Origin: Anaerolineae bacterium
GTDB taxonomy: Bacteria > Chloroflexota > Anaerolineae > Anaerolineales > Anaerolineaceae
NCBI GenBank assembly: GCA_013314735.1
Contig: JABUFD010000002.1
Span: 806,001-870,000 of the forward strand
Length of the DNA stretch: 64,000 bases
Direction: 5' to 3'
Shown: positions 1 through 64,000 of the stretch, piece after piece
Numbering within the stretch: position 1 is the stretch's first letter
Layout of the letters: each line of letters opens with the position of its first letter
The notes under the pieces: model-generated
Told to the model about the DNA's origin: nothing
Database searches by the model: none
What the model saw: only the letters and a program-made list of their open reading frames with translations
Position numbers and translations under genes: made by a program

Positions 1-222
1 TACGGCGCTAATGACCCGTTGATCCCACTGCCGCTGGAATGGCATCCCGAGGCGTACCCGCCCAATTTCCACAGCCTGGTGTTTGGCAATTCGGGGCATT
101 TCCCGATGTTTGATGAAGATGCCCAGTTCCTGCGCCTGCTGAAGGAATTTCTCGAGCTGGACAAGGGTGCCTCACCGCGTGACCTGGGATTCAAAGACCA
201 CTGGGTGCGGCGCGTGCGTTAG
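1..222 (+). CDS. alpha/beta hydrolase, C-terminal fragment
   Basis: The reading frame is open from base 1, so the gene starts outside the window and only about 73 C-terminal residues are present. The visible part begins YGANDPLIP and later contains GNSGHFPMFDE. These fit the Asp-bearing strand (xGxxDPxxP) and the catalytic His loop (SGHFPxxD) that close the catalytic triad of alpha/beta hydrolase fold enzymes. The nucleophile elbow is not in view, so substrate and subfamily cannot be assigned. It ends with a basic tail, and a sigma70-like -10 box for the next gene follows about 60 bases later, so it is probably the last gene of its transcript. Confidence 0.7.
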   Translation, partial: YGANDPLIPLPLEWHPEAYPPNFHSLVFGNSGHFPMFDEDAQFLRLLKEFLELDKGASPRDLGFKDHWVRRVR

Positions 223-261
223 TTTCCGCCGGTGCGGCTGGATCGCTGCTGCGAATGCCAG

Positions 262-290
262 TTTTTTGGGGGAGTCGGATACAGTATAAT
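262..290 (+). promoter_or_regulatory. candidate sigma70 promoter for the 330 gene
   Basis: TATAAT lies at 285-290 with a T-run (TTTTTT, 262-267) 17 bases upstream that is a poor -35 match. The predicted start site is near 297, giving a short leader that contains GAGGTGA before the ATG at 330. Confidence 0.4.
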
Positions 291-329
291 CAAATCAGAC
301 GTTCCGATGGAAAGAAAGCGAGGTGACCG

Positions 330-1313
330 ATGCGTTCATTTTTCTATCGTGCAGCGGGGGTTGTGCTGGTGATCAGCGCGGCAGCCGGCGTGCTGTTGGC
401 GGTGCTGGGTATCTGGGGGGTGTGGAAGATCAAACCGGAGGCGGAAGCTGTATTGACCGATACCACCCAGATGGCGGTGGATGGGATAGACCTGCTGGAT
501 TCCGCCCTCGGTGACGTGGCCGGCGCGCTGGAAACGGTGGATGAGGGTTTGCAATCTGTCAATTCCATCAAAGACAACCTGGCGGAGATGATGGTCAGTA
601 TCACCCCGATTCTCGACCGCACCTCTGAATTTGTTGGTGAAGATCTTGTTGGCGTAATGGAGGGTTTGCAGGATTCGTTGGATACACTGGAAAACGGGAT
701 GGATGCCGTGCAGAACGCGCTTTCCTTCCTCGACCTGATTCCAGGCCTGGGATTGATCTATAACAACACATCAGCCACAATGACAGAAGGCGTGGATGAA
801 ATGTCAGGGCAGGTGGATACCCTTTCTGACCAGCTCTCCCAATTTGAGGGCGACCTCAGCAGCGCTTCGGAAAGCCTGTCTCAGTTGCAGGAGGATATCA
901 AAAACCTGGCGGCAACGGTGGATGAAGCGGACCTTACCATGGAAGACCAGTTGGAAACCGTGTATGGCTACCAGGATGACCTGCGCGTTTTGCGGCGCCA
1001 GATGCTTGATTTCCGTGAACGCTGGCTGCGCAACATCCAGCGGATTGCCATCGGGTCCACGGTGGTATTTTCCTGGCTGCTGGTGATGATGGTTTCTTTG
1101 ATCGTATTGGGCGGCGACCTGGCGCTTCACGGCGACCAGCGCCAGCGCGAACGTGAGAAGGCTGCCATCCGACAAACGCTGCAGGAGGAACTGCGTCCGC
1201 AGCTGCGGGCAGAATTGCTGGCCGAACTGCGAGCTGAGTTGGGCTTGCAGGCGTCGACCGCGGCAGGAGTGGGCTACCCGCTGCCACCCGGCCCTGTGGA
1301 TGATGCTGGCTGA
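330..1313 (+). CDS. coiled-coil membrane protein of unknown function
   Basis: A 327-residue protein that I do not recognise as a named family. Residues about 7-30 form a strongly hydrophobic segment (signal anchor). A long region (about 40-225), rich in Leu/Asp/Glu/Ser with heptad-like spacing, should form an extracytoplasmic coiled coil. A second membrane segment lies near 240-262 (SWLLVMMVSLIVLGG). The tail is highly charged (RQRERE, LRAELLAELRAEL) and helical. The topology resembles chemoreceptor-like or tether proteins, but no HAMP or signalling domain is visible. GAGGTGA precedes the ATG. The stop overlaps the start region of the next small gene, so the two are probably translationally coupled. 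Confidence 0.75.
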   Translation: MRSFFYRAAGVVLVISAAAGVLLAVLGIWGVWKIKPEAEAVLTDTTQMAVDGIDLLDSALGDVAGALETVDEGLQSVNSIKDNLAEMMVSITPILDRTSEFVGEDLVGVMEGLQDSLDTLENGMDAVQNALSFLDLIPGLGLIYNNTSATMTEGVDEMSGQVDTLSDQLSQFEGDLSSASESLSQLQEDIKNLAATVDEADLTMEDQLETVYGYQDDLRVLRRQMLDFRERWLRNIQRIAIGSTVVFSWLLVMMVSLIVLGGDLALHGDQRQREREKAAIRQTLQEELRPQLRAELLAELRAELGLQASTAAGVGYPLPPGPVDDAG

Positions 1314-1557
1314 TTCTGAGCGTTACCAGCGGCTGCGGGAACGCACCGCCCTGGTGCTGGGTTACCTCGAACGCCTCTCGGCTGATTCCACCTGGGCGCA
1401 CCGTGCCAGCGGCCTGCGCGGATCACTGTGGAACGCACTGGAAACACCGGTGTGGGATAAAGTTATGGAAGTACGCCTGTTGGCATGCCTGGATAACGGG
1501 CTGTGGATGCTGAAACAGGCCGCGATGGAAATCCCGGATCCCGAAGCGCGGCGTTAG
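1300..1557 (+). CDS. small helical protein coupled to the upstream membrane protein
   Basis: An 85-residue protein of unknown function. Two adjacent ATGs (1300 and 1303) lie inside the end of the upstream gene in another frame. There is no independent Shine-Dalgarno, which points to coupling with the 330-1313 gene. The sequence is soluble and helical, rich in Arg, Leu and Trp (YLERLSADSTWAHRASGLRG), with no known motif. Its TAG stop overlaps by four bases the TAA stop of the convergent gene on the other strand, so the two transcripts meet tail to tail. Confidence 0.6.
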   Translation: MMLADSERYQRLRERTALVLGYLERLSADSTWAHRASGLRGSLWNALETPVWDKVMEVRLLACLDNGLWMLKQAAMEIPDPEARR

Positions 1558-2510
1558 AATGCCGGAGGAACCTGGTCGCGGTACTGCTGCGCCAGCAGCA
1601 CGTACAGCGTAATCCATGGATTGGGCTCGCCGCGTTTGCCGACCTTCCACGGGGCGCTGTTGGGGCTGAAATCCAGCGGTGCCCGTCCTTGCGCATCCAA
1701 CCTGCTCTCCAATGTTTCCCAGGCGCGCTGCAAGGCAGGATGCCTGCCGTATCCCATTCTGCTGAGGGCATACAGCGGTTCCCACAGGCTGGCGCGCCAA
1801 TGGATGGGATAGACCAGGGCGGAACTATCCTTGTTGATTGGTTCCGATGGGTTGTTGGTGCTGAAAATGCCATGATGGTCGAGGAAATACACCACCAGCT
1901 GGCGGCAGCGCGGGTGCTGCCAGGTTTCGGGCAGCTCGGAAAACGCCAGCAGTGCCTTGCTGCAGCCGCGCACGCAGGATTTGGTCTCACGAGTCTTGTA
2001 TTTGCCCTCATGCATATCGCACAGGTAACCGCCGTCTGTGCGCGGGGTGGAGAGCATCAGTTCGATGGTTTTCTGCACCCGCACATCGTCGCGGTATCCC
2101 AGGCGTACAAAGGTGCGGATGTTGTATGCATACCGGCAGGACATGTGCCCGCCCCAACTGCCGTCCTCCAGCTGCAAATCCAGGTAGCGGTTGGCTGCCT
2201 TTTCAATCCGGGGATCATTGCGGTCCATCCCCAGTTCTGAGAGGTACGAGAGGATGAAATGGGTGGTGCCGAAATCGGCATAACGTTCCCCGTCGCCAAA
2301 AACGCGGCCTTTGTAATCTTTCTGCAGCCAGTACCCGTCAGGGTGCATCCTGGCAAACAAACCAGTGACTGCCGGGCTGCCAGGGATGGAGCGAAGGGCG
2401 GCCTGTACGCCGGGGTCATCCTGTGGGTGACAGAGCAATTCAGTTCGCACCCGCAATTGCAGGGAAGGATCTTCTTGCAGCAAAAGCCAGTTGACAGCGG
2501 ATTCATTCAT
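1554..2510 (-). CDS. alpha/alpha-toroid (prenyltransferase/squalene-oxidase repeat-like) protein
   Basis: A 318-residue protein. The start at 2510 is set by AAGGAGG seven bases upstream; longer in-frame versions would begin in a region without such a site. Repeats such as LQLEDGSWGG, RTDGGYLCDM and WKVGKRGEPNPW, together with repeated helix pairs, resemble the terpenoid cyclase/prenyltransferase alpha-toroid fold. The Asp-rich DxDD acid motif of squalene-hopene cyclases is absent. Several Cys and His residues cluster mid-protein (CDMHEGKY, then KSCVRGCSK), which could bind a metal. There is no signal peptide, so it is probably cytoplasmic. The substrate is unknown. Confidence 0.65.
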   Translation of the reverse strand: MNESAVNWLLLQEDPSLQLRVRTELLCHPQDDPGVQAALRSIPGSPAVTGLFARMHPDGYWLQKDYKGRVFGDGERYADFGTTHFILSYLSELGMDRNDPRIEKAANRYLDLQLEDGSWGGHMSCRYAYNIRTFVRLGYRDDVRVQKTIELMLSTPRTDGGYLCDMHEGKYKTRETKSCVRGCSKALLAFSELPETWQHPRCRQLVVYFLDHHGIFSTNNPSEPINKDSSALVYPIHWRASLWEPLYALSRMGYGRHPALQRAWETLESRLDAQGRAPLDFSPNSAPWKVGKRGEPNPWITLYVLLAQQYRDQVPPAF

Positions 2511-2603
2511 TTCCAGCCTCCTTGTTCCACCACGAGTGTACAAAAGATAGGGCTGGTGCGCAACTGGCAAACCCGGCAACTGTGGCAGAAAGCAGGAAGC
2601 CAA

Positions 2604-2633
2604 TTGAAAAAACAGACTGAAAAATTGTACAAT
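2604..2633 (+). promoter_or_regulatory. promoter of the OsmC-family gene
   Basis: TTGAAA (2604-2609) and TACAAT (2628-2633) are separated by 18 bases. The predicted start near 2640 gives a leader of about 34 bases containing AAGGAG before the ATG at 2674. Confidence 0.6.
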
Positions 2634-2673
2634 GGAAATAGAGTTCATCCATTTCTCAGTCAAGGAGTATACG

Positions 2674-3102
2674 ATGTCTACCTATGTTGTCAATGCAAAA
2701 AGTGCTGAAGGTTTCCATGTTGATGTGACAGCCCGTAATCACCATTTTGTGGTGGATCAGCCGGAAGCAGCCGGCGGCAACAATGAAGGCCCGAACCCGC
2801 TGGAATACAATGTGGCGTCATTGGCCGCCTGTATGATCACGATCGGGAACATTATCAAAAAACAGGAACATCTCAAGGTCGAAGGCATGGATGTCAAAGT
2901 GGAAGCAGATGTGGACCCGGCGATCTTGATGGGCAAGGCGGAAGGTCATCCCGGTTTTTCTGAAGTGCGGATTTTCATGAAAGTTACTGCGCCGGAAATG
3001 ACGGAAGCCGAGATTGAAGATTTTGTCAACCGCATTGAACAACGCTGCCCGGTGTCCGACAACCTCAAGGTGGTCACTCCGGTGAAATTGATCATCGAGT
3101 AA
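2674..3102 (+). CDS. OsmC/Ohr-family peroxiredoxin-like protein
   Basis: A 142-residue cytoplasmic protein of the OsmC fold, whose characterised members reduce organic hydroperoxides with two cysteines. The expected first Cys is in SLAACMIT (about residue 54) after the family motif GPNPLEYNVASLAAC. The second is in QRCPVSDNLK near residue 129. Length matches the YhfA/OsmC-like subgroup. The start at 2674 follows AAGGAGTATACG; an upstream in-frame ATG at 2632 lies on top of the -10 box and is rejected. It is a single-gene transcript with its own promoter and downstream hairpins. Confidence 0.88.
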   Translation: MSTYVVNAKSAEGFHVDVTARNHHFVVDQPEAAGGNNEGPNPLEYNVASLAACMITIGNIIKKQEHLKVEGMDVKVEADVDPAILMGKAEGHPGFSEVRIFMKVTAPEMTEAEIEDFVNRIEQRCPVSDNLKVVTPVKLIIE

Positions 3103-3189
3103 AATAGAACAACCCTGTTTTTCGTTTCCCCCGGTGCTGTCTGGCGGTGCCGGGGATTATTGTTTCAACTGCACATCCCCTTAAAGGAC

Positions 3190-3219
3190 AAGAACCGCAA
3201 TACTGCGGTTCTTGTTTGG
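3190..3219 (+). terminator. hairpin downstream of the OsmC gene
   Basis: AAGAACCGCA and TGCGGTTCTT form a perfect 10-bp stem with a 4-base loop, followed by a weak T-rich tail (GTTTGG). It probably ends the OsmC transcript. Confidence 0.55.
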
Positions 3220-3465
3220 AAGGAAGAAAACGAAAAGAAAGGAGAAAACTACGCTTTTACAAAAGAGATTGCAATGTACTCAATTGACCAATGGGGATGG
3301 AATCTGGTTTTTGATTCCGCACCGGAATTTACCTGAATAGGGAAATTCCCTCCTGCGATAAACTCTAAATTCAGTTTACCGAAAATTGCAGGTTTCGTCA
3401 AGACGCAATTCCCACTATATGAGAAAAGGTTTATTCAAACTCTTTCATTTTGGCATGTGAATGAG

Positions 3466-3495
3466 AAAAACACCGCCAGTGCTGGCGGTATTTTT
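3466..3495 (-). terminator. bidirectional terminator after the GIN-domain gene
   Basis: ACCGCCAG/CTGGCGGT stem flanked by an A-run on the left and TATTTTT on the right. Read on the minus strand it ends in GTTTTTCTC, 50 bases past the stop of the 3545 gene. Confidence 0.75.
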
Positions 3496-3544
3496 CTTCA
3501 ATGGGCAGGATATGGGCTTGCTGGCCCCGCTGTTTTTGGCGAGC

Positions 3545-4528
3545 CTATTCCTCTTTTTCGCCCAGGTTCTGGATATCGACGGCGCCGCCGCTGGATTGCA
3601 AAACTTCAGGGGTGCCGTAGTAGGAAACATCCGCAGCGCCTGAAAGGTCGAGGGTGAGTTGTTCAGTGACCCATACTTTGACGGTGGATGATCCGCTCCC
3701 TTCCACCACAGTCTCTGCTGATTTCAGGTCGCCGGCCTGGTAGCTTCCGCTGCCACTCATATCAATTTCCTGGCGGGTAACGGCGCCGGCCAGAACGACA
3801 TCGGCGCTGCCGCTGGATTGCAGGGAGATGCTTTCCGCCTGCAGGTCATCGATCTGGATGCCCGCGCTGCCCGATAGTTCCATCACCAGGGTGTCCACAG
3901 TGGCACTGCCGATTTCCATGCCAAGTGAACCGGATGACTTGACCGCAACGCTGTCAGCAGCGAGCGTGGTGATGGACAGGTCGGAGCTGCCGGAAAAATT
4001 GCCTTCCAACACGGCGCTTTGCAGGTCATCAATCGATACATCGGCGCTGCCGGAACCCGACAGACGGAGGTTGGCGGTTTCAATCGCACCCGCGTTCAGG
4101 TCGCTGGATCCGCTCAGAGTCATTTTCAGGTCACCCACCGCGAGTTCCTTCACGTTGACATCAATCGAGCCGGAGGCCTGAACCACGCTGACAGAGGGCA
4201 GGGTCAGGTAGTAATGGATCGGTTTGGTGGGCAGGAAGGAGAGGAACCAGTTGCTTTCCTGTTTGATATACAGCCGGTCGCCGACCACCTGGGTGGTGAT
4301 GTCCTTCATCAGGTTGTCTTCGGCTTCGATGGTGAGGCCGACTTCATCGCCCTGCGTCAAATGCAGGGTTCCGCTGCCGTCCACAAAAACCTCACTCACA
4401 TTGGTGATTTCGCGTTCCTCCGTTACCACCACGCCGGAGCCGCGTTCCCCTTGCAGCGCGGAAAGCGAACAAGCCATGGTAGTGATCAGAATTAAAAAAC
4501 TGGATAAGATCAAAATGCTTCTTTTCAT
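3545..4528 (-). CDS. GIN-domain (DUF2807) lipoprotein 1
   Basis: A 327-residue predicted lipoprotein. The N-terminus (MKRSILILSSFLILITTMAC) has a basic start, a hydrophobic core and a TMAC lipobox. The rest is a head-GIN domain (DUF2807): a repetitive beta-helix in which SGSGSADV/SGSSDL turns recur about every 20 residues. DUF2807 proteins are surface-exposed and of unknown function. The ATG at 4528 is preferred over one at 4534 because AGGTGA sits six bases before it and would abut the longer start. It is a tandem paralogue of the 4663-5541 gene, with a terminator between them, and it has a longer repeat region. Confidence 0.82.
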   Translation of the reverse strand: MKRSILILSSFLILITTMACSLSALQGERGSGVVVTEEREITNVSEVFVDGSGTLHLTQGDEVGLTIEAEDNLMKDITTQVVGDRLYIKQESNWFLSFLPTKPIHYYLTLPSVSVVQASGSIDVNVKELAVGDLKMTLSGSSDLNAGAIETANLRLSGSGSADVSIDDLQSAVLEGNFSGSSDLSITTLAADSVAVKSSGSLGMEIGSATVDTLVMELSGSAGIQIDDLQAESISLQSSGSADVVLAGAVTRQEIDMSGSGSYQAGDLKSAETVVEGSGSSTVKVWVTEQLTLDLSGAADVSYYGTPEVLQSSGGAVDIQNLGEKEE

Positions 4529-4610
4529 TTTCATTCACCTTTCAATTTAACGGGTTATTAACAAATACGGATTGTGCAGGATTTGGTTGCATTCTGCGGT
4601 GATCGAAGAA

Positions 4611-4642
4611 AAAGAACCCCGGTGGGTTGCCAGGGTTCTTTC
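4611..4642 (-). terminator. terminator of the second GIN-domain gene
   Basis: On the minus strand AAAGAACCC pairs with GGGTTCTTT around a 13-base loop and runs into TTCTTC. It lies about 20 bases after the stop at 4663. Confidence 0.7.
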
Positions 4643-4662
4643 GTAATTTTTTTTCGGATGGA

Positions 4663-5541
4663 TTACTTTTCGCCGAGGGCGTTGATCGATACCATGCCGT
4701 TGTTATTCTGTGTCAGGGTGGGGCTGCCGTAGTAGGAAACATTCACCGCGCCGTCGCAATCGAGATCAAGGGTTTCAGTGGCCCACACGGTGGCGGAGGC
4801 CATCCCGCTCGACTTTACGCTGACATCAGCGCATTTCAGGTTACCATTCATGACATTCCCACCACCTTCGACGGTGATGCTCTGCCGATTAACTTCGCCT
4901 GCGGCTTCCATGTTACCGGTACCGGATATGTGCAGGTCAAGTGTTTCCGCGGCCAGGTCTGCCAGGTTTACGCTGGAAAGGCCGGCAATAATCACCTTGA
5001 CCGACTCTGCCTCCAGGGAGGCCGCTTTCACATTGGCAGCACCGGAAATGTCAAGCGTGACGGATGCCGCATTCAGGGTACCGAGATCGACATCATTGGC
5101 ACCGGCACACGCCAGGGTCAGGTCCTGCAGGTTGAGTTCATCGCTTTCCAGGCGGATGGCGCCGGCCAGTTTAATACTGGAAACCGTCGGCAGGGTCAGG
5201 TAATAATGGATCGGTTCGGTGGGAATCCAGGCATCGTACCATTTTTGTTCCACCTTGATTACCAGGCGGTCACCCCGCACAACGACCTCGAATTTGTCGA
5301 TGTAGTTGTCTTCCGCTTCGATCGTCAGCGAGGGGGTGTCACCCTGCACGAGGTGCAGCGTGCCGAGGCTTTCGATTTCGACGTTGGAGACGGCTTTGAT
5401 CTCGTAGTCACGGGTGACCACATTACCGGAACCGGCTTCGACGATGATATCGGGGACACGGTTGAAATTTAAGAAGGTGCAGGAGCAGGCCACGCTCAGC
5501 ACGAGGAATAACGATAAAACAACAATCACGACCTTTTTCAT
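4663..5541 (-). CDS. GIN-domain (DUF2807) lipoprotein 2
   Basis: A 292-residue paralogue of the adjacent lipoprotein. It has an export signal with lipobox (LVLSVACS, Cys about residue 19). The shared block (LHLVQGDTPSLTIEAEDN, then IPTEPIHYYLTLPTV) aligns with LHLTQGDEVGLTIEAEDN in its neighbour. The C-terminal half is a DUF2807 beta-helix ending in a near-identical DGAVNVSYYGSP motif. Its SGS turns are less regular than in the first copy. AAAGGA precedes the start. Gene order suggests a tandem duplication, with each copy having its own terminator. Function is unknown; family context suggests an envelope role. Confidence 0.82.
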   Translation of the reverse strand: MKKVVIVVLSLFLVLSVACSCTFLNFNRVPDIIVEAGSGNVVTRDYEIKAVSNVEIESLGTLHLVQGDTPSLTIEAEDNYIDKFEVVVRGDRLVIKVEQKWYDAWIPTEPIHYYLTLPTVSSIKLAGAIRLESDELNLQDLTLACAGANDVDLGTLNAASVTLDISGAANVKAASLEAESVKVIIAGLSSVNLADLAAETLDLHISGTGNMEAAGEVNRQSITVEGGGNVMNGNLKCADVSVKSSGMASATVWATETLDLDCDGAVNVSYYGSPTLTQNNNGMVSINALGEK

Positions 5542-5644
5542 TTTTCTTACAATCCTTTTCGTTTCTCTCTGATATTTTTTTCTTCTACTTGAGAATACGC
5601 AACAGGGTTGAAAAAGGTTGCAGCAAACGCAAACAAATGCGGAA

Positions 5645-6445
5645 TCAGGCTGGATGTTGCTGGAGCCAGGCGGCTACTTCACCGATGTTCTCAAAGATGC
5701 AGGTGGGCTGATGGGGCGATCCTTCCAGGTCGGCGCGGCTGGTTTCACCGGAGAGCACCAAAACGGTGGTGATACCGGCGGTGTGCCCGAGGGCGATATC
5801 GGTGTACAGGCGGTCACCGACCATGGCAATTTTGCTGGTGGCGACACGCATCCGCGCTGCGGCGGATTCCACGATCAGCCGGTTGGGTTTGCCCACGATC
5901 AAATCCGGCCGGCGGCCGGTGGAAGCTTCCACGAGGGCGATCATTGCGCCGATATCGGGCATGAAGCCGTCAGCGGTGGGGCAGTTGGTATCGGGATGGG
6001 TGGCGATATAGGGCTTACCGGCGCGCACCAGGTCGCACAATTTCCACAACTTGTCGTAGGTGAGGGTGGTATCGAACCCCAGCACGGCATAATCAGGGTC
6101 GTCGGCAGTAAGGGTGAAGCCATGGGCACGGAATTCATCTTCCAACCCGGGAGTACCGACCACGTACAGCCTGGCGCCGGGGGCGGTTTGTTCGAGGTAA
6201 ATGGCGGTAGCCTGCCCGGAGGTAAAAACCTCTTCCTCAGTGACCTCGATCCCCAGTTTTGCCAGTTTATCCACGTACTGCGCCGGGTTCTTGGAGGAGT
6301 TGTTGGTCAGGAACAGGAATTGTTTTCCCTGCGTTTTGAGCGTTTCTAGGAACTCCAGCGCGCCGGGCAGCAGGTGGTCGTCAAGATAGATCGTGCCGTC
6401 CATATCGAGCAGAAAGCAGCGAATTTCGTTCAGGGGTGTGGCCAT
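5645..6445 (-). CDS. HAD-IIA family sugar/glycerol phosphatase (NagD/AraL type)
   Basis: A 266-residue HAD-superfamily IIA hydrolase. Motif I is LLDMDGTIY (nucleophile D14, acid/base D16), motif II is FLTNNSS, and motif IV is MVGDRLYTDIALG near residues 208-220, with a motif-III Lys in IVGKPN. The C2-type cap between motifs II and III is typical of NagD, AraL and phosphoglycolate phosphatases. Such enzymes dephosphorylate small sugar or glycerol phosphates in the cytoplasm. It follows a glycerol-1-phosphate dehydrogenase gene on the same strand, an arrangement reminiscent of araL-araM in Bacillus, but a terminator separates them here. GAGGTG precedes the ATG. Confidence 0.88.
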   Translation of the reverse strand: MATPLNEIRCFLLDMDGTIYLDDHLLPGALEFLETLKTQGKQFLFLTNNSSKNPAQYVDKLAKLGIEVTEEEVFTSGQATAIYLEQTAPGARLYVVGTPGLEDEFRAHGFTLTADDPDYAVLGFDTTLTYDKLWKLCDLVRAGKPYIATHPDTNCPTADGFMPDIGAMIALVEASTGRRPDLIVGKPNRLIVESAAARMRVATSKIAMVGDRLYTDIALGHTAGITTVLVLSGETSRADLEGSPHQPTCIFENIGEVAAWLQQHPA

Positions 6446-6512
6446 GGTTGCACCTCGCAGGATGGATTTTGCCGGAAGACTGTGCTAATTGTACTGGAAA
6501 AACCCGGCGAAA

Positions 6513-6542
6513 GAATCCCCCGCTGATGTTAACCGGGGGATT
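6513..6542 (-). terminator. terminator of the glycerol-1-phosphate dehydrogenase gene
   Basis: AATCCCCCG/CGGGGGATT form a 9-bp stem with an 11-base loop, followed on the minus strand by CTTTCG. Confidence 0.6.
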
Positions 6543-6576
6543 TGATCCATGCTATCTGTTCAACCGGGTGCGTGTG

Positions 6577-7980
6577 TTACAGTACCTCCGCCCGTTCCAG
6601 CACCTCTTCAGCGCGATCCGGGAAAATACCCAGTTCCCAGGCGAGGTCGAGGATGGTGTAGCGCGGGCGGTAGAAATTGCCATCCAGCAGTGCCTGCAGG
6701 GCGGTTTCCCTGGTCTGGTGCACTTCCGCCAGTGAGGTGGCGGCGCCAGCCGCTTTCATTCCGTGCTGCACCAGCTTGAACGGAATGCGGTACGGCTTCA
6801 GTGCGGTCCACATCGGGTACCAGTTATCCAGGATGCCCTGTACGTAGGCGGGATAATCAGCATCAGGGATGGTTTTATCGCGTGCGGTTTTGAGGAAATA
6901 TTCCCACTGGCCGGGGTAGGTGGTTTTGAGATAAGTTTCAATTTCATTCCAGCTGCGGCGGTTGTCCAGCAGTTTTGCAGGATCAATCGTGTGCGGATCG
7001 AGTTCTTCGATCATTTCGTACAATGCCAGTCCCATCAGCACGCCCACACCCACCTGGGTGCCGTGCCAGAAATGGTCTTTGCCGTGGATATCGCCCAGTA
7101 AATCCCAGAAATGAGAGATGATGTGTTCCACCCCCGAGGAGGGCGAGGTCTGGCCGCCGAGGATCGTCATCGTCATGCCGGAGATCAGGCAGGCTTCACC
7201 CAGGGCTGCTACCGCAGCGGGGTCGCCTTCGGCAATCTGTGCCGCGTGCTTGAAGCTCAAGTCCTGGGTGCGGGTCATCATATCATACGGCAGGGACACA
7301 AATCCTTCCACCCCGCGCACCAGCGACGACAGCTTCCAGTCGGCATTGCAGGTGTTACGGGCCAGCATATCGGAAAAGCCTGAAAGGTTCATCACCAGGG
7401 GCGCTTTGGCAAGGATCTCGGTATCATAAATGACCGCTTCGGCGATCTTGAGGTCGTAGGCGGTTTCCTTGATGTCGCCGAAGCTCATTGCGGCGGTGAT
7501 CGAGGCGTGCCCGTTCATCGAAGCGGCGGTGCCGACAATCACAAAGGGGATACCGCGTTTGTTGGCAATCCACTTGGTAAGGTCACCGATCACACCGGAA
7601 CCGGCGCCGATGATAAAATCCACTTCCGCGGGCAAGGCTTGCGCCCCGGCATCGCCGACGGCATCCGAGGCTACCAGGTGGTGGGCGGGATCGTCCGCGG
7701 CCAGTGGAAATTCCGCCAGCTCCATCCCCGCCGCGCCCAACGGCTGCCATACGTTTTCGGTGACAAAGCGGCGGATGGCTTCATCAAAGATGATCACTGC
7801 ATGTTCCGGGGCATGCCCCAGCGCAGCTTCCGCAATGCCGGGCACATGGCGCAGCACCCCCGCGCCAACATGGATGATCGGGATGGGAATCGTCAACTGC
7901 TGTCCATCAACCATCACCTGGGTGCCCGCCATCCCGGCGGCATCGAGTTTGAGAAATTGTTCCACGGAAACTTGCTTCAT
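6577..7980 (-). CDS. sn-glycerol-1-phosphate dehydrogenase-like (AraM/EgsA family)
   Basis: A 467-residue member of the iron-containing alcohol dehydrogenase superfamily, closest to bacterial AraM/archaeal EgsA. These reduce dihydroxyacetone phosphate to sn-glycerol-1-phosphate. The nucleotide loop GAGSGVIGDLTKW and the segment VGTAASMNGHAS are characteristic of G1P dehydrogenases. Metal ligands are probably the Asp of VIYDTEILAKAP and the His residues of SGVEHIISHFWD and FWHGTQVGVG. It is longer than AraM (about 390 residues) because of an extended C-terminus. The start at 7980 follows AAAGGG; the upstream in-frame ATG at 8010 has no comparable site. In bacteria G1P feeds heptaprenylglyceryl phosphate or, rarely, archaeal-type lipids; its use here is unknown. 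Confidence 0.85.
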   Translation of the reverse strand: MKQVSVEQFLKLDAAGMAGTQVMVDGQQLTIPIPIIHVGAGVLRHVPGIAEAALGHAPEHAVIIFDEAIRRFVTENVWQPLGAAGMELAEFPLAADDPAHHLVASDAVGDAGAQALPAEVDFIIGAGSGVIGDLTKWIANKRGIPFVIVGTAASMNGHASITAAMSFGDIKETAYDLKIAEAVIYDTEILAKAPLVMNLSGFSDMLARNTCNADWKLSSLVRGVEGFVSLPYDMMTRTQDLSFKHAAQIAEGDPAAVAALGEACLISGMTMTILGGQTSPSSGVEHIISHFWDLLGDIHGKDHFWHGTQVGVGVLMGLALYEMIEELDPHTIDPAKLLDNRRSWNEIETYLKTTYPGQWEYFLKTARDKTIPDADYPAYVQGILDNWYPMWTALKPYRIPFKLVQHGMKAAGAATSLAEVHQTRETALQALLDGNFYRPRYTILDLAWELGIFPDRAEEVLERAEVL

Positions 7981-8106
7981 CTTTTTCCCTTTCCTGAACC
8001 AGTATGTCACATCTGCGCTGCCTGTATTTTAACAGAAAAGGATGCCAGATGAGCAAGGTGAAAACAACGCGGGGTTTACCACACCCGCTGCCTGGAGAAA
8101 CTACCC

Positions 8107-8730
8107 CTACAGCGGCCTGACCGGCTGGCGCAGGACGGTTTTCATTTTTGCGGGCTCGGTCTTGCGCGGGTCCGAGAGGTAAATTTCCTGGTGCAGGCCG
8201 TGCAATTGGTATCCCTGTTCCGCGGCAAAGCTGTGCATCCAGGCGATGTTTTCGGTTTCATCATCATACGAGCCGATATGCATCATCGTGACACAGGTGC
8301 CGGCATGGTAACGTTCATAACGCAGGGCGGTGTTTTGCGCCGGGGTCAGTTTCTTTTTGCGCAGGGCTTCCGTGCGGGCCTGTTCCACCATTGCCGATGT
8401 GATGAACTCCGGCTGGAGGATCATCAGGGTCCACTGCCAGGCGTCCTTTTCCCGCCCGATGAAGGTATCCATCTCTTGTGACCACCACAGTCCTTCCAGC
8501 GGCATCACCGTGTAGGCGTTACTGGTGGCCGCTTTATAAGCGAAGCGGATGGTGTAGGATAGGGAATAGAGGGCGCTGGTAGCGGCTTCAAACTGAGGGT
8601 TGTGGTTGGGGTTGCCAGCACCATCCGCCATCAGGTAATCATACGGTGGAACTTCCACAATCACAGGATGTTTGGGCGGGGCATAATATGCATTCAGGAT
8701 TTGCTTTAAGTCGATGTTTTCAGACGGCAT
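8107..8730 (-). CDS. GyrI-like small-molecule-binding domain protein
   Basis: A 207-residue stand-alone GyrI-like (SOUL/GyrI fold) protein. Recognisable parts are the N-terminal PPYDYLMADGAGNPN segment, the EGLWW strand, the LMILQPEFIT block and the C-terminal HEIYLSDPRKTEPAKMKTVLR, typical of GyrI-like proteins without a DNA-binding domain. Such proteins bind or hydrolyse small hydrophobic compounds; some have cyclopropanoid hydrolase activity, and the paired Trp residues and a Glu in the pocket region are compatible with that. GGAGAAC precedes the ATG. It sits upstream of the G1P dehydrogenase gene on the same strand, 126 bases away. Confidence 0.85.
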   Translation of the reverse strand: MPSENIDLKQILNAYYAPPKHPVIVEVPPYDYLMADGAGNPNHNPQFEAATSALYSLSYTIRFAYKAATSNAYTVMPLEGLWWSQEMDTFIGREKDAWQWTLMILQPEFITSAMVEQARTEALRKKKLTPAQNTALRYERYHAGTCVTMMHIGSYDDETENIAWMHSFAAEQGYQLHGLHQEIYLSDPRKTEPAKMKTVLRQPVRPL

Positions 8731-8877
8731 AGCGTGTTCTCCAGCATTTGTCGGGTTATGTTGATTGTAGCAAATGTGAGAGGAAATTCACCTGCGCATT
8801 TGGTGAAATATAGGTTGGTTGTGGGATTTGTACGTTATAATAGGAACAGTCTAGCGTGAGAAGAATGACCAGGCGGT

Positions 8878-8906
8878 TTGACAGCCTATGTCGCCGGCGG
8901 TATAAT
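8878..8906 (+). promoter_or_regulatory. perfect-consensus sigma70 promoter for the S1-domain gene
   Basis: TTGACA (8878-8883), a 17-base spacer and TATAAT (8901-8906) match the bacterial housekeeping consensus exactly. The predicted start near 8913 leaves a leader of about 27 bases with GGGAG before the ATG at 8940. Strong constitutive expression is expected. Confidence 0.85.
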
Positions 8907-8939
8907 TCTTCTTCGGCAAATTTAACATGGGAGAGCGCG

Positions 8940-9752
8940 ATGGATGATAGCGTGAAACAAACAAGTTCTGAAGAAGTAAAAGCACGGCAGCACTTTACCG
9001 GGAAAGTGACCAAGGTCAGCATGGCTGCAGCACTGGTTGATATCGGTACGGAAAAGCCCGCGGTGCTTCACATTTCGCAGCTGGACGGCACAGGCCGCCA
9101 GCCGATCAAGCGCGTTGAGGACGTGCTTGAGGTCGGGCAGGAAGTGGATGTATGGGTACGGCGGGTGACAGATGATGTGATCCAGCTGACCCAGGTTAAA
9201 CCCCTGGACCTGCCCTGGAAAGACATCAAAGACGGGATGATCGTCAAAGGCACCGTGATCCGCCTGGAAACATTCGGCGCATTTGTCGAGATTGGCGCCG
9301 AGCGCCCCGGCCTGGTCCACATCAGCGAGATCGCCCACGGGTATGTAAAAACCCCCGGTGATGTACTGAAAGATGGGCAGGAAATTGAAGCCGTGGTGTT
9401 GGAATCGAACCGCAAAAAGAAACAGATCAAATTGAGCATCAAGGCTTTGCAGCCGGCGCCGGAAGTTGTCGAACGCGATGAGCCGCAGCAGGACCGCGAA
9501 GAGCGTGCCCCGCGCCGCGGCGGTGGACGACGCGGCGGCGGACGCCGTGAAGAACGCCAGAACGTGAATCAGATCCTGGCAGAAGTCAACGAGCCGCAGG
9601 ACGAAACCGATACCGCTCTGGGTGCAGCGCTGCGCGCCGCCCTTGAAAACCAGAACAGTGACGAGGAAGCCAGCCGTGTTGAAAAGAAAACCAGGGGCAA
9701 CTCCCGCGAGCAGGAAGATATTCTCTCCCGCACGTTGGGGCAGCGTTCTTAA
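8940..9752 (+). CDS. S1-domain RNA-binding protein
   Basis: A 270-residue cytoplasmic protein with two S1 (OB-fold) domains. The first covers about residues 15-85 (FTGKVTKVSMAAALVDIG). The second covers about 100-175 (GMIVKGTVIRLETFGAFVEIG, then GLVHISEIAHGYV), followed by KKKQIKLSIKAL, the usual end of an S1 domain. After that comes an Arg/Gly-rich basic stretch (APRRGGGRRGGGRREER) and an acidic tail, an RGG-like RNA-binding extension. It is too short for canonical ribosomal protein S1 (4-6 domains) but resembles the reduced S1 homologues of Gram-positive lineages. The start at 8940 follows GGGAG. Confidence 0.85.
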   Translation: MDDSVKQTSSEEVKARQHFTGKVTKVSMAAALVDIGTEKPAVLHISQLDGTGRQPIKRVEDVLEVGQEVDVWVRRVTDDVIQLTQVKPLDLPWKDIKDGMIVKGTVIRLETFGAFVEIGAERPGLVHISEIAHGYVKTPGDVLKDGQEIEAVVLESNRKKKQIKLSIKALQPAPEVVERDEPQQDREERAPRRGGGRRGGGRREERQNVNQILAEVNEPQDETDTALGAALRAALENQNSDEEASRVEKKTRGNSREQEDILSRTLGQRS

Positions 9753-10062
9753 GGCGGTCTCCGCAGGCGGTATGCGCGCGACAACCGCGTTTGGGCCTCT
9801 ATTGAGGTGATGGAGACGGAATCAGAATGATTGTTTGGAAACACCATCGCATAAAAGAGTAGCCAGAGTTACAGGGAGGTGCTGGATGATCAGCCCTCCC
9901 TGCTTCTTTTAATCGAACGAAACGCTATCATCCCGTTGTTCTTTGAAAAAGTTGGTTTTCTGGGGCCGGTGCAGAGGTGAACCTGTTGGCTCCATGGTGA
10001 TGGGGGATTTTTACCCGGTATTATACAGGTCGATTTTATTTTTAACATTTTGGGAGTGTGGC
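9753..10062 (+). other. intergenic region between S1 and pyrG
   Basis: This 310-base gap contains the terminator at 9873-9911 and then an AT-richer stretch leading to pyrG. TATTATACA occurs near 10019-10027 as a possible -10, without a matching -35. No pyrG-type attenuator with a G-run at the transcript start is obvious. No gene is seen. Confidence 0.5.
9873..9911 (+). terminator. terminator after the S1-domain gene
   Basis: AGGGAGG pairs with CCTCCCT and, inside a one-base bulge, GCTG pairs with CAGC around GATGAT. GCTTCTTTT follows. Confidence 0.75.
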
Positions 10063-11712
10063 ATGATGCAGACAAAGTATATCTTTTTAACGGGCGGGGT
10101 GGTCAGTTCCGTAGGAAAGGGCGTGACCGCGGCGGCGTTGGGTCGGCTGTTAAAACAGCACGGCTTCCAGGTTGCCATTCAGAAACTGGATCCCTACATT
10201 AATGTTGACCCAGGGACGATGAGCCCGTACCAGCACGGCGAAGTATTTGTGCTGGATGATGGGGCGGAAACCGACCTCGACCTGGGGCATTATGAACGCT
10301 TTGCAGATATCCGCCTGAACAAGGTCTGCAATGTGACCACCGGGCAGGTGTATGCCAATGTGATCGGGCGTGAACGCCACGGCGACTACCTGGGTGGTAC
10401 GATCCAGACCATTCCGCACATTACCAATGAGATCAAGCGCCGCATCAACCAGGTGGCGCTGACCACCGATGCCGAAATTGTTTTGTGCGAGGTGGGAGGG
10501 ACGGTGGGCGATATTGAAAGCGAACCCTTCCTCGAAACCCTGCGGCAACTGCGTTCCAACCTGGGGCGTGAAAACACCTTTTACATCCATGTCACCTGGC
10601 TGGTGCACCTGGCGGCCACGCGGGAACTGAAAACAAAACCCACCCAGCACTCTGTGCGCATGCTGCGCTCGGTGGGGATTTCACCTGATATGATCATCGC
10701 CCGTTCCGACCACCCGGTGGCAGCTGACCTGTGCGAGAAAATTGCCCTGTTCTGTGATGTGGACAAAAGCGCGGTGGTGCCAATGGAAACCGCCCAGAGC
10801 CTGTATGATGTGCCGATGAAACTGCACAACGCGCATGTCGGTGAATATATCCTTCATCGTCTTGGCCTCGAATCCCGCCAGCAGCCGGATCTGAGCGGCT
10901 GGCAATGGCTGTCGCAGGAGATCCACCGTGAAAAACCCAGGGTTAAAATTGCCCTGGTGGGCAAGTATGTCGAATTGCATGACGCATACATATCGGTGCG
11001 TGAAGCGCTGGAACATGCCTGCATTCACCTGGGTGTGGAATTGGAGCTGAGCTGGGTGCAATCCGCTGACCTGGAAAAGGGCCGCAGCTGGGAGGCAGTG
11101 CAGGCAGCACATGGCATCCTGGTGCCAGGTGGATTTGGGCCGCGCGGCATCGAGGGCAAAATCTCTGCCATCCGCTATGCGCGGGAAAATAAAGTGCCCT
11201 ACCTGGGCCTGTGCCTGGGGATGCAGACGATGTGCATCGAGTTCGCACGGTACATTTACAATACGGATGACGCCAATTCGACAGAGTTTGATCCCAACAC
11301 CGAACACCCGGTGATCTCATTGATGCCGGACCAGGAACATATTGCCGATAAGGGCGGGACGATGCGCCTGGGACTGTATCCCTGCGAACTACAGGAAGGC
11401 AGCGTGGCACGCCGGGCGTACGGCGAAGCGCGCATTGATGAACGCCACCGCCACCGGTTCGAGTTCAACAACGCCTATCGCAAGCCGTTCGAGGAGCATG
11501 GGATGCGTTTCTCCGGTTTATCGCCGGATGGCAGACTGGTGGAAATTGCCGAAGTGGTGGACCATCCTTTCATGGTTGCCAGCCAGTTTCATCCGGAGTT
11601 CCTCAGCCGGCCGACGCATCCACATCCGTTGTTCTATGAATTTGTCAAGACCGCCTGCATGGAACATGACATTCCCTGCTGCACGGTGGCTGTACCGGAA
11701 TCGCTGAAGTAG
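10063..11712 (+). CDS. pyrG: CTP synthase
   Basis: A 549-residue glutamine-hydrolysing CTP synthase, the last step of de novo pyrimidine nucleotide synthesis (UTP to CTP). The N-terminal synthetase domain begins KYIFLTGGVVSSVGKG with the P-loop-like GVVSSVGKG, and continues with LDPYINVDPGTMSPYQHGEVFV. The C-terminal class I glutamine amidotransferase domain carries the oxyanion strand PGGFGPRG, the nucleophile Cys in GLCLGMQ, and the His-Glu pair in QFHPEF. The length is standard. The true start is one of two adjacent ATGs (10063/10066) after GGGAGTGT; an upstream in-frame ATG at 9943 would add a stretch that CTP synthases lack. Confidence 0.97.
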   Translation: MMQTKYIFLTGGVVSSVGKGVTAAALGRLLKQHGFQVAIQKLDPYINVDPGTMSPYQHGEVFVLDDGAETDLDLGHYERFADIRLNKVCNVTTGQVYANVIGRERHGDYLGGTIQTIPHITNEIKRRINQVALTTDAEIVLCEVGGTVGDIESEPFLETLRQLRSNLGRENTFYIHVTWLVHLAATRELKTKPTQHSVRMLRSVGISPDMIIARSDHPVAADLCEKIALFCDVDKSAVVPMETAQSLYDVPMKLHNAHVGEYILHRLGLESRQQPDLSGWQWLSQEIHREKPRVKIALVGKYVELHDAYISVREALEHACIHLGVELELSWVQSADLEKGRSWEAVQAAHGILVPGGFGPRGIEGKISAIRYARENKVPYLGLCLGMQTMCIEFARYIYNTDDANSTEFDPNTEHPVISLMPDQEHIADKGGTMRLGLYPCELQEGSVARRAYGEARIDERHRHRFEFNNAYRKPFEEHGMRFSGLSPDGRLVEIAEVVDHPFMVASQFHPEFLSRPTHPHPLFYEFVKTACMEHDIPCCTVAVPESLK

Positions 11713-11872
11713 TTTCCTAGCAAAGCGCGCATCCATTTACCGATTTCATGCAGGAAATTCCATCCTGCGCGGAATCGGTTTTTGGTAATCTTGTTTGCAA
11801 CCTCGTTGATGTTTGTGCGTATATGGTTAAGAAGGTCTGAATACGAAAACATAGATATACAGGAGAAACACA

Positions 11873-12118
11873 ATGGATGAAAACAAAAAACTATACCGTT
11901 CCCGCACCGACCGCATGCTTGGCGGCGTTTGCGCTGGCCTGGCTGATTTCTTTGGGCTTGACCCGTCGATCATGCGGCTGATCTTTGTCGCGCTGCTACT
12001 GGGAGCTTCCTTTGGATTCTGGCTCTACATCATTCTGTGGATCGTCGTGCCCGAAGAACCGCTTGGCAGCGGGAGCGCAGCAGATGCCGTGGTGGATGTG
12101 GAAAGCAAGGAAGAATAA
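11873..12118 (+). CDS. PspC-domain membrane protein 1
   Basis: An 81-residue PspC-domain protein. The N-terminus has the family signature KKLYRSRTDRMLGGVCAGLADFFGLDPSIMRL. One hydrophobic region follows (LIFVALLLGASFGFWLYIILWIVVPEEP), then a short acidic tail. PspC in Proteobacteria belongs to the phage-shock envelope-stress response; stand-alone copies like this are common in Chloroflexota and actinobacteria and mostly uncharacterised. CAGGAGAAACACA precedes the ATG. It is followed after 33 bases by a second PspC gene. Confidence 0.92.
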   Translation: MDENKKLYRSRTDRMLGGVCAGLADFFGLDPSIMRLIFVALLLGASFGFWLYIILWIVVPEEPLGSGSAADAVVDVESKEE

Positions 12119-12151
12119 TTTTCCCGGACTGATCCGGAAAGGAAAGCAACC

Positions 12152-12343
12152 ATGAACGATGTGAAACGATTATACCGCTCCCGCAGTGACCGCATGTTGG
12201 GCGGGGTTTGCGCCGGATTGGCGGAGTATTTCAGCCTGGACCCAACCCTGGTGCGGCTGGTATTCCTGATCCTGTTCCTGATGGGAACAATGGGATTCTG
12301 GCCCTACCTGATCCTGTGGATCGTGGTGCCGGAGCGTCCTTAA
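12152..12343 (+). CDS. PspC-domain membrane protein 2
   Basis: A 63-residue paralogue of the preceding gene. It has the same architecture (VKRLYRSRSDRMLGGVCAGLAEYF, then one membrane segment ending LWIVVPERP) but lacks the acidic C-terminal tail. GGAAAGGAAAGC precedes the ATG. The pair is cotranscribed and ended by the terminator at 12398-12426. Near-identical N-termini suggest a recent tandem duplication. The two could form heteromers in the membrane, but that is inference. Confidence 0.9.
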   Translation: MNDVKRLYRSRSDRMLGGVCAGLAEYFSLDPTLVRLVFLILFLMGTMGFWPYLILWIVVPERP

Positions 12344-12397
12344 TCCCAGAGCCCCTAATTTTTACGGGTACTCGCTTGAGTCACAGGCAAATGAATT

Positions 12398-12426
12398 GAA
12401 CCGCTGAAAGGCGGTTCTTTTTTTTA
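12398..12426 (+). terminator. terminator of the pspC pair
   Basis: GAACCGC/GCGGTTC 7-bp stem with a 6-base loop, followed by an 8-base T-run. Confidence 0.85.
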
Positions 12427-12456
12427 CCAGGTACAGGAGATGCGGCGTTGACCTGG

Positions 12457-12933
12457 TTACACTCCGCCGGCTTGTTCACGAAGCTGTGCCAGTTTTTCGG
12501 GTGTGAGTTCAAACAGGGTCCAGGGCTGCTGGTAGGAGGCCATTAAGGTGGGGTAATTCACCATCCCCAGGCCGGTATAATAACCGATGGCTGCATCCGC
12601 ACTGTCGAGGTACACCAGGATCGGGTAACGTTCGCCGACGGTTTCCCGCACCATCGATAGCAAACGGGTGCCAATCCCCTGGTGGGTGTAATCGCGCGCC
12701 ACCCCCAGGTCAGTGATGAACACATAGTAGGCGAAATCCGCCATGCCAATGCAGGCGCCGACCAACAGACCGTCCGGGTTGCGGGCGGTGAGGAACAGGT
12801 TGCAGTGCTGCAAATGCAGCGGCATGCGCTCCAGCAGGTCTTCCAGGGGGTATTCATGCCCCAGGTCAGTGCGGGTGAGAAATTCGAGGTATTCTTCGGC
12901 GCTCAGGTGTTCGTTGGCGGTGTACTGGATCAT
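12457..12933 (-). CDS. GNAT-family N-acetyltransferase
   Basis: A 158-residue GNAT. The acetyl-CoA pyrophosphate loop is ARDYTHQGIGTRLL (R/Q-x-x-G-x-G/A pattern). It is preceded by the strand FITDLGVA and followed by ILVYLDSADAAIGYYTGLGM, the usual beta5 and alpha4 region. The N-terminal part (EYLEFLTRTDLGHEYPLED) is shared with the next gene upstream on the same strand. The acceptor is unknown. No strong Shine-Dalgarno is visible, and the gap to the upstream paralogue is only 17 bases, so it is likely cotranscribed with it. Confidence 0.88.
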   Translation of the reverse strand: MIQYTANEHLSAEEYLEFLTRTDLGHEYPLEDLLERMPLHLQHCNLFLTARNPDGLLVGACIGMADFAYYVFITDLGVARDYTHQGIGTRLLSMVRETVGERYPILVYLDSADAAIGYYTGLGMVNYPTLMASYQQPWTLFELTPEKLAQLREQAGGV

Positions 12934-12950
12934 TGGCGTGCAAATGGGGA

Positions 12951-13421
12951 TTATTGGCTGGCTTTGAACTGTTCCACAATCTCGGGGGTGAGTCGAAAAA
13001 AGGTCCAGGGTTCGGCATCAAACGCCATCAGGGAATTGCCTTTGTGCATGCCGTAATTTTCGTAGAATCCCACCGCATCATCAGCGCTGTCAAGGAAGAC
13101 GCAGATGCGGTTCTTACCGCCGGCAGCCTGGTGCAAAAGGGTCAGGAGTTGTTTCCCAATCCCTTGCTTTTCGTAATCCCGTGCCACCCCCAGATCAGTG
13201 ACCAGCATATAGTAGGCGAAGTCGGTCAAGCCCAACGCGACGCCCACCAGCAATCCTTCCCCGGTACGCGCGGTGGCGCTGACGATGTAGTGCTTCATCA
13301 GGGTATCGACGCGTTCCAGGAAATCTTCCCGGGGGTACTGGTTGCCCAGGTCGGTTCGCAGCAGGAAATCGAGGTATTCGCCGGTTTGCAGGCGTTCATT
13401 GGTCTGGTATTGAATCGGCAT
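12951..13421 (-). CDS. GNAT-family N-acetyltransferase, paralogue
   Basis: A 156-residue GNAT, colinear with the 12457 gene (GEYLDFLLRTDLGNQYPREDFLERV, then ARDYEKQGIGKQLL, then FLDSADDAVGFYENYGM). The start at 13421 follows AAGGATG; an upstream in-frame ATG at 13601 would overlap the RNase H-like gene and add a non-GNAT extension. The tandem pair looks like a local duplication, with the copies now substantially diverged. Substrate unknown. Confidence 0.88.
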   Translation of the reverse strand: MPIQYQTNERLQTGEYLDFLLRTDLGNQYPREDFLERVDTLMKHYIVSATARTGEGLLVGVALGLTDFAYYMLVTDLGVARDYEKQGIGKQLLTLLHQAAGGKNRICVFLDSADDAVGFYENYGMHKGNSLMAFDAEPWTFFRLTPEIVEQFKASQ

Positions 13422-13485
13422 GGTGCATCCTTCTGGTTGGCTGGTTTGCCCCAATTGTACCAGAGGACAATGTGCGGTTGGTGAA

Positions 13486-14058
13486 TTAATAGCGTTGGAG
13501 GATCGCTCCCTGCGGGGTGAGAATGCGCAGGTCGTGGACAGAAAGCAGACGGGCTTTGCCGTACGCTTTGCGGCGTTCGTGGTTAAGGGTGCGAATGGCA
13601 TCCCGGTACAGGTCGGGGGAAATTTTGAACTGTTTCAGGGCACGGCGCGAAAGTTTGTCGGCGGCGTGGTTCTCACGGCGCGGCACCCACAGGAATTCGA
13701 TATCACGAAAGTTCTTGGCAATCCGCTGCGCGCGCGATTGCAATTTGCGAATGCGGGTTACATGGGCACGGGAGAGACCTTTCATCTGGTTGATGATGGT
13801 TTTGGCATCCCCGATCACCAGCACCCGCTCTTCGAGCAGCGCCATATCCCACAGTGCCTCCAATCCTTCGATCAATGCCAGGTATTCCGCCACGTTCGAG
13901 GTGGCATCATCGCAGCGCAGATACGTGCCGTGCCCCTGGGCGACGATCTTCCCGTTTTTGCGCACCAGCCAGCCATAGCACATGAAGCCGCACTTGTTGG
14001 CGGCATGGGCGCCGCCCTCGATGCCGCGGAATAATCCGTCAAATTCCAGGATGACCAT
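13486..14058 (-). CDS. RNase H-like (RNase HI superfamily) protein
   Basis: A 190-residue protein. An RNase HI-like fold spans residues 1-140 with a complete set of acidic active-site candidates: D7 (LEFDG), E58 (SNVAEYLAL), D84 (VIGDAK) and D134 (HAADKLS). Predicted activity is cleavage of RNA in RNA-DNA hybrids. The C-terminal 50 residues (YRDAIRTLNHERRKAYGKARLL) are basic and not part of the core fold. AAAGGA lies nine bases upstream of the ATG. A minus-strand hairpin precedes the gene. Confidence 0.87.
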   Translation of the reverse strand: MVILEFDGLFRGIEGGAHAANKCGFMCYGWLVRKNGKIVAQGHGTYLRCDDATSNVAEYLALIEGLEALWDMALLEERVLVIGDAKTIINQMKGLSRAHVTRIRKLQSRAQRIAKNFRDIEFLWVPRRENHAADKLSRRALKQFKISPDLYRDAIRTLNHERRKAYGKARLLSVHDLRILTPQGAILQRY

Positions 14059-14386
14059 GCCGTGCTATCCTTTCCATTGTTATCACCGGATGAAAATGGG
14101 GCTTAAAACGCGAGACACCGATCTGGGAAGGATCGATGTCTCTTGCATAGAGGTCGTTTGAGATTTGGAACCCAATACAATCGCAAGTGAATTGGGTGAA
14201 TCTGAAGGGTCTGTTTGCTCATTCATAAATGGTCTATTGTTGCCTGATTTCAGTATGACAGAAAAGTATTAAAGAAAAACGAACTGCCTGTAAAGAAACC
14301 GTTAAGGCTCGACAACCATGTTCAGGATGGGGGAAGCGTGATGTCAGGATGCGGCTGCATCGGGCTGCCAGGGCAATTTAATGCCA
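14059..14386 (-). other. intergenic region with a hairpin
   Basis: This 328-base gap lies between the RNase H-like gene and the LysM gene (both minus). It contains a 12-bp hairpin with one mismatch (14112-14142, GAGACACCGATC against GATCGATGTCTC) followed on the minus strand by GCGTTTTAA. This may terminate transcripts from the LysM gene. A 47-codon frame (14083-14226) lacks a ribosome-binding site. Nothing else is recognised. Confidence 0.5.
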
Positions 14387-15376
14387 TTATGGCACGGCTT
14401 CGGTTAAAAAGACAACTGATTTGATGGGGGTGTTATCCAGGCTGTAGAGTTCGAGGTGGAACGAAACCCGCTCACCGGGGTTGAGAGGCTGTGGACTTTC
14501 CCAGCGGCGGAAGCCCAGCAACTGACCGCGATCGCCGTAGAGGGCAACCACCAGCCAGATACGGCTGGCGGGAGCGGGGCTGGCAGCATCCAACACCAGC
14601 TCTCCGTTCACCTGTGCGCCGGTACCGTCCGGTGTAAGGTCGGTTTGCTGGTTTTCCAGCACCAGCGGCAGGTAGCGTCCCTGGGTGTTTGCTAGCGGCA
14701 AGGCCTGCACCAATACGGCCTCCGCCTGGTAGGGCGGTAGGAAAGGCGCGTCTTTCAATTCCTGGGAGGTGAAATACACCGCCAGCGGCATGGTTTCCCC
14801 GGCCAGGTATCGATTCAGGGGTGCTGTGGCCAGGCGATTCAGGCTCTCGCTGCTGCCGCTGCCGAATAAGCGTACTTCGGCAGCGATGTTCTCACTCCCG
14901 GTTTGCGGGTTGGCTGCGCTCAGCAGGCACCACAGGCCACCGCCGGCATCTGCGATGCAATTGGGTGGGGTGAGGGTCAGTGCCAGCGGGGTGGGGGTGG
15001 GATTCACCGCGCTTTCGGTCGGGGCAGGAGCGGGGATGATGATCTGCTGCCCGACAATGAGGATGTTGGGGTCAATCTCCGGGTTGGCAGACTGCAGGGC
15101 ATCGAGTGTGACACCGTAGCGCCAGGCGATGGTCAACAGGGTTTCACTTAAAGCCACGGTGTGCAGGCGCGGGGTGGGGGTTGCCGTGGGAACGGCTGTC
15201 AGTGTCGCCTGCGGTTGTGTCGCCATCGGCTGCGGCGTTAGGGTGGCCACAGCGGTGCGGCTGGGGAGGACGCTTGGTTTCACCAGGGTGGGGAGAACCA
15301 GGGGCGCCCGTTGCACACAGGCGGTAGTAATCAACAGGATCAGGCCCAACAACAGGCCTTTTATCAAGCGTTGCAT
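14387..15376 (-). CDS. LysM-domain lipoprotein
   Basis: A 329-residue predicted lipoprotein. Residues 1-20 form a signal with lipobox LITTAC. A Thr/Pro-rich linker follows. A LysM domain at about 72-116 (LHTVALSETLLTIAWRYGV, then NPNIL-like PNILIVGQQIIIP) should bind peptidoglycan or similar glycans. A second Pro/Thr linker leads to a beta-rich C-terminal domain of about 180 residues that I do not recognise. The start at 15376 has no Shine-Dalgarno. Instead TGCTATAAT ends six bases upstream, so the mRNA may begin at the start codon. A longer in-frame start at 15511 would bury the export signal. Confidence 0.85.
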   Translation of the reverse strand: MQRLIKGLLLGLILLITTACVQRAPLVLPTLVKPSVLPSRTAVATLTPQPMATQPQATLTAVPTATPTPRLHTVALSETLLTIAWRYGVTLDALQSANPEIDPNILIVGQQIIIPAPAPTESAVNPTPTPLALTLTPPNCIADAGGGLWCLLSAANPQTGSENIAAEVRLFGSGSSESLNRLATAPLNRYLAGETMPLAVYFTSQELKDAPFLPPYQAEAVLVQALPLANTQGRYLPLVLENQQTDLTPDGTGAQVNGELVLDAASPAPASRIWLVVALYGDRGQLLGFRRWESPQPLNPGERVSFHLELYSLDNTPIKSVVFLTEAVP

Positions 15377-15382
15377 GCTTGA

Positions 15383-15391
15383 ATTATAGCA
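15383..15391 (-). promoter_or_regulatory. extended -10 promoter for the LysM lipoprotein (leaderless candidate)
   Basis: TGCTATAAT on the minus strand, with the -10 box at 15388-15383, lies six bases from the ATG at 15376. The expected transcription start coincides with the start codon. No good -35 is seen, as is common for extended -10 promoters. Confidence 0.6.
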
Positions 15392-15486
15392 TCCGCCTGT
15401 CCCGTGGAGGATTAACGGTGACTTCATTGACAGGCGGACGGCGTCTTTTGTATAGTAAGGGTATGGATTGAGTGGAAAGGAGCACG

Positions 15487-16329
15487 ATGACAACCAGAAC
15501 GATACAGGCACAATATGCGGGAACGCCTTCGGTGGACGGCGCCGGGGTGAAACTCAACCGGATATTTGGCGGAACGCGCGATGCGGTGGAACTGGACCCA
15601 TTCCTGCTGCTGGATTTCTTTGACTCCCGCAACCCGCAGGATTACCTCAACGGCTTTCCCTGGCATCCGCACCGCGGGATCGAAACCATCACATACCTGG
15701 TGGAAGGGCTGCTGGAGCACGGCGACAGCCTGGGCAACAGCGGGCTGATCGAACCATTGGGCTGCCAGTGGATGACGGCCGGGAGCGGGATCATCCACCA
15801 GGAAATGCCGCAAGCCAGCCCGTACATGCTGGGAGCGCAGCTGTGGCTGAACCTGCCGCGTGCCAATAAAATGACCGAACCCACCTACCGCGATATCACC
15901 GCCGCCGATTTGCAGGTGTATTCCGATGCGTACATGGAAGTGAAGGTGATCTGCGGTACGTTCCGGGGTGTCACCGGTCCGGTGAAGGGCACCTATGTGG
16001 ATCCGCTGTATTTTGATGTCACCTTGCTGCCCAATGGGGAATTTACGCTGACCGTGCCGGAAGAGGATACTGTTTTTCTGCTGATGCTGGAAGGCAGGGC
16101 GCATTTCCCGGATGGAGAAGTGCTCGATGCCGGCCTGGCACGGGGCGGTCTGCTGACCCAAGGGAGGGATGTGCGTTTTACATCTGCGGGTGGGATGCGC
16201 TGCCTGCTGGTTGCCGGGCAGCCGCTGCACGAACCGATCGCCTGGGGCGGCCCGATTGTGATGAACACCCGCCAGGAACTACAGCAGGCGTTCGATGACC
16301 TCGACCGGGGAACATTCATCAAAAAATAG
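15487..16329 (+). CDS. pirin-family protein
   Basis: A 280-residue bicupin of the pirin family. The N-terminal cupin holds the metal-binding motif FPWHPHRGIETITY, with two His, and SGIIHQEMP, with the third His and the Glu. This completes the usual Fe-binding set His-His-His-Glu. Pirins include quercetin dioxygenases and redox-sensing regulators; specificity cannot be read from sequence. The N-terminus also shows the family's DPFLLLDFF segment. The start at 15487 follows GGAAAGGAGCACG, and a nearby in-frame ATG at 15472 would overlap that site. It stands alone, with a weak hairpin downstream. Confidence 0.93.
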   Translation: MTTRTIQAQYAGTPSVDGAGVKLNRIFGGTRDAVELDPFLLLDFFDSRNPQDYLNGFPWHPHRGIETITYLVEGLLEHGDSLGNSGLIEPLGCQWMTAGSGIIHQEMPQASPYMLGAQLWLNLPRANKMTEPTYRDITAADLQVYSDAYMEVKVICGTFRGVTGPVKGTYVDPLYFDVTLLPNGEFTLTVPEEDTVFLLMLEGRAHFPDGEVLDAGLARGGLLTQGRDVRFTSAGGMRCLLVAGQPLHEPIAWGGPIVMNTRQELQQAFDDLDRGTFIKK

Positions 16330-16400
16330 AACAGCAATAATCATCCCGACCCTGATGAATGGCAATTTGGGCTCGTGACATTAACAGTTTAAACCTTATA

Positions 16401-16438
16401 CCAGGCGGGGCTGTCCCGAATGACACCTCGCCTGGTTT
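16401..16438 (+). terminator. hairpin after the pirin gene
   Basis: CCAGGCG (16401-16407) pairs with CGCCTGG (16429-16435) around a 21-base loop region, followed by only TTT. A weak terminator. Confidence 0.45.
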
Positions 16439-16502
16439 GGCGCCTGCCATACGGACTCGACTCATCTGTATTCAATGTTCAGGGCTGCTACTGTATCGTG
16501 TT

Positions 16503-16531
16503 TTGACAGATTCTTGATTCTGTCAGATAAT
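16503..16531 (+). promoter_or_regulatory. sigma70 promoter with embedded operator-like palindrome
   Basis: TTGACA (16503-16508) and GATAAT (16526-16531) are spaced by 17 bases. The region 16504-16525 is a 22-bp near-perfect inverted repeat, TGACAGATTC-TT-GATTCTGTCA with one mismatched pair. It covers the -35 box and the entire spacer, where a dimeric regulator would block RNA polymerase. Confidence 0.75.
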
Positions 16532-16555
16532 CAAGATCAGGAAAAAGGAGTGTTA

Positions 16556-17242
16556 ATGGAAAATATCGTGCTGGAGGTACCGTTTCAACTGGACCCGGAA
16601 CGGCTGTTAAAGAAAATGAAAATTCGTTCCGCCGAAAACGCGGAAGAATTCCTGGAACTGGTCGACATGGTGCAGCATATCGCCGTTCCCAAAGTATTGT
16701 ACCGCACCGCTTTCATTGAGGCGCGGGGAGACGCTGCCGTCACCATCAATGGCGTCACGTTCCGCAGCACGGCAATGGTGCACAACCTCTCCGAAGTGCA
16801 GCGCGTGTTCCCCTATATTGCCACCTGCGGCACCGAGGTGGACCAGCTTGGCATAGATCCTTCTGACTTTGTGCGCCAGTCCTGGCTGCATTACATCAAA
16901 CTGGAACTGCTCACCTTCTGCCACCCGTTGCTGCGTACCGTGCTGGAGGAAGGATTCCAGGTGGGGAAACTGGCATCGATGAATCCCGGTTCGGGGGAGG
17001 CTTCGGTGTGGACGATCAACCAGCAAAAGGGGCTCTTCTCCCTGTTTGGTGATGTGCAGGCCCTGGTGGGGGTGCGTCTGACGGAATCCTTCCTGATGGT
17101 GCCGGAAGTATCTGTTTCGGGCATCCTGTTTGAAACCGAGAAAAATTATGCCAACTGCCAGCTGTGCCAGCGGAAAGATTGCCCCAACCGGCGCGCCGCC
17201 TTTGATGCAACTTTGTGGGAATCCATGCGTACAATGGTATAG
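16556..17242 (+). CDS. methionine-synthase activation-domain-like protein with Cys cluster
   Basis: A 228-residue protein that resembles the stand-alone proteins annotated as vitamin B12-dependent methionine synthase activation domain (Thermotoga TM0269 type). It is about the expected size. The C-terminus carries Cys201-x2-Cys204-x4-Cys209 followed by PNRRA, a motif that could bind an Fe-S cluster or zinc. In MetH the activation domain supports reductive methylation of oxidised cob(II)alamin using SAM and electrons from flavodoxin. Here the next two genes encode flavodoxin-like proteins, which fits a reactivase for a corrinoid protein. The start at 16556 follows AAAAAGGAG; an earlier in-frame ATG (16475) lies upstream of the promoter. 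Confidence 0.75.
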   Translation: MENIVLEVPFQLDPERLLKKMKIRSAENAEEFLELVDMVQHIAVPKVLYRTAFIEARGDAAVTINGVTFRSTAMVHNLSEVQRVFPYIATCGTEVDQLGIDPSDFVRQSWLHYIKLELLTFCHPLLRTVLEEGFQVGKLASMNPGSGEASVWTINQQKGLFSLFGDVQALVGVRLTESFLMVPEVSVSGILFETEKNYANCQLCQRKDCPNRRAAFDATLWESMRTMV

Positions 17243-17282
17243 CTGGATTGGTTTGATCGATTGAAGAGTAAGGAGAAAAGAA

Positions 17283-17777
17283 ATGGCAGCGGTGATTGTG
17301 TTTTATTCGATGTATAACAATACAAAAGCAGCCGCTGAATACCTGGCGGAAAAGATTGGCGCTCCGCTGGTGCGGCTGCAAGGGAAAGGCGCGGTGAACC
17401 CGGTGAAAGGGATGATGAAAATTTCTGCCAACCCGGTGGGTGATCCCTGGTCGGCGGTGCGGGATGCCGACCGGATGATCCTGATGGCGCCAATTTACGC
17501 ATTCAACGGCGTACCGGAGGTGCGCGGGTTTTTAAAGAACGCTGACCTGTCCGGTAAGGACGTGCTGATCATTACCAATGGCGCCGCGCCGGAAGAAAAG
17601 TTCTCTGCCAAAGTGGCCGCTCAGTACACTGAGTTGATCGAAAAAGCGGGCGGCAAAGTATCCCTGAATTTACACCACATCGGTGGGGAATACAAGCAGT
17701 TTTCCGGCAATACGCACGCGCATCAGCAAATTGACGGCATCCTTTCCCTGGTGCAGGCCTGGCTGGCACGGGCTTGA
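17283..17777 (+). CDS. flavodoxin-like protein 1
   Basis: A 164-residue flavodoxin-fold protein. The FMN phosphate-binding loop is FYSMYNNTKAAAEYLA at the N-terminus. A second flavin loop lies near APIYAFNGVPEVRGFL, and the strand DVLIITNGAA follows. It belongs with flavodoxin/menaquinone-protoporphyrinogen oxidase-like families and should carry electrons with FMN. AAGGAG precedes the ATG, 41 bases after the upstream stop. It shares architecture with the next gene and is probably cotranscribed from the promoter at 16503. Confidence 0.85.
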   Translation: MAAVIVFYSMYNNTKAAAEYLAEKIGAPLVRLQGKGAVNPVKGMMKISANPVGDPWSAVRDADRMILMAPIYAFNGVPEVRGFLKNADLSGKDVLIITNGAAPEEKFSAKVAAQYTELIEKAGGKVSLNLHHIGGEYKQFSGNTHAHQQIDGILSLVQAWLARA

Positions 17778-17797
17778 TCATTGGAGGAGAATTCGAG

Positions 17798-18274
17798 ATG
17801 AAGACGCAAATTGTTTACTTTTCGCTGCAAGGCCATACCAAACTGGTTGCGGAATTCCTGGCAGAGAAGTTAAGCGCATCATTGACGCGCCTGGTGGACC
17901 GCAAGAACCTGGACGGCAACGCGATTGCACAACACGAATATTGTGACCTGGCGGATGATCCCTGGCAGGTGATTCCCGGCAGCGACCGGTTGATCGTGCT
18001 TGCCCCGGTGTGGGGCTTCAGTATCATTCCCGCCATGTATACCTTCCTCGAGAAGGCAGACCTGGCGGGAAAAGAAGTGGTGATCGGCGTAACCAGTGCG
18101 TTTGGCAAATTGAGTGCCAGGCCGGTGCTGAAGCGCTACACGGAAATTGTGATCAATGCCGGTGGAAAAGTGGCTGGAACATTTAACGTCAAAAGCAATA
18201 TCCAATCCACGCCTGACCCCCAGAAAATGCACGCCCGCACCGCAGCGGTGCTGCCGAAAATCCAGGCATTCTGA
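17798..18274 (+). CDS. flavodoxin-like protein 2
   Basis: A 158-residue flavodoxin-fold paralogue of the previous gene. The FMN loop is YFSLQGHTKLVAEFLA, the second loop is APVWGFSIIPAMYTFL, and the third is GVTSAFGKLSARPVL. The start at 17798 lies nine bases after GGAGGA; an in-frame ATG at 17774 overlaps the previous stop and precedes that site. With two flavodoxins beside a cobalamin-reactivation-like protein, the set could form an electron-transfer chain, with each flavodoxin serving a different donor or acceptor. The terminator at 18337 closes the operon. Confidence 0.85.
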   Translation: MKTQIVYFSLQGHTKLVAEFLAEKLSASLTRLVDRKNLDGNAIAQHEYCDLADDPWQVIPGSDRLIVLAPVWGFSIIPAMYTFLEKADLAGKEVVIGVTSAFGKLSARPVLKRYTEIVINAGGKVAGTFNVKSNIQSTPDPQKMHARTAAVLPKIQAF

Positions 18275-18336
18275 TCAAGCTCCCCTGTCCCTGGGGCATA
18301 ACTTGCCTCAGTTTGCCTGAGAACTTTGCTAACAAC

Positions 18337-18371
18337 AAAAAACCCTGGGTTTTCCATCGCCCAGGGTTTTT
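18337..18371. terminator. bidirectional terminator between the flavodoxin operon and SPFH gene
   Basis: An A-run, AACCCTGGG, a 10-base loop, CCCAGGGTT and a T-run: symmetric and usable by both converging transcripts. Confidence 0.85.
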
Positions 18372-18393
18372 CATGGTTGTTTGAAAATTCCAC

Positions 18394-19449
18394 TTATCCT
18401 TTGAGGAAATCCTCGAGGGCACTCTTGCTGATGCGATAGGCGCTGCCCAGTTTACGGGCTTTCAGGTCGCCGGCTTCGATGGCGGCCTTGACATCCTCTT
18501 CAGAAACGCGCAGGATGGCGGCGGCTTCAGCCGGGGTCATCACATCCGGCATGGCGCCGGTGCCGTTGCTGGCCTGCGGGGCAGCCTGTTGCTGGGGCTG
18601 CTGTCCGCCCTGTCCGCCGATGGCCTGGCCAAAATACTGGCCCAGTCCCACGCCCGCACCGATGCCCGCGGTGAGGCCGGCACCGCCGCTTTCATTGTTT
18701 GCGGCCTCGCGCAGCGCATCGGCAGCCTGCAGCTGGGTGTAGACATTCATATCGAGCATGCCCATCGCCCGCAATTCCTCAGCCGATTTGGTGGAGGGTT
18801 TCAGGTTGCCAATATAGAAGGATTTCAACTGTAAACCAATCGCGGCGAAATCATCCTGCGCCTTGGCGCGTACGCCGGCACCGAGTTCCTCGGTCAGGCC
18901 GATCAGCTCGAGTACATTGCGGGTTTTGGTGGTTTCACCGAGCAAGTCCTGCAGTTTCGACATCAGCATAATGCGCAGGCGGTTTTCAATGTCCGCGGTG
19001 CGGTACACGCCCTGCGCGCCGACGATCTGGGTGACAAACTGTTGCGGATCTGAAACCTGGTAGCTGTAAGTGCCAAAGCCTTGCAGCAGGGAGACGCCCA
19101 GCCCCACGCCGGGGTTGGCAACCATGATCGGCTGCGAGGTGCCCCATTTGCGGTCAGCAAATTCCTTGACCGATACGTAGTACACTTCGGCGGTGAAGGG
19201 GGTGCGGTCATTGAAAGCTTTGCCGATCAGGTCAACCAGCAGGGGGACGTTGGCGGTGACGATGGTATGGCGGCCGGCACCGAACATATCCAGGGCTTTG
19301 CCGTCGCGGAAGAACACCGCGCGCTGTGATTCACGTACGATTACCTGCGAACCGATCCGTAGATCGGCGATGCCGGTTTCCGGGAAACGATGCACGATCT
19401 CATCCTGCATCTCACTTCGATATTCAACTACATCAAATACTCTTGCCAT
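18394..19449 (-). CDS. SPFH/band-7 protein with C-terminal excisionase-type helix-turn-helix
   Basis: A 351-residue protein. Residues about 1-250 match the YdjI-like SPFH group (antifreeze/virion-core-like): SQRAVFFRDGKALDMFGAGRHTI, then FTAEVYYVSVKEFADRKWGT, then a long helical part with GLTEELGAGVRAKAQDDFAAIGLQL. There is no N-terminal membrane anchor. A Gly/Gln-rich linker (about 255-300, GGQGGQQPQQQ) leads to residues 303-350, a DNA-binding excisionase (HTH_17) module: MTPAEAAAILRVSEEDVKAAIEAGDLKARKLG. YdjI relatives usually end in a zinc ribbon instead. GGAG precedes the start. It is transcribed with the 19511 gene upstream, 61 bases away. Confidence 0.82.
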   Translation of the reverse strand: MARVFDVVEYRSEMQDEIVHRFPETGIADLRIGSQVIVRESQRAVFFRDGKALDMFGAGRHTIVTANVPLLVDLIGKAFNDRTPFTAEVYYVSVKEFADRKWGTSQPIMVANPGVGLGVSLLQGFGTYSYQVSDPQQFVTQIVGAQGVYRTADIENRLRIMLMSKLQDLLGETTKTRNVLELIGLTEELGAGVRAKAQDDFAAIGLQLKSFYIGNLKPSTKSAEELRAMGMLDMNVYTQLQAADALREAANNESGGAGLTAGIGAGVGLGQYFGQAIGGQGGQQPQQQAAPQASNGTGAMPDVMTPAEAAAILRVSEEDVKAAIEAGDLKARKLGSAYRISKSALEDFLKG

Positions 19450-19510
19450 TGTTTACTCCATTTGTTTAGAAAATGCTCAATTCATATCGAATCGCACATG
19501 TCACCGTGCA

Positions 19511-20167
19511 TTAATTATCATCACCATCCAGCATGTCTTTAATTTTACCGAACAGGCCTTTTTTCTCCTCTTCTCCGCCTTCGGCAGGGAGTTCGGTATA
19601 CGTCATGGGTGGATCCAGGGCGGGGGCGGCTGGCAGCGGGGTTTCTTCAGTGACACCCTCAAGGATTACCTGTGAGCGGTGGTTGAAGGCGTCCACGGCT
19701 TCCTGGCTGAGGCGGGTCAGGTGGCGCAGCGCGGCGGTGATGCCTTCGGTGCCCAGGGAGGCTTCAGCGTTGTCAATCGCGGCGGCAATGCCGTCAGCTT
19801 TGTCCATCAGTGCCAGGTCGTAGGCGTATAGCACGGCCAGGTCTTCCTTTTTGATTTTGACCGCGGCAAACAGGGGGGAATAGCCGTAGGCGGCAGTGCG
19901 GATGCGGTCGGCAAACTGGCGCAGCTTGATGGCTGCAGATTCGAACTGGTCCAGCAGTTCAATTGCGCCCATGCTGATCGCCTGGGTCTGCACTTCAGAA
20001 ATGCGTTTTTCCAGCTGGGTAAAGCGATCAGCAATCTGGTCGCGTACCAGCTTGTCGCTGGCGCGGCGGTCCTGCATTTCGACATACCCCTTAAAACCAG
20101 GAATGATGCTGACCAGCTTGGTAAAAATATCGTGATCCGATTTCACATTATCGAATATCTCGCTCAT
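19511..20167 (-). CDS. helical cytoplasmic protein, partner of the SPFH gene
   Basis: A 218-residue protein of no recognised family. It is predicted almost fully helical (residues 1-160), with coiled-coil-like stretches (DRFTQLEKRISEVQTQA, KLRQFADRIRTAA). A Pro-rich linker and a charged C-terminal motif GLFGKIKDMLDGDDN follow, possibly an amphipathic membrane-contact helix. AAGGAG precedes the ATG. It is the first gene of a two-gene transcript with the SPFH-HTH protein. SPFH proteins act with helical partners at membranes (as YdjI with PspA-like YdjF), so a similar role is possible but unproven. Confidence 0.7.
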   Translation of the reverse strand: MSEIFDNVKSDHDIFTKLVSIIPGFKGYVEMQDRRASDKLVRDQIADRFTQLEKRISEVQTQAISMGAIELLDQFESAAIKLRQFADRIRTAAYGYSPLFAAVKIKKEDLAVLYAYDLALMDKADGIAAAIDNAEASLGTEGITAALRHLTRLSQEAVDAFNHRSQVILEGVTEETPLPAAPALDPPMTYTELPAEGGEEEKKGLFGKIKDMLDGDDN

Positions 20168-20356
20168 GTTGGCTCCTTATATGATCCAGGCAAATGTTGA
20201 ACGTGTTGATTTGATTATATGATAATTTTTCTCAAATTTGTAATATTTAACGATTGTTTAGAGGGTATTCCCGCCAAACGGGTAGGCCCATCAGCGGAAG
20301 TCCCCGGCTACTTTCGTATATAATCAGGTTAACCTGTTGTTGTTGATGGTTCGATA

Positions 20357-20362
20357 TATAAT
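20357..20362 (+). promoter_or_regulatory. -10 box for the 20379 membrane protein
   Basis: TATAAT ends 16 bases before the ATG at 20379; another TATAAT occurs at 20319-20324. Neither has a strong -35, and no Shine-Dalgarno is present, so the leader is very short if the nearer box is used. Confidence 0.4.
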
Positions 20363-20378
20363 CCTTTCGTAAACCCTG

Positions 20379-21908
20379 ATGAATGATACTGCCCTGCTGA
20401 AACCATTTGACCGCCTGTTGTTTGTTGTCACCCTGATCCTGGTGTTTGCCATGGCCGCGCGCGCGCCGGTGGACAGTGATATGTGGTGGGCGCTGCGGGC
20501 AGGCAAAGAAACCGTTGACCTGGGTGCTCCCTACATCACCGACACTCTCAGCTACACCTTTGCCGGAAGTTACTGGAACAGCCATTCGTGGTTGTTCGAT
20601 CTGCTGCTGTATGGGTGCTATGCTGTGTTCCAGTATTATGGGCTGGCATTGCTCACCGGGCTGCTGGCCGCCGGGGCGATGGGGCTGCTGTGGTTTCAAC
20701 TTCGCGGCCCCGCGATGTACCGTGCGCTGCTGCTGGTGTTTGCCGGTGTGGTCGCCGCGCCATTGTGGACGCCGCGCCCGCAGATGATGTCGTTGCTCTT
20801 GCTCAGTTTTACCAGTTGGGTCCTTCTTTCTTTCAAACGGCAGCAGCGTGATTGGCTGCTGTGCCTTCCTCCATTGATGATCCTGTGGGCGAACCTGCAC
20901 GCGGGTTACACCCTGGGATTGATGGCGATTGGCTTGTTGATCGCCGGGGAATTGTTGGATCGCCTTCTAATTCATAATACGGAAAATGGATTAAGTTGGT
21001 TTCAAATCCGCAAGCTGATCCTGGTGGGGATTGCCTGCGGCCTGGCGGCGCTGCTCACCCCGCACGGATTTGGCACCTGGCGGGTGGCATTCGTAACCCT
21101 GGGCATGCAGGCCAATCACCTGATTTCAGAATGGACTTCGCCGGATTTCCACCAGGCTGCCATGATCCCTTACCTGGCCAGTGTTTTGTTGTTATTGTTC
21201 ACCCTGGGTTTCTCAAAGAAACGCCTGCCAGGCTGGGAATTGTTGACGGTGGTATGGTTCACCTACTTTGCCTTCACCTCCCGCCGCCAGATCGGTCCGT
21301 ATGTGTACACTGTGATGCCAGTGTTGGGGCGGTATGGCTGGGATATGCTCGCAGATTGGGGGGACAGGATGAAAGCATGGCACACGGAGCGCGCAAAGAC
21401 CAGGCCGCCCTCTGCTTTGCAGGCCTGGTTGAAGCGGAATACGATGCCCGACACGCAGGAAAACAAGACCATCAACCTGGCATTGGTGCTGCTGTTGGCG
21501 CTGGTTGCGGCTGGAAAGCTGGTGTATGTTGCCAATCCGGTGTTTATGGAACATGTCTATTTGCCTTCGCTGTACCCGGTACAGGCGGTGCAGTGGATCC
21601 GCGAGGGGGAATTTAAAGGGAACCTGTTCAATGAATATGGGCAGGGGGGGTATCTGAGCTGGTTTCTGCCGGAGTATCCCGTCTATATTGATGCCCGGGC
21701 GGACTTGTTTGGCGATGCGTTCATTCTCAATTGGGTGGACCTGGTCAATGGGGCAGGGAATTGGGAGGAAACCGTTGAAACGTGGGAGATTGGGGTGGTA
21801 TTGATCGCCAAAGAGCGAAAGCTGGCACAAGAGTTGCACAATTCATCCATGTGGGAATTAATCGGTGAGGATCTGGGAAACGTACTGTACATTAAAATCG
21901 AGGAATGA
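20379..21908 (+). CDS. multi-pass membrane protein, possible GT-C-like
   Basis: A 509-residue integral membrane protein with about nine to ten hydrophobic segments. After the first segment comes VDSDMWWALRAGKETVDLGAPYITDTLSYTFAG, then WNSHSWLFDLLLYG. This acidic first-loop pattern (DxDxWW, then SHSWL) is seen in uncharacterised GT-C-like and DUF2723-like membrane proteins. The C-terminal 120 residues are soluble and probably extracytoplasmic (NLFNEYGQGGYLSWFLPEYPVYIDARADLFGD). Possible roles are glycosyl transfer from a lipid-linked donor. It lies directly upstream of the pilus cluster but has its own promoter region; a link to pilin modification is speculative. Confidence 0.75.
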   Translation: MNDTALLKPFDRLLFVVTLILVFAMAARAPVDSDMWWALRAGKETVDLGAPYITDTLSYTFAGSYWNSHSWLFDLLLYGCYAVFQYYGLALLTGLLAAGAMGLLWFQLRGPAMYRALLLVFAGVVAAPLWTPRPQMMSLLLLSFTSWVLLSFKRQQRDWLLCLPPLMILWANLHAGYTLGLMAIGLLIAGELLDRLLIHNTENGLSWFQIRKLILVGIACGLAALLTPHGFGTWRVAFVTLGMQANHLISEWTSPDFHQAAMIPYLASVLLLLFTLGFSKKRLPGWELLTVVWFTYFAFTSRRQIGPYVYTVMPVLGRYGWDMLADWGDRMKAWHTERAKTRPPSALQAWLKRNTMPDTQENKTINLALVLLLALVAAGKLVYVANPVFMEHVYLPSLYPVQAVQWIREGEFKGNLFNEYGQGGYLSWFLPEYPVYIDARADLFGDAFILNWVDLVNGAGNWEETVETWEIGVVLIAKERKLAQELHNSSMWELIGEDLGNVLYIKIEE

Positions 21909-21979
21909 ACCCGGGGAGGACGTGGCGAACGGGCCGTTTCCGTCATAGGGGCAGCTAACAAAATTGTCAGGTAAAACAC

Positions 21980-22007
21980 TTGCATTTTCTTCTAAATTTC
22001 TTATAAT
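21980..22007 (+). promoter_or_regulatory. promoter of the Flp pilin gene
   Basis: TTGCAT (21980-21985) and TATAAT (22002-22007), with a 16-base spacer. The predicted start near 22014 gives a leader of about 113 bases. Confidence 0.65.
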
Positions 22008-22053
22008 GTAAGTAATCATTGTGCATGGCACGCATCCTTCTAACAACCCAACG

Positions 22054-22084
22054 GTTATCACCACCCAACGTGAGGGTGGATAAC
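22054..22084 (+). promoter_or_regulatory. 5' leader hairpin of the pilin mRNA
   Basis: GTTAT-CA-CCACCC pairs with GGGTGG-ATAAC around the loop AACGTGA, leaving a CA bulge. It lies inside the predicted pilin leader, well before the AAGGAG site, so it is more likely an mRNA-stabilising structure than a translational block. Confidence 0.5.
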
Positions 22085-22126
22085 AAAAAATCATTTTATT
22101 CAATTTTTATTCAAGGAGAGATTATC

Positions 22127-22288
22127 ATGTTGTTTGCAGCCAAAGAAAAAGGTCAAGGTCTTGTTGAGTACGCGTTGATTCTCGTTCTCGTCGCCATCGT
22201 GGTGATCGTGGTTCTGGCCCTGCTTGGCCCGGCCATCGGTCAGATCTTCAGCAACATTATGGATGCCCTGAACGGCACTGGTGCCTAA
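22127..22288 (+). CDS. Flp-family type IVb pilin
   Basis: A 53-residue Flp/Fap pilin, the major subunit of Tad pili. A short basic leader (MLFAAKEKG) ends at the prepilin peptidase site G9/Q10. The mature protein starts QGLVEYALILVL with the conserved Glu at +5 and Tyr at +6, then a single hydrophobic helix and a short tail (IFSNIMDALNGTGA). AAGGAGAG precedes the ATG at 22127; a longer frame from 22019 would begin before the leader hairpin and is rejected. A strong terminator directly after it allows pilin to be made in excess over the assembly genes that follow. Confidence 0.93.
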   Translation: MLFAAKEKGQGLVEYALILVLVAIVVIVVLALLGPAIGQIFSNIMDALNGTGA

Positions 22289-22352
22289 TCTGGGATGATG
22301 TTCTGAAGGCTGGCAATACGAAAACCGTATTCAAAGCCGAAAATCCGAATCC

Positions 22353-22385
22353 AAAAAAACGCCCCAAGCAATTGGGGCGTTTTTG
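22353..22385 (+). terminator. terminator after the pilin gene
   Basis: ACGCCCCAA/TTGGGGCGT perfect 9-bp stem with a 4-base loop, A-run before and TTTTT after. Confidence 0.9.
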
Positions 22386-22539
22386 CCACACGATGACGGT
22401 CTTATTTCCATTATATAATTTTATTGAGTTCATACTATAATTAACAATACTATCAGGTGGGGGTAATTGACGTCCCCCAAGGCAAAGATTACAATCAAAT
22501 TCATCCTTTCATTGAATTCTCCAAGCAGGAGGCGAGATA

Positions 22540-23742
22540 ATGGCAACTGGTAAAAAGAAAAAAGGCGGTAGGACCTTGATCCTTTTGGCATTGGTGTTAA
22601 TCCTGGGATTGGTTGCGGTGTTTGTGCTGTTCCGTGACCGCATTCTCCCGGGCAACAATGCACCTGGAGAGGACGTGATCGCTGAAAACGGCGATACGTT
22701 TGAGGTTACCCCAGTGACAACAACCGCGGACATTTATGTGCTGCAGCAGCCGCTGGCGCGCGGACAGGTGATTGAAGAAGGACACCTGCTCAAGGTAGCT
22801 TACCCGCGTGAGCGCCTGATTGAAGGCCTCTTTATCACCAACCCGGCAGATGCGATCGGGAAACGGGCCATGTTTGAATTGGAAGCCGGTATGCCGCTGA
22901 CCTTCGCCATGATCAGTGAATCTGCCGAAGGTTCGTATGCTTCCTTCCAGATTCCCAAAGGTTACGTGGCAGTCACCATCCCGCTGGGAGATGACACCGG
23001 TATCGCTTCGGTGGCCTACACCGTGCGCCCGGGAGACCATGTCAATGTGATTTCCTCCCTGTTGTTTGTCGATTTGGACCAGGAATGGCAAACGATCCTG
23101 CCAAATGTGGTTGCGCCTGTCTACGCACCGGCATTGAGCTTTGCCCCGGTGGACCCGGCGAACCCGGATGCGGCTGTCCCGGCGTATAATGTCCCTATTA
23201 CGGCGCAGGTCAGTCCTGCCAGCGGGTTGCCTTACCTTGGGCGAACTGAATTATGGATGGGAATCGATCCCACCGGCACGGCCAACACAACGGCATATTA
23301 CATTCCATCGGAAGAACAGCGCCCCCGCCTGGTCAGCCAGACCCTGATCCAGGACGCGATTGTGCTGTGGGTGGGCGAATACCCGCTGAGCGACGAGAAA
23401 GCGCAGCTCAACATCGACCAGGAAGCGGCTGAATTCACCCAGGCTGGTACTGAAGAAGCGGAGCCGGTGGTGGAGGAAGAAGCCAAGCCGATGGTGATCA
23501 CCCTGGTGGTTTCACCACAGGATGCGGTCACCTTAAATTATATGATCCTCTCCAAGGCCAATCTTTCATTGGCACTGCGCAGCGCCGGTGATGACCAGCG
23601 GATCAATACTGAGAGTGTCACGCTGCAGTTCATCATGCAGCAGTACAATATCCCGCTGCCGTCTCCGTTGGCTTACGGCACCCAGCCCGGTGTTTTTGAC
23701 CTGAGCACCTATGAAGAACTGCCAACGTATGTTGCGCCCTAG
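22540..23742 (+). CDS. cpaB: Flp pilus assembly protein CpaB/RcpC
   Basis: A 400-residue CpaB/RcpC family protein. One N-terminal membrane segment (TLILLALVLILGLVAVFVLF) is followed by an extracytoplasmic SAF domain (about 60-130: VLQQPLARGQVIEEGHLLKVAYP) and the RcpC domain (GYVAVTIPLGDDTGIASVAYTVRPGDHVNVI). The C-terminus is beta-rich with an acidic low-complexity stretch (EEAEPVVEEEAK). In diderms CpaB helps the secretin; no secretin gene is present here, in keeping with a monoderm envelope. GGAGGCGAG precedes the ATG. Two TATAAT boxes (22414, 22436) upstream could provide a promoter after the pilin terminator. Confidence 0.9.
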   Translation: MATGKKKKGGRTLILLALVLILGLVAVFVLFRDRILPGNNAPGEDVIAENGDTFEVTPVTTTADIYVLQQPLARGQVIEEGHLLKVAYPRERLIEGLFITNPADAIGKRAMFELEAGMPLTFAMISESAEGSYASFQIPKGYVAVTIPLGDDTGIASVAYTVRPGDHVNVISSLLFVDLDQEWQTILPNVVAPVYAPALSFAPVDPANPDAAVPAYNVPITAQVSPASGLPYLGRTELWMGIDPTGTANTTAYYIPSEEQRPRLVSQTLIQDAIVLWVGEYPLSDEKAQLNIDQEAAEFTQAGTEEAEPVVEEEAKPMVITLVVSPQDAVTLNYMILSKANLSLALRSAGDDQRINTESVTLQFIMQQYNIPLPSPLAYGTQPGVFDLSTYEELPTYVAP

Positions 23743-23783
23743 TCCAACAACCACTTGAAAGCGAAACCTTACCCAACCAAGCT

Positions 23784-24200
23784 ATGAGCAGACAAATCCG
23801 AGTTTTATTGGTCGATGATATCCCTGAAACGATTGAGAGCGTGAAGCGCATGCTTACGTTCGATGAGGCCATCAAGGTGGTGGACGTTGCCCCCAGTGGC
23901 CGTGAAGCGATTGCCAAGGTGAAATCAACCGATCCGGATGTGGTGTTGATGGATATCAACATGCCGGATATGGATGGTATCACCGCCACACAACTGATCC
24001 GCCAACGCTTCCCGTATACCCAGGTGGTGATGCTGTCTGTTCAAAATGACCCCTCCTACATGCGGCGCGCCATGCGCGCCGGTGCGCATGATTTCCTGCC
24101 AAAGCCGCCTCAGCTGGATGAACTGATCGCGGTGGTCAAACGCGCCGGCGCCATCTCTGTGGAGCAGCGCAGCATGGCCGACCAGGACTGGTTCTGCTGA
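23784..24200 (+). CDS. response-regulator receiver domain (N-terminal half of a split CpaE?)
   Basis: A 138-residue CheY-like receiver. The acidic pair is in VLLVDDIPET, the phosphoacceptor Asp in DVVLMDINMPDMDG (about residue 52), Thr/Ser in VVMLSVQ, and the conserved Lys in DFLPKPPQ. The chain stops soon after with RSMADQDWFC. In many Chloroflexota and actinobacteria the CpaE-like protein joins such a receiver to a MinD-like ATPase. Here the ATPase starts 16 bases later in another frame. No Shine-Dalgarno is visible, so it is probably translated in coupling with cpaB. It could localise or regulate the pilus machine. Confidence 0.9.
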   Translation: MSRQIRVLLVDDIPETIESVKRMLTFDEAIKVVDVAPSGREAIAKVKSTDPDVVLMDINMPDMDGITATQLIRQRFPYTQVVMLSVQNDPSYMRRAMRAGAHDFLPKPPQLDELIAVVKRAGAISVEQRSMADQDWFC

Positions 24201-24216
24201 TACCCCCGGGGCACCC

Positions 24217-24990
24217 ATGCTGCAGCCCCAGCAGGGGAAAATCCTGACGGTGTTCAGCCCCAAAGGTGGTGTGGGAACGACGACGATCGCCAGCAACCTG
24301 GCGCTGGCTTTACGCATCAAGAAACACAAGGTGCTGCTGATTGATGCCAATAACCAGTTCGGTACCGTTACCCTGTTTTTCTCAGTCCGTCCGCGGAACA
24401 GCATCATCGACCTGATCTCCCGCATTGATGAATTGGACGCGGAGATCCTGAAAGAGGTGATTACGATCCATGAAGCCAGCGGCCTGGAAATCCTCGCCGC
24501 ACCGCCCCGGCCCGAAATGGCGGACCAGGTGAACGGTGAAGGATTCGGCAAGCTGCTCACCTATCTGCGCCGCTATTACAATTATATTATTGTTGACACG
24601 CCTGCTTATCTCGACGAAACCACATTGACTGCCATCGAAAAAGCGGATATCAACGTTCTGCTTTCTTCATTGGAAATTCCATCCTTGCGCAATGTTAACG
24701 CGTTTTCCCTGCTGTACCAGGCGTTGGGATACAATCCCAGGAAGATCGTGTTTGTGTTGAATCATTATGACCGCAAAGCCGGGATCTCTCTGGAGCGTAT
24801 CAGCGAAAGCCTGAACATGGAAATTTTTATGGCGCTGCCGCTGGACGACAAACTGGTTTTGCGTGATGCCGTCAAGCGCGGTGTGCCGGTGATGGTCGAC
24901 AACCAGTCGCATTTGTTCAGTAAAAATATCTACGTCCTCTCAACCAAGATCCAGGAAAAGATCACCCAGATGGAAGAAGTGGTCGTCTGA
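24217..24990 (+). CDS. CpaE/MinD-like pilus ATPase
   Basis: A 257-residue P-loop ATPase of the ParA/MinD family, subgroup CpaE. The deviant Walker A is FSPKGGVGTTTIA near the N-terminus, Walker A' is VLLIDANNQFGTV, and Walker B is YIIVDTPAYLDE. In Caulobacter CpaE positions the Tad pilus at the pole. It begins only 16 bases after the receiver gene's stop, in a different frame and without a clear ribosome-binding site. That suggests either gene fission with coupling or a frameshift in a once-fused receiver-ATPase gene. The next gene is cpaF. Confidence 0.9.
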   Translation: MLQPQQGKILTVFSPKGGVGTTTIASNLALALRIKKHKVLLIDANNQFGTVTLFFSVRPRNSIIDLISRIDELDAEILKEVITIHEASGLEILAAPPRPEMADQVNGEGFGKLLTYLRRYYNYIIVDTPAYLDETTLTAIEKADINVLLSSLEIPSLRNVNAFSLLYQALGYNPRKIVFVLNHYDRKAGISLERISESLNMEIFMALPLDDKLVLRDAVKRGVPVMVDNQSHLFSKNIYVLSTKIQEKITQMEEVVV

Positions 24991-25016
24991 TCAGCAGACC
25001 GCCCAGGAGTTAAACG

Positions 25017-26411
25017 ATGTCGATCTTAAGGCGTTTACAAAACGACGATAGCAATAACACCAATCCGGTCCAACGTAATTCGTCGACTGCGCGGTCAGCC
25101 ACCAGTGTCAGCCAGGTGGTGCAGCGATCACCGCAGCAATCCACCTACCAGGATTTAAAACGCCGGGTGCAGAACAAATTGATTGCGACGCTGGACCCGA
25201 AAATGGATGTGACCAAAACGGATGACGTACGCTCTTCGATCCGGGAGTTATTTGAGCAGCTGCTGAACGAAGAAAATATTGTGCTTTCCAAACCGGAGCG
25301 CGCCCGCATGTTCGACCAGATCGTGGCGGAAATTTTGGGCTTTGGGCCGCTGCAGCCGCTGCTGGAAGATGACAGCATAACCGAAATCATGGTCAATGGG
25401 CCCACTCATATTTACGTCGAGCGCAAAGGCAAGCTGCTGCGGGCCAAGGTGACATTTGAGGATGATGAACATGTGGGACGGGTGATCGAGCGCATTGTTG
25501 CGCCGCTTGGCCGGCGCATCGATGAGTCGCAGCCGTATGTGGATGCGCGCCTGCCAGATGGTTCGCGTGTGAACGCGATCATCCCGCCGATTTCCCTGGT
25601 GGGGCCGGTGCTGACCATTCGTAAGTTTGCCAAGAACCCGATCACGGTGGAACAGCTGATCGAATGGAAAACACTCACACCCCAGGCGGTAGATTTTCTC
25701 AAGGCGTGCGTCAAGGCGCGCATGAATATTGTCATTTCCGGCGGTACGGGTTCCGGGAAAACGACCCTGCTCAATATTGTTTCCAGCTTCATCCCCAACG
25801 ATGAGCGCATTGTCACCATAGAAAACGCCGCGGAACTCCAGCTGCGCCAGGAACATGTGGTTACACTGGAATCGCGTTCTGCCAATATTGAAGGCAAAGG
25901 TGAAGTATCCATCCGCGACCTGGTGATCAACTCGCTGCGTATGCGTCCCGACCGCATTATCGTGGGCGAAATCCGTGGTGGTGAATCGATCGATATGCTC
26001 CAGGCGATGAACACCGGCCATGATGGTTCATTGACCACGGCGCACTCCAACAGCCCGCGCGACACCCTCTCCCGCCTGGAAACGATGGCACTGATGGCGG
26101 GAATGGACCTGCCGGTGCGGGTGATCCGCGAGCAGGTGGCTTCTGCCGTGGACCTGATTGTCCACGAGGAACGTATGCGTGATGGCACCCGCAAGGTTGT
26201 CAATATTACCGAGGTCGCCGGCATGGAAGGCGATGTAATCACCCTGACGGACATCTTTGTGTTTGAGCAGAGCGGTTTTGAAAGCGGTGAGGTGCTTGGC
26301 TCCCTGCGGCCGACCGGCCTGCGGCCCAAGTTCATGGACCGCTTTGAGGCGTTTGGTATCTTCCTTTCACCGCAAATTTTCGGCGTGGGTTCCAGCCAGC
26401 GCAGAAGGTAA
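25017..26411 (+). CDS. cpaF: Tad pilus assembly ATPase CpaF/TadA
   Basis: A 464-residue secretion ATPase of the VirB11/CpaF family that powers Flp pilus assembly at the inner face of the membrane. The N-terminal domain has LGFGPLQPLLEDDSITEIMVNGP, the usual CpaF signature. Walker A is ISGGTGSGKTT near residues 241-249, the Asp box is IVTIENAAEL, Walker B is RIIVGEIRGGE, and the His box is GHDGSLTTAHSN. The first 45 residues are low-complexity (Ser/Gln/Asn). AGGAG precedes the ATG. It is followed by tadB and tadC in the same direction. Confidence 0.96.
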   Translation: MSILRRLQNDDSNNTNPVQRNSSTARSATSVSQVVQRSPQQSTYQDLKRRVQNKLIATLDPKMDVTKTDDVRSSIRELFEQLLNEENIVLSKPERARMFDQIVAEILGFGPLQPLLEDDSITEIMVNGPTHIYVERKGKLLRAKVTFEDDEHVGRVIERIVAPLGRRIDESQPYVDARLPDGSRVNAIIPPISLVGPVLTIRKFAKNPITVEQLIEWKTLTPQAVDFLKACVKARMNIVISGGTGSGKTTLLNIVSSFIPNDERIVTIENAAELQLRQEHVVTLESRSANIEGKGEVSIRDLVINSLRMRPDRIIVGEIRGGESIDMLQAMNTGHDGSLTTAHSNSPRDTLSRLETMALMAGMDLPVRVIREQVASAVDLIVHEERMRDGTRKVVNITEVAGMEGDVITLTDIFVFEQSGFESGEVLGSLRPTGLRPKFMDRFEAFGIFLSPQIFGVGSSQRRR

Positions 26412-26453
26412 TCGCCATGCTATGTGATATGGCCCGATAGAACAGGAAACCGT

Positions 26454-27458
26454 ATGAGTCTACTGATCATCTTTGTTATCGCAATCGCAATCGCCTTCAT
26501 CATGTTGATGGTGGGGATTATTGTTTCTGTATCCACCAACCGCAATGTGGCGAACCAGCGCCTGGAACAGATCATCAACGAAACCAGCTTTGAAGATTCT
26601 TACACCACCGATGCCAATGCAGTGGCAGAAGAAGTCAACTCACCGTTGGTGGATTGGATTGATCGGCGTGTCCAGGGCTCCAGTTGGGCCGAACGCACCT
26701 CAAAAATGCTGGCACAGGCAGACCTGAAGATGAAACCCGGCGAGTACCTGGCATTGATTTTCATTGCGATTGCCTTCATGGCGATCTTTTTCTGGTTTAT
26801 TGGCGGCCAATCTTTCATCGGATTGCTGATTGGCGCGGTGGTGGGTTTTATGGCACCCCGCATTTTTCTCAAATCCAGCCAGAGCAAGCGCCTGACAAAA
26901 TTCAATGACCAGCTGCCTGATATGCTGAGCCTGATGGTGAACGGGCTGCGCGCCGGTTATTCCACCATGCAGGCAATGGAATCGATCAGCAAGGAAATGC
27001 CGGAACCGATCAATGATGAATTCCGGCGCGTGGTGCAGGAAATGCAATTGGGCCTTTCCATGGAAGACGCACTCGAGAACCTGCTGCGCCGCATTCCCAG
27101 TGATGACCTCGACCTGGTGATCACCGCCATCAATGTACAGCGCGAGGTGGGCGGTAACCTGGCGGAGATGCTGGACACGATTTCGTATACCATCCGTGAA
27201 CGGATTCGTATCAAAGGTGAAATTAAAACCCTGACAACACAGGTGATGTATTCAGGGCAGTTCCTGGCCATCATGCCGATTCTGATCCTGGGTGTGTTGT
27301 TCCTGCTGAACCGTGAATACATGATGCAATTTTTCCTGCCGGAAAACAACCTGGCGGGTAAGGGGTTTCCTTGCGGGTATTGCGCGCTGGCAGTTGCGGC
27401 AGCCCTGATTATTACCGGTTATTTTGTGATGAGAAAATTGGCTGAAATTGAGGTATAA
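26454..27458 (+). CDS. tadB: Tad pilus platform protein TadB
   Basis: A 334-residue inner-membrane platform protein with a type II secretion F (T2SSF) domain. There is one N-terminal membrane segment (LLIIFVIAIAIAFIMLMVGIIVSV) and a hydrophobic hairpin near residues 95-135. The T2SSF domain follows (FNDQLPDMLSLMVNGLRAGYSTMQAMESI, then EVGGNLAEMLDTISYTIRERIRIKGEIKTLT), and two C-terminal membrane segments end in MRKLAEIEV. The start at 26454 is preferred over an upstream in-frame ATG (26424) because CAGGAAACC lies just before it. It pairs with TadC. Confidence 0.93.
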   Translation: MSLLIIFVIAIAIAFIMLMVGIIVSVSTNRNVANQRLEQIINETSFEDSYTTDANAVAEEVNSPLVDWIDRRVQGSSWAERTSKMLAQADLKMKPGEYLALIFIAIAFMAIFFWFIGGQSFIGLLIGAVVGFMAPRIFLKSSQSKRLTKFNDQLPDMLSLMVNGLRAGYSTMQAMESISKEMPEPINDEFRRVVQEMQLGLSMEDALENLLRRIPSDDLDLVITAINVQREVGGNLAEMLDTISYTIRERIRIKGEIKTLTTQVMYSGQFLAIMPILILGVLFLLNREYMMQFFLPENNLAGKGFPCGYCALAVAAALIITGYFVMRKLAEIEV

Positions 27459-27476
27459 CAGGAAGGTGAGGGCATC

Positions 27477-28436
27477 ATGAGCAATCTGGTTATTGGTTTG
27501 ATCGTCCTCGGGGTGATCGCGGTAGTGGTGATCATCATTCTGGTGATGATCGCACAGCGCCGCCCGGCGGAAGTCAGTGATGAACTGCTGCAGGAACGCC
27601 TGGAAGAAATTGTTGAAAAAGGCGAAACCCTGACGCTGGAAGAAATTGAAATGTCCCGGCCGTTAACTGAACGGTTGATCTACCCGCTGGCGCACAAGCT
27701 GGGGGAATTTGCAGCGCGGTTCACCCCCCAGAATGTACTGGAAAGCACAAAAATCCAGATTGAACATGCCGGCATGGGCGGTACACTCGATCCCACCATG
27801 TTCCTGGCATCGCGTTTCATCCTCTCGGTTTTCCTTGGCGGTTTTTTGATCTTCATTTTTTCCATCGGGAATGCGCGCCTGGGTGTGATGGTGCGGTTCC
27901 TGATCATTGGGGGCGGATTCCTGATCGGTTTCTTCGTGCCGAACCTGATGCTCAAGAGTAAGATTGACCGGCGTCAAAAGAACATTGTCCGCGCCTTGCC
28001 GGACGCACTGGATCTGCTGACCATCTGCGTTGAGGCCGGTTTGGGTTTTGACGCCGCGATGCAAAAGGTGGCAGAAAAATGGGAAACAGACCTTTCCCTG
28101 GAATTCGCACGGGTCAGCCGGGAAATTCAACTGGGCAAAATGCGGCGTGAAGCGCTGCGGGACATGGCAGACCGGCTGGGGGTTTCGGACCTGACCAGTT
28201 TTGTTGCCGCAGTGATCCAGACGGAGCAGCTGGGTGTCAGCCTGGCGAAAGTGCTCCGGATCCAATCCGACCAGATGCGCATCCGCCGCCGCCAACGGGC
28301 GGAACAGGAAGCCCACAAGGCGCCTCTGAAGATGCTGATCCCGATGGCTTTGTTGATCTTCCCATCCATCATTATTGTTCTGATTGCCCCGGCGGGACTG
28401 CAATTGATGAATTCCGCCCTGATGGGGATATTCTAG
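27477..28436 (+). CDS. tadC: Tad pilus platform protein TadC
   Basis: A 319-residue T2SSF-domain protein, partner of TadB in the pilus platform. It has an N-terminal membrane segment (LVIGLIVLGVIAVVVIIILVMI) and a pair of segments near 105-160. The T2SSF core follows (ALPDALDLLTICVEAGLGFDAAMQKVAEKW, then FVAAVIQTEQLGVSLAKVLRIQSDQMRIRRRQRAEQ), and a C-terminal segment ends SALMGIF. The start is 18 bases after tadB. No TadV peptidase, TadE/F/G minor pilins or TadD lipoprotein follow, so the rest of the system must lie elsewhere. Confidence 0.93.
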   Translation: MSNLVIGLIVLGVIAVVVIIILVMIAQRRPAEVSDELLQERLEEIVEKGETLTLEEIEMSRPLTERLIYPLAHKLGEFAARFTPQNVLESTKIQIEHAGMGGTLDPTMFLASRFILSVFLGGFLIFIFSIGNARLGVMVRFLIIGGGFLIGFFVPNLMLKSKIDRRQKNIVRALPDALDLLTICVEAGLGFDAAMQKVAEKWETDLSLEFARVSREIQLGKMRREALRDMADRLGVSDLTSFVAAVIQTEQLGVSLAKVLRIQSDQMRIRRRQRAEQEAHKAPLKMLIPMALLIFPSIIIVLIAPAGLQLMNSALMGIF

Positions 28437-28521
28437 CTTCTTCCCACCCGGAGAGGGCCGCGCACGCCAGGGATGGTCTGGCTGTTTTCAGCTATCTGCC
28501 TCACATTCTCCCTGCATTCTT

Positions 28522-28549
28522 TTGACATTCGTTTTGTTTTTGATACAAT
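28522..28549 (+). promoter_or_regulatory. promoter of the comF-like gene (near-leaderless)
   Basis: TTGACA (28522-28527) and TACAAT (28544-28549), 16-base spacer. The predicted start near 28556 is about seven bases before the ATG at 28563, and no Shine-Dalgarno lies between. Confidence 0.65.
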
Positions 28550-28562
28550 AAAAATAAAGTGT

Positions 28563-29333
28563 ATGAATCCTGGCACATTCAGCTCCATCATCGTTAACCC
28601 TGTCATTTCCCTGGGGTGGACGGCCGCCAACTGGTTGTTCCCTCCGCAATGTGCCGGGTGCGGTGAACCGGGGATGGTCTGGTGCCAGGCATGCCAGGAG
28701 AAAATTCAACGCATTCAACACAAAGTGTGCCCGTTGTGTGGTGTGCCTCGCGCCGATGGTGTCTTGTGTTCCGACTGCCGCCAATCTAAACCGGAATTCG
28801 ATTGGGCACGCTCGTGGGCAAACTATGACCCCGCCATGCGGGAAATCATCCACCAATTGAAGTACGGCAACAACATCGCCCTGGCGCTGCCGTTGGGTGG
28901 CGCGTTGGTGCAACTGTATCGCAGCGCTCCTTATCCTGCAGACCTGGTAACCGTGGTGCCGATGTCGCGCCAGCGCCGCCTGCGGCGTGGGTACAATCAG
29001 GCTTCTTTGATTGCGCGCGCTTTTTGCCGCGCGGCAGGCCTGCCTTTCTCCAGCAGCGTGCTGCGGCGGATTCGCCAGACGGAGTCGCAGGTGGGTAAAC
29101 ACCCGCGGGAACGCATGTTGAATGTGAAAGATGCCTTTGCGGCGGAGACTGAATTTGTTGCCGGGAAAACGGTGCTGGTGATTGACGATGTGTTCACCAC
29201 CGGTGCCACGATGCGTTCGTGTGCCAATGCCCTCAAGCAGGCAGGCGCCGGCCATGTGATCGGACTGACGGCAGCCCGTGCCGGGCTGCACCAGGAAGAG
29301 CCGTTGCCGGCTGCCGCAGCAAGGGCATATTAA
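28563..29333 (+). CDS. ComF-family phosphoribosyltransferase-like protein
   Basis: A 256-residue ComF family protein. The N-terminal double zinc-finger region has Cys pairs (CAGCGEPGMVWCQAC, CPLCGV, CSDC). A type I phosphoribosyltransferase domain follows. Its PRPP-binding loop is VLVIDDVFTTGATM and its upstream segment VVPMSRQRRLRRGYNQA is characteristic of ComF. In Bacillus and Haemophilus ComF is needed for uptake of transforming DNA into the cytoplasm. Its position after the pilus cluster is suggestive, but it has its own promoter. The ATG at 28563 is used; an upstream frame from 28473 would run through the promoter. Confidence 0.92.
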   Translation: MNPGTFSSIIVNPVISLGWTAANWLFPPQCAGCGEPGMVWCQACQEKIQRIQHKVCPLCGVPRADGVLCSDCRQSKPEFDWARSWANYDPAMREIIHQLKYGNNIALALPLGGALVQLYRSAPYPADLVTVVPMSRQRRLRRGYNQASLIARAFCRAAGLPFSSSVLRRIRQTESQVGKHPRERMLNVKDAFAAETEFVAGKTVLVIDDVFTTGATMRSCANALKQAGAGHVIGLTAARAGLHQEEPLPAAAARAY

Positions 29334-29366
29334 TCAACCCCTTCCATTCCATAAAAGGAGCAAACA

Positions 29367-29942
29367 ATGGAAAAAAATCTGGAACCCCAAGTCATGATTC
29401 ACACAAGGAATATGCAGTTGACCGATGCGATTGAAACGTACGTCACCAAAAAAACTGCGAAATTCATCCGCCATTTGCCCGGCATTGATGAGATCCGCGT
29501 GGATCTTGATCATGTAAGAACTGCCCGCAATGTCGCGGACCGCAACGTTGCCCAGATCACCATTCACGGCAAGAAATTCCTGCTCCGTGCCGAAGAACGC
29601 GCCGAGGATTTGTACGCGGCGATTGATGCGACCATTGACAAAATGGACCGCCAGATTCGGCGTTTTAAGGGAAAGCGTTATGACAAACGTGCCGGCGAAA
29701 CTGTCAGCGAAGGGTTTGCCGACCTGAACGAACCCGAACTTGAAGAGGAAGAAGCACCTGTGGTGGCCCGTCGCAAGGCCTTCACCATCTACCCGATGAA
29801 TGAGTTGGAAGCCATCGAACAGATGAAGCTGTTGGGGCACGAAAATTTCTTTGTGTTTTACAATGCGGAAACCAGCAAGATCAATGTGCTGTACAAACGC
29901 CGCAACGGCAGTTACGGTATCATCGATCCTGAGATCGGATGA
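29367..29942 (+). CDS. hpf: ribosome hibernation promoting factor, long form
   Basis: A 191-residue long HPF. Residues 5-105 form the S30AE/YfiA domain (IHTRNMQLTDAIETYVTKKTAK, then TIHGKKFLLRAEERAEDLYAAIDATIDKMDRQIRRFK), which binds the 30S decoding site. An acidic linker follows, and the C-terminal dimerisation domain (about 130-188) contains KAFTIYPMNELEAIEQMKLLGHENFFVFYNAET. Long HPF alone forms 100S ribosome dimers in stationary phase. AAAAGGAG precedes the ATG. A strong terminator follows, and efp starts a new transcript just beyond it. Confidence 0.96.
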   Translation: MEKNLEPQVMIHTRNMQLTDAIETYVTKKTAKFIRHLPGIDEIRVDLDHVRTARNVADRNVAQITIHGKKFLLRAEERAEDLYAAIDATIDKMDRQIRRFKGKRYDKRAGETVSEGFADLNEPELEEEEAPVVARRKAFTIYPMNELEAIEQMKLLGHENFFVFYNAETSKINVLYKRRNGSYGIIDPEIG

Positions 29943-29984
29943 ACCCTGAAAATCACCTGATTTGCGGTTGATATTTTAATCAAC

Positions 29985-30016
29985 AACCCGCCCTGGCAAC
30001 GCCAGGGCGGGTTTGC
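29985..30016 (+). terminator. terminator of hpf
   Basis: AACCCGCCCTGGC/GCCAGGGCGGGTT perfect 13-bp stem with a three-base loop, then TTTGCC. Confidence 0.85.
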
Positions 30017-30041
30017 CATTCCCGCCAAATCACGGTATAAT
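30013..30041 (+). promoter_or_regulatory. promoter of efp
   Basis: TTGCCA (30013-30018), 17-base spacer and TATAAT (30036-30041), directly overlapping the end of the hpf terminator. The predicted leader is about 117 bases long before the ATG at 30165. Confidence 0.75.
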
Positions 30042-30164
30042 CCTTTCCGTGTTTTCCGCCGGGAACCCCGCCTTGGCGATCTTATCCATGGGCAGCTTTC
30101 CAGGCGGACCAAACGCAGAAATCTACGATTCTGGATAATCGATTGCAAATGAGGCTAAAAACAA

Positions 30165-30728
30165 ATGATTGATGTAAATGAACTTCGCAAGGGTGTAACG
30201 TTTGAGTATGAAGGCGGGTTATGGAAAGTAATGGATTACAGCCATAACAAACCGGGGCGCGGTAAAGCTACCATCCGTATCAAGGCCAACAACATGCGCA
30301 CAGGTGTCAATGTTGAAATGACCTTCAATTCCGGCACCCGTGTGCAGGATGTGCGCCTGGAATACCGCAACCTGCAATACCTGTATTCCGACAGTGAATT
30401 TTATTACTTCATGGATAATGAGACCTATGAGCAAATGCCCGTTGAAACCAGCATTGTCGGCGGTGCCCGCAATTACCTGGTGGAAAACATGGAAGCGAAA
30501 CTGACCTTCCATGAAGGCAAGGTGATCGATATTGAGCTTCCGCTCAATGTTGACCTGCGCGTGACTGGCGCCGAGGTGGCAGTGCGCGGTGATACCGCCA
30601 CCGGCCTCACCAAGAAAGTGACAGTACAAACTGGTGTGCAGGTGGCTGTTCCCAGTTTTGTTGAACAAGGTGATCTGATCCGGGTGAATACCACCACAGG
30701 TGAGTATGTCACCCGTGTGAAGGAATAA
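30165..30728 (+). CDS. efp: elongation factor P
   Basis: A 187-residue EF-P that relieves ribosome stalling at polyproline stretches. It has three OB-like domains: KOW-like N-terminal (1-62), central (67-125, FYYFMDNETYEQM) and C-terminal (130-187, VQVAVPSFVEQGDLIRVNTTTGEYVTRVKE with the family end motif). The loop that reaches the peptidyl-tRNA is KPGRGKA, with Arg at position 32 where lysine-modified EF-Ps have Lys. No EpmA/EpmB, EarP or YmfI-like modifying enzyme is in this window. The long leader carries only a weak GAGG site. Confidence 0.97.
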   Translation: MIDVNELRKGVTFEYEGGLWKVMDYSHNKPGRGKATIRIKANNMRTGVNVEMTFNSGTRVQDVRLEYRNLQYLYSDSEFYYFMDNETYEQMPVETSIVGGARNYLVENMEAKLTFHEGKVIDIELPLNVDLRVTGAEVAVRGDTATGLTKKVTVQTGVQVAVPSFVEQGDLIRVNTTTGEYVTRVKE

Positions 30729-30753
30729 TCGGCAGATTCCGATGACCATTCGA

Positions 30754-30789
30754 TGCCGCTGTCATTGCTGCGACAGCGGCATTTTTTAA
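30754..30789 (+). terminator. terminator of efp
   Basis: ATGCCGCTGTC/GACAGCGGCAT 11-bp stem with an 8-base loop, followed by TTTTTT. Confidence 0.85.
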
Positions 30790-30804
30790 CCAGGAAAGGA
30801 TCCG

Positions 30805-31137
30805 ATGAAAACCCCGGCTGGCAAAGAATGCAGTTATTTTTATGGCAATTATTACCGCGGCGCGCACCAGGAAGAGTGCCGGCTGCTGGGGAATCGGCCT
30901 GGGCCCAGCCGTTGGACACCAGACCTGTGCGGCAGCTGCCCGGTGCCGGAAATCCAGCGCGCCAATGCCTGCGCCAATATGGTGCTGACGGCGGAGGTGA
31001 AACGGGTATTTTTTGCAAAGCGCAGGGTGGTTGTTAGCGCGTATTGCAAAAAGACGCATCAGTTTGTCGATGAACCCCGCATTGGCTGCGGCCACTGTAA
31101 TGAATTACCCGATATTTTTGAACTACCGGAAAAATGA
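30805..31137 (+). CDS. Cys-rich small protein of unknown function
   Basis: A 110-residue protein with eight Cys (9, 25, 42, 45, 56, 81, 95, 98) and several His. LCGSCPVP (42/45) and GCGHC (95/98) form CxxC pairs, and RANACANM (56) lies near the first pair. The pattern suggests two zinc or Fe-S sites. The middle (VLTAEVKRVFFAKRRVVVSAYCKKT) looks like beta strands. I do not recognise the family. AGGAAAGGATCCG precedes the ATG, so translation is credible. It lies just downstream of the efp terminator, so it depends on readthrough or an undetected promoter. Confidence 0.7.
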   Translation: MKTPAGKECSYFYGNYYRGAHQEECRLLGNRPGPSRWTPDLCGSCPVPEIQRANACANMVLTAEVKRVFFAKRRVVVSAYCKKTHQFVDEPRIGCGHCNELPDIFELPEK

Positions 31138-31211
31138 ATCTGCTCAAGTGTAAGAGTTTCATAAAATCACCCGGGGCAGGGCTTGTGATGCTGGCAGGGT
31201 GCCTGGTTGGT

Positions 31212-31220
31212 TGGTATAAT
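31212..31220 (+). promoter_or_regulatory. extended -10 promoter of ftsH
   Basis: TGGTATAAT gives an extended -10 (TATAAT 31215-31220); no convincing -35. The predicted leader is about 45 bases and contains GGGAGGA before the TTG start. Confidence 0.55.
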
Positions 31221-31271
31221 TTTAATCATTGATTTAAAAAATAATCCTGGCTTAACCTCGGGAGGATAAAG

Positions 31272-33131
31272 TTGAACTCGAGAAGAAATTCGTATTTTAT
31301 TTACCTGTTACTGTTCGTTGCGATTGTGGCAATGATCATCTACAATTTCAGCGCCGATGCCGCCAGCGTGGGCGTGGTCAGCATCAACCAGGTGGCGCAG
31401 GACCTGCGCGACCATAAAATTGAGAAAATCATTGCCGATGAAAGCAATAGTTTGCGTGTGTTCTACCGCAATGAAGCCCGACCTTCTGAGTCGACCAAGG
31501 ATCCCACCACACCGCTGGTGGACCAATTGGTTCAATTGGGTGTGTCACCCGATGACCTCACCCCGGAATATGTGGATATTGAAATTAAACCCCCCAGCCA
31601 ATGGATGGGGATTCTCACCATTTTGGGCTATGTGGTGCCGTTCTTGCTGCTGGGTGCCGCGTTCCTGTTTATTTTCCGGCAGGCGCAGGGCAATAACAAT
31701 GCCGCCATGTCATTCGGGAAATCCCGCGCGCGCATGTTCAACAGCGACCAGCCCACCGTGACATTTTCAGATGTGGCCGGGGTGGATGAGGCAAAGGAAG
31801 AATTGAAGGAAGTGGTGGAGTTCCTGCGTGAACCGCAGAAGTTCATCGCCCTCGGCGCGCGCATTCCCAAAGGTGTACTGCTGGTGGGCGCGCCCGGAAC
31901 CGGCAAAACGCTGATGGCAAAAGCAGTAGCCGGCGAAGCCGGTGTGCCGTTCTTCTCGCTTTCCGGTTCCGAGTTTGTTGAAATGTTCGTGGGTGTCGGT
32001 GCCAGCCGGGTACGTGACCTGTTTGACCAGGCACGCCGCCACAGCCCCTGTATTGTCTTTGTCGATGAAATTGACGCGGTGGGCCGCCAGCGCGGCGCTG
32101 GTTTGGGTGGCAGCCACGATGAACGCGAGCAAACCCTCAACCAGATCCTGGTGGAAATGGACGGGTTTGATACCGATACCAATATCATCATCATGGCCGC
32201 CACCAACCGTCCCGATATCCTTGACCCTGCCCTGATGCGCCCCGGCCGTTTTGACCGCCGCGTGGTGATGGACCGCCCCGACCTGCACGGGCGCGAGGCG
32301 ATCCTGAATGTGCATATCAAGGGCAAACCCCTGGGCGCAGATGTGAACCTGGAAGTGATCGCCCGCCAGACCCCCGGGTTTGTCGGCGCGGATATTGAAA
32401 ACCTCGTCAACGAGGCCGCCATCCTGGCCGCGCGCCGCAATAAGCGCGTGATTGAGATGCCGGAGTTCCAGGAAGCGATTGAACGCGTGATCGCCGGGCC
32501 GGAGCGTAAGTCGCGCTTGATCAGTGAAGATGAGAAACGCATCATCGCCTATCACGAAGCCGGCCATGCCGTGGTGATGCACGCCATTCCCGAAGCCGAT
32601 CCGGTGCAGAAGATCACGATTGTGGCACGCGGCATGGCGGAAGGATATACACTCTCCCTGCCCAGTGATGACCGCCGGCTGACTTCCCGCAAGGAACTGA
32701 CGGCACAGATGGTCGGACTGTTGGGCGGCCGCGCGGCGGAATACCTGGTGTTCGATGATATCACCGCCGGCGCATCCAACGATATCGAGCGCGTGACGCA
32801 AATTGCTCGCACCATGGTCACCCGCCTGGGGATGAGTGATGAGCTTGGCCCGCGCGTGTACGGGCAGAAGGAAGAGATGATCTTCCTCGGGCGTGAAATT
32901 TCAGAGCAGCGTGATTACTCCGAGCAGGTGGCGCAGCAGATCGATACCGAAGTGTACAAACTGGTGGAGGCTGCTTACAGCCGCGCCAAGGAAATCCTTG
33001 CGCAGTACCGCCTGGAATTGGATAATGTGGCGCAGGCACTGCTGGAAAAAGAAACCCTCACCGAAAAAGAATTCCAGGCGATCTTCCCCGCGCCGGTGGA
33101 AAAACGCAGCGGCACCCCGCGCCTGAATTAA
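31272..33131 (+). CDS. ftsH: ATP-dependent zinc metalloprotease FtsH
   Basis: A 619-residue membrane-anchored AAA+ protease that degrades misassembled membrane proteins and short-lived regulators. There are two membrane segments (about 8-27 and 113-135) with an extracytoplasmic domain between. The AAA domain has Walker A GAPGTGKT near residue 205, Walker [17 protein letters not shown], and the second region of homology ([20 protein letters not shown]). The zinc site is HEAGH (428-432) with a downstream Asp. The start codon is TTG, placed by GGGAGGATAAAG; length and N-terminal anchor fit the family. It is a single-gene transcript with a strong terminator. Confidence 0.97.
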
Positions 33132-33172
33132 CCCAATGGCCGTCTGTGGCCACCCAATGCAGTTGTATTGTT

Positions 33173-33204
33173 CCCCCGCTTTGGCCAAAAGCGGGGGATT
33201 TTTT
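33173..33204 (+). terminator. terminator of ftsH
   Basis: CCCCCGCTTT/AAAGCGGGGG 10-bp stem with a 5-base loop and ATTTTTTT. Confidence 0.9.
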
Positions 33205-33351
33205 TGTTCCCATTCTCTTGTCTTTGTCAACCGTTCCGCCAGATGGTTAACGATTCCCGGTAGCTTTTCAACAGGAGCCTCGTGGTTTTGCTGTATAATG
33301 GATGGTAGGACAAATCCAGCCTGAATCCATTCCAAAATAAATGAAAAGGGT

Positions 33352-34839
33352 ATGAAACCAATTCATTGGATATTCCAACAACTCAGGGATCACATCCTGC
33401 CAGAGGAAGCCAAGCACCTCGACCGGGGGCTTTTGTATTGGCAGTATGAATTTTTCCTGGTGCTGAGCATCTACAGTGTACTGGGCGGGGCGATTGCTTT
33501 CGCTTTCGGTTTACTGTCGTACCTGCGCGAGGGCTTCTCGTTTATGGTTCCGGTAGTGAGTGCCCTGTTTTTGATGCTGGTCGGATTGGCGTTTCTAAAG
33601 GGGATCAATTTTCTCATCCGGCGCGTGATCAGTTCCACTTTGTTCCTGTGCTTTGGCCTGTATTTCCTCTCGATCCGGGGATACCAGGGGACCGGCTTAA
33701 GTTTCCTGTTGGCATACCCGATTGTTACCGGGGTGCTCCTAGGGCCGGATGGGTCCAAGATCAGCCTGGGGATCAATGTGCTTGTGCTGGGCATCCACAA
33801 CTGGGTGTTATATACCCGACCTGGAATGCAGGCGAACTTTGGCAATTACACCCCACTTTCGTGGCTGGCCATAACGGTTACATTCCTCGTTCTGTGTGCA
33901 TTGATCAATCTGTCAATTTCCCGCCTGCTGGTGGGGTTGAGTGAGGCGCTCGAGACCGAAAAATCGATCCGAACCAACCTGGAGGAAGAAATTCTGCGCC
34001 GCCGGGCGTTGCAGGCGGAACTGTCTGCAGAGCGTCTTTCTCTTCAGCAGCGGGTGGAACAGCGTACCGTGGAATTACAGAAGGCCAATACTGACCTGGA
34101 AAATGCGATGAAATTTAAGGACATGTTTCTGGCCACCGTCAGCCACGAGCTGCGCACCCCAATTCACGCCATCAGCGGGTACAGCCATTTGTTAATGAAA
34201 AGCGGAGAGGAAACCTTCAGTGAGAAGCAGCGGGGATACCTGGCGCGCCTGGATGACAGCAGTGAACATTTGCTGCAGGTGATCAATGACATCCTCGACA
34301 TCACCCGCATCCAGGCCGGGAAGCTGGATCTGAAACTGGAGTCGATTCCGCTGCGCGAAACCTGTGAGAGCGCCGCCCATTTTGTGCGGGTGGAGGCTTC
34401 CCGGAAAAACATCCAGGTCAATGTGATCTTTCAGGACCCCGTGGAAAGCATCATCGCCGATCCGCAGCGCTTTAAACAGGTGCTGATCAATCTATTGAGC
34501 AATGCGGTCAAGTTCACCCCGGACAATGGGATTGTCGGGGTTACCGTTGAGCGGATGGATGCGGAAATTGCGCTGGAAGTATGGGACACAGGGATTGGGA
34601 TTGCCGAAGAGGACCAGCCAAAATTATTTTCCACCTTCTACCGTGGCAGCCACGCCAACACCGAGGATGTGCAGGGCACAGGCCTGGGGCTGGCGCTGGT
34701 CAAGAACCTGGTGGAGGCACATGGATGGACGATCACGCTTGATAGTACAAAAGATGAGGGCTCATCCTTTGTTATCCGAATTCCCCACAATCAGCAGCGG
34801 GGAGGCGGGTCGACTGTCGCGCCACTGCTGCTGATCTAA
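33352..34839 (+). CDS. membrane sensor histidine kinase
   Basis: A 495-residue hybridless histidine kinase. The N-terminal half (about 30-195) has five to six hydrophobic segments and no large extracytoplasmic loop, so it probably senses within the membrane. A coiled coil (about 200-250) leads to the HisKA domain, with the phosphoacceptor in VSHELRTPIHAISGY. The HATPase domain has an N box (LINLLSNAVKFTPD), G1 (VWDTGIGIAEED), F box (LFSTFYRG) and G2 (GTGLGLALVKNL). No response regulator is adjacent, so the partner is elsewhere. TATAAT at 33294 and AAAAGGG upstream of the ATG are plausible signals. The gene converges on the AMP-forming ligase seven bases away. Confidence 0.92.
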   Translation: MKPIHWIFQQLRDHILPEEAKHLDRGLLYWQYEFFLVLSIYSVLGGAIAFAFGLLSYLREGFSFMVPVVSALFLMLVGLAFLKGINFLIRRVISSTLFLCFGLYFLSIRGYQGTGLSFLLAYPIVTGVLLGPDGSKISLGINVLVLGIHNWVLYTRPGMQANFGNYTPLSWLAITVTFLVLCALINLSISRLLVGLSEALETEKSIRTNLEEEILRRRALQAELSAERLSLQQRVEQRTVELQKANTDLENAMKFKDMFLATVSHELRTPIHAISGYSHLLMKSGEETFSEKQRGYLARLDDSSEHLLQVINDILDITRIQAGKLDLKLESIPLRETCESAAHFVRVEASRKNIQVNVIFQDPVESIIADPQRFKQVLINLLSNAVKFTPDNGIVGVTVERMDAEIALEVWDTGIGIAEEDQPKLFSTFYRGSHANTEDVQGTGLGLALVKNLVEAHGWTITLDSTKDEGSSFVIRIPHNQQRGGGSTVAPLLLI

Positions 34840-34846
34840 ACCCGGT

Positions 34847-36493
34847 TCAACTGCCTTCGATGGTCATTTGCCGCAGTTCGCGCCGCAACAATTTGCCCAA
34901 CGCGCTGCGCGGCAGGGCTTCACAAAAGCGGATCTCCCGCGGGGTTTTATAAGCGGCCAGCCTGCGTTTGCACCACGTCTGCACTGTCTCCAGGTCAATG
35001 GTTTCGCCCTGTTCCAACACCAGCCAGGCGACCACTTTTTCACCATGCAGCGTGTCTTCCACCCCGACCACACCGGATTCGCGGATGGCGGGATGATGAG
35101 TGAGGACACTCTCGACCTCGTACGGCCATACCTGGAACCCGCTGACTTTGATCAAGTCTTTTTTTCGGTCGACGATGGTGAAATAGCCGTCTGCGTCCAT
35201 ACGGGCAATATCACCGGTATACAGCCAGCCGCCGCGCAGCACCAACTCACTTTCCTGCGGGCGGTTGAGGTAGCCGCGCATCACCTGCGGGCTGCGCAGG
35301 ATCAATTCCCCAATCTCACCAACCGGCATTTCGCTGACGCCATCTGCCAGTGAAACAATGCGTGCATCCACCCCCGGTAACGGCAAGCCAATGGTGCCGG
35401 GGCGGATGTCACCCTGCACCGGGTTGCAGTGGGTGGCAGTAGGCGCTTCCGAAAGGCCGTATCCCTCCACCAGCCGCCCCTTCAGCAATTCCTGGTAGGC
35501 TTGCAGGCATTGCACACGTAGCGGTGATGCGCCGGAGATGATTACTTTCAGGCTGTCGAGGCTGATGCTTCGTTGTGTAACCGCCGGTTGGAGCAGCATC
35601 ACTTCAAGCAAATACGGTACGGCCGGGAACAAGGTGCAGGATTCGGTTTCGATCAGGTTGAGCATGCCTGCCAGCCCTTTGCGTTCGTCATGCAGGACGA
35701 TGACCGAGCGCAGTGCGAGTGAAACGCACATGCCAATCACCATGCCGTACACATGGTAGAGCGGAATGGCCACCAGGGTGCATTCCCGACCCGTTTCCAA
35801 CGGGGTCAGCCAGGCGCGGAACTGGAGGGTATTGGCCACCAGGCTGCGGTGGGTTGCCGCGGCGGCCTTGGGTGTGCCGGTGGTGCCGCCGGAATACTGG
35901 TAGATGCAATCCTCTTCGGCTGTCACCACGGGCAGGGCGGCAGGCGCTTCCATTTTCAGCAGATCGATCAGTTGCCTGCGGGACGGGTTGTACGGGATGG
36001 TCTCCGCCAGGCACTGCGCCAGCAGCGGGGCATCATCCGGGGCGGTGAGGAAGATCGACTCGATTGAGGGATAAGCCCGCATATGCTCCAGCAGCTCCTC
36101 ACTGCCGCAGGCGGCAAACACGATCCGTGGTTGGACATCCGCCAGCAGGGTACGCAGCTCACCGGGCCCAAAGCGCGGGTTGATGGCGGTCACCACCCCG
36201 CCGGCTTTGAGGACACCGAAATAGGTGATGATGAATTGCGGGATGTTGGGCATGCATATCCCCACTGGTTCACCCGTTTCCAGCTGCAATGCAGCCAGCA
36301 GGCGTGCCACCCGGTCACTGAGCGTGTTCACCTCGGCGTACGTCAGTTCACTGCCGTTAAAACGGCAGCAAACCTGTTGCGGTGCGTGGCGCGCATTTTC
36401 TTCCAGGAAGGCATGCAGGGGATGATCGGGGATGTCAATCTCGGCAGGAACGCCAGTATCGTAGTGGTCATGCCAGGGGCGATGCTGCATCAT
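34847..36493 (-). CDS. AMP-forming acyl-CoA synthetase/ligase (ANL superfamily)
   Basis: A 548-residue long-chain fatty-acyl-CoA-ligase-like enzyme that activates a carboxylic acid through an acyl-adenylate. It has the P-loop motif YQYSGGTTGTPKA, the A5 motif EGYGLSEAPTATH, the A7 motif GWLYTGDIARMDADGYFTIVDRKKD, the A8 hinge LIKVSGFQVWPYEVE, and the A10 catalytic Lys in RSALGKLLRREL. The start at 36493 overlaps the miaA stop by four bases (ATGA), so the two are translationally coupled. The pairing with miaA looks operonic rather than functional. The acid substrate is unknown. Confidence 0.93.
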   Translation of the reverse strand: MMQHRPWHDHYDTGVPAEIDIPDHPLHAFLEENARHAPQQVCCRFNGSELTYAEVNTLSDRVARLLAALQLETGEPVGICMPNIPQFIITYFGVLKAGGVVTAINPRFGPGELRTLLADVQPRIVFAACGSEELLEHMRAYPSIESIFLTAPDDAPLLAQCLAETIPYNPSRRQLIDLLKMEAPAALPVVTAEEDCIYQYSGGTTGTPKAAAATHRSLVANTLQFRAWLTPLETGRECTLVAIPLYHVYGMVIGMCVSLALRSVIVLHDERKGLAGMLNLIETESCTLFPAVPYLLEVMLLQPAVTQRSISLDSLKVIISGASPLRVQCLQAYQELLKGRLVEGYGLSEAPTATHCNPVQGDIRPGTIGLPLPGVDARIVSLADGVSEMPVGEIGELILRSPQVMRGYLNRPQESELVLRGGWLYTGDIARMDADGYFTIVDRKKDLIKVSGFQVWPYEVESVLTHHPAIRESGVVGVEDTLHGEKVVAWLVLEQGETIDLETVQTWCKRRLAAYKTPREIRFCEALPRSALGKLLRRELRQMTIEGS

Positions 36494-37473
36494 TCTTCGT
36501 TTTCCTCCACGGCCGGTTGTGTATCCTGCGGAAGCAGCCACAGGCCGTTTTTGCGGATGGTGTTGCGGATGTTCTCGAAACAATCGGGGTCGCGGGCGTC
36601 AAACCATTGGATGTGGGGATCATTGTGTTTGAACCAGTTGGATTGGCGCCGAACGAAGGCATGGGTCAGTTTACGCATGCGGGCTTTGGCTGCTTCGAGG
36701 GTGATTTCACCGCGCAGGAAGGCAGCCGTTTCCCGGTAGCCAATGCTGGCCATACTGGGCAGGTCCGGGGTGTAGCCGGCATCCAGCAAAGCCTGCACTT
36801 CCTGGCACAACCCCTGGGTGAACATGCTTTCGATGCGCTGATCCACGCGCTGGAATATTTCCTCCCGCGGCCGGTACATGCCGATCTGCAGGATGGCGTA
36901 ACGCCGCGCGCCCTGGCGGCGCTGGGTGGAAAAGCGTTCACCGGTACGCAGGATCACCTCCATGGCGCGCACAGAGCGGCGCACGTTACGGGCATCGATG
37001 GTCTCTGCGGCAGCAGGATCGAGGAATGCCAGGCGTTGGTGAAATTCATCCGCGCCGACCTTCTCGGCCCACTGGTTCAACTGCTGGCGCAGGCTGTCAT
37101 CTGGTTCCTGCGGGGGGATTTCCCAGCCGTGCAGGATGGCATGTACATATTGGCCTGTACCGCCCACCATCAGCGGCAGTTTACCCCGGGCATGGATGTC
37201 GTCCACTGCGTGGTAGGCGGCGCATTGGAACAGTGCCAGGCTCCAGTTTTCATCCGGGTTGGCAACATCAATCAGGTGATGCGGCACACGCCGCCTGTCT
37301 TCGGCGGTGGGCTTGGCTGTGCCGATATCCATGCCGCGGTAAAACAGGCGTGAATCGCTGGAGATGATTTCGCCTTCCAGCGCTTCCGCCAGGCGCAGCG
37401 ACAATTCCGTCTTACCCACCGCGGTGGGACCCACCAGCATCACCAGTGGTTTATCGATGTCAGTCAAGGGCAT
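36490..37473 (-). CDS. miaA: tRNA dimethylallyltransferase
   Basis: A 327-residue MiaA, which prenylates A37 of tRNAs reading UNN codons. It has the P-loop LVGPTAVGKTELS, the DMAPP/tRNA region SSDSRLFYRGMDIGTAKPT, and GGTGQYVHAILHG. It also has RRSVRAMEVILRTG and FVRRQSNWFK near the end. The start at 37473 gives the standard length and overlaps the upstream yraN-like gene by 14 bases; longer forms would run through that gene in another frame. It is cotranscribed with the esterase and YraN-like genes upstream and the ligase downstream. Confidence 0.95.
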   Translation of the reverse strand: MPLTDIDKPLVMLVGPTAVGKTELSLRLAEALEGEIISSDSRLFYRGMDIGTAKPTAEDRRRVPHHLIDVANPDENWSLALFQCAAYHAVDDIHARGKLPLMVGGTGQYVHAILHGWEIPPQEPDDSLRQQLNQWAEKVGADEFHQRLAFLDPAAAETIDARNVRRSVRAMEVILRTGERFSTQRRQGARRYAILQIGMYRPREEIFQRVDQRIESMFTQGLCQEVQALLDAGYTPDLPSMASIGYRETAAFLRGEITLEAAKARMRKLTHAFVRRQSNWFKHNDPHIQWFDARDPDCFENIRNTIRKNGLWLLPQDTQPAVEENEE

Positions 37474-37828
37474 TCTGGTACCAGACAATTTCCACCTCGC
37501 TTTTCGCCCTCGGCGACCCAACCACCGCCACCACATCCACGCGCCACAGGCAATCCAGTTCCTGTTCCTGCAGGTAATGCCGCGCGGCGGCGAGAATATG
37601 TTCACGTTTACGCCCGTCCACTGCGGCTTCGGGATACCCCCAGCGTGTGCTGCTGCGGGTTTTTACTTCGACGAAGTACAAACCTTCAGTATCTTCAGCG
37701 ACCAGGTCAATTTCCCCTTCGGCGCAATGGTAGTTGCGGCAGCGGATCGCCATCCCCTGCTGCACAAGGTATTCGGCTGCTTTGGCTTCCCCCCAGCGGC
37801 CAAGGGTTTGCTTCCAGCCTTCCGCCAT
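37460..37828 (-). CDS. YraN/UPF0102-family endonuclease-like protein
   Basis: A 122-residue UPF0102 (YraN) protein of the restriction-endonuclease-like fold. It contains LGRWGEAKAAEYL, then RCRNYHCAEGEIDLVAED, then LYFVEVKTRSS. This is the D/ExK-type active site arrangement: Glu and Asp in EGEIDLV and Glu-x-Lys in VEVKTR. Its role is unresolved, with links to recombination or Holliday-junction processing. TGGAGGG precedes the ATG. It starts three bases after the upstream esterase stop and overlaps miaA, so it lies in the middle of a tight operon. Confidence 0.9.
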   Translation of the reverse strand: MAEGWKQTLGRWGEAKAAEYLVQQGMAIRCRNYHCAEGEIDLVAEDTEGLYFVEVKTRSSTRWGYPEAAVDGRKREHILAAARHYLQEQELDCLWRVDVVAVVGSPRAKSEVEIVWYQNALD

Positions 37829-37831
37829 TGG

Positions 37832-38593
37832 CTACCCTCCATGCTCCAGGTGGAATAACTGGTCGAGGAAGTATTCCCATTCACGACGCCACCAGGCCCA
37901 ATCGTGGTCCACATCATAGCCCCAGAAATCCAGCCAGGTGCGCACTTTCTTCTTACGCAGCAGCATTTGCAATTCCATTGCGTCTTCAATCATCTCCTCT
38001 TCCCATTGCCCATGCCCCACGCAGATGATGATCTGGCTGTCGCGGTATTGCTGCAAGTACCATTCATCGGTCAGGTTCTTCAGGTAATGCATGGGTGAAT
38101 TGAAGTACACGGTATCATCCATGTAGCTGCCGATGTATTGTTCCAGGTGCAGCTTGCCGCTAAACGACATCATCAGGTTGAAATATTCCGGGAAACGGAA
38201 AAAGAGGTTGCTGGCATGGTAGCCGCCGAGGCTGATGCCCATGATGCCCAGCTTGTGGTCTTCCTCCGGCAGCGTGCTGTGCTCACGCACAAACGGAACC
38301 ACCTCACGCATCACATAACGCACGTATTTGTCATACGCCACGGCACGTTTGGCCGGTTCCAGGGTGTCATTCAGCCACGACTGCCGGTCGTAACTGTCGA
38401 GGGTGTAGATCTGGATCTTACCGCTTTCGATGTACGCTTTGGCAACATCCACCATGCCAAAATTTTCCAGGTCATAATATCGGCCGCATTCGGTCGGGAA
38501 GGCCAGGATCGGCTTGCCGGCATCGCCGTACACACGCAGCTTCATTTCCTGGTTGAGGAATTGACTTTGCCATTGAAACTCTTTTCCATCCAT
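37832..38593 (-). CDS. putative esterase (esterase D/PF00756 family)
   Basis: A 253-residue alpha/beta hydrolase of the esterase-D-like family. The nucleophile elbow is MGISLGGYHASNL, the oxyanion region follows PILAFPTECGRYYDL, and the C-terminal His is in YDVDHDWAWWRREW. The family often acts on small esters or siderophore-type substrates. No signal peptide, so it is cytoplasmic. GAAGGGAGCC precedes the ATG at 38593; an earlier in-frame start (38671) has no such site. It is the first gene of the operon with yraN, miaA and the ligase. Confidence 0.9.
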   Translation of the reverse strand: MDGKEFQWQSQFLNQEMKLRVYGDAGKPILAFPTECGRYYDLENFGMVDVAKAYIESGKIQIYTLDSYDRQSWLNDTLEPAKRAVAYDKYVRYVMREVVPFVREHSTLPEEDHKLGIMGISLGGYHASNLFFRFPEYFNLMMSFSGKLHLEQYIGSYMDDTVYFNSPMHYLKNLTDEWYLQQYRDSQIIICVGHGQWEEEMIEDAMELQMLLRKKKVRTWLDFWGYDVDHDWAWWRREWEYFLDQLFHLEHGG

Positions 38594-38680
38594 GCCTGGC
38601 TCCCTTCGATTGTTATGTGGTCGATTGGTTGATGCCCTAATTCTACCTGAAAATCGAATGCGGCACACCAAAAATAGGGC

Positions 38681-38711
38681 TTGACATCAACGGGGGGGTT
38701 GAGCGTACAAT
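38681..38711 (+). promoter_or_regulatory. promoter of the 38718 gene (leaderless candidate)
   Basis: TTGACA (38681-38686) and TACAAT (38706-38711) with a long 19-base spacer. The -10 ends six bases before the ATG, so the transcript would start at the start codon. Confidence 0.6.
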
Positions 38712-38717
38712 CGATTC

Positions 38718-40313
38718 ATGGAACATACACCACCGCCAATCCTGCCCCAATGGGCGCCGCGTGTGAAGAAGGAACTCATCCGCCGCTTGTATGAACTGGA
38801 TGCGAAGGGCATCCATGATGAGGAATTGCTGGATGAGGTTGGTTGGAGCCTGCTGGCGCGCTGCGAGGCGTTCCTGGTTGCCAACCAGGCGCGCAAAGGT
38901 ACGCTGCCCTGCCCGGTGTGCGGCGAGATGGTCACGCACAACAAAGATAAGGCAACACGGATGCGCTGCGCCGGCTGCGGCTGGGAATTGACATGGGGAG
39001 TATATTTCAAAACCATCCAGCACAAGCAGCTGTCTGGCGCTGGACCGGTGTTAAACCTGTTCGCAGAATTTGTGGCTGTATTTCCCCGGGCGCGAACCAG
39101 CCGTGAGAAAATGCTGGCCATCGACCGTGTGCTGCACGGGTTCCATTATTGGATCACCCGGGAGAAAAGCCAGCAAACCCGCCCTACGGCAGTCAACCTG
39201 ATTGACGCGAGGTTGAATGAAGTGATCGATTTTCTCGATCACCTGACTTACGGGGAGGGCAGCACGCCCGGAGTGCGCGAGCAATACCAGGAATGGTTCA
39301 CGGGCAGCCAGTTCGCGCGCTCATTTCCATGTGGAACGGCATGGATTGGCAAACCTGGCGGAATGGAACAGCGAAGGAGGAGGCTTGAGTTGGCCTATCA
39401 ATTTCGGGAATATAGTGGTACGCAAGACCATGAGCGGATGATCGCATTGGCAATCCGGGAGCGGCAGGAAACATTGCATGTGATGGATCTGCCCTACCGG
39501 CTGAGTTCGTGGGCACTGGATGATCCTGCCAACGCCGGCCTGTGGTTTGATGATGGTGGCCGCCTGGCTGCCTGGGCAGTGATGCAGCTGCCGTTCTGGA
39601 CGGTTGATTGCGTAATACCATCACCTGCCGATGGTGACCTTGATCAAGCTGTTTTCACCTGGATTGACCGCCGTGCGCGTGCACTGCTGCAAATGGGCGG
39701 CGGCATTCCCTGCTGGTTCCAGACAGCCTTTGCCCGGCAGGCGGGGCGTATCCGGCAGCTGGAAGCGAATGGGTTCACCTGCCAGGCAGATCAGGGGGAG
39801 GACTCATGGTCGAAGGTGTGGATGCAGCGTGACGCATCAGCGCTGCTGAAGGAGTATCCGGCGCCGCCCGGTTTCGAGGTGCGTCCGCTGCATGGAGCGG
39901 CAGAGGCGGCTGCCTACGTGGAACTACACCAGGCGGTATTTGGCTCCAAAAACATGCAGCTTGATTGGCGGCTAAGGATGCTGCGCCAGCCCGGCTATGA
40001 TCCAACGTTGGATGTGGTCGTGAGTGCGACGGATGGGCAGCTGGCGGCGTTTTGTATCGGCTGGCTGCAGCCAGGATTGGACGGCATCGTGCGCGGGCAA
40101 ATTGAGCCGCTGGGCTGCCATGCCGACTTCCGGCGTTTTGCGCTGGGGCGGGTGGCACTGGCGGAGGTCATCCGGCGCCTGTGCCAGGCCGGGGCAACTG
40201 AATTGTGGGTGGAAACCGATAACTATCGCGATACCGCTTTCCGCCTGTACCACAGCCTGGGATTCCGCGTGGCGGAAGACGTGCTGGTGTTCCGCAAAGA
40301 CTACCCCGGCTGA
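38718..40313 (+). CDS. zinc-ribbon domain fused to a double GNAT acetyltransferase
   Basis: A 531-residue protein of two parts. Residues 1-about 205 hold a zinc ribbon (C65/C68 in LPCPVCGEM, C84/C87 in RCAGCGWEL) within a helical domain (VKKELIRRLYELDAKGIHDEELLDEVGW) that I do not recognise. Residues about 235-531 look like tandem GNAT domains. The second has VVVSATDGQLAAFCIGWL, RFALGRVALAEVIRRLCQAGATELWVETDN and TAFRLYHSLGFRVAEDV. The first is degenerate, lacking a clear acetyl-CoA loop. Double GNATs of this kind include mycothiol-synthase-like enzymes. No Shine-Dalgarno precedes the ATG; the -10 box ends six bases upstream. Confidence 0.75.
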   Translation: MEHTPPPILPQWAPRVKKELIRRLYELDAKGIHDEELLDEVGWSLLARCEAFLVANQARKGTLPCPVCGEMVTHNKDKATRMRCAGCGWELTWGVYFKTIQHKQLSGAGPVLNLFAEFVAVFPRARTSREKMLAIDRVLHGFHYWITREKSQQTRPTAVNLIDARLNEVIDFLDHLTYGEGSTPGVREQYQEWFTGSQFARSFPCGTAWIGKPGGMEQRRRRLELAYQFREYSGTQDHERMIALAIRERQETLHVMDLPYRLSSWALDDPANAGLWFDDGGRLAAWAVMQLPFWTVDCVIPSPADGDLDQAVFTWIDRRARALLQMGGGIPCWFQTAFARQAGRIRQLEANGFTCQADQGEDSWSKVWMQRDASALLKEYPAPPGFEVRPLHGAAEAAAYVELHQAVFGSKNMQLDWRLRMLRQPGYDPTLDVVVSATDGQLAAFCIGWLQPGLDGIVRGQIEPLGCHADFRRFALGRVALAEVIRRLCQAGATELWVETDNYRDTAFRLYHSLGFRVAEDVLVFRKDYPG

Positions 40314-40329
40314 AACCTGTTCCTGGTAA

Positions 40330-40368
40330 AAAAAAGAAAACCCCGGAAGGATTACCCGTTCCGGGGTT
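40330..40368 (-). terminator. terminator of the Gfo/Idh/MocA gene
   Basis: AACCCCGGAA/TTCCGGGGTT 10-bp stem with a 10-base loop. The T-run (TTCTTTTTTT) lies on the minus-strand side, so it serves the 40387 gene. Confidence 0.8.
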
Positions 40369-40386
40369 GAAAGTGTTAATCAGGGA

Positions 40387-41445
40387 TCAGTCGAGGCGGA
40401 TTTCCGCGCCGAGGGCGGTGCTGCGGTAAATGCCGTCCAGAATCTGCATCACCTGCAGGGATTGTTCGGCAGGCACCGGTGAAGGCAGGCCTTCAGAGAT
40501 GGCGCGCGCGAACTCCATGCACTCGCGGGCGTGCGGTTTGATCGGGTCGCTGGTCAGTTCCAGTTTGGTGTTATACAACTGCTTGGTGGCGTAGTTGGTC
40601 TTGTAGATCATGGCGTCGTTGTAGACGATCCCGCCGTCTTCGCCGTAGAGCCAGATCTGGCGGCCGTCATCCGGGGCCTGGTGATGCAAGATCCACGAGG
40701 TTTCCACGATCATGGTGGCGCCATTTTCAAAGCGCACAAATCCGGCGGCGAAATCTTCCACATCATGTTCCGCCGGCACAGGGCCGCCGCCCCACGAGGA
40801 GAACATGCCGGGTTTGTCAGCCAGTTGGGTGCGGGAGATGCCGCTGACGGTAACCGGTTTGGGATTGCCCATCAGCCACAGCGCCAGGTCGAGAACATGC
40901 ACACCGATGTCGATGCAGGGGCCGCCGCCGCTGTGTTTCTTCATCCAGAAGCTGGCGCGGGTGGGGTAGGCGGCGCGGCGCAGCCACCAGGCACGCCCGT
41001 GATAGATATGACCCAACTGCCCGTTATCGATCTCGCGCTTAAAGGATTGTGAAAGCTCATGGAAGCGCATGTGCTGGGCTGTCATCAGGTACTTGCCGGA
41101 TTCATCGCGTGCGGCGATCATCGCACGGACTTCTTCGGGGGTGGGTGCCAGTGGTTTTTCGCAGATCACATGCTTGCCGGCCTTTAACGCGGCAATGCTG
41201 ATCGGTGCATGGTACGCACTGGGCGTGCACACATCAATGATGTCAATATCAGGATCATTAATCAGGTCTTCCATGCGGGTGCTGAGATTGCTGACATTGT
41301 TCTCCTTACCCCACTTGGCGAGGATCTCCTCGGACACATCACTGCCGGCAACGACTTCCGCCAGATCAGATTTTTCCCAGCCGGGCATATGGGTATGCGC
41401 GATACCACCTACGCCGACCACACCGACTTTCAAAATTTTACTCAT
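40387..41445 (-). CDS. Gfo/Idh/MocA-family oxidoreductase
   Basis: A 352-residue NAD(P)-dependent sugar/inositol dehydrogenase-like protein. The Rossmann motif is VGVVGVGGIAHTH at the N-terminus, and the catalytic-Lys motif HVICEKPLAPT lies near residues 95-105. The C-terminal alpha/beta domain has GGGPCIDIGVHVLDLALWLMG, with the usual Asp and His of the active site. Substrate cannot be read from sequence. AAAGGAATCC precedes the ATG. It appears to be a single-gene transcript with no sugar-transport genes nearby. Confidence 0.95.
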   Translation of the reverse strand: MSKILKVGVVGVGGIAHTHMPGWEKSDLAEVVAGSDVSEEILAKWGKENNVSNLSTRMEDLINDPDIDIIDVCTPSAYHAPISIAALKAGKHVICEKPLAPTPEEVRAMIAARDESGKYLMTAQHMRFHELSQSFKREIDNGQLGHIYHGRAWWLRRAAYPTRASFWMKKHSGGGPCIDIGVHVLDLALWLMGNPKPVTVSGISRTQLADKPGMFSSWGGGPVPAEHDVEDFAAGFVRFENGATMIVETSWILHHQAPDDGRQIWLYGEDGGIVYNDAMIYKTNYATKQLYNTKLELTSDPIKPHARECMEFARAISEGLPSPVPAEQSLQVMQILDGIYRSTALGAEIRLD

Positions 41446-41603
41446 TGGATTCCTTTCTCTGCCAACGCTTAAGGTTGATTTTACTGATGAAGATCAGACA
41501 AGTTCACCGATATTCTACTCCGTTTTTACCCCGTGTACAGTTGGCGGAACCGCAAATGGGAAAATTAAGAGGTTTGGCAGGCAGCAGCCTGCCGATTGTC
41601 AAA

Positions 41604-42824
41604 TCAATGCCAGTCGAGGGGTAGGTGGCGGACGGTGAATGGGTTTTCAGACAGCGGGTAGAGTTTCGCCTTCAAGCGGCGGAACAGCCAGGCAGGTACC
41701 AGGCTGCGAACCGCCTGGTGCAGCAGGTAGCGTGCCTGGGCCAGGATCAGCAAGGGGACGGCACGCAACTTGCCTTGCTGCCAGCAATACCGCAGCATAT
41801 CAGGGACATAGATGCGATACGAGGGCACCCAGTTGAGTACATCACGCAGGTGTGGTGGCCGGATGAAGGTCTGGAACGACCCCTCGGCTTCCAGCACGGC
41901 CAGCATCGCCAGGGTGCGGCGGCATTTCTCGCAGCAGGAGCAATTCTTCCCGGGAGAACGCCGTGGGTAATCGACGCACACGCGCAGCATGCTGCGCAGG
42001 GGTGGCCAGTTTTTTACAGTTTCTACTTTTGCAAAGCGGCCTGCTTCTACACCGGAGTGTCGTACGGCCATTGTTTCCGTTGAAAACCAGTGGTCTGTTA
42101 CAATCGAGGAACCCCAGGGTTTCAGGCGCGTCAATTGCCATGAGGAGGCGATCAGGTACTGTTTGCAGAACGGCTCCAGCATCAGCCCCACGGCTGCCAG
42201 GGCGCAGCCGTGGGCATATTCCCAACGGACGCGCCCGGTGGTGAAATACTGGGCATTGGTGCGGGCTGCGATCAGCTCAATTCCCAGACCGGAAAGGGTT
42301 TCGCCAAAGATCGCCTGCCAGGCGTCATATTCCGCTGTTTCCTGGAGCGGGATATCGAAACCGTGAATGAACACGCAGTGCGTTACCTGCAGGGCGGGGA
42401 TTTCCTGCCGCGGGGGCAGGTGGTTAAACACCACATAGCTGGAATCGACCCCGCCTGAAAAAGCCGCCAGCGTGGCGCTGCCTGGCCGGGTTGTCGACGG
42501 CTCCAGCCGTGCAGGATGGATTCGGATGGGGTGGAACACCTCCGGCAGCCAGGTGCTGAAGATTTTCACCAGTTCACCCAGTCCATAGAAAAGGCGTTCG
42601 GAAAGCGCACCGGGATAGTGAATGTCCTCGCCAAGATGCATCGCCAGCGGCAGCATCGCCGTCACCCAGGCGTCACCGCGCGGGTTGATGTGCGGGCGGT
42701 AAGCAGCGGGGAAACGAAAGCTGAGGTGTTGTGGCAGGTCCTCCAGGGGAGTGTCAACATTGATCCGGGCGGTTAGGATGACTTCGGTCTCACTGGCGGT
42801 GATGTGCGGGGGATGGATGTGCAT
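41604..42824 (-). CDS. PP-loop ATP pyrophosphatase-like protein with Cys motif
   Basis: A 406-residue protein. The PP-loop LAAFSGGVDSSYVV near residues 120-130 marks the ATP-pyrophosphatase superfamily (QueC, ThiI, TilS, asparagine synthase). A later CSCCEKC cluster (near 298-304) resembles the zinc site of QueC, which also lies C-terminal to its PP-loop. The protein is much longer than QueC, with about 110 residues before the loop and about 95 after the Cys cluster, so another substrate is likely. AAGGAAG precedes the ATG. It is the last gene of the upp-thiF-lipoprotein operon, 12 bases after the lipoprotein. Confidence 0.78.
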   Translation of the reverse strand: MHIHPPHITASETEVILTARINVDTPLEDLPQHLSFRFPAAYRPHINPRGDAWVTAMLPLAMHLGEDIHYPGALSERLFYGLGELVKIFSTWLPEVFHPIRIHPARLEPSTTRPGSATLAAFSGGVDSSYVVFNHLPPRQEIPALQVTHCVFIHGFDIPLQETAEYDAWQAIFGETLSGLGIELIAARTNAQYFTTGRVRWEYAHGCALAAVGLMLEPFCKQYLIASSWQLTRLKPWGSSIVTDHWFSTETMAVRHSGVEAGRFAKVETVKNWPPLRSMLRVCVDYPRRSPGKNCSCCEKCRRTLAMLAVLEAEGSFQTFIRPPHLRDVLNWVPSYRIYVPDMLRYCWQQGKLRAVPLLILAQARYLLHQAVRSLVPAWLFRRLKAKLYPLSENPFTVRHLPLDWH

Positions 42825-42836
42825 CGGGCTTCCTTG

Positions 42837-43670
42837 CTAGAAATCGGAGGGGGAGTCGGTCAGGTAAAAAGCGAGTGGCCCGTCGGGGTCGATATAAGGC
42901 TCCAATACGCTGTAGGGAATCAACACCTGGGGGGCACCGTTGGCATATGCGGTGACCTGGTATTCCGCGAAGGTGATCAGCAGTCCATTGGGGGTGATGT
43001 TCCAACGGGCGTAGTTCTCCGGCACCGCCAGCAGCCCGCTCTCAAAGATCGCATCGGCGCCAAGGCTATAGATTAACTCCTGGCGGGCTGTTTCCGCCAG
43101 GGTGTAGATATAAGGACTACCCGGCAGGAACACGTCCGCCAGTTCGTAAAAGCGCGCCTCGGTCAGGCTGTAATTGAGCGGGTAATGCTGCCGGCCGGGA
43201 TGAGCCGCGCCGAAATAATAAATTTCTTCGATAAACAACAGACTCACAAAACGGCTGTCCTGGCGATAGAGAATAAAGTCGATGGAATACGTCGATAAGC
43301 CTGCCTGGGTTTGGGTATCCTGCTGGATGATGACATTTGCCTTGAAATATTCCACCTGCGTTACCAGCAATTGTTCCACCATCGCGTTAAAGTCAGCGCC
43401 GGCTTCCCCGGCGTTGACGAGTTCCGGCTGGTTGATCTCGATCCGGTAGGTGCCATCTTCACTTTCCTCCACCCGGTTTAACTGGTAGACCTGGGGCAGG
43501 GGTGTGGCAGTTGGATCCGGTGGGGACAGGGTTGCTGTTGCGGTGGGCTGAAAACCAGGCAGCAGGCGGCTGAGGGTGCGCAGGATTCCGATCGGCGTGG
43601 AGAGATTGCACCCGAGGGTGGTCAGCAGTGCCAGTGACAGGCATAACCGGGCGAACAGGCGGTGCTTCAT
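42837..43670 (-). CDS. DUF3298-type lipoprotein
   Basis: A 277-residue predicted lipoprotein. A basic N-terminus and hydrophobic core end at the lipobox LTTLGC (Cys about 21). A Pro/Thr-rich linker follows, then a domain matching the DUF4163/DUF3298 (RsiV-like) pattern. It has a mixed alpha/beta part with DFNAMVEQLLVTQVEYFK, then AAHPGRQHYPLNYSL, then FYELADVFLPGSPYI, then FAEYQVTAYANGAPQVLIPYS. In RsiV this domain binds lysozyme. No sigma factor is adjacent. The start at 43670 overlaps the thiF stop by four bases, indicating coupling; the longer in-frame start at 43730 would mask the export signal. Confidence 0.82.
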   Translation of the reverse strand: MKHRLFARLCLSLALLTTLGCNLSTPIGILRTLSRLLPGFQPTATATLSPPDPTATPLPQVYQLNRVEESEDGTYRIEINQPELVNAGEAGADFNAMVEQLLVTQVEYFKANVIIQQDTQTQAGLSTYSIDFILYRQDSRFVSLLFIEEIYYFGAAHPGRQHYPLNYSLTEARFYELADVFLPGSPYIYTLAETARQELIYSLGADAIFESGLLAVPENYARWNITPNGLLITFAEYQVTAYANGAPQVLIPYSVLEPYIDPDGPLAFYLTDSPSDF

Positions 43671-44431
43671 ACGGCTGCCGTGCCTGTGCCGCACACCGGG
43701 CAGCCGGGGTCTTGCGAGATGTGGATGCACTGGTAGCGATTTTCGAGCGTGTCAACCAGCAGCAGTTTGCCCAGCAGGGGCTGTCCGACGCCGGTGATGA
43801 GTTTGAGCACTTCCAATGCCTGCAGGCTGCCGACGACGCCTGGCAGAGCGCCAAAAATGCCGACCGGCTCGGTCGGATCGGGCGGGAGTTCCTTGAAGAC
43901 GCAGCGGTAACACGGAGCGCCAAGGTGGGGGGCGAATACACTCACCTGCCCTTCAAACTGGTACACCGCGCCGTACACCATGGGCTTGCGCAGGGCAGTG
44001 CAGGCGCGGTTGATGACATCACGGGCGGTAAAGTTGTCAGTGGCATCCAGGATGACCTCGTATCCCTGGATCAAATGGGCGGCATTTGCCTGTTCCAGGT
44101 GCACGGCATGGCAATCTACCTGTACCCATGGGTTCAGTGCATGGATGCGTTCCGCGGCTGATTCCACCTTCAGGCGGCCCAACTGGCGGGTATCGTGGAT
44201 CACCTGGCGCTGCAGGTTGCTCTCATCGACGCTATCCGCGTCTGCCAGGCCCAAACAGCCAACCCCGGCTGCCGCCAGGTAGAGGGCTGCCGCGGAACCC
44301 AATCCGCCCGCACCGACAACCAGCACGGAAGACTGTTTCAGCTGTGCCTGGCCGGTTTCACCCACGCCCGGCAGGATCACATGGCGCTGGTAGCGCTGCA
44401 TCTCGCCGGGAGCAAACACAGGCTGCGACAT
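43667..44431 (-). CDS. ThiF/MoeB/HesA-family E1-like adenylyltransferase
   Basis: A 254-residue E1-like enzyme that adenylates the C-terminal Gly of a ubiquitin-like sulfur carrier (ThiS/MoaD type). The nucleotide loop is VVGAGGLGSAAALYLAAAGV, with DADSVDESNLQRQVIH and the catalytic Asp region ILDATDNFTARDVIN. Zinc is probably held by CYRC and CPVC (near the C-terminus), the standard tetrad. No ThiS/MoaD partner is in the window. The chain ends right after the zinc site, without the rhodanese domain of Uba4-like E1s. The gene sits between upp and the lipoprotein in a tight operon. Confidence 0.92.
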   Translation of the reverse strand: MSQPVFAPGEMQRYQRHVILPGVGETGQAQLKQSSVLVVGAGGLGSAAALYLAAAGVGCLGLADADSVDESNLQRQVIHDTRQLGRLKVESAAERIHALNPWVQVDCHAVHLEQANAAHLIQGYEVILDATDNFTARDVINRACTALRKPMVYGAVYQFEGQVSVFAPHLGAPCYRCVFKELPPDPTEPVGIFGALPGVVGSLQALEVLKLITGVGQPLLGKLLLVDTLENRYQCIHISQDPGCPVCGTGTAAV

Positions 44432-44448
44432 GGGTGCGAGGGGGAAGG

Positions 44449-45075
44449 TCAGGCGGTGCCGAATTGGCGGTCGCCGGCATCCCCCAAACCGGGCATGATG
44501 TAACCGATCTCGTTCAGACGCTCATCGACAGCGGCCAGGTGGATCGGCACATCGGGGTGTTCCGCCTGCATGCGGGCGATGCCCTCCGGCGCGCCGATCA
44601 GGCCGATGTATTTGATGCGGCTGACGCCCCACTTTTTGAGCAGTTCCACGGTTGCTGTGGCAGAGCCGCCGGTGGCCAGCATCGGGTCCAGGATCAGGCA
44701 GATCGAAACCGTGGGAGCCACGGGGAGTTTGTTGTAGTATTGCACGGGTTTCAGGGTTCGTTCGTCGCGGTACAGGCCAATATGCCACACTTCAGCGGAG
44801 GGCATCAGTTCCCACACCCCTTCCACCATGCCCAGCCCGGCGCGCAGCACCGGCACCAACCCCACCTGGTCCACCAGTTCATGGGCGGTCATTTCTGCCA
44901 TGGGGGTGGTTACCGGTTTGGGGCGCAAAGCCAGGTCACGGGTGGCTTCGTACGTCAACAGGGCGGCCAGTTCCCGCACCAGTTCGCGGAATTTGCGGGG
45001 TTCAGTATGGACATCACGCAGCAGGCTGAGCTTGTGCGCCACCAGGGGGTGGTCGGAAACAAATAGATTCGACAT
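44449..45075 (-). CDS. upp: uracil phosphoribosyltransferase
   Basis: A 208-residue UPRTase that salvages uracil to UMP with PRPP. It has the family motifs [14 protein letters not shown], the PRPP loop [24 protein letters not shown], and the uracil-binding end [17 protein letters not shown]. The start at 45075 follows TTGGAGGG with an appropriate gap; an in-frame ATG at 45090 overlaps that site. It leads an operon with thiF-like, lipoprotein and PP-loop genes. On the other strand padR is divergent. Confidence 0.96.
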
Positions 45076-45173
45076 GAAACGACCCTCCAAATAGAATTTT
45101 TTTTGAGTCTCCCCTATTATATCCGAAAGGGTTGGATTGGGGCGGTTGAATATCCGTCAAATCAAAAACGCTC

Positions 45174-45202
45174 TTGACAAGAATATATATTTTTGCTATT
45201 AT
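45174..45202 (+). promoter_or_regulatory. padR promoter
   Basis: TTGACA (45174-45179), 17-base spacer and TATTAT (45197-45202), preceded by TGC as an extended -10. A strong promoter whose start site (about 45209) falls at the edge of the palindrome below. Confidence 0.8.
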
Positions 45203-45208
45203 AACAAA

Positions 45209-45236
45209 TATAAGATATATCTTATAAAAGATATAT
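45209..45236 (+). promoter_or_regulatory. candidate PadR operator
   Basis: A perfect 18-bp palindrome, TATAAGATATATCTTATA (45209-45226), followed by a second copy of its half-site, AAGATATAT (45228-45236; first copy 45212-45220, 16 bases apart). It sits at the predicted transcription start, as expected for autorepression by the dimeric PadR protein. Confidence 0.65.
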
Positions 45237-45277
45237 AATGATTACCATCAGGAAGGAAAACGAACGAAAGGAAGGGA

Positions 45278-45625
45278 ATGGCAAACAAGGAATTTCAAAC
45301 CCAAAAAATGGCGGACTCGATGTATTACATCCTGATCGCCCTCACCCAGCCGCGGCATGGTTACGCGGTGATGAAATACGTGGAAGAGTTGACCCATGGC
45401 GATGTGACGATTGGCCCCGGCACGCTCTACACCACCCTGACCAAATTGCAGGAAAGCAAATGCATCGTGGAGCGCAAAGATATTGCAGTGGAAGACGAAC
45501 GCCGCATTCCCTACAGCCTGACTGTGAATGGCGCGCGCATGCTGCAGGCGGAAATTGACCGCCGCTATCAACAGGTGCTGCATGGAAGACAGCACCTACC
45601 GAACAAGGAAGGAGGAAACCAATGA
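45278..45625 (+). CDS. PadR-family transcriptional regulator
   Basis: A 115-residue PadR-s1-like winged-helix repressor. The DNA-binding domain covers residues about 10-85 (MADSMYYILIALTQPRHGYAVMKYVEEL, then TIGPGTLYTTLTKLQESKCI, then ERRIPYSLTVNGARML), with a short C-terminal helix for dimerisation. PadR proteins control efflux or stress genes and usually their own operon. The downstream DUF2812 gene overlaps by four bases (ATGA), a known pairing. GAAGGAAGGGA precedes the ATG. The palindrome at 45209 is its probable operator. Confidence 0.93.
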   Translation: MANKEFQTQKMADSMYYILIALTQPRHGYAVMKYVEELTHGDVTIGPGTLYTTLTKLQESKCIVERKDIAVEDERRIPYSLTVNGARMLQAEIDRRYQQVLHGRQHLPNKEGGNQ

Positions 45626-46173
45626 GCACGGCAGGCACAAAGAGTGTATATAAGAATTTCAATCCCTGGCAGATCGAGGAAGAGCAAGCCTGGCTGGAGG
45701 AGATGGCACGGCAGGGCTGGCGGTTGGTGCGGATCGGCCTGTTGTACCATTTTGTTTCCGCCCCACCCGAGGAAGTGGTCTTCCGCCTGGATTATGTGGA
45801 CTTGTACAGCCGCAAGAAGCTGGCTGCCTACCGGCAGCTCTTCCTTGACAGCGGGTGGGAATTTGTGTGCGCCAACTGGTCCAGTTTCCAGTACTTCCGC
45901 ATCCCGGTCGACCAATTCAACACCGATATCTATTCCGACCTGCCCTCACGGGTGGAGCAGCTGCGGCGCATGCGCAATTCAGCTTTTTCCCTGGTGGCGG
46001 TATGGATCGCGCTGATGGTGCCAATGATTGATATTGAAGATGGCGGTGCGATGAACCTGCTAATCCTGGGCTCGTACCTGGCGGTGGCGGGTTTTTACCT
46101 GGCCTGGGCCAACAAGACCACGAAAAAAATCAAGGAACTCGAAAACCAACTGGCCGATGATGATCCATCATAA
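45622..46173 (+). CDS. DUF2812-domain membrane protein
   Basis: A 183-residue protein. Residues about 1-115 form a DUF2812 domain (KNFNPWQIEEEQAWLEEMARQGW, then VVFRLDYVD, then YRQLFLDSGWEFVCANWSSFQYFR). Two hydrophobic segments follow near 121-137 and 143-162, and a charged C-terminus ends ELENQLADDDPS. DUF2812 proteins typically accompany PadR regulators and are thought to act with them as membrane-linked sensors or anti-regulators, without a proven mechanism. The start overlaps the padR stop, so translation is coupled. Confidence 0.88.
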   Translation: MSTAGTKSVYKNFNPWQIEEEQAWLEEMARQGWRLVRIGLLYHFVSAPPEEVVFRLDYVDLYSRKKLAAYRQLFLDSGWEFVCANWSSFQYFRIPVDQFNTDIYSDLPSRVEQLRRMRNSAFSLVAVWIALMVPMIDIEDGGAMNLLILGSYLAVAGFYLAWANKTTKKIKELENQLADDDPS

Positions 46174-46275
46174 CCGCTGTTGATCGGCCATGACCGCGGA
46201 TCAGTTACACAGCCCCGGCTTTCAGACCCGGCAATCACGGGCGAAAGCTGGGGCATGTTGTCCATGGGTGTGTGT

Positions 46276-47058
46276 TTATGGTTTACGGCACACAAACCAC
46301 ACGCGGCGTGAATCCGGGCGGGGTTCAGTGAAGCCCGTCATCACCCCGCCGAGTACATCCAGTACATTGAAGCCGGTTTCGTGCAGCAGGGCAGTGACCC
46401 GTTCCACTGGCAATGCATGTTCGGTGTGGATTTCATCGTAGCGGTGCCACAGGTATTCCCCGTTGCGCGGTTCCGGTTCACGCTCGAAGATGGTGATGTG
46501 CAGGTGCGCCAGGTTGTGCTCAAAATCGGCATGGTTGCGGTGGATTTCCAGCAGGAGCGGGTTGGTGTTCTCGATCGTGGTGCCAAAGCTCTGCCAGTGT
46601 ACCATGATGCCATAGATCGTGTTCATGTCAAACAGGTAATACCCGCCGGGTTTGAGGGCACGGTATGCCGCCTGGAAGGCACTGCGCCAGTCGGCTTCGC
46701 CCAGCAGGTAATTGATCGAATCAAACCAGCAGGTTGCCATGTCAAATTCCTGGGCAGGCACCCCCTCACGCATATCTCCCTGCTGCCAGTCCACCGCCAC
46801 AGCTTCATCAATGGCACGCCGGGCGGCAATCTCCAGCTGGGCAGCGGATTGGTCCATCCCGTAAACCTGCCAGCCCTGCTGCGCCATCCCGATGCCGAAG
46901 GTGCCGTTGCCGCAGGCGATATCGAGTAAACGTCCGGCACACGGCAAGCCATAACGCTCCTGCAGTGCCGGGAACACCTCGAGCATGTGGGCGGAAAACT
47001 GGGCATATTGTTCGGATGCATAAAAGCGGGCAAAGTTCTGGTAAATAGTCTCGTTCAT
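46276..47058 (-). CDS. class I SAM-dependent methyltransferase
   Basis: A 260-residue Rossmann-fold methyltransferase. Motif I is RLLDIACGNGTFGIGMAQQG, motif II region is YGMDQSAAQLEIAARR, and the later strand holds FDMATCWFDSINYLL. The C-terminal part (WHRYDEIHTEHALPVERVTALLHETGFNVLDVLGG) is typical of small-molecule methyltransferases. The acceptor is unknown. GGGAGACC precedes the ATG. It lies downstream of dedA with a terminator between, so it is probably its own transcript. Confidence 0.92.
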   Translation of the reverse strand: MNETIYQNFARFYASEQYAQFSAHMLEVFPALQERYGLPCAGRLLDIACGNGTFGIGMAQQGWQVYGMDQSAAQLEIAARRAIDEAVAVDWQQGDMREGVPAQEFDMATCWFDSINYLLGEADWRSAFQAAYRALKPGGYYLFDMNTIYGIMVHWQSFGTTIENTNPLLLEIHRNHADFEHNLAHLHITIFEREPEPRNGEYLWHRYDEIHTEHALPVERVTALLHETGFNVLDVLGGVMTGFTEPRPDSRRVWFVCRKP

Positions 47059-47102
47059 CGTGGTCTCCCTGTTCGTATACTTCGATTATACTGGACGCGA
47101 GC

Positions 47103-47138
47103 ATCAAAACAACCAGCCGCTGGGGAAAGCGGCTGGTT
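47103..47138 (-). terminator. terminator of the dedA gene
   Basis: AACCAGCCGCT/AGCGGCTGGTT 11-bp stem with a 6-base loop. On the minus strand it continues into GTTTTGA. Confidence 0.7.
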
Positions 47139-47165
47139 GGATGGAAACGGTGGGAGCAGCAGGGA

Positions 47166-47837
47166 TTAATCCTGCTGCGGGGGGATTTCGGTTTTCTGCT
47201 TGCGGTTCTTCACCGACTGGTAAATGCGGATGCCAAAGAAGGCTGCGGCTGCCAGCACCACCAGCACCAGCACGATATTCTGGTAGACGTCGATCCACTC
47301 GATCACGATCGGCCAGGCGGGGCCAAGTATGCGCCCGGCCATTACCAGCACCAGGTTCCACATCGAGGTACCGAGCACGGTGAAGAAGATGAAGCGCCCC
47401 AATTTCATTTCCGCCAGGCCGGCGGGGATCGAGATCAGGCTGCGCACGATCGGCACCATGCGTCCGAAGAAAATGGTCCATTCCCCATATTTCTCGAACC
47501 ATTGGAAGGATACATCGAGGTCTTCCTTTTTAATGAACAGGTACTTGCCAATCTTTTCGACCAGCCAGTACATACGTTTTTCACCAAACCACTTGGCCAG
47601 GTAATAAAAGAAGAAAGCGCCTGCCAGGGAACCGATCATGCCCCAGAATACCACCCAGAAGATACTGAATTCTCCGCTGTGGGTCAGGTTACCCGCCAGG
47701 GGCAGTACCACTTCGGAGGGGATTGGCGGGAAAACATTTTCCAGGAACATCACCAACACCAGGCCGGGGTAGCCCATGCTGGTGATCACTCCTTCAGTCC
47801 AGATTTTGATGGCGTCGAGTATTGCAGCCAGGTCCAT
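47166..47837 (-). CDS. DedA-family membrane protein
   Basis: A 223-residue DedA protein with five to six membrane segments. Signatures: ENVFPPIPSEVVLPLAGNL near residues 33-50 (DedA glycine/proline motif with conserved Glu), FFGRMVPIVRSLISIPAGLAEMKLGRF (the F/YxRFxPxxR-like motif with the essential Arg), and a C-terminal segment LVLVVLAAAAFFGIRIY with a basic tail. DedA proteins are undecaprenyl-phosphate or phospholipid flippase candidates. AAGGAG precedes the ATG. It is a single-gene transcript. Confidence 0.94.
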   Translation of the reverse strand: MDLAAILDAIKIWTEGVITSMGYPGLVLVMFLENVFPPIPSEVVLPLAGNLTHSGEFSIFWVVFWGMIGSLAGAFFFYYLAKWFGEKRMYWLVEKIGKYLFIKKEDLDVSFQWFEKYGEWTIFFGRMVPIVRSLISIPAGLAEMKLGRFIFFTVLGTSMWNLVLVMAGRILGPAWPIVIEWIDVYQNIVLVLVVLAAAAFFGIRIYQSVKNRKQKTEIPPQQD

Positions 47838-48129
47838 TTTACACTCCTTGGATCATACGGCAGTACGGGTGCCGATTCTGCCCCAATCTTACCATAGGGT
47901 GCTGTGGGAGGCTATAGCGGTACAAACCCGAACTGGATGTGAAAAACGGCGGGAAATGTCGTATAATCAAAATGGATTCCGGTTTTGAACAGCCGTTCCT
48001 TCAATCCTTTATCGTATCTACCCGTTTCCGCTTCGTTCAGACCATTATTCATTTCCCTGGACGAAGTATGCTGTACTATCTGGTCAGAACTTTAAAAAAT
48101 CGATCGATCTTTTTTGAAAGGAATTATTG

Positions 48130-49215
48130 ATGAGTATTGATTTTATTTTTCGATTGATCGGTGCCGTCGTTTTTTGTGTACTGGGAGTGCAATGGGGCAC
48201 CCGCCTGGGGCAACTGGCCAACATTAATCCATCCCCGGCCACGCTTTCAGTGGAGGAGTATGCCTTCACCATCGGGTTGGGGGGGGTGCTGGTGGGTCTG
48301 ATCCTGACACCTTACCTGACAACCATCCCGGTGCGTGCGCTGAGCAAGTCGCTCTCCAAAATGTCAGCGCAAAAGTTATTCTCAACCCTGGCCGGCCTGG
48401 TAGTGGGCCTGGTGATTGGCGCATTGTTGTCGATCCCATTCTCGATGCTGCCCGATCCCTTCAGCAAAATCATGCCTTTTGCGGGTGTGGTGTTTTTTGT
48501 GTACATCGGGGTCACGGTGTTTTCCTCGCGGGAGAATGATATGTACACCATGTTCCGCTCGCTGGGCAGTGCCAGCCGCGGCATAGATATCAACCCCGCC
48601 CTCGACCGGCGTAAAGTGCTGCTGGATACCAGCGTCATCATTGATGGGCGCATCGCGGATGTCGCCAAAACCGGCTTCCTGTCGGGCAAGTTGATCATCC
48701 CGCGCTTTGTGCTGGCAGAATTGCAGTACATTGCGGATTCGGCTGACAGCCTGCGGCGCCAGCGCGGGCGGCGCGGGATGGAGGTGCTGGCCAATATGCA
48801 AAAGGAGCCTACCATCCCTGTGCAGATCAGTGACATTGATGTGGAAGGTGCCACCGAAGTGGATGACAAGCTGATCATCCTGGCGCGCCAGATGCACTGC
48901 CCGATTGTGACCAATGATTTCAACCTGAACCGGATTGCCGAGCTGCAGGGAGTGACAGTGCTGAATGTGAATGAACTCGCGAATGCCGTCAAGTCGATCA
49001 TGCTGCCGGGTGAGATGCTGAAAGTGCGCGTGATCCAGGAAGGCAAGGAAATTGGCCAGGGGGTGGGTTACATGGATGACGGCACGATGGTGGTGGTGGA
49101 AGGCGGCAAGCACCTGCTGAACCGGACCGTCGAAGTAACGGTGACCAAGGTACTGCAAACCGCAGCCGGCCGGATGGTGTTTGCCAAACCTGAAAACGGA
49201 TCCAACAGCCATTAG
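48130..49215 (+). CDS. PIN-TRAM membrane protein (YacL type)
   Basis: A 361-residue protein with four N-terminal membrane segments (about 1-135). A PIN domain follows (about 160-280: KVLLDTSVIIDGRIADVAKTG, then FVLAELQYIADSADSLRRQRGRRG, then EVDDKLIILARQ, then CPIVTNDFNLNRIA), with the acidic residues expected of a Mg-dependent RNase. A TRAM domain closes it (about 290-350: MLKVRVIQEGKEIGQGVGYMDDGTMVVVEGG). This matches the Bacillus YacL family. The ATG at 48130 follows AAAGGA; a TTG codon lies immediately before it. In many genomes yacL neighbours cysS and rlmB, as here. Confidence 0.94.
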   Translation: MSIDFIFRLIGAVVFCVLGVQWGTRLGQLANINPSPATLSVEEYAFTIGLGGVLVGLILTPYLTTIPVRALSKSLSKMSAQKLFSTLAGLVVGLVIGALLSIPFSMLPDPFSKIMPFAGVVFFVYIGVTVFSSRENDMYTMFRSLGSASRGIDINPALDRRKVLLDTSVIIDGRIADVAKTGFLSGKLIIPRFVLAELQYIADSADSLRRQRGRRGMEVLANMQKEPTIPVQISDIDVEGATEVDDKLIILARQMHCPIVTNDFNLNRIAELQGVTVLNVNELANAVKSIMLPGEMLKVRVIQEGKEIGQGVGYMDDGTMVVVEGGKHLLNRTVEVTVTKVLQTAAGRMVFAKPENGSNSH

Positions 49216-49248
49216 GATATCCAACCTGACCGTTTCGAAAGCCGGGGA

Positions 49249-49280
49249 GCCAGGGCATTGACTGCGCCCTGGCTTTTTTT
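49249..49280 (+). terminator. terminator of the PIN-TRAM gene
   Basis: GCCAGGGC/GCCCTGGC 8-bp stem with a 9-base loop and a 7-base T-run. Confidence 0.85.
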
Positions 49281-49300
49281 GCGGCGCAGCTTTCCGGCGG

Positions 49301-49306
49301 TATAAT
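49301..49306 (+). promoter_or_regulatory. -10 box of the cysS promoter
   Basis: TATAAT with TTGCGG (49279-49284) 16 bases upstream as a fair -35. The predicted leader is about 35 bases, with AAAGGAG before cysS. Confidence 0.55.
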
Positions 49307-49347
49307 ACAGGGTATCCGCAGTGGATGATCGGACAAAGGAGCGTATG

Positions 49348-50751
49348 ATGAGCCTGAAACTGTATAACACCCTGACCCGCACCAAGGAAGAATTCGTAAC
49401 GATTGAACCTGGCAAGGTGCGCATGTACGTGTGCGGCCCCACGGTGTATGACAAGGCGCATATGGGCCACGCGATGAGCGCATTGGTGTTTGATATCCTG
49501 CGCCGCTACCTGGTCTTTCGTGGTTATGAAGTTACCTATGTGATGAATTTTACCGATGTGGATGATAAGATCATCAAACGCGCCAATGAAAGCGGCGAAG
49601 ACCCGTTCGTATTGGGCCAGCGGTTGATCGACGATTACAAGCAAAACCTGGTGGACCTCAACATCCTGCCTGCCACCATCCACCCACGGGCAACGCAGGA
49701 GATGGAAGGGATTGTGGAAATGATCCAGGACCTGATCAACAAAGGCTGCGCTTACGCGGTGGATGGCGATGTGTATTTCCGGGTGGAAAAGGATGCCGAC
49801 TACGGCAAGCTCTCGCACCGCAACATCAACGACATGCAGGCGGGGGCGAGGATCGATGTGGATGAACGCAAGGAACACCCGATGGACTTCGCCCTGTGGA
49901 AATCCGCCAAGCCCGGCGAACCCTACTGGGGCAGCCCGTGGGGGAATGGGCGTCCCGGCTGGCACATCGAGTGCTCGGTGATGAGCCGTGAGCACCTCGG
50001 CGACCAGATCGACATCCACGGCGGCGGGAATGACCTGATCTTCCCCCACCATGAGAATGAGATTGCCCAGACAGAGAGTGTGACCGGCAAGCCCTTCGCG
50101 CGCTTCTGGATGCACAACGGCATGCTCCAGCTTAATGGGCAGGACATGTCAAAGTCGACCGGCAACCTGGTTCGGATCGAGGATTTTCTGCGCGACCACA
50201 GCGGTGATGTGATGCGTATGATCGTGTTGAACGGTTCCTACCGCGGCCCGATGACTTTTACCGATGAGGTGGTCGCCCAGGCGGAAAAAGCGCTGGAGCG
50301 GATGCGCTCCGCGCTGAAACCGGCCCTGCCCGGCGCGGAGGGGTTGTCGGAAGCCGATACCAGGGAATTCCATGATGCGCTGTTCAATGCCCGTGAGGAA
50401 TTTGTGGCTTGCATGGACGATGATATCAACACGGCTGGCGCTGTTGGCAAGCTGTTTGACCTGGTGCGAACCATCAACCAGGCGCGTGACCGCGGCGCCA
50501 ATGCGGAGCAAATCGCCTTTGGCCAGGCGGGCTTGCTGGAACTGACCGGTGTGCTGGGGCTGACGCTGGCGGTGGAAGATAAAAGCGCCGGCAACCCGGC
50601 TTCGGATTATATTGACCTGCTGCTGGAACTGCGTGCCGAAGTGCGCCAGCGCAAGCTGTACGACCTTTCGGACCTGATCCGCAACCGCCTGAAAGCATTG
50701 GGGGTGGTGATCGAGGATTCGCGCGAGGGCAGCAGCTGGCATTTTGAATAG
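49348..50751 (+). CDS. cysS: cysteinyl-tRNA synthetase
   Basis: A 467-residue class I aminoacyl-tRNA synthetase. The zinc ligands are C29 (MYVCGPTVYD), the Cys of WHIECSVMS, and His/Glu in FPHHENE. The HIGH-equivalent is HMGH (residues 38-41), and the KMSKS loop reads DMSKS (266-270), with Asp replacing the first Lys. The Rossmann core, the GNDLIFPHHENEIAQ signature and the helical anticodon-binding C-terminus are intact. The second of two adjacent ATGs (49348) is chosen because AAAGGAG lies at better spacing. rlmB follows after 47 bases. Confidence 0.96.
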   Translation: MSLKLYNTLTRTKEEFVTIEPGKVRMYVCGPTVYDKAHMGHAMSALVFDILRRYLVFRGYEVTYVMNFTDVDDKIIKRANESGEDPFVLGQRLIDDYKQNLVDLNILPATIHPRATQEMEGIVEMIQDLINKGCAYAVDGDVYFRVEKDADYGKLSHRNINDMQAGARIDVDERKEHPMDFALWKSAKPGEPYWGSPWGNGRPGWHIECSVMSREHLGDQIDIHGGGNDLIFPHHENEIAQTESVTGKPFARFWMHNGMLQLNGQDMSKSTGNLVRIEDFLRDHSGDVMRMIVLNGSYRGPMTFTDEVVAQAEKALERMRSALKPALPGAEGLSEADTREFHDALFNAREEFVACMDDDINTAGAVGKLFDLVRTINQARDRGANAEQIAFGQAGLLELTGVLGLTLAVEDKSAGNPASDYIDLLLELRAEVRQRKLYDLSDLIRNRLKALGVVIEDSREGSSWHFE

Positions 50752-50798
50752 GCCGGACCACGGCAAGGTTCTACCAGGCAAAGAAGGCAAACCCACAG

Positions 50799-51536
50799 AT
50801 GACGGAATGGATCAACGGACGCAACGCGGTACGGGAGGTATTGGTGGCCCGGCGCCGCACGATACGCCAGCTTCAGGTGGCGGAAGGTGTGCAGCCGGAC
50901 GCGCGCATGGATGAAATCCTGCGCCTGGCACGGGAATGCGGGGCGAATGTCAGCGGTGTACCGCGCAAAAACCTCGACAAGCGCTTCGGCGAAAAGCACC
51001 AGGGGGTTGCGCTGGAAGCCAGCGAGTACCCCTACGCGGTGATGCAGGATGTGTTTGCACGGGCAAAGCAAGCCGGAGAACCGCCGTTTGTGCTGCTGCT
51101 GGATGTGCTCCAGAATCCGCAGAACGTCGCCACACTGCTGCGCACCGCCGAGGCGGTTGGCATCCACGGCGTGGTGATCCCCAAGGCGCGCACAGCGGAG
51201 ATCAATCCCACCGTGGTGAATGCTTCCTCCGGCGCGACCGAACACCTGCTGATCGTGCAAATGAACCTGTCGCAGGCGATCGCGCAACTCAAGGAGGCCG
51301 ATGTGTGGGTGGCAGGCCTGGACGGCGGTCCTGGTTCGCAGCCGATCCATAAAGTACGCCTGGGCGGCGCGCTGGCACTGGTGGTGGGCAGCGAGGGCGA
51401 AGGCATGCGCGCCTTGACCCGCAAGGAATGCGATTTCATCATCTCCCTGCCGATGCGCGGCAAGATTGAATCGCTCAACGCTGCCATGGCAGGCTCGGTG
51501 GCGCTGTACCTGGCCCTGCAGGCACGCGGGGGTTAA
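50799..51536 (+). CDS. rlmB: RlmB-like 23S rRNA 2'-O-methyltransferase
   Basis: A 245-residue SPOUT (TrmH-family) methyltransferase. The N-terminal substrate-binding domain (WINGRNAVREVL, then KHQGVALEASEYPY) is that of RlmB, which 2'-O-methylates G2251 in the 23S P-loop. The SPOUT domain has motif 1 LLDVLQNPQNVATLLRTAEAVGIHGVV, motif 2 ALVVGSEGEGMR, and motif 3 ISLPMRGKIESLNAAMAGSVALY, which forms the SAM-binding knot. It is cotranscribed with cysS. No strong Shine-Dalgarno is visible before the ATG. Confidence 0.93.
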   Translation: MTEWINGRNAVREVLVARRRTIRQLQVAEGVQPDARMDEILRLARECGANVSGVPRKNLDKRFGEKHQGVALEASEYPYAVMQDVFARAKQAGEPPFVLLLDVLQNPQNVATLLRTAEAVGIHGVVIPKARTAEINPTVVNASSGATEHLLIVQMNLSQAIAQLKEADVWVAGLDGGPGSQPIHKVRLGGALALVVGSEGEGMRALTRKECDFIISLPMRGKIESLNAAMAGSVALYLALQARGG

Positions 51537-51545
51537 CAAACCATT

Positions 51546-51627
51546 TCACCGCAAAGCCAAAAAGAACACAAAAAAAGTAAAAAAATCTTTTGTGCCCCTC
51601 TTCACGTCCTTTGCGCCTTCGCGGTGA
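51546..51627. repeat. imperfect inverted repeat of the CACCGCGAAGGCGC type
   Basis: The left end TCACCGCAAAGCC and the right end (complement TCACCGCGAAGGCGCAAAGG) are imperfect inverted copies enclosing an A/T-rich core, about 82 bases in all. This style of dispersed intergenic palindrome is known from many environmental bacterial genomes. Only one copy is in this window. It separates the convergent rlmB and ygiQ-like genes and could act as a terminator. Confidence 0.55.
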
Positions 51628-51636
51628 TGTTTTCCC

Positions 51637-53322
51637 TTACTTTTTCACCACAATCTGTTTCTGGCGTTCGCGTTCGGCATCGCCTTTGGCAACGTAAATT
51701 TTCTCCCCGGTAAATGGGTCCATCTCGGTATAATACATCAGGGTGGCGTAGGTGGATGGGGTGGGGGTGAAGATCTGCACCTGCTCAGGATGGGTGTGGA
51801 GTTTCTCGCTGGCAAAGCGCCGCAGGCGATGCATTTCGGCATCGGTGCAGCCGGGATAGGCGGCGATCAGGTAATAGGTCATGAACTGGCGTTTGCCCTG
51901 CTGTTCATTCAACTGGTCGTAACGTTGCTTGAATGCCAGCAGGTCATCGCTGCCGGGTTTGCCCATCAGGTCCAGCACGTGCGGTTCTGTGTGTTCCGGC
52001 GCCACCTTCAGCTGCCCGCTGACGTGGTGCGCCACCAGGTCTTTCAGGTAGGCATCGCCGTGCTTCTCATCATCCAGCACCAGGTCATAGCGGATGCCGG
52101 AGGAAACGAAAACCTTCTTCACGCCTGGAATCTGGCGCAGTTCACGCAGCAGCTCGCGCTGGGGCTGGTGGTTCACGGGCAGAACCGGACATTTGTCGGG
52201 GTAGATACAACGTTTGTCCTGGCAGGCGCCTTTGGTTAATTTGACCCGGCACTCATAGCCGTACATATTGGCAGTTGGCGCGCTGAGGTCGTGGATGTAT
52301 CCTTTGAAATCGTCCTGTCGGGCCAGTGTTTTGGCTTCCTCGAGGATGGAGGCCTGGCTGCGCCAGGTGACACGCCGTCCCTCGTGCACGGCGATGGCGC
52401 AGAAATTACACTCGCCGTAACAGCCGCGGTGGGTCGGAAGCGCAAAGCGGATCGTCTCCAGGGCTTTCACCGCCCCCTGGGCTTCATAAAAGGGGTGCTG
52501 GCGGCGTTCAAACGGCAGGCCATACACCTGGTCCATCTCGCGGGTTTCCAGCGCAAAAGCAGGCGGATTTTGCACCCAGAAGCGTGTATCGACCTGCTGG
52601 GCCAATCCCACCGCATTCAGCGGGTCATTGTTGTGGTAAAAGGCGTGAAACATGCGGATGAAGGCCTGCTTGTCGGCGCACACTTCGGTGTGGCTGGGAA
52701 GCCGCAGGTAGTTGGGCGGCACATCCGGACTGATGTAGCACAGGCCGCGCACTGCGCTGGGGTCCCCCCCGCTGCGCAGTGCATGTGCCAGTTCAACCAC
52801 GCTGCGCTCCGCCATGCCGTACAGCAGGTAATCGGCTTTGGCATCGAACAGTACCGAGCGGCGGATTTTGTTTGACCACCAGTCATAATGCGAAATGCGC
52901 CGCAGGCTGGCTTCGATCCCGCCCAGGACGATTGGTGCTGTATTTTTGAAATGGCGCTTGATCAGGTTGCTGTAGGCGATGGTGGCGCGGTCGGGGCGGC
53001 GGTTGTTGTACCCGCCGGGGGTGTAGTCATCGCTGCGGCGCGGCTTGCGCGAGGCGGTGTAGTTGGCCACCATTGAATCGACACAACCGGCGGTAACACC
53101 CCAGAACAATGCCGGTTCACCAAGGCGGGTGATGTCATCCGCGCTGTTGACATCCGGCTGGGCGATGATCCCCACCCGGTAACCGGCATCCACCAGCACG
53201 CGACCGATCAGGGCGGCGCCGATGAATGGGCTGTCGATGTAGCTGTCGCCGCTGACCAGGATCACATCGAGCGCGTCCCAGCCCCAGTCCTGCAGTTCGT
53301 CTTTCGTAGTGGGCAAGTACAT
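51637..53322 (-). CDS. YgiQ-family radical SAM protein
   Basis: A 561-residue YgiQ-like radical SAM enzyme. The N-terminal region has the cobalamin-binding-like segment DVILVSGDSYIDSPFIGAALIGRVL. The radical SAM cluster motif is Cys-x3-Cys-x2-Cys in THRGCYGECNFCAIAVH near residues 300-310. Conserved downstream blocks include VKLTKGACQDKRCIYPDKCP and VAPEHTEPHVLDLMGKPG. Length is below that of E. coli YgiQ (about 740), as in many non-proteobacterial members. The function of the family is unknown. The start codon lacks a Shine-Dalgarno, and a TACAAT box lies nine bases upstream. Confidence 0.93.
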   Translation of the reverse strand: MYLPTTKDELQDWGWDALDVILVSGDSYIDSPFIGAALIGRVLVDAGYRVGIIAQPDVNSADDITRLGEPALFWGVTAGCVDSMVANYTASRKPRRSDDYTPGGYNNRRPDRATIAYSNLIKRHFKNTAPIVLGGIEASLRRISHYDWWSNKIRRSVLFDAKADYLLYGMAERSVVELAHALRSGGDPSAVRGLCYISPDVPPNYLRLPSHTEVCADKQAFIRMFHAFYHNNDPLNAVGLAQQVDTRFWVQNPPAFALETREMDQVYGLPFERRQHPFYEAQGAVKALETIRFALPTHRGCYGECNFCAIAVHEGRRVTWRSQASILEEAKTLARQDDFKGYIHDLSAPTANMYGYECRVKLTKGACQDKRCIYPDKCPVLPVNHQPQRELLRELRQIPGVKKVFVSSGIRYDLVLDDEKHGDAYLKDLVAHHVSGQLKVAPEHTEPHVLDLMGKPGSDDLLAFKQRYDQLNEQQGKRQFMTYYLIAAYPGCTDAEMHRLRRFASEKLHTHPEQVQIFTPTPSTYATLMYYTEMDPFTGEKIYVAKGDAERERQKQIVVKK

Positions 53323-53331
53323 GATGGTTTG

Positions 53332-53337
53332 ATTGTA
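53332..53337 (-). promoter_or_regulatory. -10 box of the ygiQ-like gene (near-leaderless)
   Basis: TACAAT on the minus strand, with nine bases to the ATG at 53322. The predicted start is about three bases before the ATG. The -35 is weak. Confidence 0.5.
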
Positions 53338-53522
53338 CCGTTTTTTGTGACAGACGCGGAAATTTAAGCAATTCCTCAGGCAAACAGCAGGTTGATAGAA
53401 ACTGATAGCATCCCAACCGGTGAAAATTTGCTATGATGATGATTAAGAAGATATGATTCAAACTCCTTGTCGCAGTACGCATTGCAGCCGGCGGATGACT
53501 TTTCACCTGTGAGGAACGAACG

Positions 53523-53759
53523 ATGACAGACGAACTGCATGCCCCCTACAAAACCCTATTCTCCTCCCCCAACGCGCTGCTGGTGATGACCGTGGAAGAA
53601 GACCTGCGCAAAGGCGGTTTCACCGTCATGCTGGTGGACAGCGGCGACAATGACTTCAGCGTGGTGGTTGCCCGTGAGGAATTTGACAACGCGGTGGCGC
53701 TGCTGAAACAAAAGAACCCGAAATTGGGGGAAATTTTCTCGGTACCGAAGGAAAAGTAA
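53523..53759 (+). CDS. small protein, possibly DUF2007-like
   Basis: A 78-residue soluble protein. The pattern KTLFSSPNALLVMTVEEDLRKGGFTVMLVDSGDNDFSVVVAREEFDNAVALLKQ (shown as three parts: a first strand and helix, a second strand, and a third strand with final helix) fits a small alpha/beta fold similar to DUF2007 or DUF3343 proteins. I cannot assign it firmly. TGAGGAACGAACG precedes the ATG, and an extended -10 (TGCTATGAT, 53429-53437) lies upstream. Function unknown. It converges on the hydrolase gene 24 bases away. Confidence 0.65.
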   Translation: MTDELHAPYKTLFSSPNALLVMTVEEDLRKGGFTVMLVDSGDNDFSVVVAREEFDNAVALLKQKNPKLGEIFSVPKEK

Positions 53760-53783
53760 AGCTGCCTGTTCTGGCCCGGTTGA

Positions 53784-54554
53784 TTATTCCGGCGGGAATT
53801 GGGGCAGAAACTGAGTTTGCAGCACCGTATAGAAATCATCAGCCCGTGACCACATCCAGGGATGGGTGCCTGCGGCTGCCAGGTGATGCAGGCAATCCGG
53901 CAGGCTGCCGGCCATGCGGGTCTGCGCCTGTGCCAGGTGGGGGATGAGGTCATCGGCAGCAGAGCCGGTCAGCAGCACGGGGCAGCGGACAGCCGATAGT
54001 TCAGGTTCTGTCAGCATGGTGCCACCCTGGTCGGCCAGCGCCAGCAGGGCATGGTTGTCCATTGCAATCACGTTACGCCAATCGGCACCATGCATTGCCC
54101 GCCAGAAGGGTTGTTCCTCCGCCATCATCGCCTGGCGTCCCTGTACCATCCGGCGCAATCCATCCGGCTGCCAGCGGTCCACGCAGCTGTCAGCAACTAC
54201 CGCCTGTACCAGGTTCGGGTGGAGAGCTGCCAGCAGGAGCGCGATCACCCCGCCGCCGCTGGTACCCATGGCGATCACATCCGCAAGATGCAGGTGCCGC
54301 AGCAAGGCAGAAGCCTGCTCCGCGCCGGCATGCCAGAAAGACGCCCCGGGGTATTGCCCCGGCGCATACCGGTCAGATTGACCGGTACCGAGGAAATCGA
54401 TCAGGACTACCCGGTACCGACTGCCCAGGCGCTCCACGTCGCCGGCGTAAGAGGGTGAGGCGGCGGTATTGCCGGGCAAGAGCAAAATGGTTTGCGAACC
54501 TTCCCCGGTGATGTCATAAAAAACGCGTTTGTGTTGGATCGAGAAAAATGGCAT
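53784..54554 (-). CDS. alpha/beta hydrolase
   Basis: A 256-residue alpha/beta hydrolase. The oxyanion strand is ILLLPGNTAASPS, the strand VVLIDFLGTGQSDR is the usual HG-region partner, the nucleophile elbow is AMGTSGGGVIAL (Ser in GTSGG), the acid is probably Asp in GSAADDLIPH, and the His is in AAGTHPWMW. It resembles proline iminopeptidase/haloalkane-dehalogenase-like enzymes; the substrate is unknown. It lies 21 bases after queA and is likely the third gene of the ruvB-queA transcript. The Shine-Dalgarno is weak (AGGTAGAC). Confidence 0.9.
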   Translation of the reverse strand: MPFFSIQHKRVFYDITGEGSQTILLLPGNTAASPSYAGDVERLGSRYRVVLIDFLGTGQSDRYAPGQYPGASFWHAGAEQASALLRHLHLADVIAMGTSGGGVIALLLAALHPNLVQAVVADSCVDRWQPDGLRRMVQGRQAMMAEEQPFWRAMHGADWRNVIAMDNHALLALADQGGTMLTEPELSAVRCPVLLTGSAADDLIPHLAQAQTRMAGSLPDCLHHLAAAGTHPWMWSRADDFYTVLQTQFLPQFPPE

Positions 54555-54575
54555 ATGCTGTCTACCTGTGTGGCA

Positions 54576-55595
54576 TTATTGGATCAGCATTGCATCGCCA
54601 AAGGAGAAGAAGCGGTACTGCATCTCCACCGCGGTGCGGTAGGCGTGGAAAATGGCGCTTTTCCCCGCGAAAGCACTCACCAGCATCAGCAGGGTCGATT
54701 TCGGCAGGTGGAAGTTGGTGATGATCGCATCCACCACCTTGAAGGAATACCCTGGCAGGATGTACAGGTTGGTCGGGCCGCTGATGGGGGTAACGATCTC
54801 TCCCGGCGCGGCATCCCGCGCGGCGCTCTCCAGCGTGCGCACGCTGGTGGTGCCGACGGCAATCACCCGCCCACCGCCGGCTTTGGTGCGGCGGATGGCC
54901 TCCACGGTGTCCGCGCCGAGTTCACACCATTCGGTGTGGATGCGGTGTTCTTCGGGGTTGTCTTCGGTCACGGGGGCAAAGGTGTCCAGCCCCACATGCA
55001 GCGTCACCCCGGCAAAGGCGATGCCCATTCCGCGTACTTTCTCCATTAGCTCCGGTGTGAAGTGCAATCCGGCGGTGGGGGCGGCGGCGGAACCCGGTTC
55101 GCGTGCGTAGACGGTCTGGTAACGCTGGGGGTCATGCAGGCGCTCATGAATATAGGGCGGCAGCGGCATTTCACCGATCTGGTCCAGCTGGGCGTCGATC
55201 ACCTCCGGGAAGCGCACAATGCGCCGCGCGCCGTCGAGTTCGGCGATTACTTCGCACTGCGGCCCACCTTCGATCTGGATCGTCTTCCCCACCCCCAGGC
55301 GCGTGCCGCCCACCAGGGCTTCCCAGGTGCGCAGGTCGAGGCGCTTGAGCAGCAGCACTTCGGCTTTGCCGCCGGTGAGTTTGTGGGCATGCAGACGGGC
55401 AGGAATCACACGGGTTTCATTGATCACCAGCAGGTCGCCGGGGTGCAGAAAATCGGTGACGTTCCAGAAACGACTGTGGTTCAGGGTGCCGTTAGCACGG
55501 TTCAGCACCAGCAGGCGCGAGTTGTGGCGCGGTTCGATCGGAGTCTGCGCAATGCGCTCCTGGGGCAGGTGGTAATCAAAGTCCGTTGTTTTCAA
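54576..55595 (-). CDS. queA: S-adenosylmethionine:tRNA ribosyltransferase-isomerase
   Basis: A 339-residue QueA, which transfers and isomerises the ribosyl of SAM onto 7-aminomethyl-deazaguanine in tRNA to make epoxyqueuosine. It contains FDYHLPQERIAQTPIEPRHNSRLLVL, the LLVINETRVIPARL block, YAREPGSAAAPTAGLHFT and the C-terminal NFHLPKSTLLMLVSAFAG. The start codon appears to be TTG (55593-55595 on the minus strand), since no ATG fits the family N-terminus. It is 64 bases downstream of ruvB and adjoins it in many genomes. Confidence 0.95.
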   Translation of the reverse strand: MKTTDFDYHLPQERIAQTPIEPRHNSRLLVLNRANGTLNHSRFWNVTDFLHPGDLLVINETRVIPARLHAHKLTGGKAEVLLLKRLDLRTWEALVGGTRLGVGKTIQIEGGPQCEVIAELDGARRIVRFPEVIDAQLDQIGEMPLPPYIHERLHDPQRYQTVYAREPGSAAAPTAGLHFTPELMEKVRGMGIAFAGVTLHVGLDTFAPVTEDNPEEHRIHTEWCELGADTVEAIRRTKAGGGRVIAVGTTSVRTLESAARDAAPGEIVTPISGPTNLYILPGYSFKVVDAIITNFHLPKSTLLMLVSAFAGKSAIFHAYRTAVEMQYRFFSFGDAMLIQ

Positions 55596-55659
55596 TGGGC
55601 ATCTCTTTAATACAAAAAATCTTCATACTGCGTTTCAACGCGCATTGGACAATGGCATC

Positions 55660-56697
55660 TCACCCGAACAATGCCGGCTGGGCGGATTCGTTGGTATCGG
55701 GGAAGGGCAGGTTGAGGTGCGTGTAGGATTGCCGGGTGGCAACACGCCCCTGGGGGGTGCGGTCGAGGAATCCCAGCTGGAGCAGGTAGGGTTCCACCAC
55801 GTCCATGATCGTATCGGGTTCCTCGCCGATCGAAGCGGCGATCGTGTTCAACCCAACCGGCCCGCCGTTGTACTTGGTGATGATCGTGGACAGCACGCGG
55901 CGGTCAACATCATCCAGCCCGAGCGGGTCCACTTCCAACAGGTCGAGGGCTTCTTGCGCCACCGGGCGGGTGATGGTGCCTTCGGCGCGCACCTGGGCGA
56001 AATCGCGCACACGCCGCAGCAGGCGCAGGGCGATGCGCGGGGTGCCGCGGGCACGGCGTGCCATTTCGGCAATACCTTCGTCATCATAGCCCACGCCCAA
56101 CAGCCCTGCAGCGCGGGTGACGATGTGGGTGATGGCGTCCACGTTGTAGTAATCCATGCGGTACACCGCGCCGAAGCGTGCCCGAAGCGGGGCAGTGACC
56201 AGCGCCAGGCGTGTGGTGGCGCCGATGACGGTGAAGCGCGGCAGTTTCAGGCGCACCGAGCGTGCTGCCGGCCCCTTGCCGATGACGATATCGAGCGCGA
56301 AATCTTCCATGGCGGGGTAGAGCACCTCTTCCACGGCGCGCCCCAGGCGGTGAATCTCATCGATGAAGAGAATGTCGCCGCCTTTGAGGTTGGTGAGGAT
56401 CGCCGCCAGATCGCCGGCGCGTTCGATCGCTGGACCGGCGGTGACGCGGATATTGACCTTCATCTCATTCGCCAGCACATGCGCCAGGGTGGTCTTGCCC
56501 AGCCCGGGCGGGCCGTAAAAGAGCACATGGTCAATCGGCTCCTTGCGCTGGCGGGCGGCGGTGATCAGGATCTCGAGGTTCTGCGTGATCTGGTCCTGCC
56601 CGATGATGTCCTTCAGGCGCTGCGGACGCATCGCCATATCGAGGCGGTCATCGCCGCGTGCCTGCGGGTTGGTCATTCGTTCGGTTTGTTCCGTCAT
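55660..56697 (-). CDS. ruvB: Holliday junction helicase subunit RuvB
   Basis: A 345-residue AAA+ motor of the RuvABC branch-migration complex. Walker A is [18 protein letters not shown], Walker B is [25 protein letters not shown], sensor 1 is FTVIGATTR, and the arginine-finger region is [16 protein letters not shown]. The C-terminal winged helix ([41 protein letters not shown]) is intact. ruvA and ruvC are not in this window. The ATG lacks a Shine-Dalgarno, and a TATAAT box lies nine bases upstream, so a leaderless mRNA is likely. Confidence 0.97.
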
Positions 56698-56706
56698 GAT
56701 GATCGA

Positions 56707-56712
56707 ATTATA
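56707..56712 (-). promoter_or_regulatory. -10 box of ruvB (leaderless candidate)
   Basis: TATAAT on the minus strand, nine bases before the ATG at 56697. The predicted transcription start is about three bases from the start codon. The -35 is poor. Confidence 0.5.
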
Positions 56713-56834
56713 CTCTACCTGTACCGGCGAGAGGACTGGGGCAGGGATGGTAATTTGGGAAGGCAGGAAGTTTAGATTGCCTTTCCAAAATATGTTGAAT
56801 ATAATTACCTTAACCTTGCATGAGGGGTAGATGA

Positions 56835-57428
56835 ATGAAAGAATTAAATTTCAAAACCCAATATTCGGTAGTATATTATTTCCGTTTAACCTTATCGTTC
56901 ATCTTAACGATTTTTTTCATTTTGTTAGTATTTGAAGATAATTTAATGGCGGCTATCTTTGTCGCGGTCTTAGGGTTTGTACCGCTTATGGCGATATTAT
57001 TTTTTCATATCAAGAAGATTGTCTTTAATGAGAATTCATTTTCAGTACAGAAATTTATTGGACCAGTAAAAGTCATCAATTATGTTGATGTTGTTGATAT
57101 TGGGTTAAACACAATAAAGACCAAAAAAGGTAACATTTTACTTCGTGATATGAAAAATCGCAAGGAACTACGAAAAATATTTAAAAAATTTCTCGAACAA
57201 GGAACTATAGATCGAGAACAGATTGAAGGTAAGTTGGAGAATCAGGAAATTAATTCGATAAAAGCATATATACCGGCATTAATAATCTCGAGTGTATTGT
57301 CGATTATCGTTGTGATAATTTTGCCATTCAAAATTGGGGATTTTGCAAACTCCTTGTTATTTTTTGGGTTGTTTTTTCCTATATTCTATATACTATACTC
57401 AAAATTTGCGAAATCTTCTGGAAAGTAA
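56835..57428 (+). CDS. AT-rich membrane protein of unknown function
   Basis: A 197-residue protein with two N-terminal membrane segments (about 15-58) and two C-terminal ones (about 143-190) around a cytoplasmic beta-rich middle ([45 protein letters not shown], shortened here to its pattern: a PH-like run of strands) followed by a Lys-rich helix. The middle resembles bacterial PH-domain membrane proteins (bPH), but I cannot assign it. Codon use is strongly A/T-biased (Ile ATA/ATT, Lys AAA), unlike all neighbours except the R-M pair. That suggests recent acquisition. GGGG lies near the ATG as a weak ribosome-binding site. Confidence 0.65.
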
Positions 57429-57691
57429 ATTAGTATTATTTGAGAGCCAGGGTATAACAATCTGATAATGGGTTTTGGAAAACCTATCCCTGGAAACATT
57501 TCAAACCGGTGACTTCTCATCAATTATTGTGTCGCGGGTTGAAAAATTTTGTTTCACTCCATTTTTCGACCCCTCGTTTATGATGGCGACATGGAATTTG
57601 AGCAGGATCTATGTGCAGGCAATTCCTTCTGGAATCTTCCCCGTATTCTGGTTTACAATAGAAACAAGCGCGAGACCAATGGAGGACACCG

Positions 57692-60214
57692 ATGAGCAAC
57701 GCATTCTATCTTGGACGTGTACTGGATGAGAAGACCGGCAAGGCTTCCGCGGAAGACCTGCTGTACGATCCCGATGACCTGACCACGCATGCCGTCATCA
57801 CCGGCATGACCGGTTCCGGTAAGACCGGGCTGGGAGTGGGCCTGCTGGAGGAGGCCGCGCTGCACAACATTCCGGCGATGATCCTGGATCCCAAGGGCGA
57901 CCTGACCAACCTGCTGCTGCATTTCCCCGAACTGCGCGGCGCGGATTTTGCCCCGTGGGTGGATCCGCACACCGCCCAGCAAAAGGGTATCACGGTGGAA
58001 GAACTGGGCCAGCAGGCAGCCGACAGCTGGCGCAAAGGCCTGCAGGATTGGGGATTGGGGCAACCCAACATCGAAGCCCTGCGGGATGCCGCCAGCTATG
58101 TCATCTATACCCCCGGCTCCACTGCGGGTGTGCCGATCAATATTGTTTCCTCCTTCGAAGCGCCTGCCATGCCGTGGGAGGAGAATGCCGAGGTGCTGCG
58201 GGAACGCATTGCTTCCACCATCACCGCCCTGCTGGGGTTGGTGGGTATGCACGATATCGACCCGCTGCGTTCGCGCGAGCATATCCTGCTCTCCAATATC
58301 ATGGAAACCGCCTGGCGCAATGGGCGTTCGCTGACCATGCTCGACCTGATCACGCAAATCCAGACCCCGCCGTTTGACCGGCTGGGGGCATTCCCGCTGG
58401 ATTCATTCTTCCCTGCCAAAGAGCGCATGGACCTGGCATTTGTACTCAATAACTTCCTTGCCTCGCCCTCCTTCCAAAGCTGGACGGAAGGCCAGCCGCT
58501 GGATTTCGCGCAGCTGATGTTCACCGCGGACGGCAAACCCAAACATAACGTCTTTTACCTGGCGCACCTCAGCGAGGATGAGCGCATGTTCTTTGTCAGC
58601 CTGTTCTTTGCCACCTTTGAAAGCTGGATGCGCACCCAGCGCGGCACGGGGCACCTGCGCTGCCTGATCTATTTTGATGAGGTGGTGGGTTACCTGCCGC
58701 CGGTTTCCAACCCGCCCTCGCGGGAGCTGATCCTGCGCATGCTGAAGCAGGCGCGCGCCTACGGGGTGGGGTTGATCCTCGCCACGCAAAACCCGGTCGA
58801 TGTGGATTACAAGGCGCTTTCCAACGCCGGCACCTGGCTCATTGGGCGCCTGCAAACCGAACGCGATGTGGACCGCCTGATGGACGGCCTGCGTGCCGCC
58901 GGCGGGGATGCGCAGCCGGCGGAAATCCGCGACAGGATCAGCGGCCTGCCCAAGCGCTGCTTCCTGATCCACAACATTCACGGCGGCAAGCCCACCCAGT
59001 TCTTTACGCGCTGGGTGATGAATTACCTGGCCGGCCCGATGACGCGCAGCCAGATTCCCGCCCTGAACCTGCTGGATGGGGTGGATGAGAAGGCGCAGAT
59101 GGCCCAGGCCCGTGCGCCGCAAGCGCCAGCGGCATCCGAGCCGCAGGCACCGGTCAGTCAAACGCCTGTGACAGCCGCCGTTGCGCCTGCCACTGCCAGC
59201 ATGCAGGCACAGCCCGGCCAGCGCCCGATGGTGCCAACCGGCATTCATGAGATTTTCCTGCCGATCACCCAGAGTCCCAAGGAAGCCCTGCAGGAATCTG
59301 GCCTGGCGTTTGCGCCGGACGCGAAGGTGGAGAACGGCCTGTATTACGTGCCGCATTTCTTCCAGCAATTCACAGTATTGTACACTTCCAGTAAGCTGGG
59401 CATAAACCACCAGGTGCGGCAGGCGTACATTGCACGGGAAGCACCGGTTTCCAGTTTCATCGAATGGCAGGACTATGCCTGTAAGCCAGTGGATGCCGGC
59501 GAGGTGATGCAGCCGGAGCGCACGGACGCAAGGTATGCGCCATTGCCGGACCGCCTGTTGCCAACCGGCAGTCTCAGCACCTTCAAAACAGCAATGGCGG
59601 ATTGGATGTACCGTACTGTCACCTTGCAGGTGATGGGCAATCCCACCCTCAAGTTGTACGCCGCACCGGATGAGAGCAAGGAAGACTTTACCAAACGCTG
59701 CCGGGCGGCGGCACAGCAGCAGCTGGAAGCGGAGGCATCGACGATTGAGGCCAAATATCGCAAAGACCGTGCCGCGCTGGATGATAAAATTGAGCGCGCG
59801 GAGCAGCGCCTGGCGGAGGAGAAGATTGACCTCAGCCAGCGCCAGATGGAAGAATTGGGCACCGGCGCGGAATTGTTGATCGGCCTGGTGGGCGGGCGCA
59901 AGCGCAGCGTGAGCAAATCTCTCACCAAGCGGCGCATGACGGCCCAGGCCAAGCAGGATTACAAGGAACAGCAGCTGTTACTGCGCCAATTGCAGGATCA
60001 ACTGGCGGCACTGGAAAAAAGCAAGGAAAGCCAGATTGATGGATTGGTGGAGAAGTGGACGAAAATTTCCGCGCAAACCACCGTGGAATCGGTCAGTCCG
60101 TACAAGAAGGATATCGTGAACGAGATCTTCGGCGTGGCCTGGCTGCCGTGCTACCCGGTGGTGGTGGGGCAGGAGCGGCGCTACCTGCCGGCCTGGGAAC
60201 AGAAAAAAGACTAG
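57692..60214 (+). CDS. HerA/FtsK-type ATPase (helicase HerA-like)
   Basis: An 840-residue P-loop ATPase. It starts FYLGRVLDEKTGK, a typical HerA-like N-terminus. Walker A is GMTGSGKT (residues 38-45), then MILDPKGDLTNLLL, and Walker B is CLIYFDEVVGYLP (near 322-334), with LILATQNPVDVDYKALSNAGTWLIGRL as the sensor region. The C-terminal third holds a Pro/Ala linker (about 470-515), a DUF-type beta region and a long coiled coil (about 670-790). Its role may be DNA translocation, but no NurA nuclease is nearby. GGAGGAC precedes the ATG. It lies between two AT-rich islands yet has normal composition. Confidence 0.85.
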   Translation: MSNAFYLGRVLDEKTGKASAEDLLYDPDDLTTHAVITGMTGSGKTGLGVGLLEEAALHNIPAMILDPKGDLTNLLLHFPELRGADFAPWVDPHTAQQKGITVEELGQQAADSWRKGLQDWGLGQPNIEALRDAASYVIYTPGSTAGVPINIVSSFEAPAMPWEENAEVLRERIASTITALLGLVGMHDIDPLRSREHILLSNIMETAWRNGRSLTMLDLITQIQTPPFDRLGAFPLDSFFPAKERMDLAFVLNNFLASPSFQSWTEGQPLDFAQLMFTADGKPKHNVFYLAHLSEDERMFFVSLFFATFESWMRTQRGTGHLRCLIYFDEVVGYLPPVSNPPSRELILRMLKQARAYGVGLILATQNPVDVDYKALSNAGTWLIGRLQTERDVDRLMDGLRAAGGDAQPAEIRDRISGLPKRCFLIHNIHGGKPTQFFTRWVMNYLAGPMTRSQIPALNLLDGVDEKAQMAQARAPQAPAASEPQAPVSQTPVTAAVAPATASMQAQPGQRPMVPTGIHEIFLPITQSPKEALQESGLAFAPDAKVENGLYYVPHFFQQFTVLYTSSKLGINHQVRQAYIAREAPVSSFIEWQDYACKPVDAGEVMQPERTDARYAPLPDRLLPTGSLSTFKTAMADWMYRTVTLQVMGNPTLKLYAAPDESKEDFTKRCRAAAQQQLEAEASTIEAKYRKDRAALDDKIERAEQRLAEEKIDLSQRQMEELGTGAELLIGLVGGRKRSVSKSLTKRRMTAQAKQDYKEQQLLLRQLQDQLAALEKSKESQIDGLVEKWTKISAQTTVESVSPYKKDIVNEIFGVAWLPCYPVVVGQERRYLPAWEQKKD

Positions 60215-60230
60215 CACGGAGGGCGATGCC

Positions 60231-61418
60231 ATGCACGATGTACTGATTGTCGGGGCTGGCCCGGCAGGTTCGATGGCGGCGCTCCGCCTGGCGCGGCTGG
60301 GTTTTTCGGTTGCCCTGTTGGAAAAAGACACCTTCCCCCGCATCAAAACCTGCGGCGACCTGGTCACGCTGGAAGGGCTGGGATTGCTGGAAGATGCCGG
60401 GTTGGGCGAATGGCTGGAAACCTGTCGGCGGGTGGATGGGCTGCGCTTTTCCTCGCCCGACGGGCAGGTGCTTGATATCGCGGTGTGCGATTCAGCCAGT
60501 GAAGCCCGTAACCGCATCCTGCCGCGCGAATACCTCGATGCGCAGTTAGCCCAGGCGGCGATGCGTGCGGGTGCTGGATTGTTTGAAGGCTGCCGGGTGC
60601 AGGAAGTACAAATGGGAGACGATGCTGTCCGCCTCACCACTTCGCGGGGAGAATTCACCGGGCGGATGCTGCTGCTGGCAGATGGTTCGCACGCGCCGAT
60701 CACCCGCAAGCTGGGGCTGCTGCGCGAAGCACCCGACCTGATGGCGGCGCGCCAGTATTTGCACTGCCCGGGGGTTGACCCGCTGGGTCCGCTGGAATTT
60801 CACTTCCAGCGTGAGATTCTGCCCGGTTATACCTGGCTGTTTCCGCAGGGGGAGTATGGTTTCAACCTGGGCTGCGGCACCTACACCGCACGCGTGAACC
60901 GCAAAGAACTCGACCTTGCTGCCGTGCTGGAAGCCTTCAAACGGCATGATCCGATCCTGGCCGGCAGACTGGCGGGTGCGGAAGCAATCGGTCCCATCCG
61001 GGCGCATCCGCTGCGTACGCATGTGGGCGGTACCCGCTCCCACGCATTTCGCATCATGGTATTGGGAGATGCCGCCGGGCTGGTCAGTCCGTTTACCGGC
61101 GAAGGGATCACCTCGGGCATGATCAGCGGGGCGCTGGCGGTACGCTTTGCCTCGGACGCATTTGCATCAGGTGATTTTTCCGCCGCCGCCCTTGCACCGT
61201 ACACACAGGCGCTGAAACAGCGCTTTGCCGGTGACCATAACGCCGCCTATGTGCTGCGTTCCACCCTGCGCGATCCGCGCCTGCTGGACCATTTCTTCCG
61301 CGTGATGGCGGCGGATGCGGACCTGGCGCGTACCTTCGCGCTGGCTTACCTGGATGAGGTCAGTCCGCAGTTGTTATTGCACCCGCGCAACCTGGTGAAG
61401 CTGCTGCAGAAGAGGTAA
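60231..61418 (+). CDS. geranylgeranyl-reductase-family FAD oxidoreductase
   Basis: A 395-residue flavoprotein. The dinucleotide motif is VLIVGAGPAGSMAALRLARLG, followed by the family segment FPRIKTCGDLVT, with Cys in the C-G-D motif. The second FAD motif is RIMVLGDAAGLVSPFTGEGITSGMISG. Members saturate isoprenoid side chains of menaquinones, chlorophyll or archaeal lipids; others act on different substrates. GGAGGG precedes the ATG, 16 bases after the HerA-like gene, so it may be cotranscribed. Its presence with a G1P dehydrogenase elsewhere in the window is noted but not proof of ether-lipid synthesis. Confidence 0.9.
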   Translation: MHDVLIVGAGPAGSMAALRLARLGFSVALLEKDTFPRIKTCGDLVTLEGLGLLEDAGLGEWLETCRRVDGLRFSSPDGQVLDIAVCDSASEARNRILPREYLDAQLAQAAMRAGAGLFEGCRVQEVQMGDDAVRLTTSRGEFTGRMLLLADGSHAPITRKLGLLREAPDLMAARQYLHCPGVDPLGPLEFHFQREILPGYTWLFPQGEYGFNLGCGTYTARVNRKELDLAAVLEAFKRHDPILAGRLAGAEAIGPIRAHPLRTHVGGTRSHAFRIMVLGDAAGLVSPFTGEGITSGMISGALAVRFASDAFASGDFSAAALAPYTQALKQRFAGDHNAAYVLRSTLRDPRLLDHFFRVMAADADLARTFALAYLDEVSPQLLLHPRNLVKLLQKR

Positions 61419-61441
61419 GGAGTTTGCAGACAGGAAAAAAG

Positions 61442-61470
61442 TTGGTTTTAATAGAAGACTGTGTTAAAAT
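61442..61470 (+). promoter_or_regulatory. promoter of the restriction-modification pair
   Basis: TTGGTT (61442-61447), 17-base spacer and TAAAAT (61465-61470). The predicted leader of about 20 bases contains AAGGATAA before the ATG at 61498. Confidence 0.65.
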
Positions 61471-61497
61471 AGAACATAGGTTCTTTAAGGATAAGTC

Positions 61498-62391
61498 ATG
61501 GATTATCTGAATAAAATTTTTCACGGGGATTGCGTTGATATTCTTCGCGATTTTCCTGACAATTCGGTAGATTTAATTTTCACATCGCCTCCTTATGCTG
61601 ATCAAAGGAGCAATACTTACGGTGGGATAAAACCTGATGAGTATGTCGCCTGGTTTATGCCTCGGGCAGAACAATTTTACCGAGTGTTGAAGCCAACAGG
61701 AACATTCATACTTAACATCAAAGAACGAGTCGTGAATGGTGAACGACATACATATGTTATTGAACTGATTTTGGAAATGCGGAAATCAGGTTGGCTGTGG
61801 ACCGAAGAATTTATGTGGCACAAAAAGAATTCTTATCCTGGCAAATGGCCAAATCGTTTCAGAGATTCCTGGGAACGGTTGATTCAATTCAACAAAGAGA
61901 AAAATTTCCATATGTATCAAGACACTGTCATGGTACCAGTTGGTGATTGGGCTCAATCCAGATTATCAAACCTAAGCGAAACGGATCAAGCAAGAGATGA
62001 GTCAAAGGTAGGTAGCGGTTTTGGAAAAAACATATCCAATTGGTTGGGACGTGATATGGTTTATCCAACCAATGTGATTCATATGGCAACAGAATGCGGA
62101 AATAGAGGGCATAGTGCTGCCTTTCCTGAAGAATTGCCATCATGGTTCATTAAACTTTTTACCAAAGAACTTGATGTGGTTTTGGATCCATTTGTTGGTT
62201 CAGGGACTACACCTGTGGCCGCAATACAATTAAATCGTAAATATATCGGCATTGATGTTCTAGAAGAATATTGCATAAAGTCTGAAGAAAGAATATCTAG
62301 ATGCCAGATTCCATTGTTTTCCATAGCCGAGAAAAATGAATTGAACGAATATCGACCAAATTCACCTGCAAGAGGGGAAAAAGAGAGATGA
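61498..62391 (+). CDS. DNA methyltransferase (beta class, probably N4-cytosine)
   Basis: A 297-residue type II DNA methyltransferase. The catalytic motif IV LIFTSPPYADQ is near the N-terminus and the SAM-binding motif I LDPFVGSGTTPVAA near the C-terminus, the order of the beta class. TSPPY (Ser at the first position) is typical of N4-cytosine enzymes rather than N6-adenine DPPY types. The intervening region is the target-recognition domain (YPGKWPNRFRDSWERLIQF). A/T-biased codons mark it as foreign. Its stop overlaps the downstream endonuclease start by four bases, so methylase is made first and the nuclease by coupling. Confidence 0.93.
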   Translation: MDYLNKIFHGDCVDILRDFPDNSVDLIFTSPPYADQRSNTYGGIKPDEYVAWFMPRAEQFYRVLKPTGTFILNIKERVVNGERHTYVIELILEMRKSGWLWTEEFMWHKKNSYPGKWPNRFRDSWERLIQFNKEKNFHMYQDTVMVPVGDWAQSRLSNLSETDQARDESKVGSGFGKNISNWLGRDMVYPTNVIHMATECGNRGHSAAFPEELPSWFIKLFTKELDVVLDPFVGSGTTPVAAIQLNRKYIGIDVLEEYCIKSEERISRCQIPLFSIAEKNELNEYRPNSPARGEKER

Positions 62392-63143
62392 CGACATTAA
62401 ATCTTGATGAAGTAAATGAATTTGTTAATTCGAATATTGTGCGTTTCCATGAAAACCGGTTAAAAATTGTTCGGCAATTAAGCCTGAATAAATTGATTCA
62501 CAAGAATCCGTATCTTTTTAAAGCAAAGAATCATAACTATGCTCCTCAATTAATCGAAAGTTTCTTATCAGCGTTTTTATCTTCTTCTGAGGAGAAAATA
62601 TTTGGCGATTTTCTTGAAGATCTTGCTATTTTTGTCGCCAGCAAAACCTGTAATGGCAGAAAATCTACTGCACAGGGGATTGATTTGGAGTTTAACCGGG
62701 ATTCAATTCACTACATAGTTTCGATCAAATCTGGGACGAATTGGGGAAACAGTTCCCAACACAAAAAACTGGCAGAAGATTTTAAAACAGCCAAACGAGT
62801 ATTGCAACAATCCCAATTTGGAACAAATGTACAGCCTGTTCTTGGCATTTGTTATGGAAATACGAAAACCACTATTACGAAAGATGATTATTTAAAAGTG
62901 GTTGGTCAAAATTTTTGGTATTTAATTTCCATGAATGATTGTTTGTATATTGATATCATCGAACCAATTGGTTACCAGGCGAAAGTTCATAATGAGGCTT
63001 TTGATGAGAGCCGCGATAAATTAGCCAATCGGTTGATAATGGAATTTGTGAAAGAGTATTGTTATCCTGATGGCGCTGTCAATTGGGAAAAGTTGGTGCA
63101 GCATAGTTGCGGTAATTTTGACCTGAATACATTTATCAAATAA
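62388..63143 (+). CDS. type II restriction endonuclease, PmeII-like family
   Basis: A 251-residue cognate endonuclease. The patterns KLIHKNPYLFKAKN, FLSSSEEKIFGDFLEDLAIFVASKTC, GIDLEFNRDSIHYIVSIKSG and NWGNSSQHKKLAEDFKTAKRVL, followed by VLGICYGNT, match what I recall of the PmeII family. The PD-(D/E)xK-like core is probably the Asp of GIDLEF with the Lys of SIKSG. The recognition sequence cannot be read. No C-protein gene or C-box is present, so control relies on the overlapping translation and methylase-first order. Composition is as AT-rich as the methylase. Confidence 0.82.
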   Translation: MTTLNLDEVNEFVNSNIVRFHENRLKIVRQLSLNKLIHKNPYLFKAKNHNYAPQLIESFLSAFLSSSEEKIFGDFLEDLAIFVASKTCNGRKSTAQGIDLEFNRDSIHYIVSIKSGTNWGNSSQHKKLAEDFKTAKRVLQQSQFGTNVQPVLGICYGNTKTTITKDDYLKVVGQNFWYLISMNDCLYIDIIEPIGYQAKVHNEAFDESRDKLANRLIMEFVKEYCYPDGAVNWEKLVQHSCGNFDLNTFIK

Positions 63144-63197
63144 CCTTTCCTGTTTTTTTCCTATTGCGGAAGGGGACGAAATAAATCCGTCTAAGCG

Positions 63198-63860
63198 CTA
63201 CCCCGCCGGGAACCATCGTAGGACTTCGCGAGTGACAAGTTCGTGCCCCTTGCGGTTGGGATGATTGCTCCATGATAGCAGATCGGTCAAATCACCGAAT
63301 TCCCGGTATTGCTGGAAGGCGGCAAAGCTGTCAGCCAGGCCGACACCGTGGTCATGTGCCAGCTGACAAATTTGCCGGGCGTGCTCCCCTAACTGTGCCG
63401 CATCATCACCGCTATAGGATGCCAGCTGGGTGATATCGTGAGTCGGGGTCAGCAGGATCATCCTGGCGCCTGCCCGGGTACCCGCCTCGATCATACTCGT
63501 CCAGGCGGCGTGTGCTTTCTCCAGCCCCATGCGGCGGTCGTTCAATCCATAATCAATCGTGATCACGTCCGGTCGGTGGCAGAGCACCTCTTCGGTAAAC
63601 CGTTCGGCGCCAGATTCAGAATTTTCCCCGCCAATGGCTGTGACAATGACATTGATGACCGCAAATGGAAAGCGTTGTTTAAGGCCGGTCAGCAGGAGGT
63701 GAGGGTAGGCGCTCAGGCTGTCAACCATTGGTGTGGCGAAATAACCCGCCGGCACGCTGTGACCATGGCAGACGATATTCACCGTACGGTTATCGGGCCA
63801 ATGCCGCCGGAGGTTTTCGGTGATCGTTGCCAGGTAGGTGTTGCTGTCCGGGATGCTCAA
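63198..63860 (-). CDS. SGNH/GDSL-family hydrolase
   Basis: A 220-residue SGNH hydrolase. Block I is VCHGHSVPAGYF (nucleophile Ser in GHS), Gly in VTAIGGENS, block III is ITIDYGLNDRR with the oxyanion Asn, and block V is WSNHPNRKGHELV with the catalytic Asp-His equivalent (N-H-P). No signal peptide. Members deacetylate sugars or hydrolyse lipids. The likely start is a TTG (63858-63860, minus strand), since no in-frame ATG precedes the catalytic Ser. It lies 27 bases after the stop of an upstream gene, in the same frame. Confidence 0.85.
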   Translation of the reverse strand: MSIPDSNTYLATITENLRRHWPDNRTVNIVCHGHSVPAGYFATPMVDSLSAYPHLLLTGLKQRFPFAVINVIVTAIGGENSESGAERFTEEVLCHRPDVITIDYGLNDRRMGLEKAHAAWTSMIEAGTRAGARMILLTPTHDITQLASYSGDDAAQLGEHARQICQLAHDHGVGLADSFAAFQQYREFGDLTDLLSWSNHPNRKGHELVTREVLRWFPAG

Positions 63861-63887
63861 GGTGTTGAACCTATCATCAGGTTGGTA

Positions 63888-64000
63888 TTACTCGGCATGA
63901 TCCGCTGACGGGGATGTTTCTCCATTTTCATTTGGGGGTGTTTCCGCATCATTTTCTTTGTTTGGAACGGATCCCTCCCGCCGGAGGCTGCGGCGGATGA
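63888..64000 (-). CDS. C-terminal fragment of an unknown protein
   Basis: An open frame enters from the right edge and ends at TAA (63890-63888). The 37 visible residues are Arg-rich at first (RRSLRREGS), then acidic and Pro/Asn/Glu-rich (NDAETPPNENGE), like the cytoplasmic or disordered tail of a larger protein. No domain is visible. It is followed by the SGNH gene on the same strand and is probably in the same transcript. Confidence 0.5.
   Translation of the reverse strand, partial: IRRSLRREGSVPNKENDAETPPNENGETSPSADHAE

Follow-up and report, generated by a model that had tools for sequence, protein, structure and literature searches.

The gene P1 in the window (the whole stretch of 64 kb that was analysed) encodes a stand-alone protein which is predicted to have the fold of a MetH activation domain, does not carry the motif RxxxGY and ends in a conserved cysteine tail. 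It is followed by two genes for flavodoxin-like proteins, F1 and F2. We tentatively propose that P1 is a SAM-independent accessory for the reactivation of corrinoid (B12) proteins, with F1 and F2 as its likely electron donors. As relatives of P1 are often located beside genes for the repair of B12 proteins, P1 is probably a helper which keeps such proteins active.

Operon layout and promoter region

The gene P1 (16556-17242, + strand) codes for 228 amino acids and is followed on the same strand by F1 (17283-17777, 164 amino acids) and F2 (17798-18274, 158 amino acids, 33% identity with F1). The intergenic gaps are 40 nt between P1 and F1 and 20 nt between F1 and F2, and a GGAG-type ribosome site is present ahead of F1 as well as of F2. 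Upstream of P1, a putative sigma-70-type promoter (16503-16531, + strand) was recognized by consensus match only, with 11 of 12 positions matched in the scan. Its -35 box TTGACA (16503-16508) and its -10 box GATAAT (16526-16531) are separated by 17 nt. A hairpin resembling an intrinsic terminator, with 13 pairs and a T run, is located downstream of F2 (18338-18371, + strand). A previous sequence-only reading of this DNA had described an operon, and the single promoter, the short gaps and the single terminator-like hairpin agree with that layout. The promoter, the palindrome, the three genes and the three cysteines which it named are all present.

The palindrome is an operator-like inverted repeat of 22 bp (16504-16525) with 10-nt arms that are 90% complementary and 2 nt between them, and it spans the -35 box from its second base and then the spacer. 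A second inverted repeat with perfect 8-nt arms, 9 nt apart (16512-16519/16529-16536), overlaps the first one. Palindromes as good as this one (two 10-nt arms with 9 or more paired positions, 0-4 nt between the arms) number 35 in the window, 8 of them with a spacer of 2, and given how common they are the palindrome is modest evidence. Its specific pattern is found once in the 4.09 Mb genome, with one additional site at 3 mismatches. That a dedicated repressor acts on this near-unique putative operator is a guess. No Rfam family and no tRNA gene was found in the window.

Elsewhere in the window, a gene on the minus strand (18394-19449) encodes an SPFH/Band-7 protein that has HTH_17 as its C-terminal domain. 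RcpC/CpaB and T2SSE-type ATPase genes in the style of a Tad pilus cluster lie at 22540-26411, and an open frame of 840 amino acids (57692-60214) has no Pfam match at E 1e-5.

Fold, motif position and cysteine tail of P1

The MetH activation domain family PF02965 matches P1 with 29.8 bits at a Pfam cut-off of 25, although the match covers only profile positions 198-261 of 273, i.e., the last quarter. The only other Pfam match of P1 is DUF4505, which is sub-threshold (E 1). A structure model of P1 was built from eight homologues (pLDDT 86.8). Its residues 1-194 match TM0269 (1j6r) over 184 residues with a Z of 17.7; the values are 14.1-15.6 for other MetH activation domains and 5.2 for the next fold. 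With Foldseek, all 19 matches of the model at E 0.001 are MetH entries. Nitroreductases score a Z of about 4-5, and no MMADHC structure is among the fold matches listed for the model. According to this model, P1 is shaped as a MetH activation domain. The structure-model check that had been suggested for P1 has thus found the activation-domain fold, and the matches to TM0269 and to MetH activation domains bear out the earlier description of P1 as activation-domain-like.

MetH binds SAM via the motif RxxxGY. We take Tyr1177 of human methionine synthase to be the tyrosine of this motif. During reactivation, Tyr1177 favours the four-coordinate form of cob(I)alamin, as described in the accessible part of the source (PMC13376404). 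When P1-type sequences are aligned with canonical activators, 1j6r carries RISPGY where P1 reads SMNPGS (codons 141-146, 16976-16993, + strand). Of the 100 P1-type sequences compared, 88 have Ser at the Tyr position, and Tyr stands in none of the 97 which have a residue there. Arg occupies the Arg position in 16 of 96, and RxxPGY was found in no row. As RxxxGY has been lost from P1 and its type, the classical SAM route is not expected for P1.

The sequence-only reading had assigned P1 to SAM-dependent reactivation of the MetH type, with F1 and F2 as donors. In this case SAM would have to be bound in an altered way. The PF02965 score above the cut-off, the matching fold and the adjoining flavodoxins would fit such a role, and TM0269, which Huang is said to have described in 2007 as a stand-alone reactivator serving the adjacent MetH, offers a precedent. 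However, RxxxGY is gone in the P1 type and kept in the stand-alone activators of two metH loci (L011, L240; see below) as well as in the host MetH, which has its own activation domain with RYSWGY. We therefore consider this assignment highly doubtful. A role of P1 as activator of an adjacent MetH that lacks an activation domain was also considered and rejected, since no metH gene lies beside P1 and the host MetH has the domain.

The codons for Cys201, Cys204 and Cys209 of P1 (17156-17182, + strand) are invariant in an eight-row alignment. Because the aligned part of the model stops near residue 195, this cluster forms a tail outside the fold. The tail is kept in all 22 P1-type rows which were found without a cysteine pattern, and conservation was counted on these rows only, because the pattern by which the best 80 of 165 relatives from the contig scan were chosen includes CxLC. 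In the rows which lack one or more of the three cysteines (L101, L104, L132), the reading frame is truncated to 137-139 amino acids. P1 thus shows both features together, the absence of RxxPGY and a CxxCx4-5C tail.

The two downstream genes had been read as flavodoxin-fold genes, which is supported for F2 by Pfam (Flavodoxin_5 and Flavodoxin_4 above cut-off) and for F1 by a structure model. F1 is below the Pfam cut-offs, and a flavodoxin fold is seen in its model (pLDDT 79.4), with 186 matches at E 0.001, the best being 3d7n. An S-x4-T loop is present in both proteins. Judged from sequence and model, F1 and F2 look like flavodoxins and may bind FMN.

Distribution, gene neighbours and RACo

A P1 match at E 0.001 is present in 10 of 101 related genomes, and in two of these the match is weak. 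In the class, 114 of 396 genomes match at E 0.001, a number which counts related and MetH-embedded domains, and 46 of 396 carry a strong P1 (E 1e-70 or better). A sample of the phylum yielded 7 of 400 at E 1e-30. Scanning a contig collection with P1 alone returned 77 stretches with no confirmed relative. The scan with an alignment of homologues gave 165 relatives, and among the best 80 of these, which were kept, the P1 type was also found in Clostridia, Planctomycetota and Bathyarchaeota. One of these genes (L106) belongs to a Desulfosporosinus strain (NZ_NADJ01000037), which is culturable and non-pathogenic.

The neighbours were analysed in 92 loci (77 from the contig scan and 15 from class genomes, reduced from 109 at 90% identity), and the locus of the window itself (L066) was excluded from the counts. 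A B12-related gene lies directly beside the P1-type gene on the same strand in 9 of the 92 loci, and 83 are without one. RACo (L102, L115), a pterin-binding methyltransferase (L115, L133) and UroD (L121, L140) adjoin P1-type genes on the same strand, and in four loci (L067, L097, L122, L134) a methylmalonyl-CoA mutase gene follows directly. Pfam was run on the neighbours in L097, L102, L115, L133 and L140. Three of the four mutase loci belong to Anaerolineae or Chloroflexi and one to a genome of the host's class, and the four may represent one inherited arrangement. Methylmalonyl-CoA mutase is an AdoCbl enzyme, for which reactivation of the MetH type is not the known repair route. Furthermore, folate genes are located beside the P1 type in L095 and L144, and the operon in L144 reads as the methyl branch of the Wood-Ljungdahl pathway. 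In a further locus (L126:455-2742), the P1-type gene is followed after 36 nt by a gene whose product fuses nitroreductase, DisA-type diadenylate cyclase and DisA linker domains.

Counted per gene, families of the B12 seed set, which were chosen after looking, match 13 of 107 same-strand neighbours, 0 of 70 on the opposite strand and 13 of 352 genes at least four places off (p 0.003). In an unbiased Pfam tally, among the 25 families listed per set, the mutase reached 4/90 against 1/88 in the control set, RACo 2/90, and the pterin-binding family 2/88 in the control set, which is a small excess only. Overall, the P1 family has a real but moderate link with corrinoid enzymes.

The occurrence of both methyltransferase and mutase genes among the neighbours would fit a carrier for several enzymes. 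P1 may accordingly be read as similar to MMADHC (CblD), loading or presenting the corrin to apo-enzymes with the cobalt held by a Cys thiolate, so that the flavodoxins would only keep the corrin reduced. We consider this carrier role a serious rival, if a distinctly unlikely one. MMADHC is structurally near the activation domain, and P1 combines an activation-domain fold without the SAM motif with invariant cysteines. In the accessible parts of the respective papers, MMADHC is described as reusing a nitroreductase-like fold (PMC4705923) and as putting cobalamin on methionine synthase by a cobalt-sulfur bond (PMC13376404). However, the CxxCx4C spacing seems to resemble a metal site more than a single ligand, and two flavodoxins are left unexplained by a pure loader.

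A related group of 20 loci was taken from weaker matches in the class. Here RxxPGY is absent in 19 of 20 and the Cys tail is present in all 20. The remaining member (L240) keeps RYSPGY, adjoins a MetH-like gene and lies downstream of a MetF-like one; in the order metF-activator-metH, the stand-alone activators of L011 and L240 retain RxxxGY. Among the 19 motif-less members, 11 are located beside or in a string with genes for RACo, a corrinoid protein, UroD or a methyltransferase (L224, L225, L226, L228, L231, L234, L237, L238, L239, L241, L242), and 9 of 17 if L241 and L242 are omitted, which were picked knowing that RACo is on their contigs. Pfam confirmed RACo in L224 as well as UroD and the corrinoid protein in L231. 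Four members were scanned for PF02965, with one above the cut-off, two below and one without a match. In seven of these loci (L224, L225, L226, L228, L231, L238, L241), the operon link to corrinoid genes is stronger than that of P1 itself.

A second activator in L137, ahead of MttB and corrinoid genes, keeps RFSPGY as well as the Cys tail, and such operons are therefore not confined to motif-less forms. In the tree, the P1 clade has a support of 0.37, and P1 is not placed with the RACo-linked group. A function transferred from the related group to P1 is thus something we infer, because the tree does not settle which group is nearest. In two loci (L133:8001-12083 and L243:3865-6608), activator-like genes lie near a gene for a protein of 681-696 amino acids, which by eye resembles a hydantoinase A / ASKHA protein.

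The presence of RACo was compared between 40 of the 45 other genomes with a strong P1 and 40 genomes lacking P1, which were hand-picked mostly from the same families. RACo was found in 38 of 40 and 28 of 40, respectively (p 0.006), and within family f64 in 5 of 5 genomes with P1 and 2 of 9 without. The difference may result from genome size or completeness. A RACo profile end near position 250 was counted by eye in about 30 of 40 genomes with P1 and 13 of 40 without, and a split of RACo types by P1 presence is only suggestive. In a RACo tree, for which no branch tests were used, the RACo of L115 groups with that of the host and the one of L102 does not. At most RACo loci of P1 genomes, a methyltransferase neighbour is absent. 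Proteins with a B12-binding_2 domain occur in 46 of 46 P1 genomes and 328 of 350 others (p 0.09). That every P1 genome has such a protein was dropped as a link, being too weak when 328 of the 350 others have one too.

In the host genome, the RACo gene adjoins a UroD gene. Two stand-alone corrinoid proteins are encoded (C4:152969-153634 and C9:985610-986248), one in a pair with UroD that is followed by a GGDEF gene, and a corrinoid protein adjoins a homocysteine S-methyltransferase. The RACo and corrinoid genes are all located away from P1. A lack of co-occurrence with corrinoid proteins had been named as a point against the reading of P1, and such a lack was not observed: relatives of P1 do co-occur with corrinoid systems, although the host has no corrinoid gene in the vicinity of P1. 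The row of corrinoid protein, UroD and GGDEF genes (L043:6970-10760, on host contig C4) lies behind a sensor-like frame of 1657 amino acids and is possibly a corrinoid-linked signalling operon. The stretch with the corrinoid protein and the homocysteine S-methyltransferase (L042, host C9:978000-994000) has a third-position GC near 0.45 and two other profiled host stretches about 0.6-0.78; this offset suggests recent transfer or mis-binning.

The trio itself had been regarded as a self-contained three-gene module. Its synteny was checked in 99 P1-type loci (the 92 non-redundant ones and L013-L019; 15 of the 92 have a flank of about 1.5 kb or less), and no relative of F1 or F2 was found there. 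In a genome of the host's family (G007), a different flavodoxin-fold gene, FMN_red, follows 103 nt after P1, and in L092 a weak flavodoxin-like match lies about 0.8 kb from P1. Relatives of F2 are present in 5 of 101 related genomes, host included, and F1/F2 profiles match in 6 of 396 class genomes. With these numbers, the idea of a conserved module was dropped.

This result would fit P1, F1 and F2 not being one system, with another redox or protein-docking role for P1 and the flavodoxins as chance neighbours, as would the lack of a B12 neighbour at most P1-type genes. We nevertheless hold such a separation to be unlikely, as the three genes, only 40 and 20 nt apart, lie between a single putative promoter and a single terminator-like hairpin and the P1 family is linked to RACo. 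In addition, F1/F2 relatives occur in five genomes besides the host, and four of these also have a strong P1, albeit on different contigs and with weak hits (4 of 45 strong-P1 genomes against 1 of 350 others, p 0.0007). A shared theme was not found in the neighbourhoods of F1/F2 relatives; in G421, about 5.5 kb separate an F1/F2-type flavodoxin from a corrinoid protein, and RACo is also close to this flavodoxin.

Proposed function and comparison with known systems

For P1 as a SAM-independent accessory, we infer the following course. A corrinoid protein of the cell would become oxidised to Co(II). P1 would dock on its B12 domain in the manner of the MetH activation domain, which docks over the corrin. 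An electron might then be delivered from reduced flavodoxin (F1 or F2), perhaps via the Cys tail of P1, and the resulting Co(I) would be trapped by the methyltransferase cycle or in concert with the ATP-driven RACo. In the accessible part of one study, the Co(II)/Co(I) couple is placed below flavodoxin and ferredoxin and is raised by activator and ATP (PMC6739815). Because the couple lies below flavodoxin, a trap or RACo may be needed in addition to flavodoxin and P1.

It is possible, though we put it with more reserve, that P1 stands for a broad and undescribed class of prokaryotic corrinoid helpers, which dropped SAM, carry a CxxCx4-5C metal or thiol tail, cooperate with RACo and in the host lineage use dedicated flavodoxins. 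The upkeep of Co(I) in corrinoid proteins limits acetogenesis, demethylation and dehalogenation, and the routes usually named for it are that of MetH with SAM and flavodoxin and the ATP-driven reduction by RACo-type activators. If the proposal is true, P1 would be a third repair or loading factor beside the MetH type (SAM and flavodoxin) and the RACo type (ATP and iron-sulfur), and its class could be the prokaryotic counterpart of MMADHC. A motif-less activation-domain family tracking RACo in the class would supply a component that has been missing, and the strings of genes linked to RACo would offer compact sets for testing.

With TM0269 of Thermotoga maritima, P1 shares its stand-alone nature and, over residues 1-194 of the model, the fold. 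TM0269 has RISPGY in place of SMNPGS, and the Cys tail of P1 lies outside the aligned part. The MetH activation domain and P1 have a common fold and Pfam family (PF02965), but P1 is not fused to a B12 domain, is shorter, has lost RxxxGY and carries the Cys tail. RACo, RamA and AE presumably act in the same process as P1, and their genes adjoin some P1-type and many related genes; they consist of Fer2 and ASKHA domains, whereas P1 matches neither. Human MMADHC (CblD) has a functional cysteine at the cobalt, according to the accessible text (PMC13376404), and P1 has conserved cysteines; however, MMADHC is eukaryotic and not among the fold matches listed for P1, and Co-S binding in P1 is hypothetical.

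Clusters of corrinoid protein, UroD and Ram/RACE genes have been described, and the core genes named in the accessible part of that work include no P1-like protein (PMC10418091). MecGH are named as likely reactivation proteins in what is accessible of another paper (PMC9768040). A motif-less, Cys-tailed stand-alone activation-domain protein with RACo was not found in the literature covered, with subscription papers mostly outside the search and sources partly accessible; nearby themes in it are stand-alone SAM-type activators, RACo/RamA and the pairing of a RamA-like activator with DUF1638. In Phaeobacter, a RamA-like activator needs a second protein, DUF1638, for B12 reactivation, as far as the accessible text reports (PMC5764234). 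This partner resembles the proposed role of P1 beside a RamA-like activator, although P1 matches PF02965 instead.
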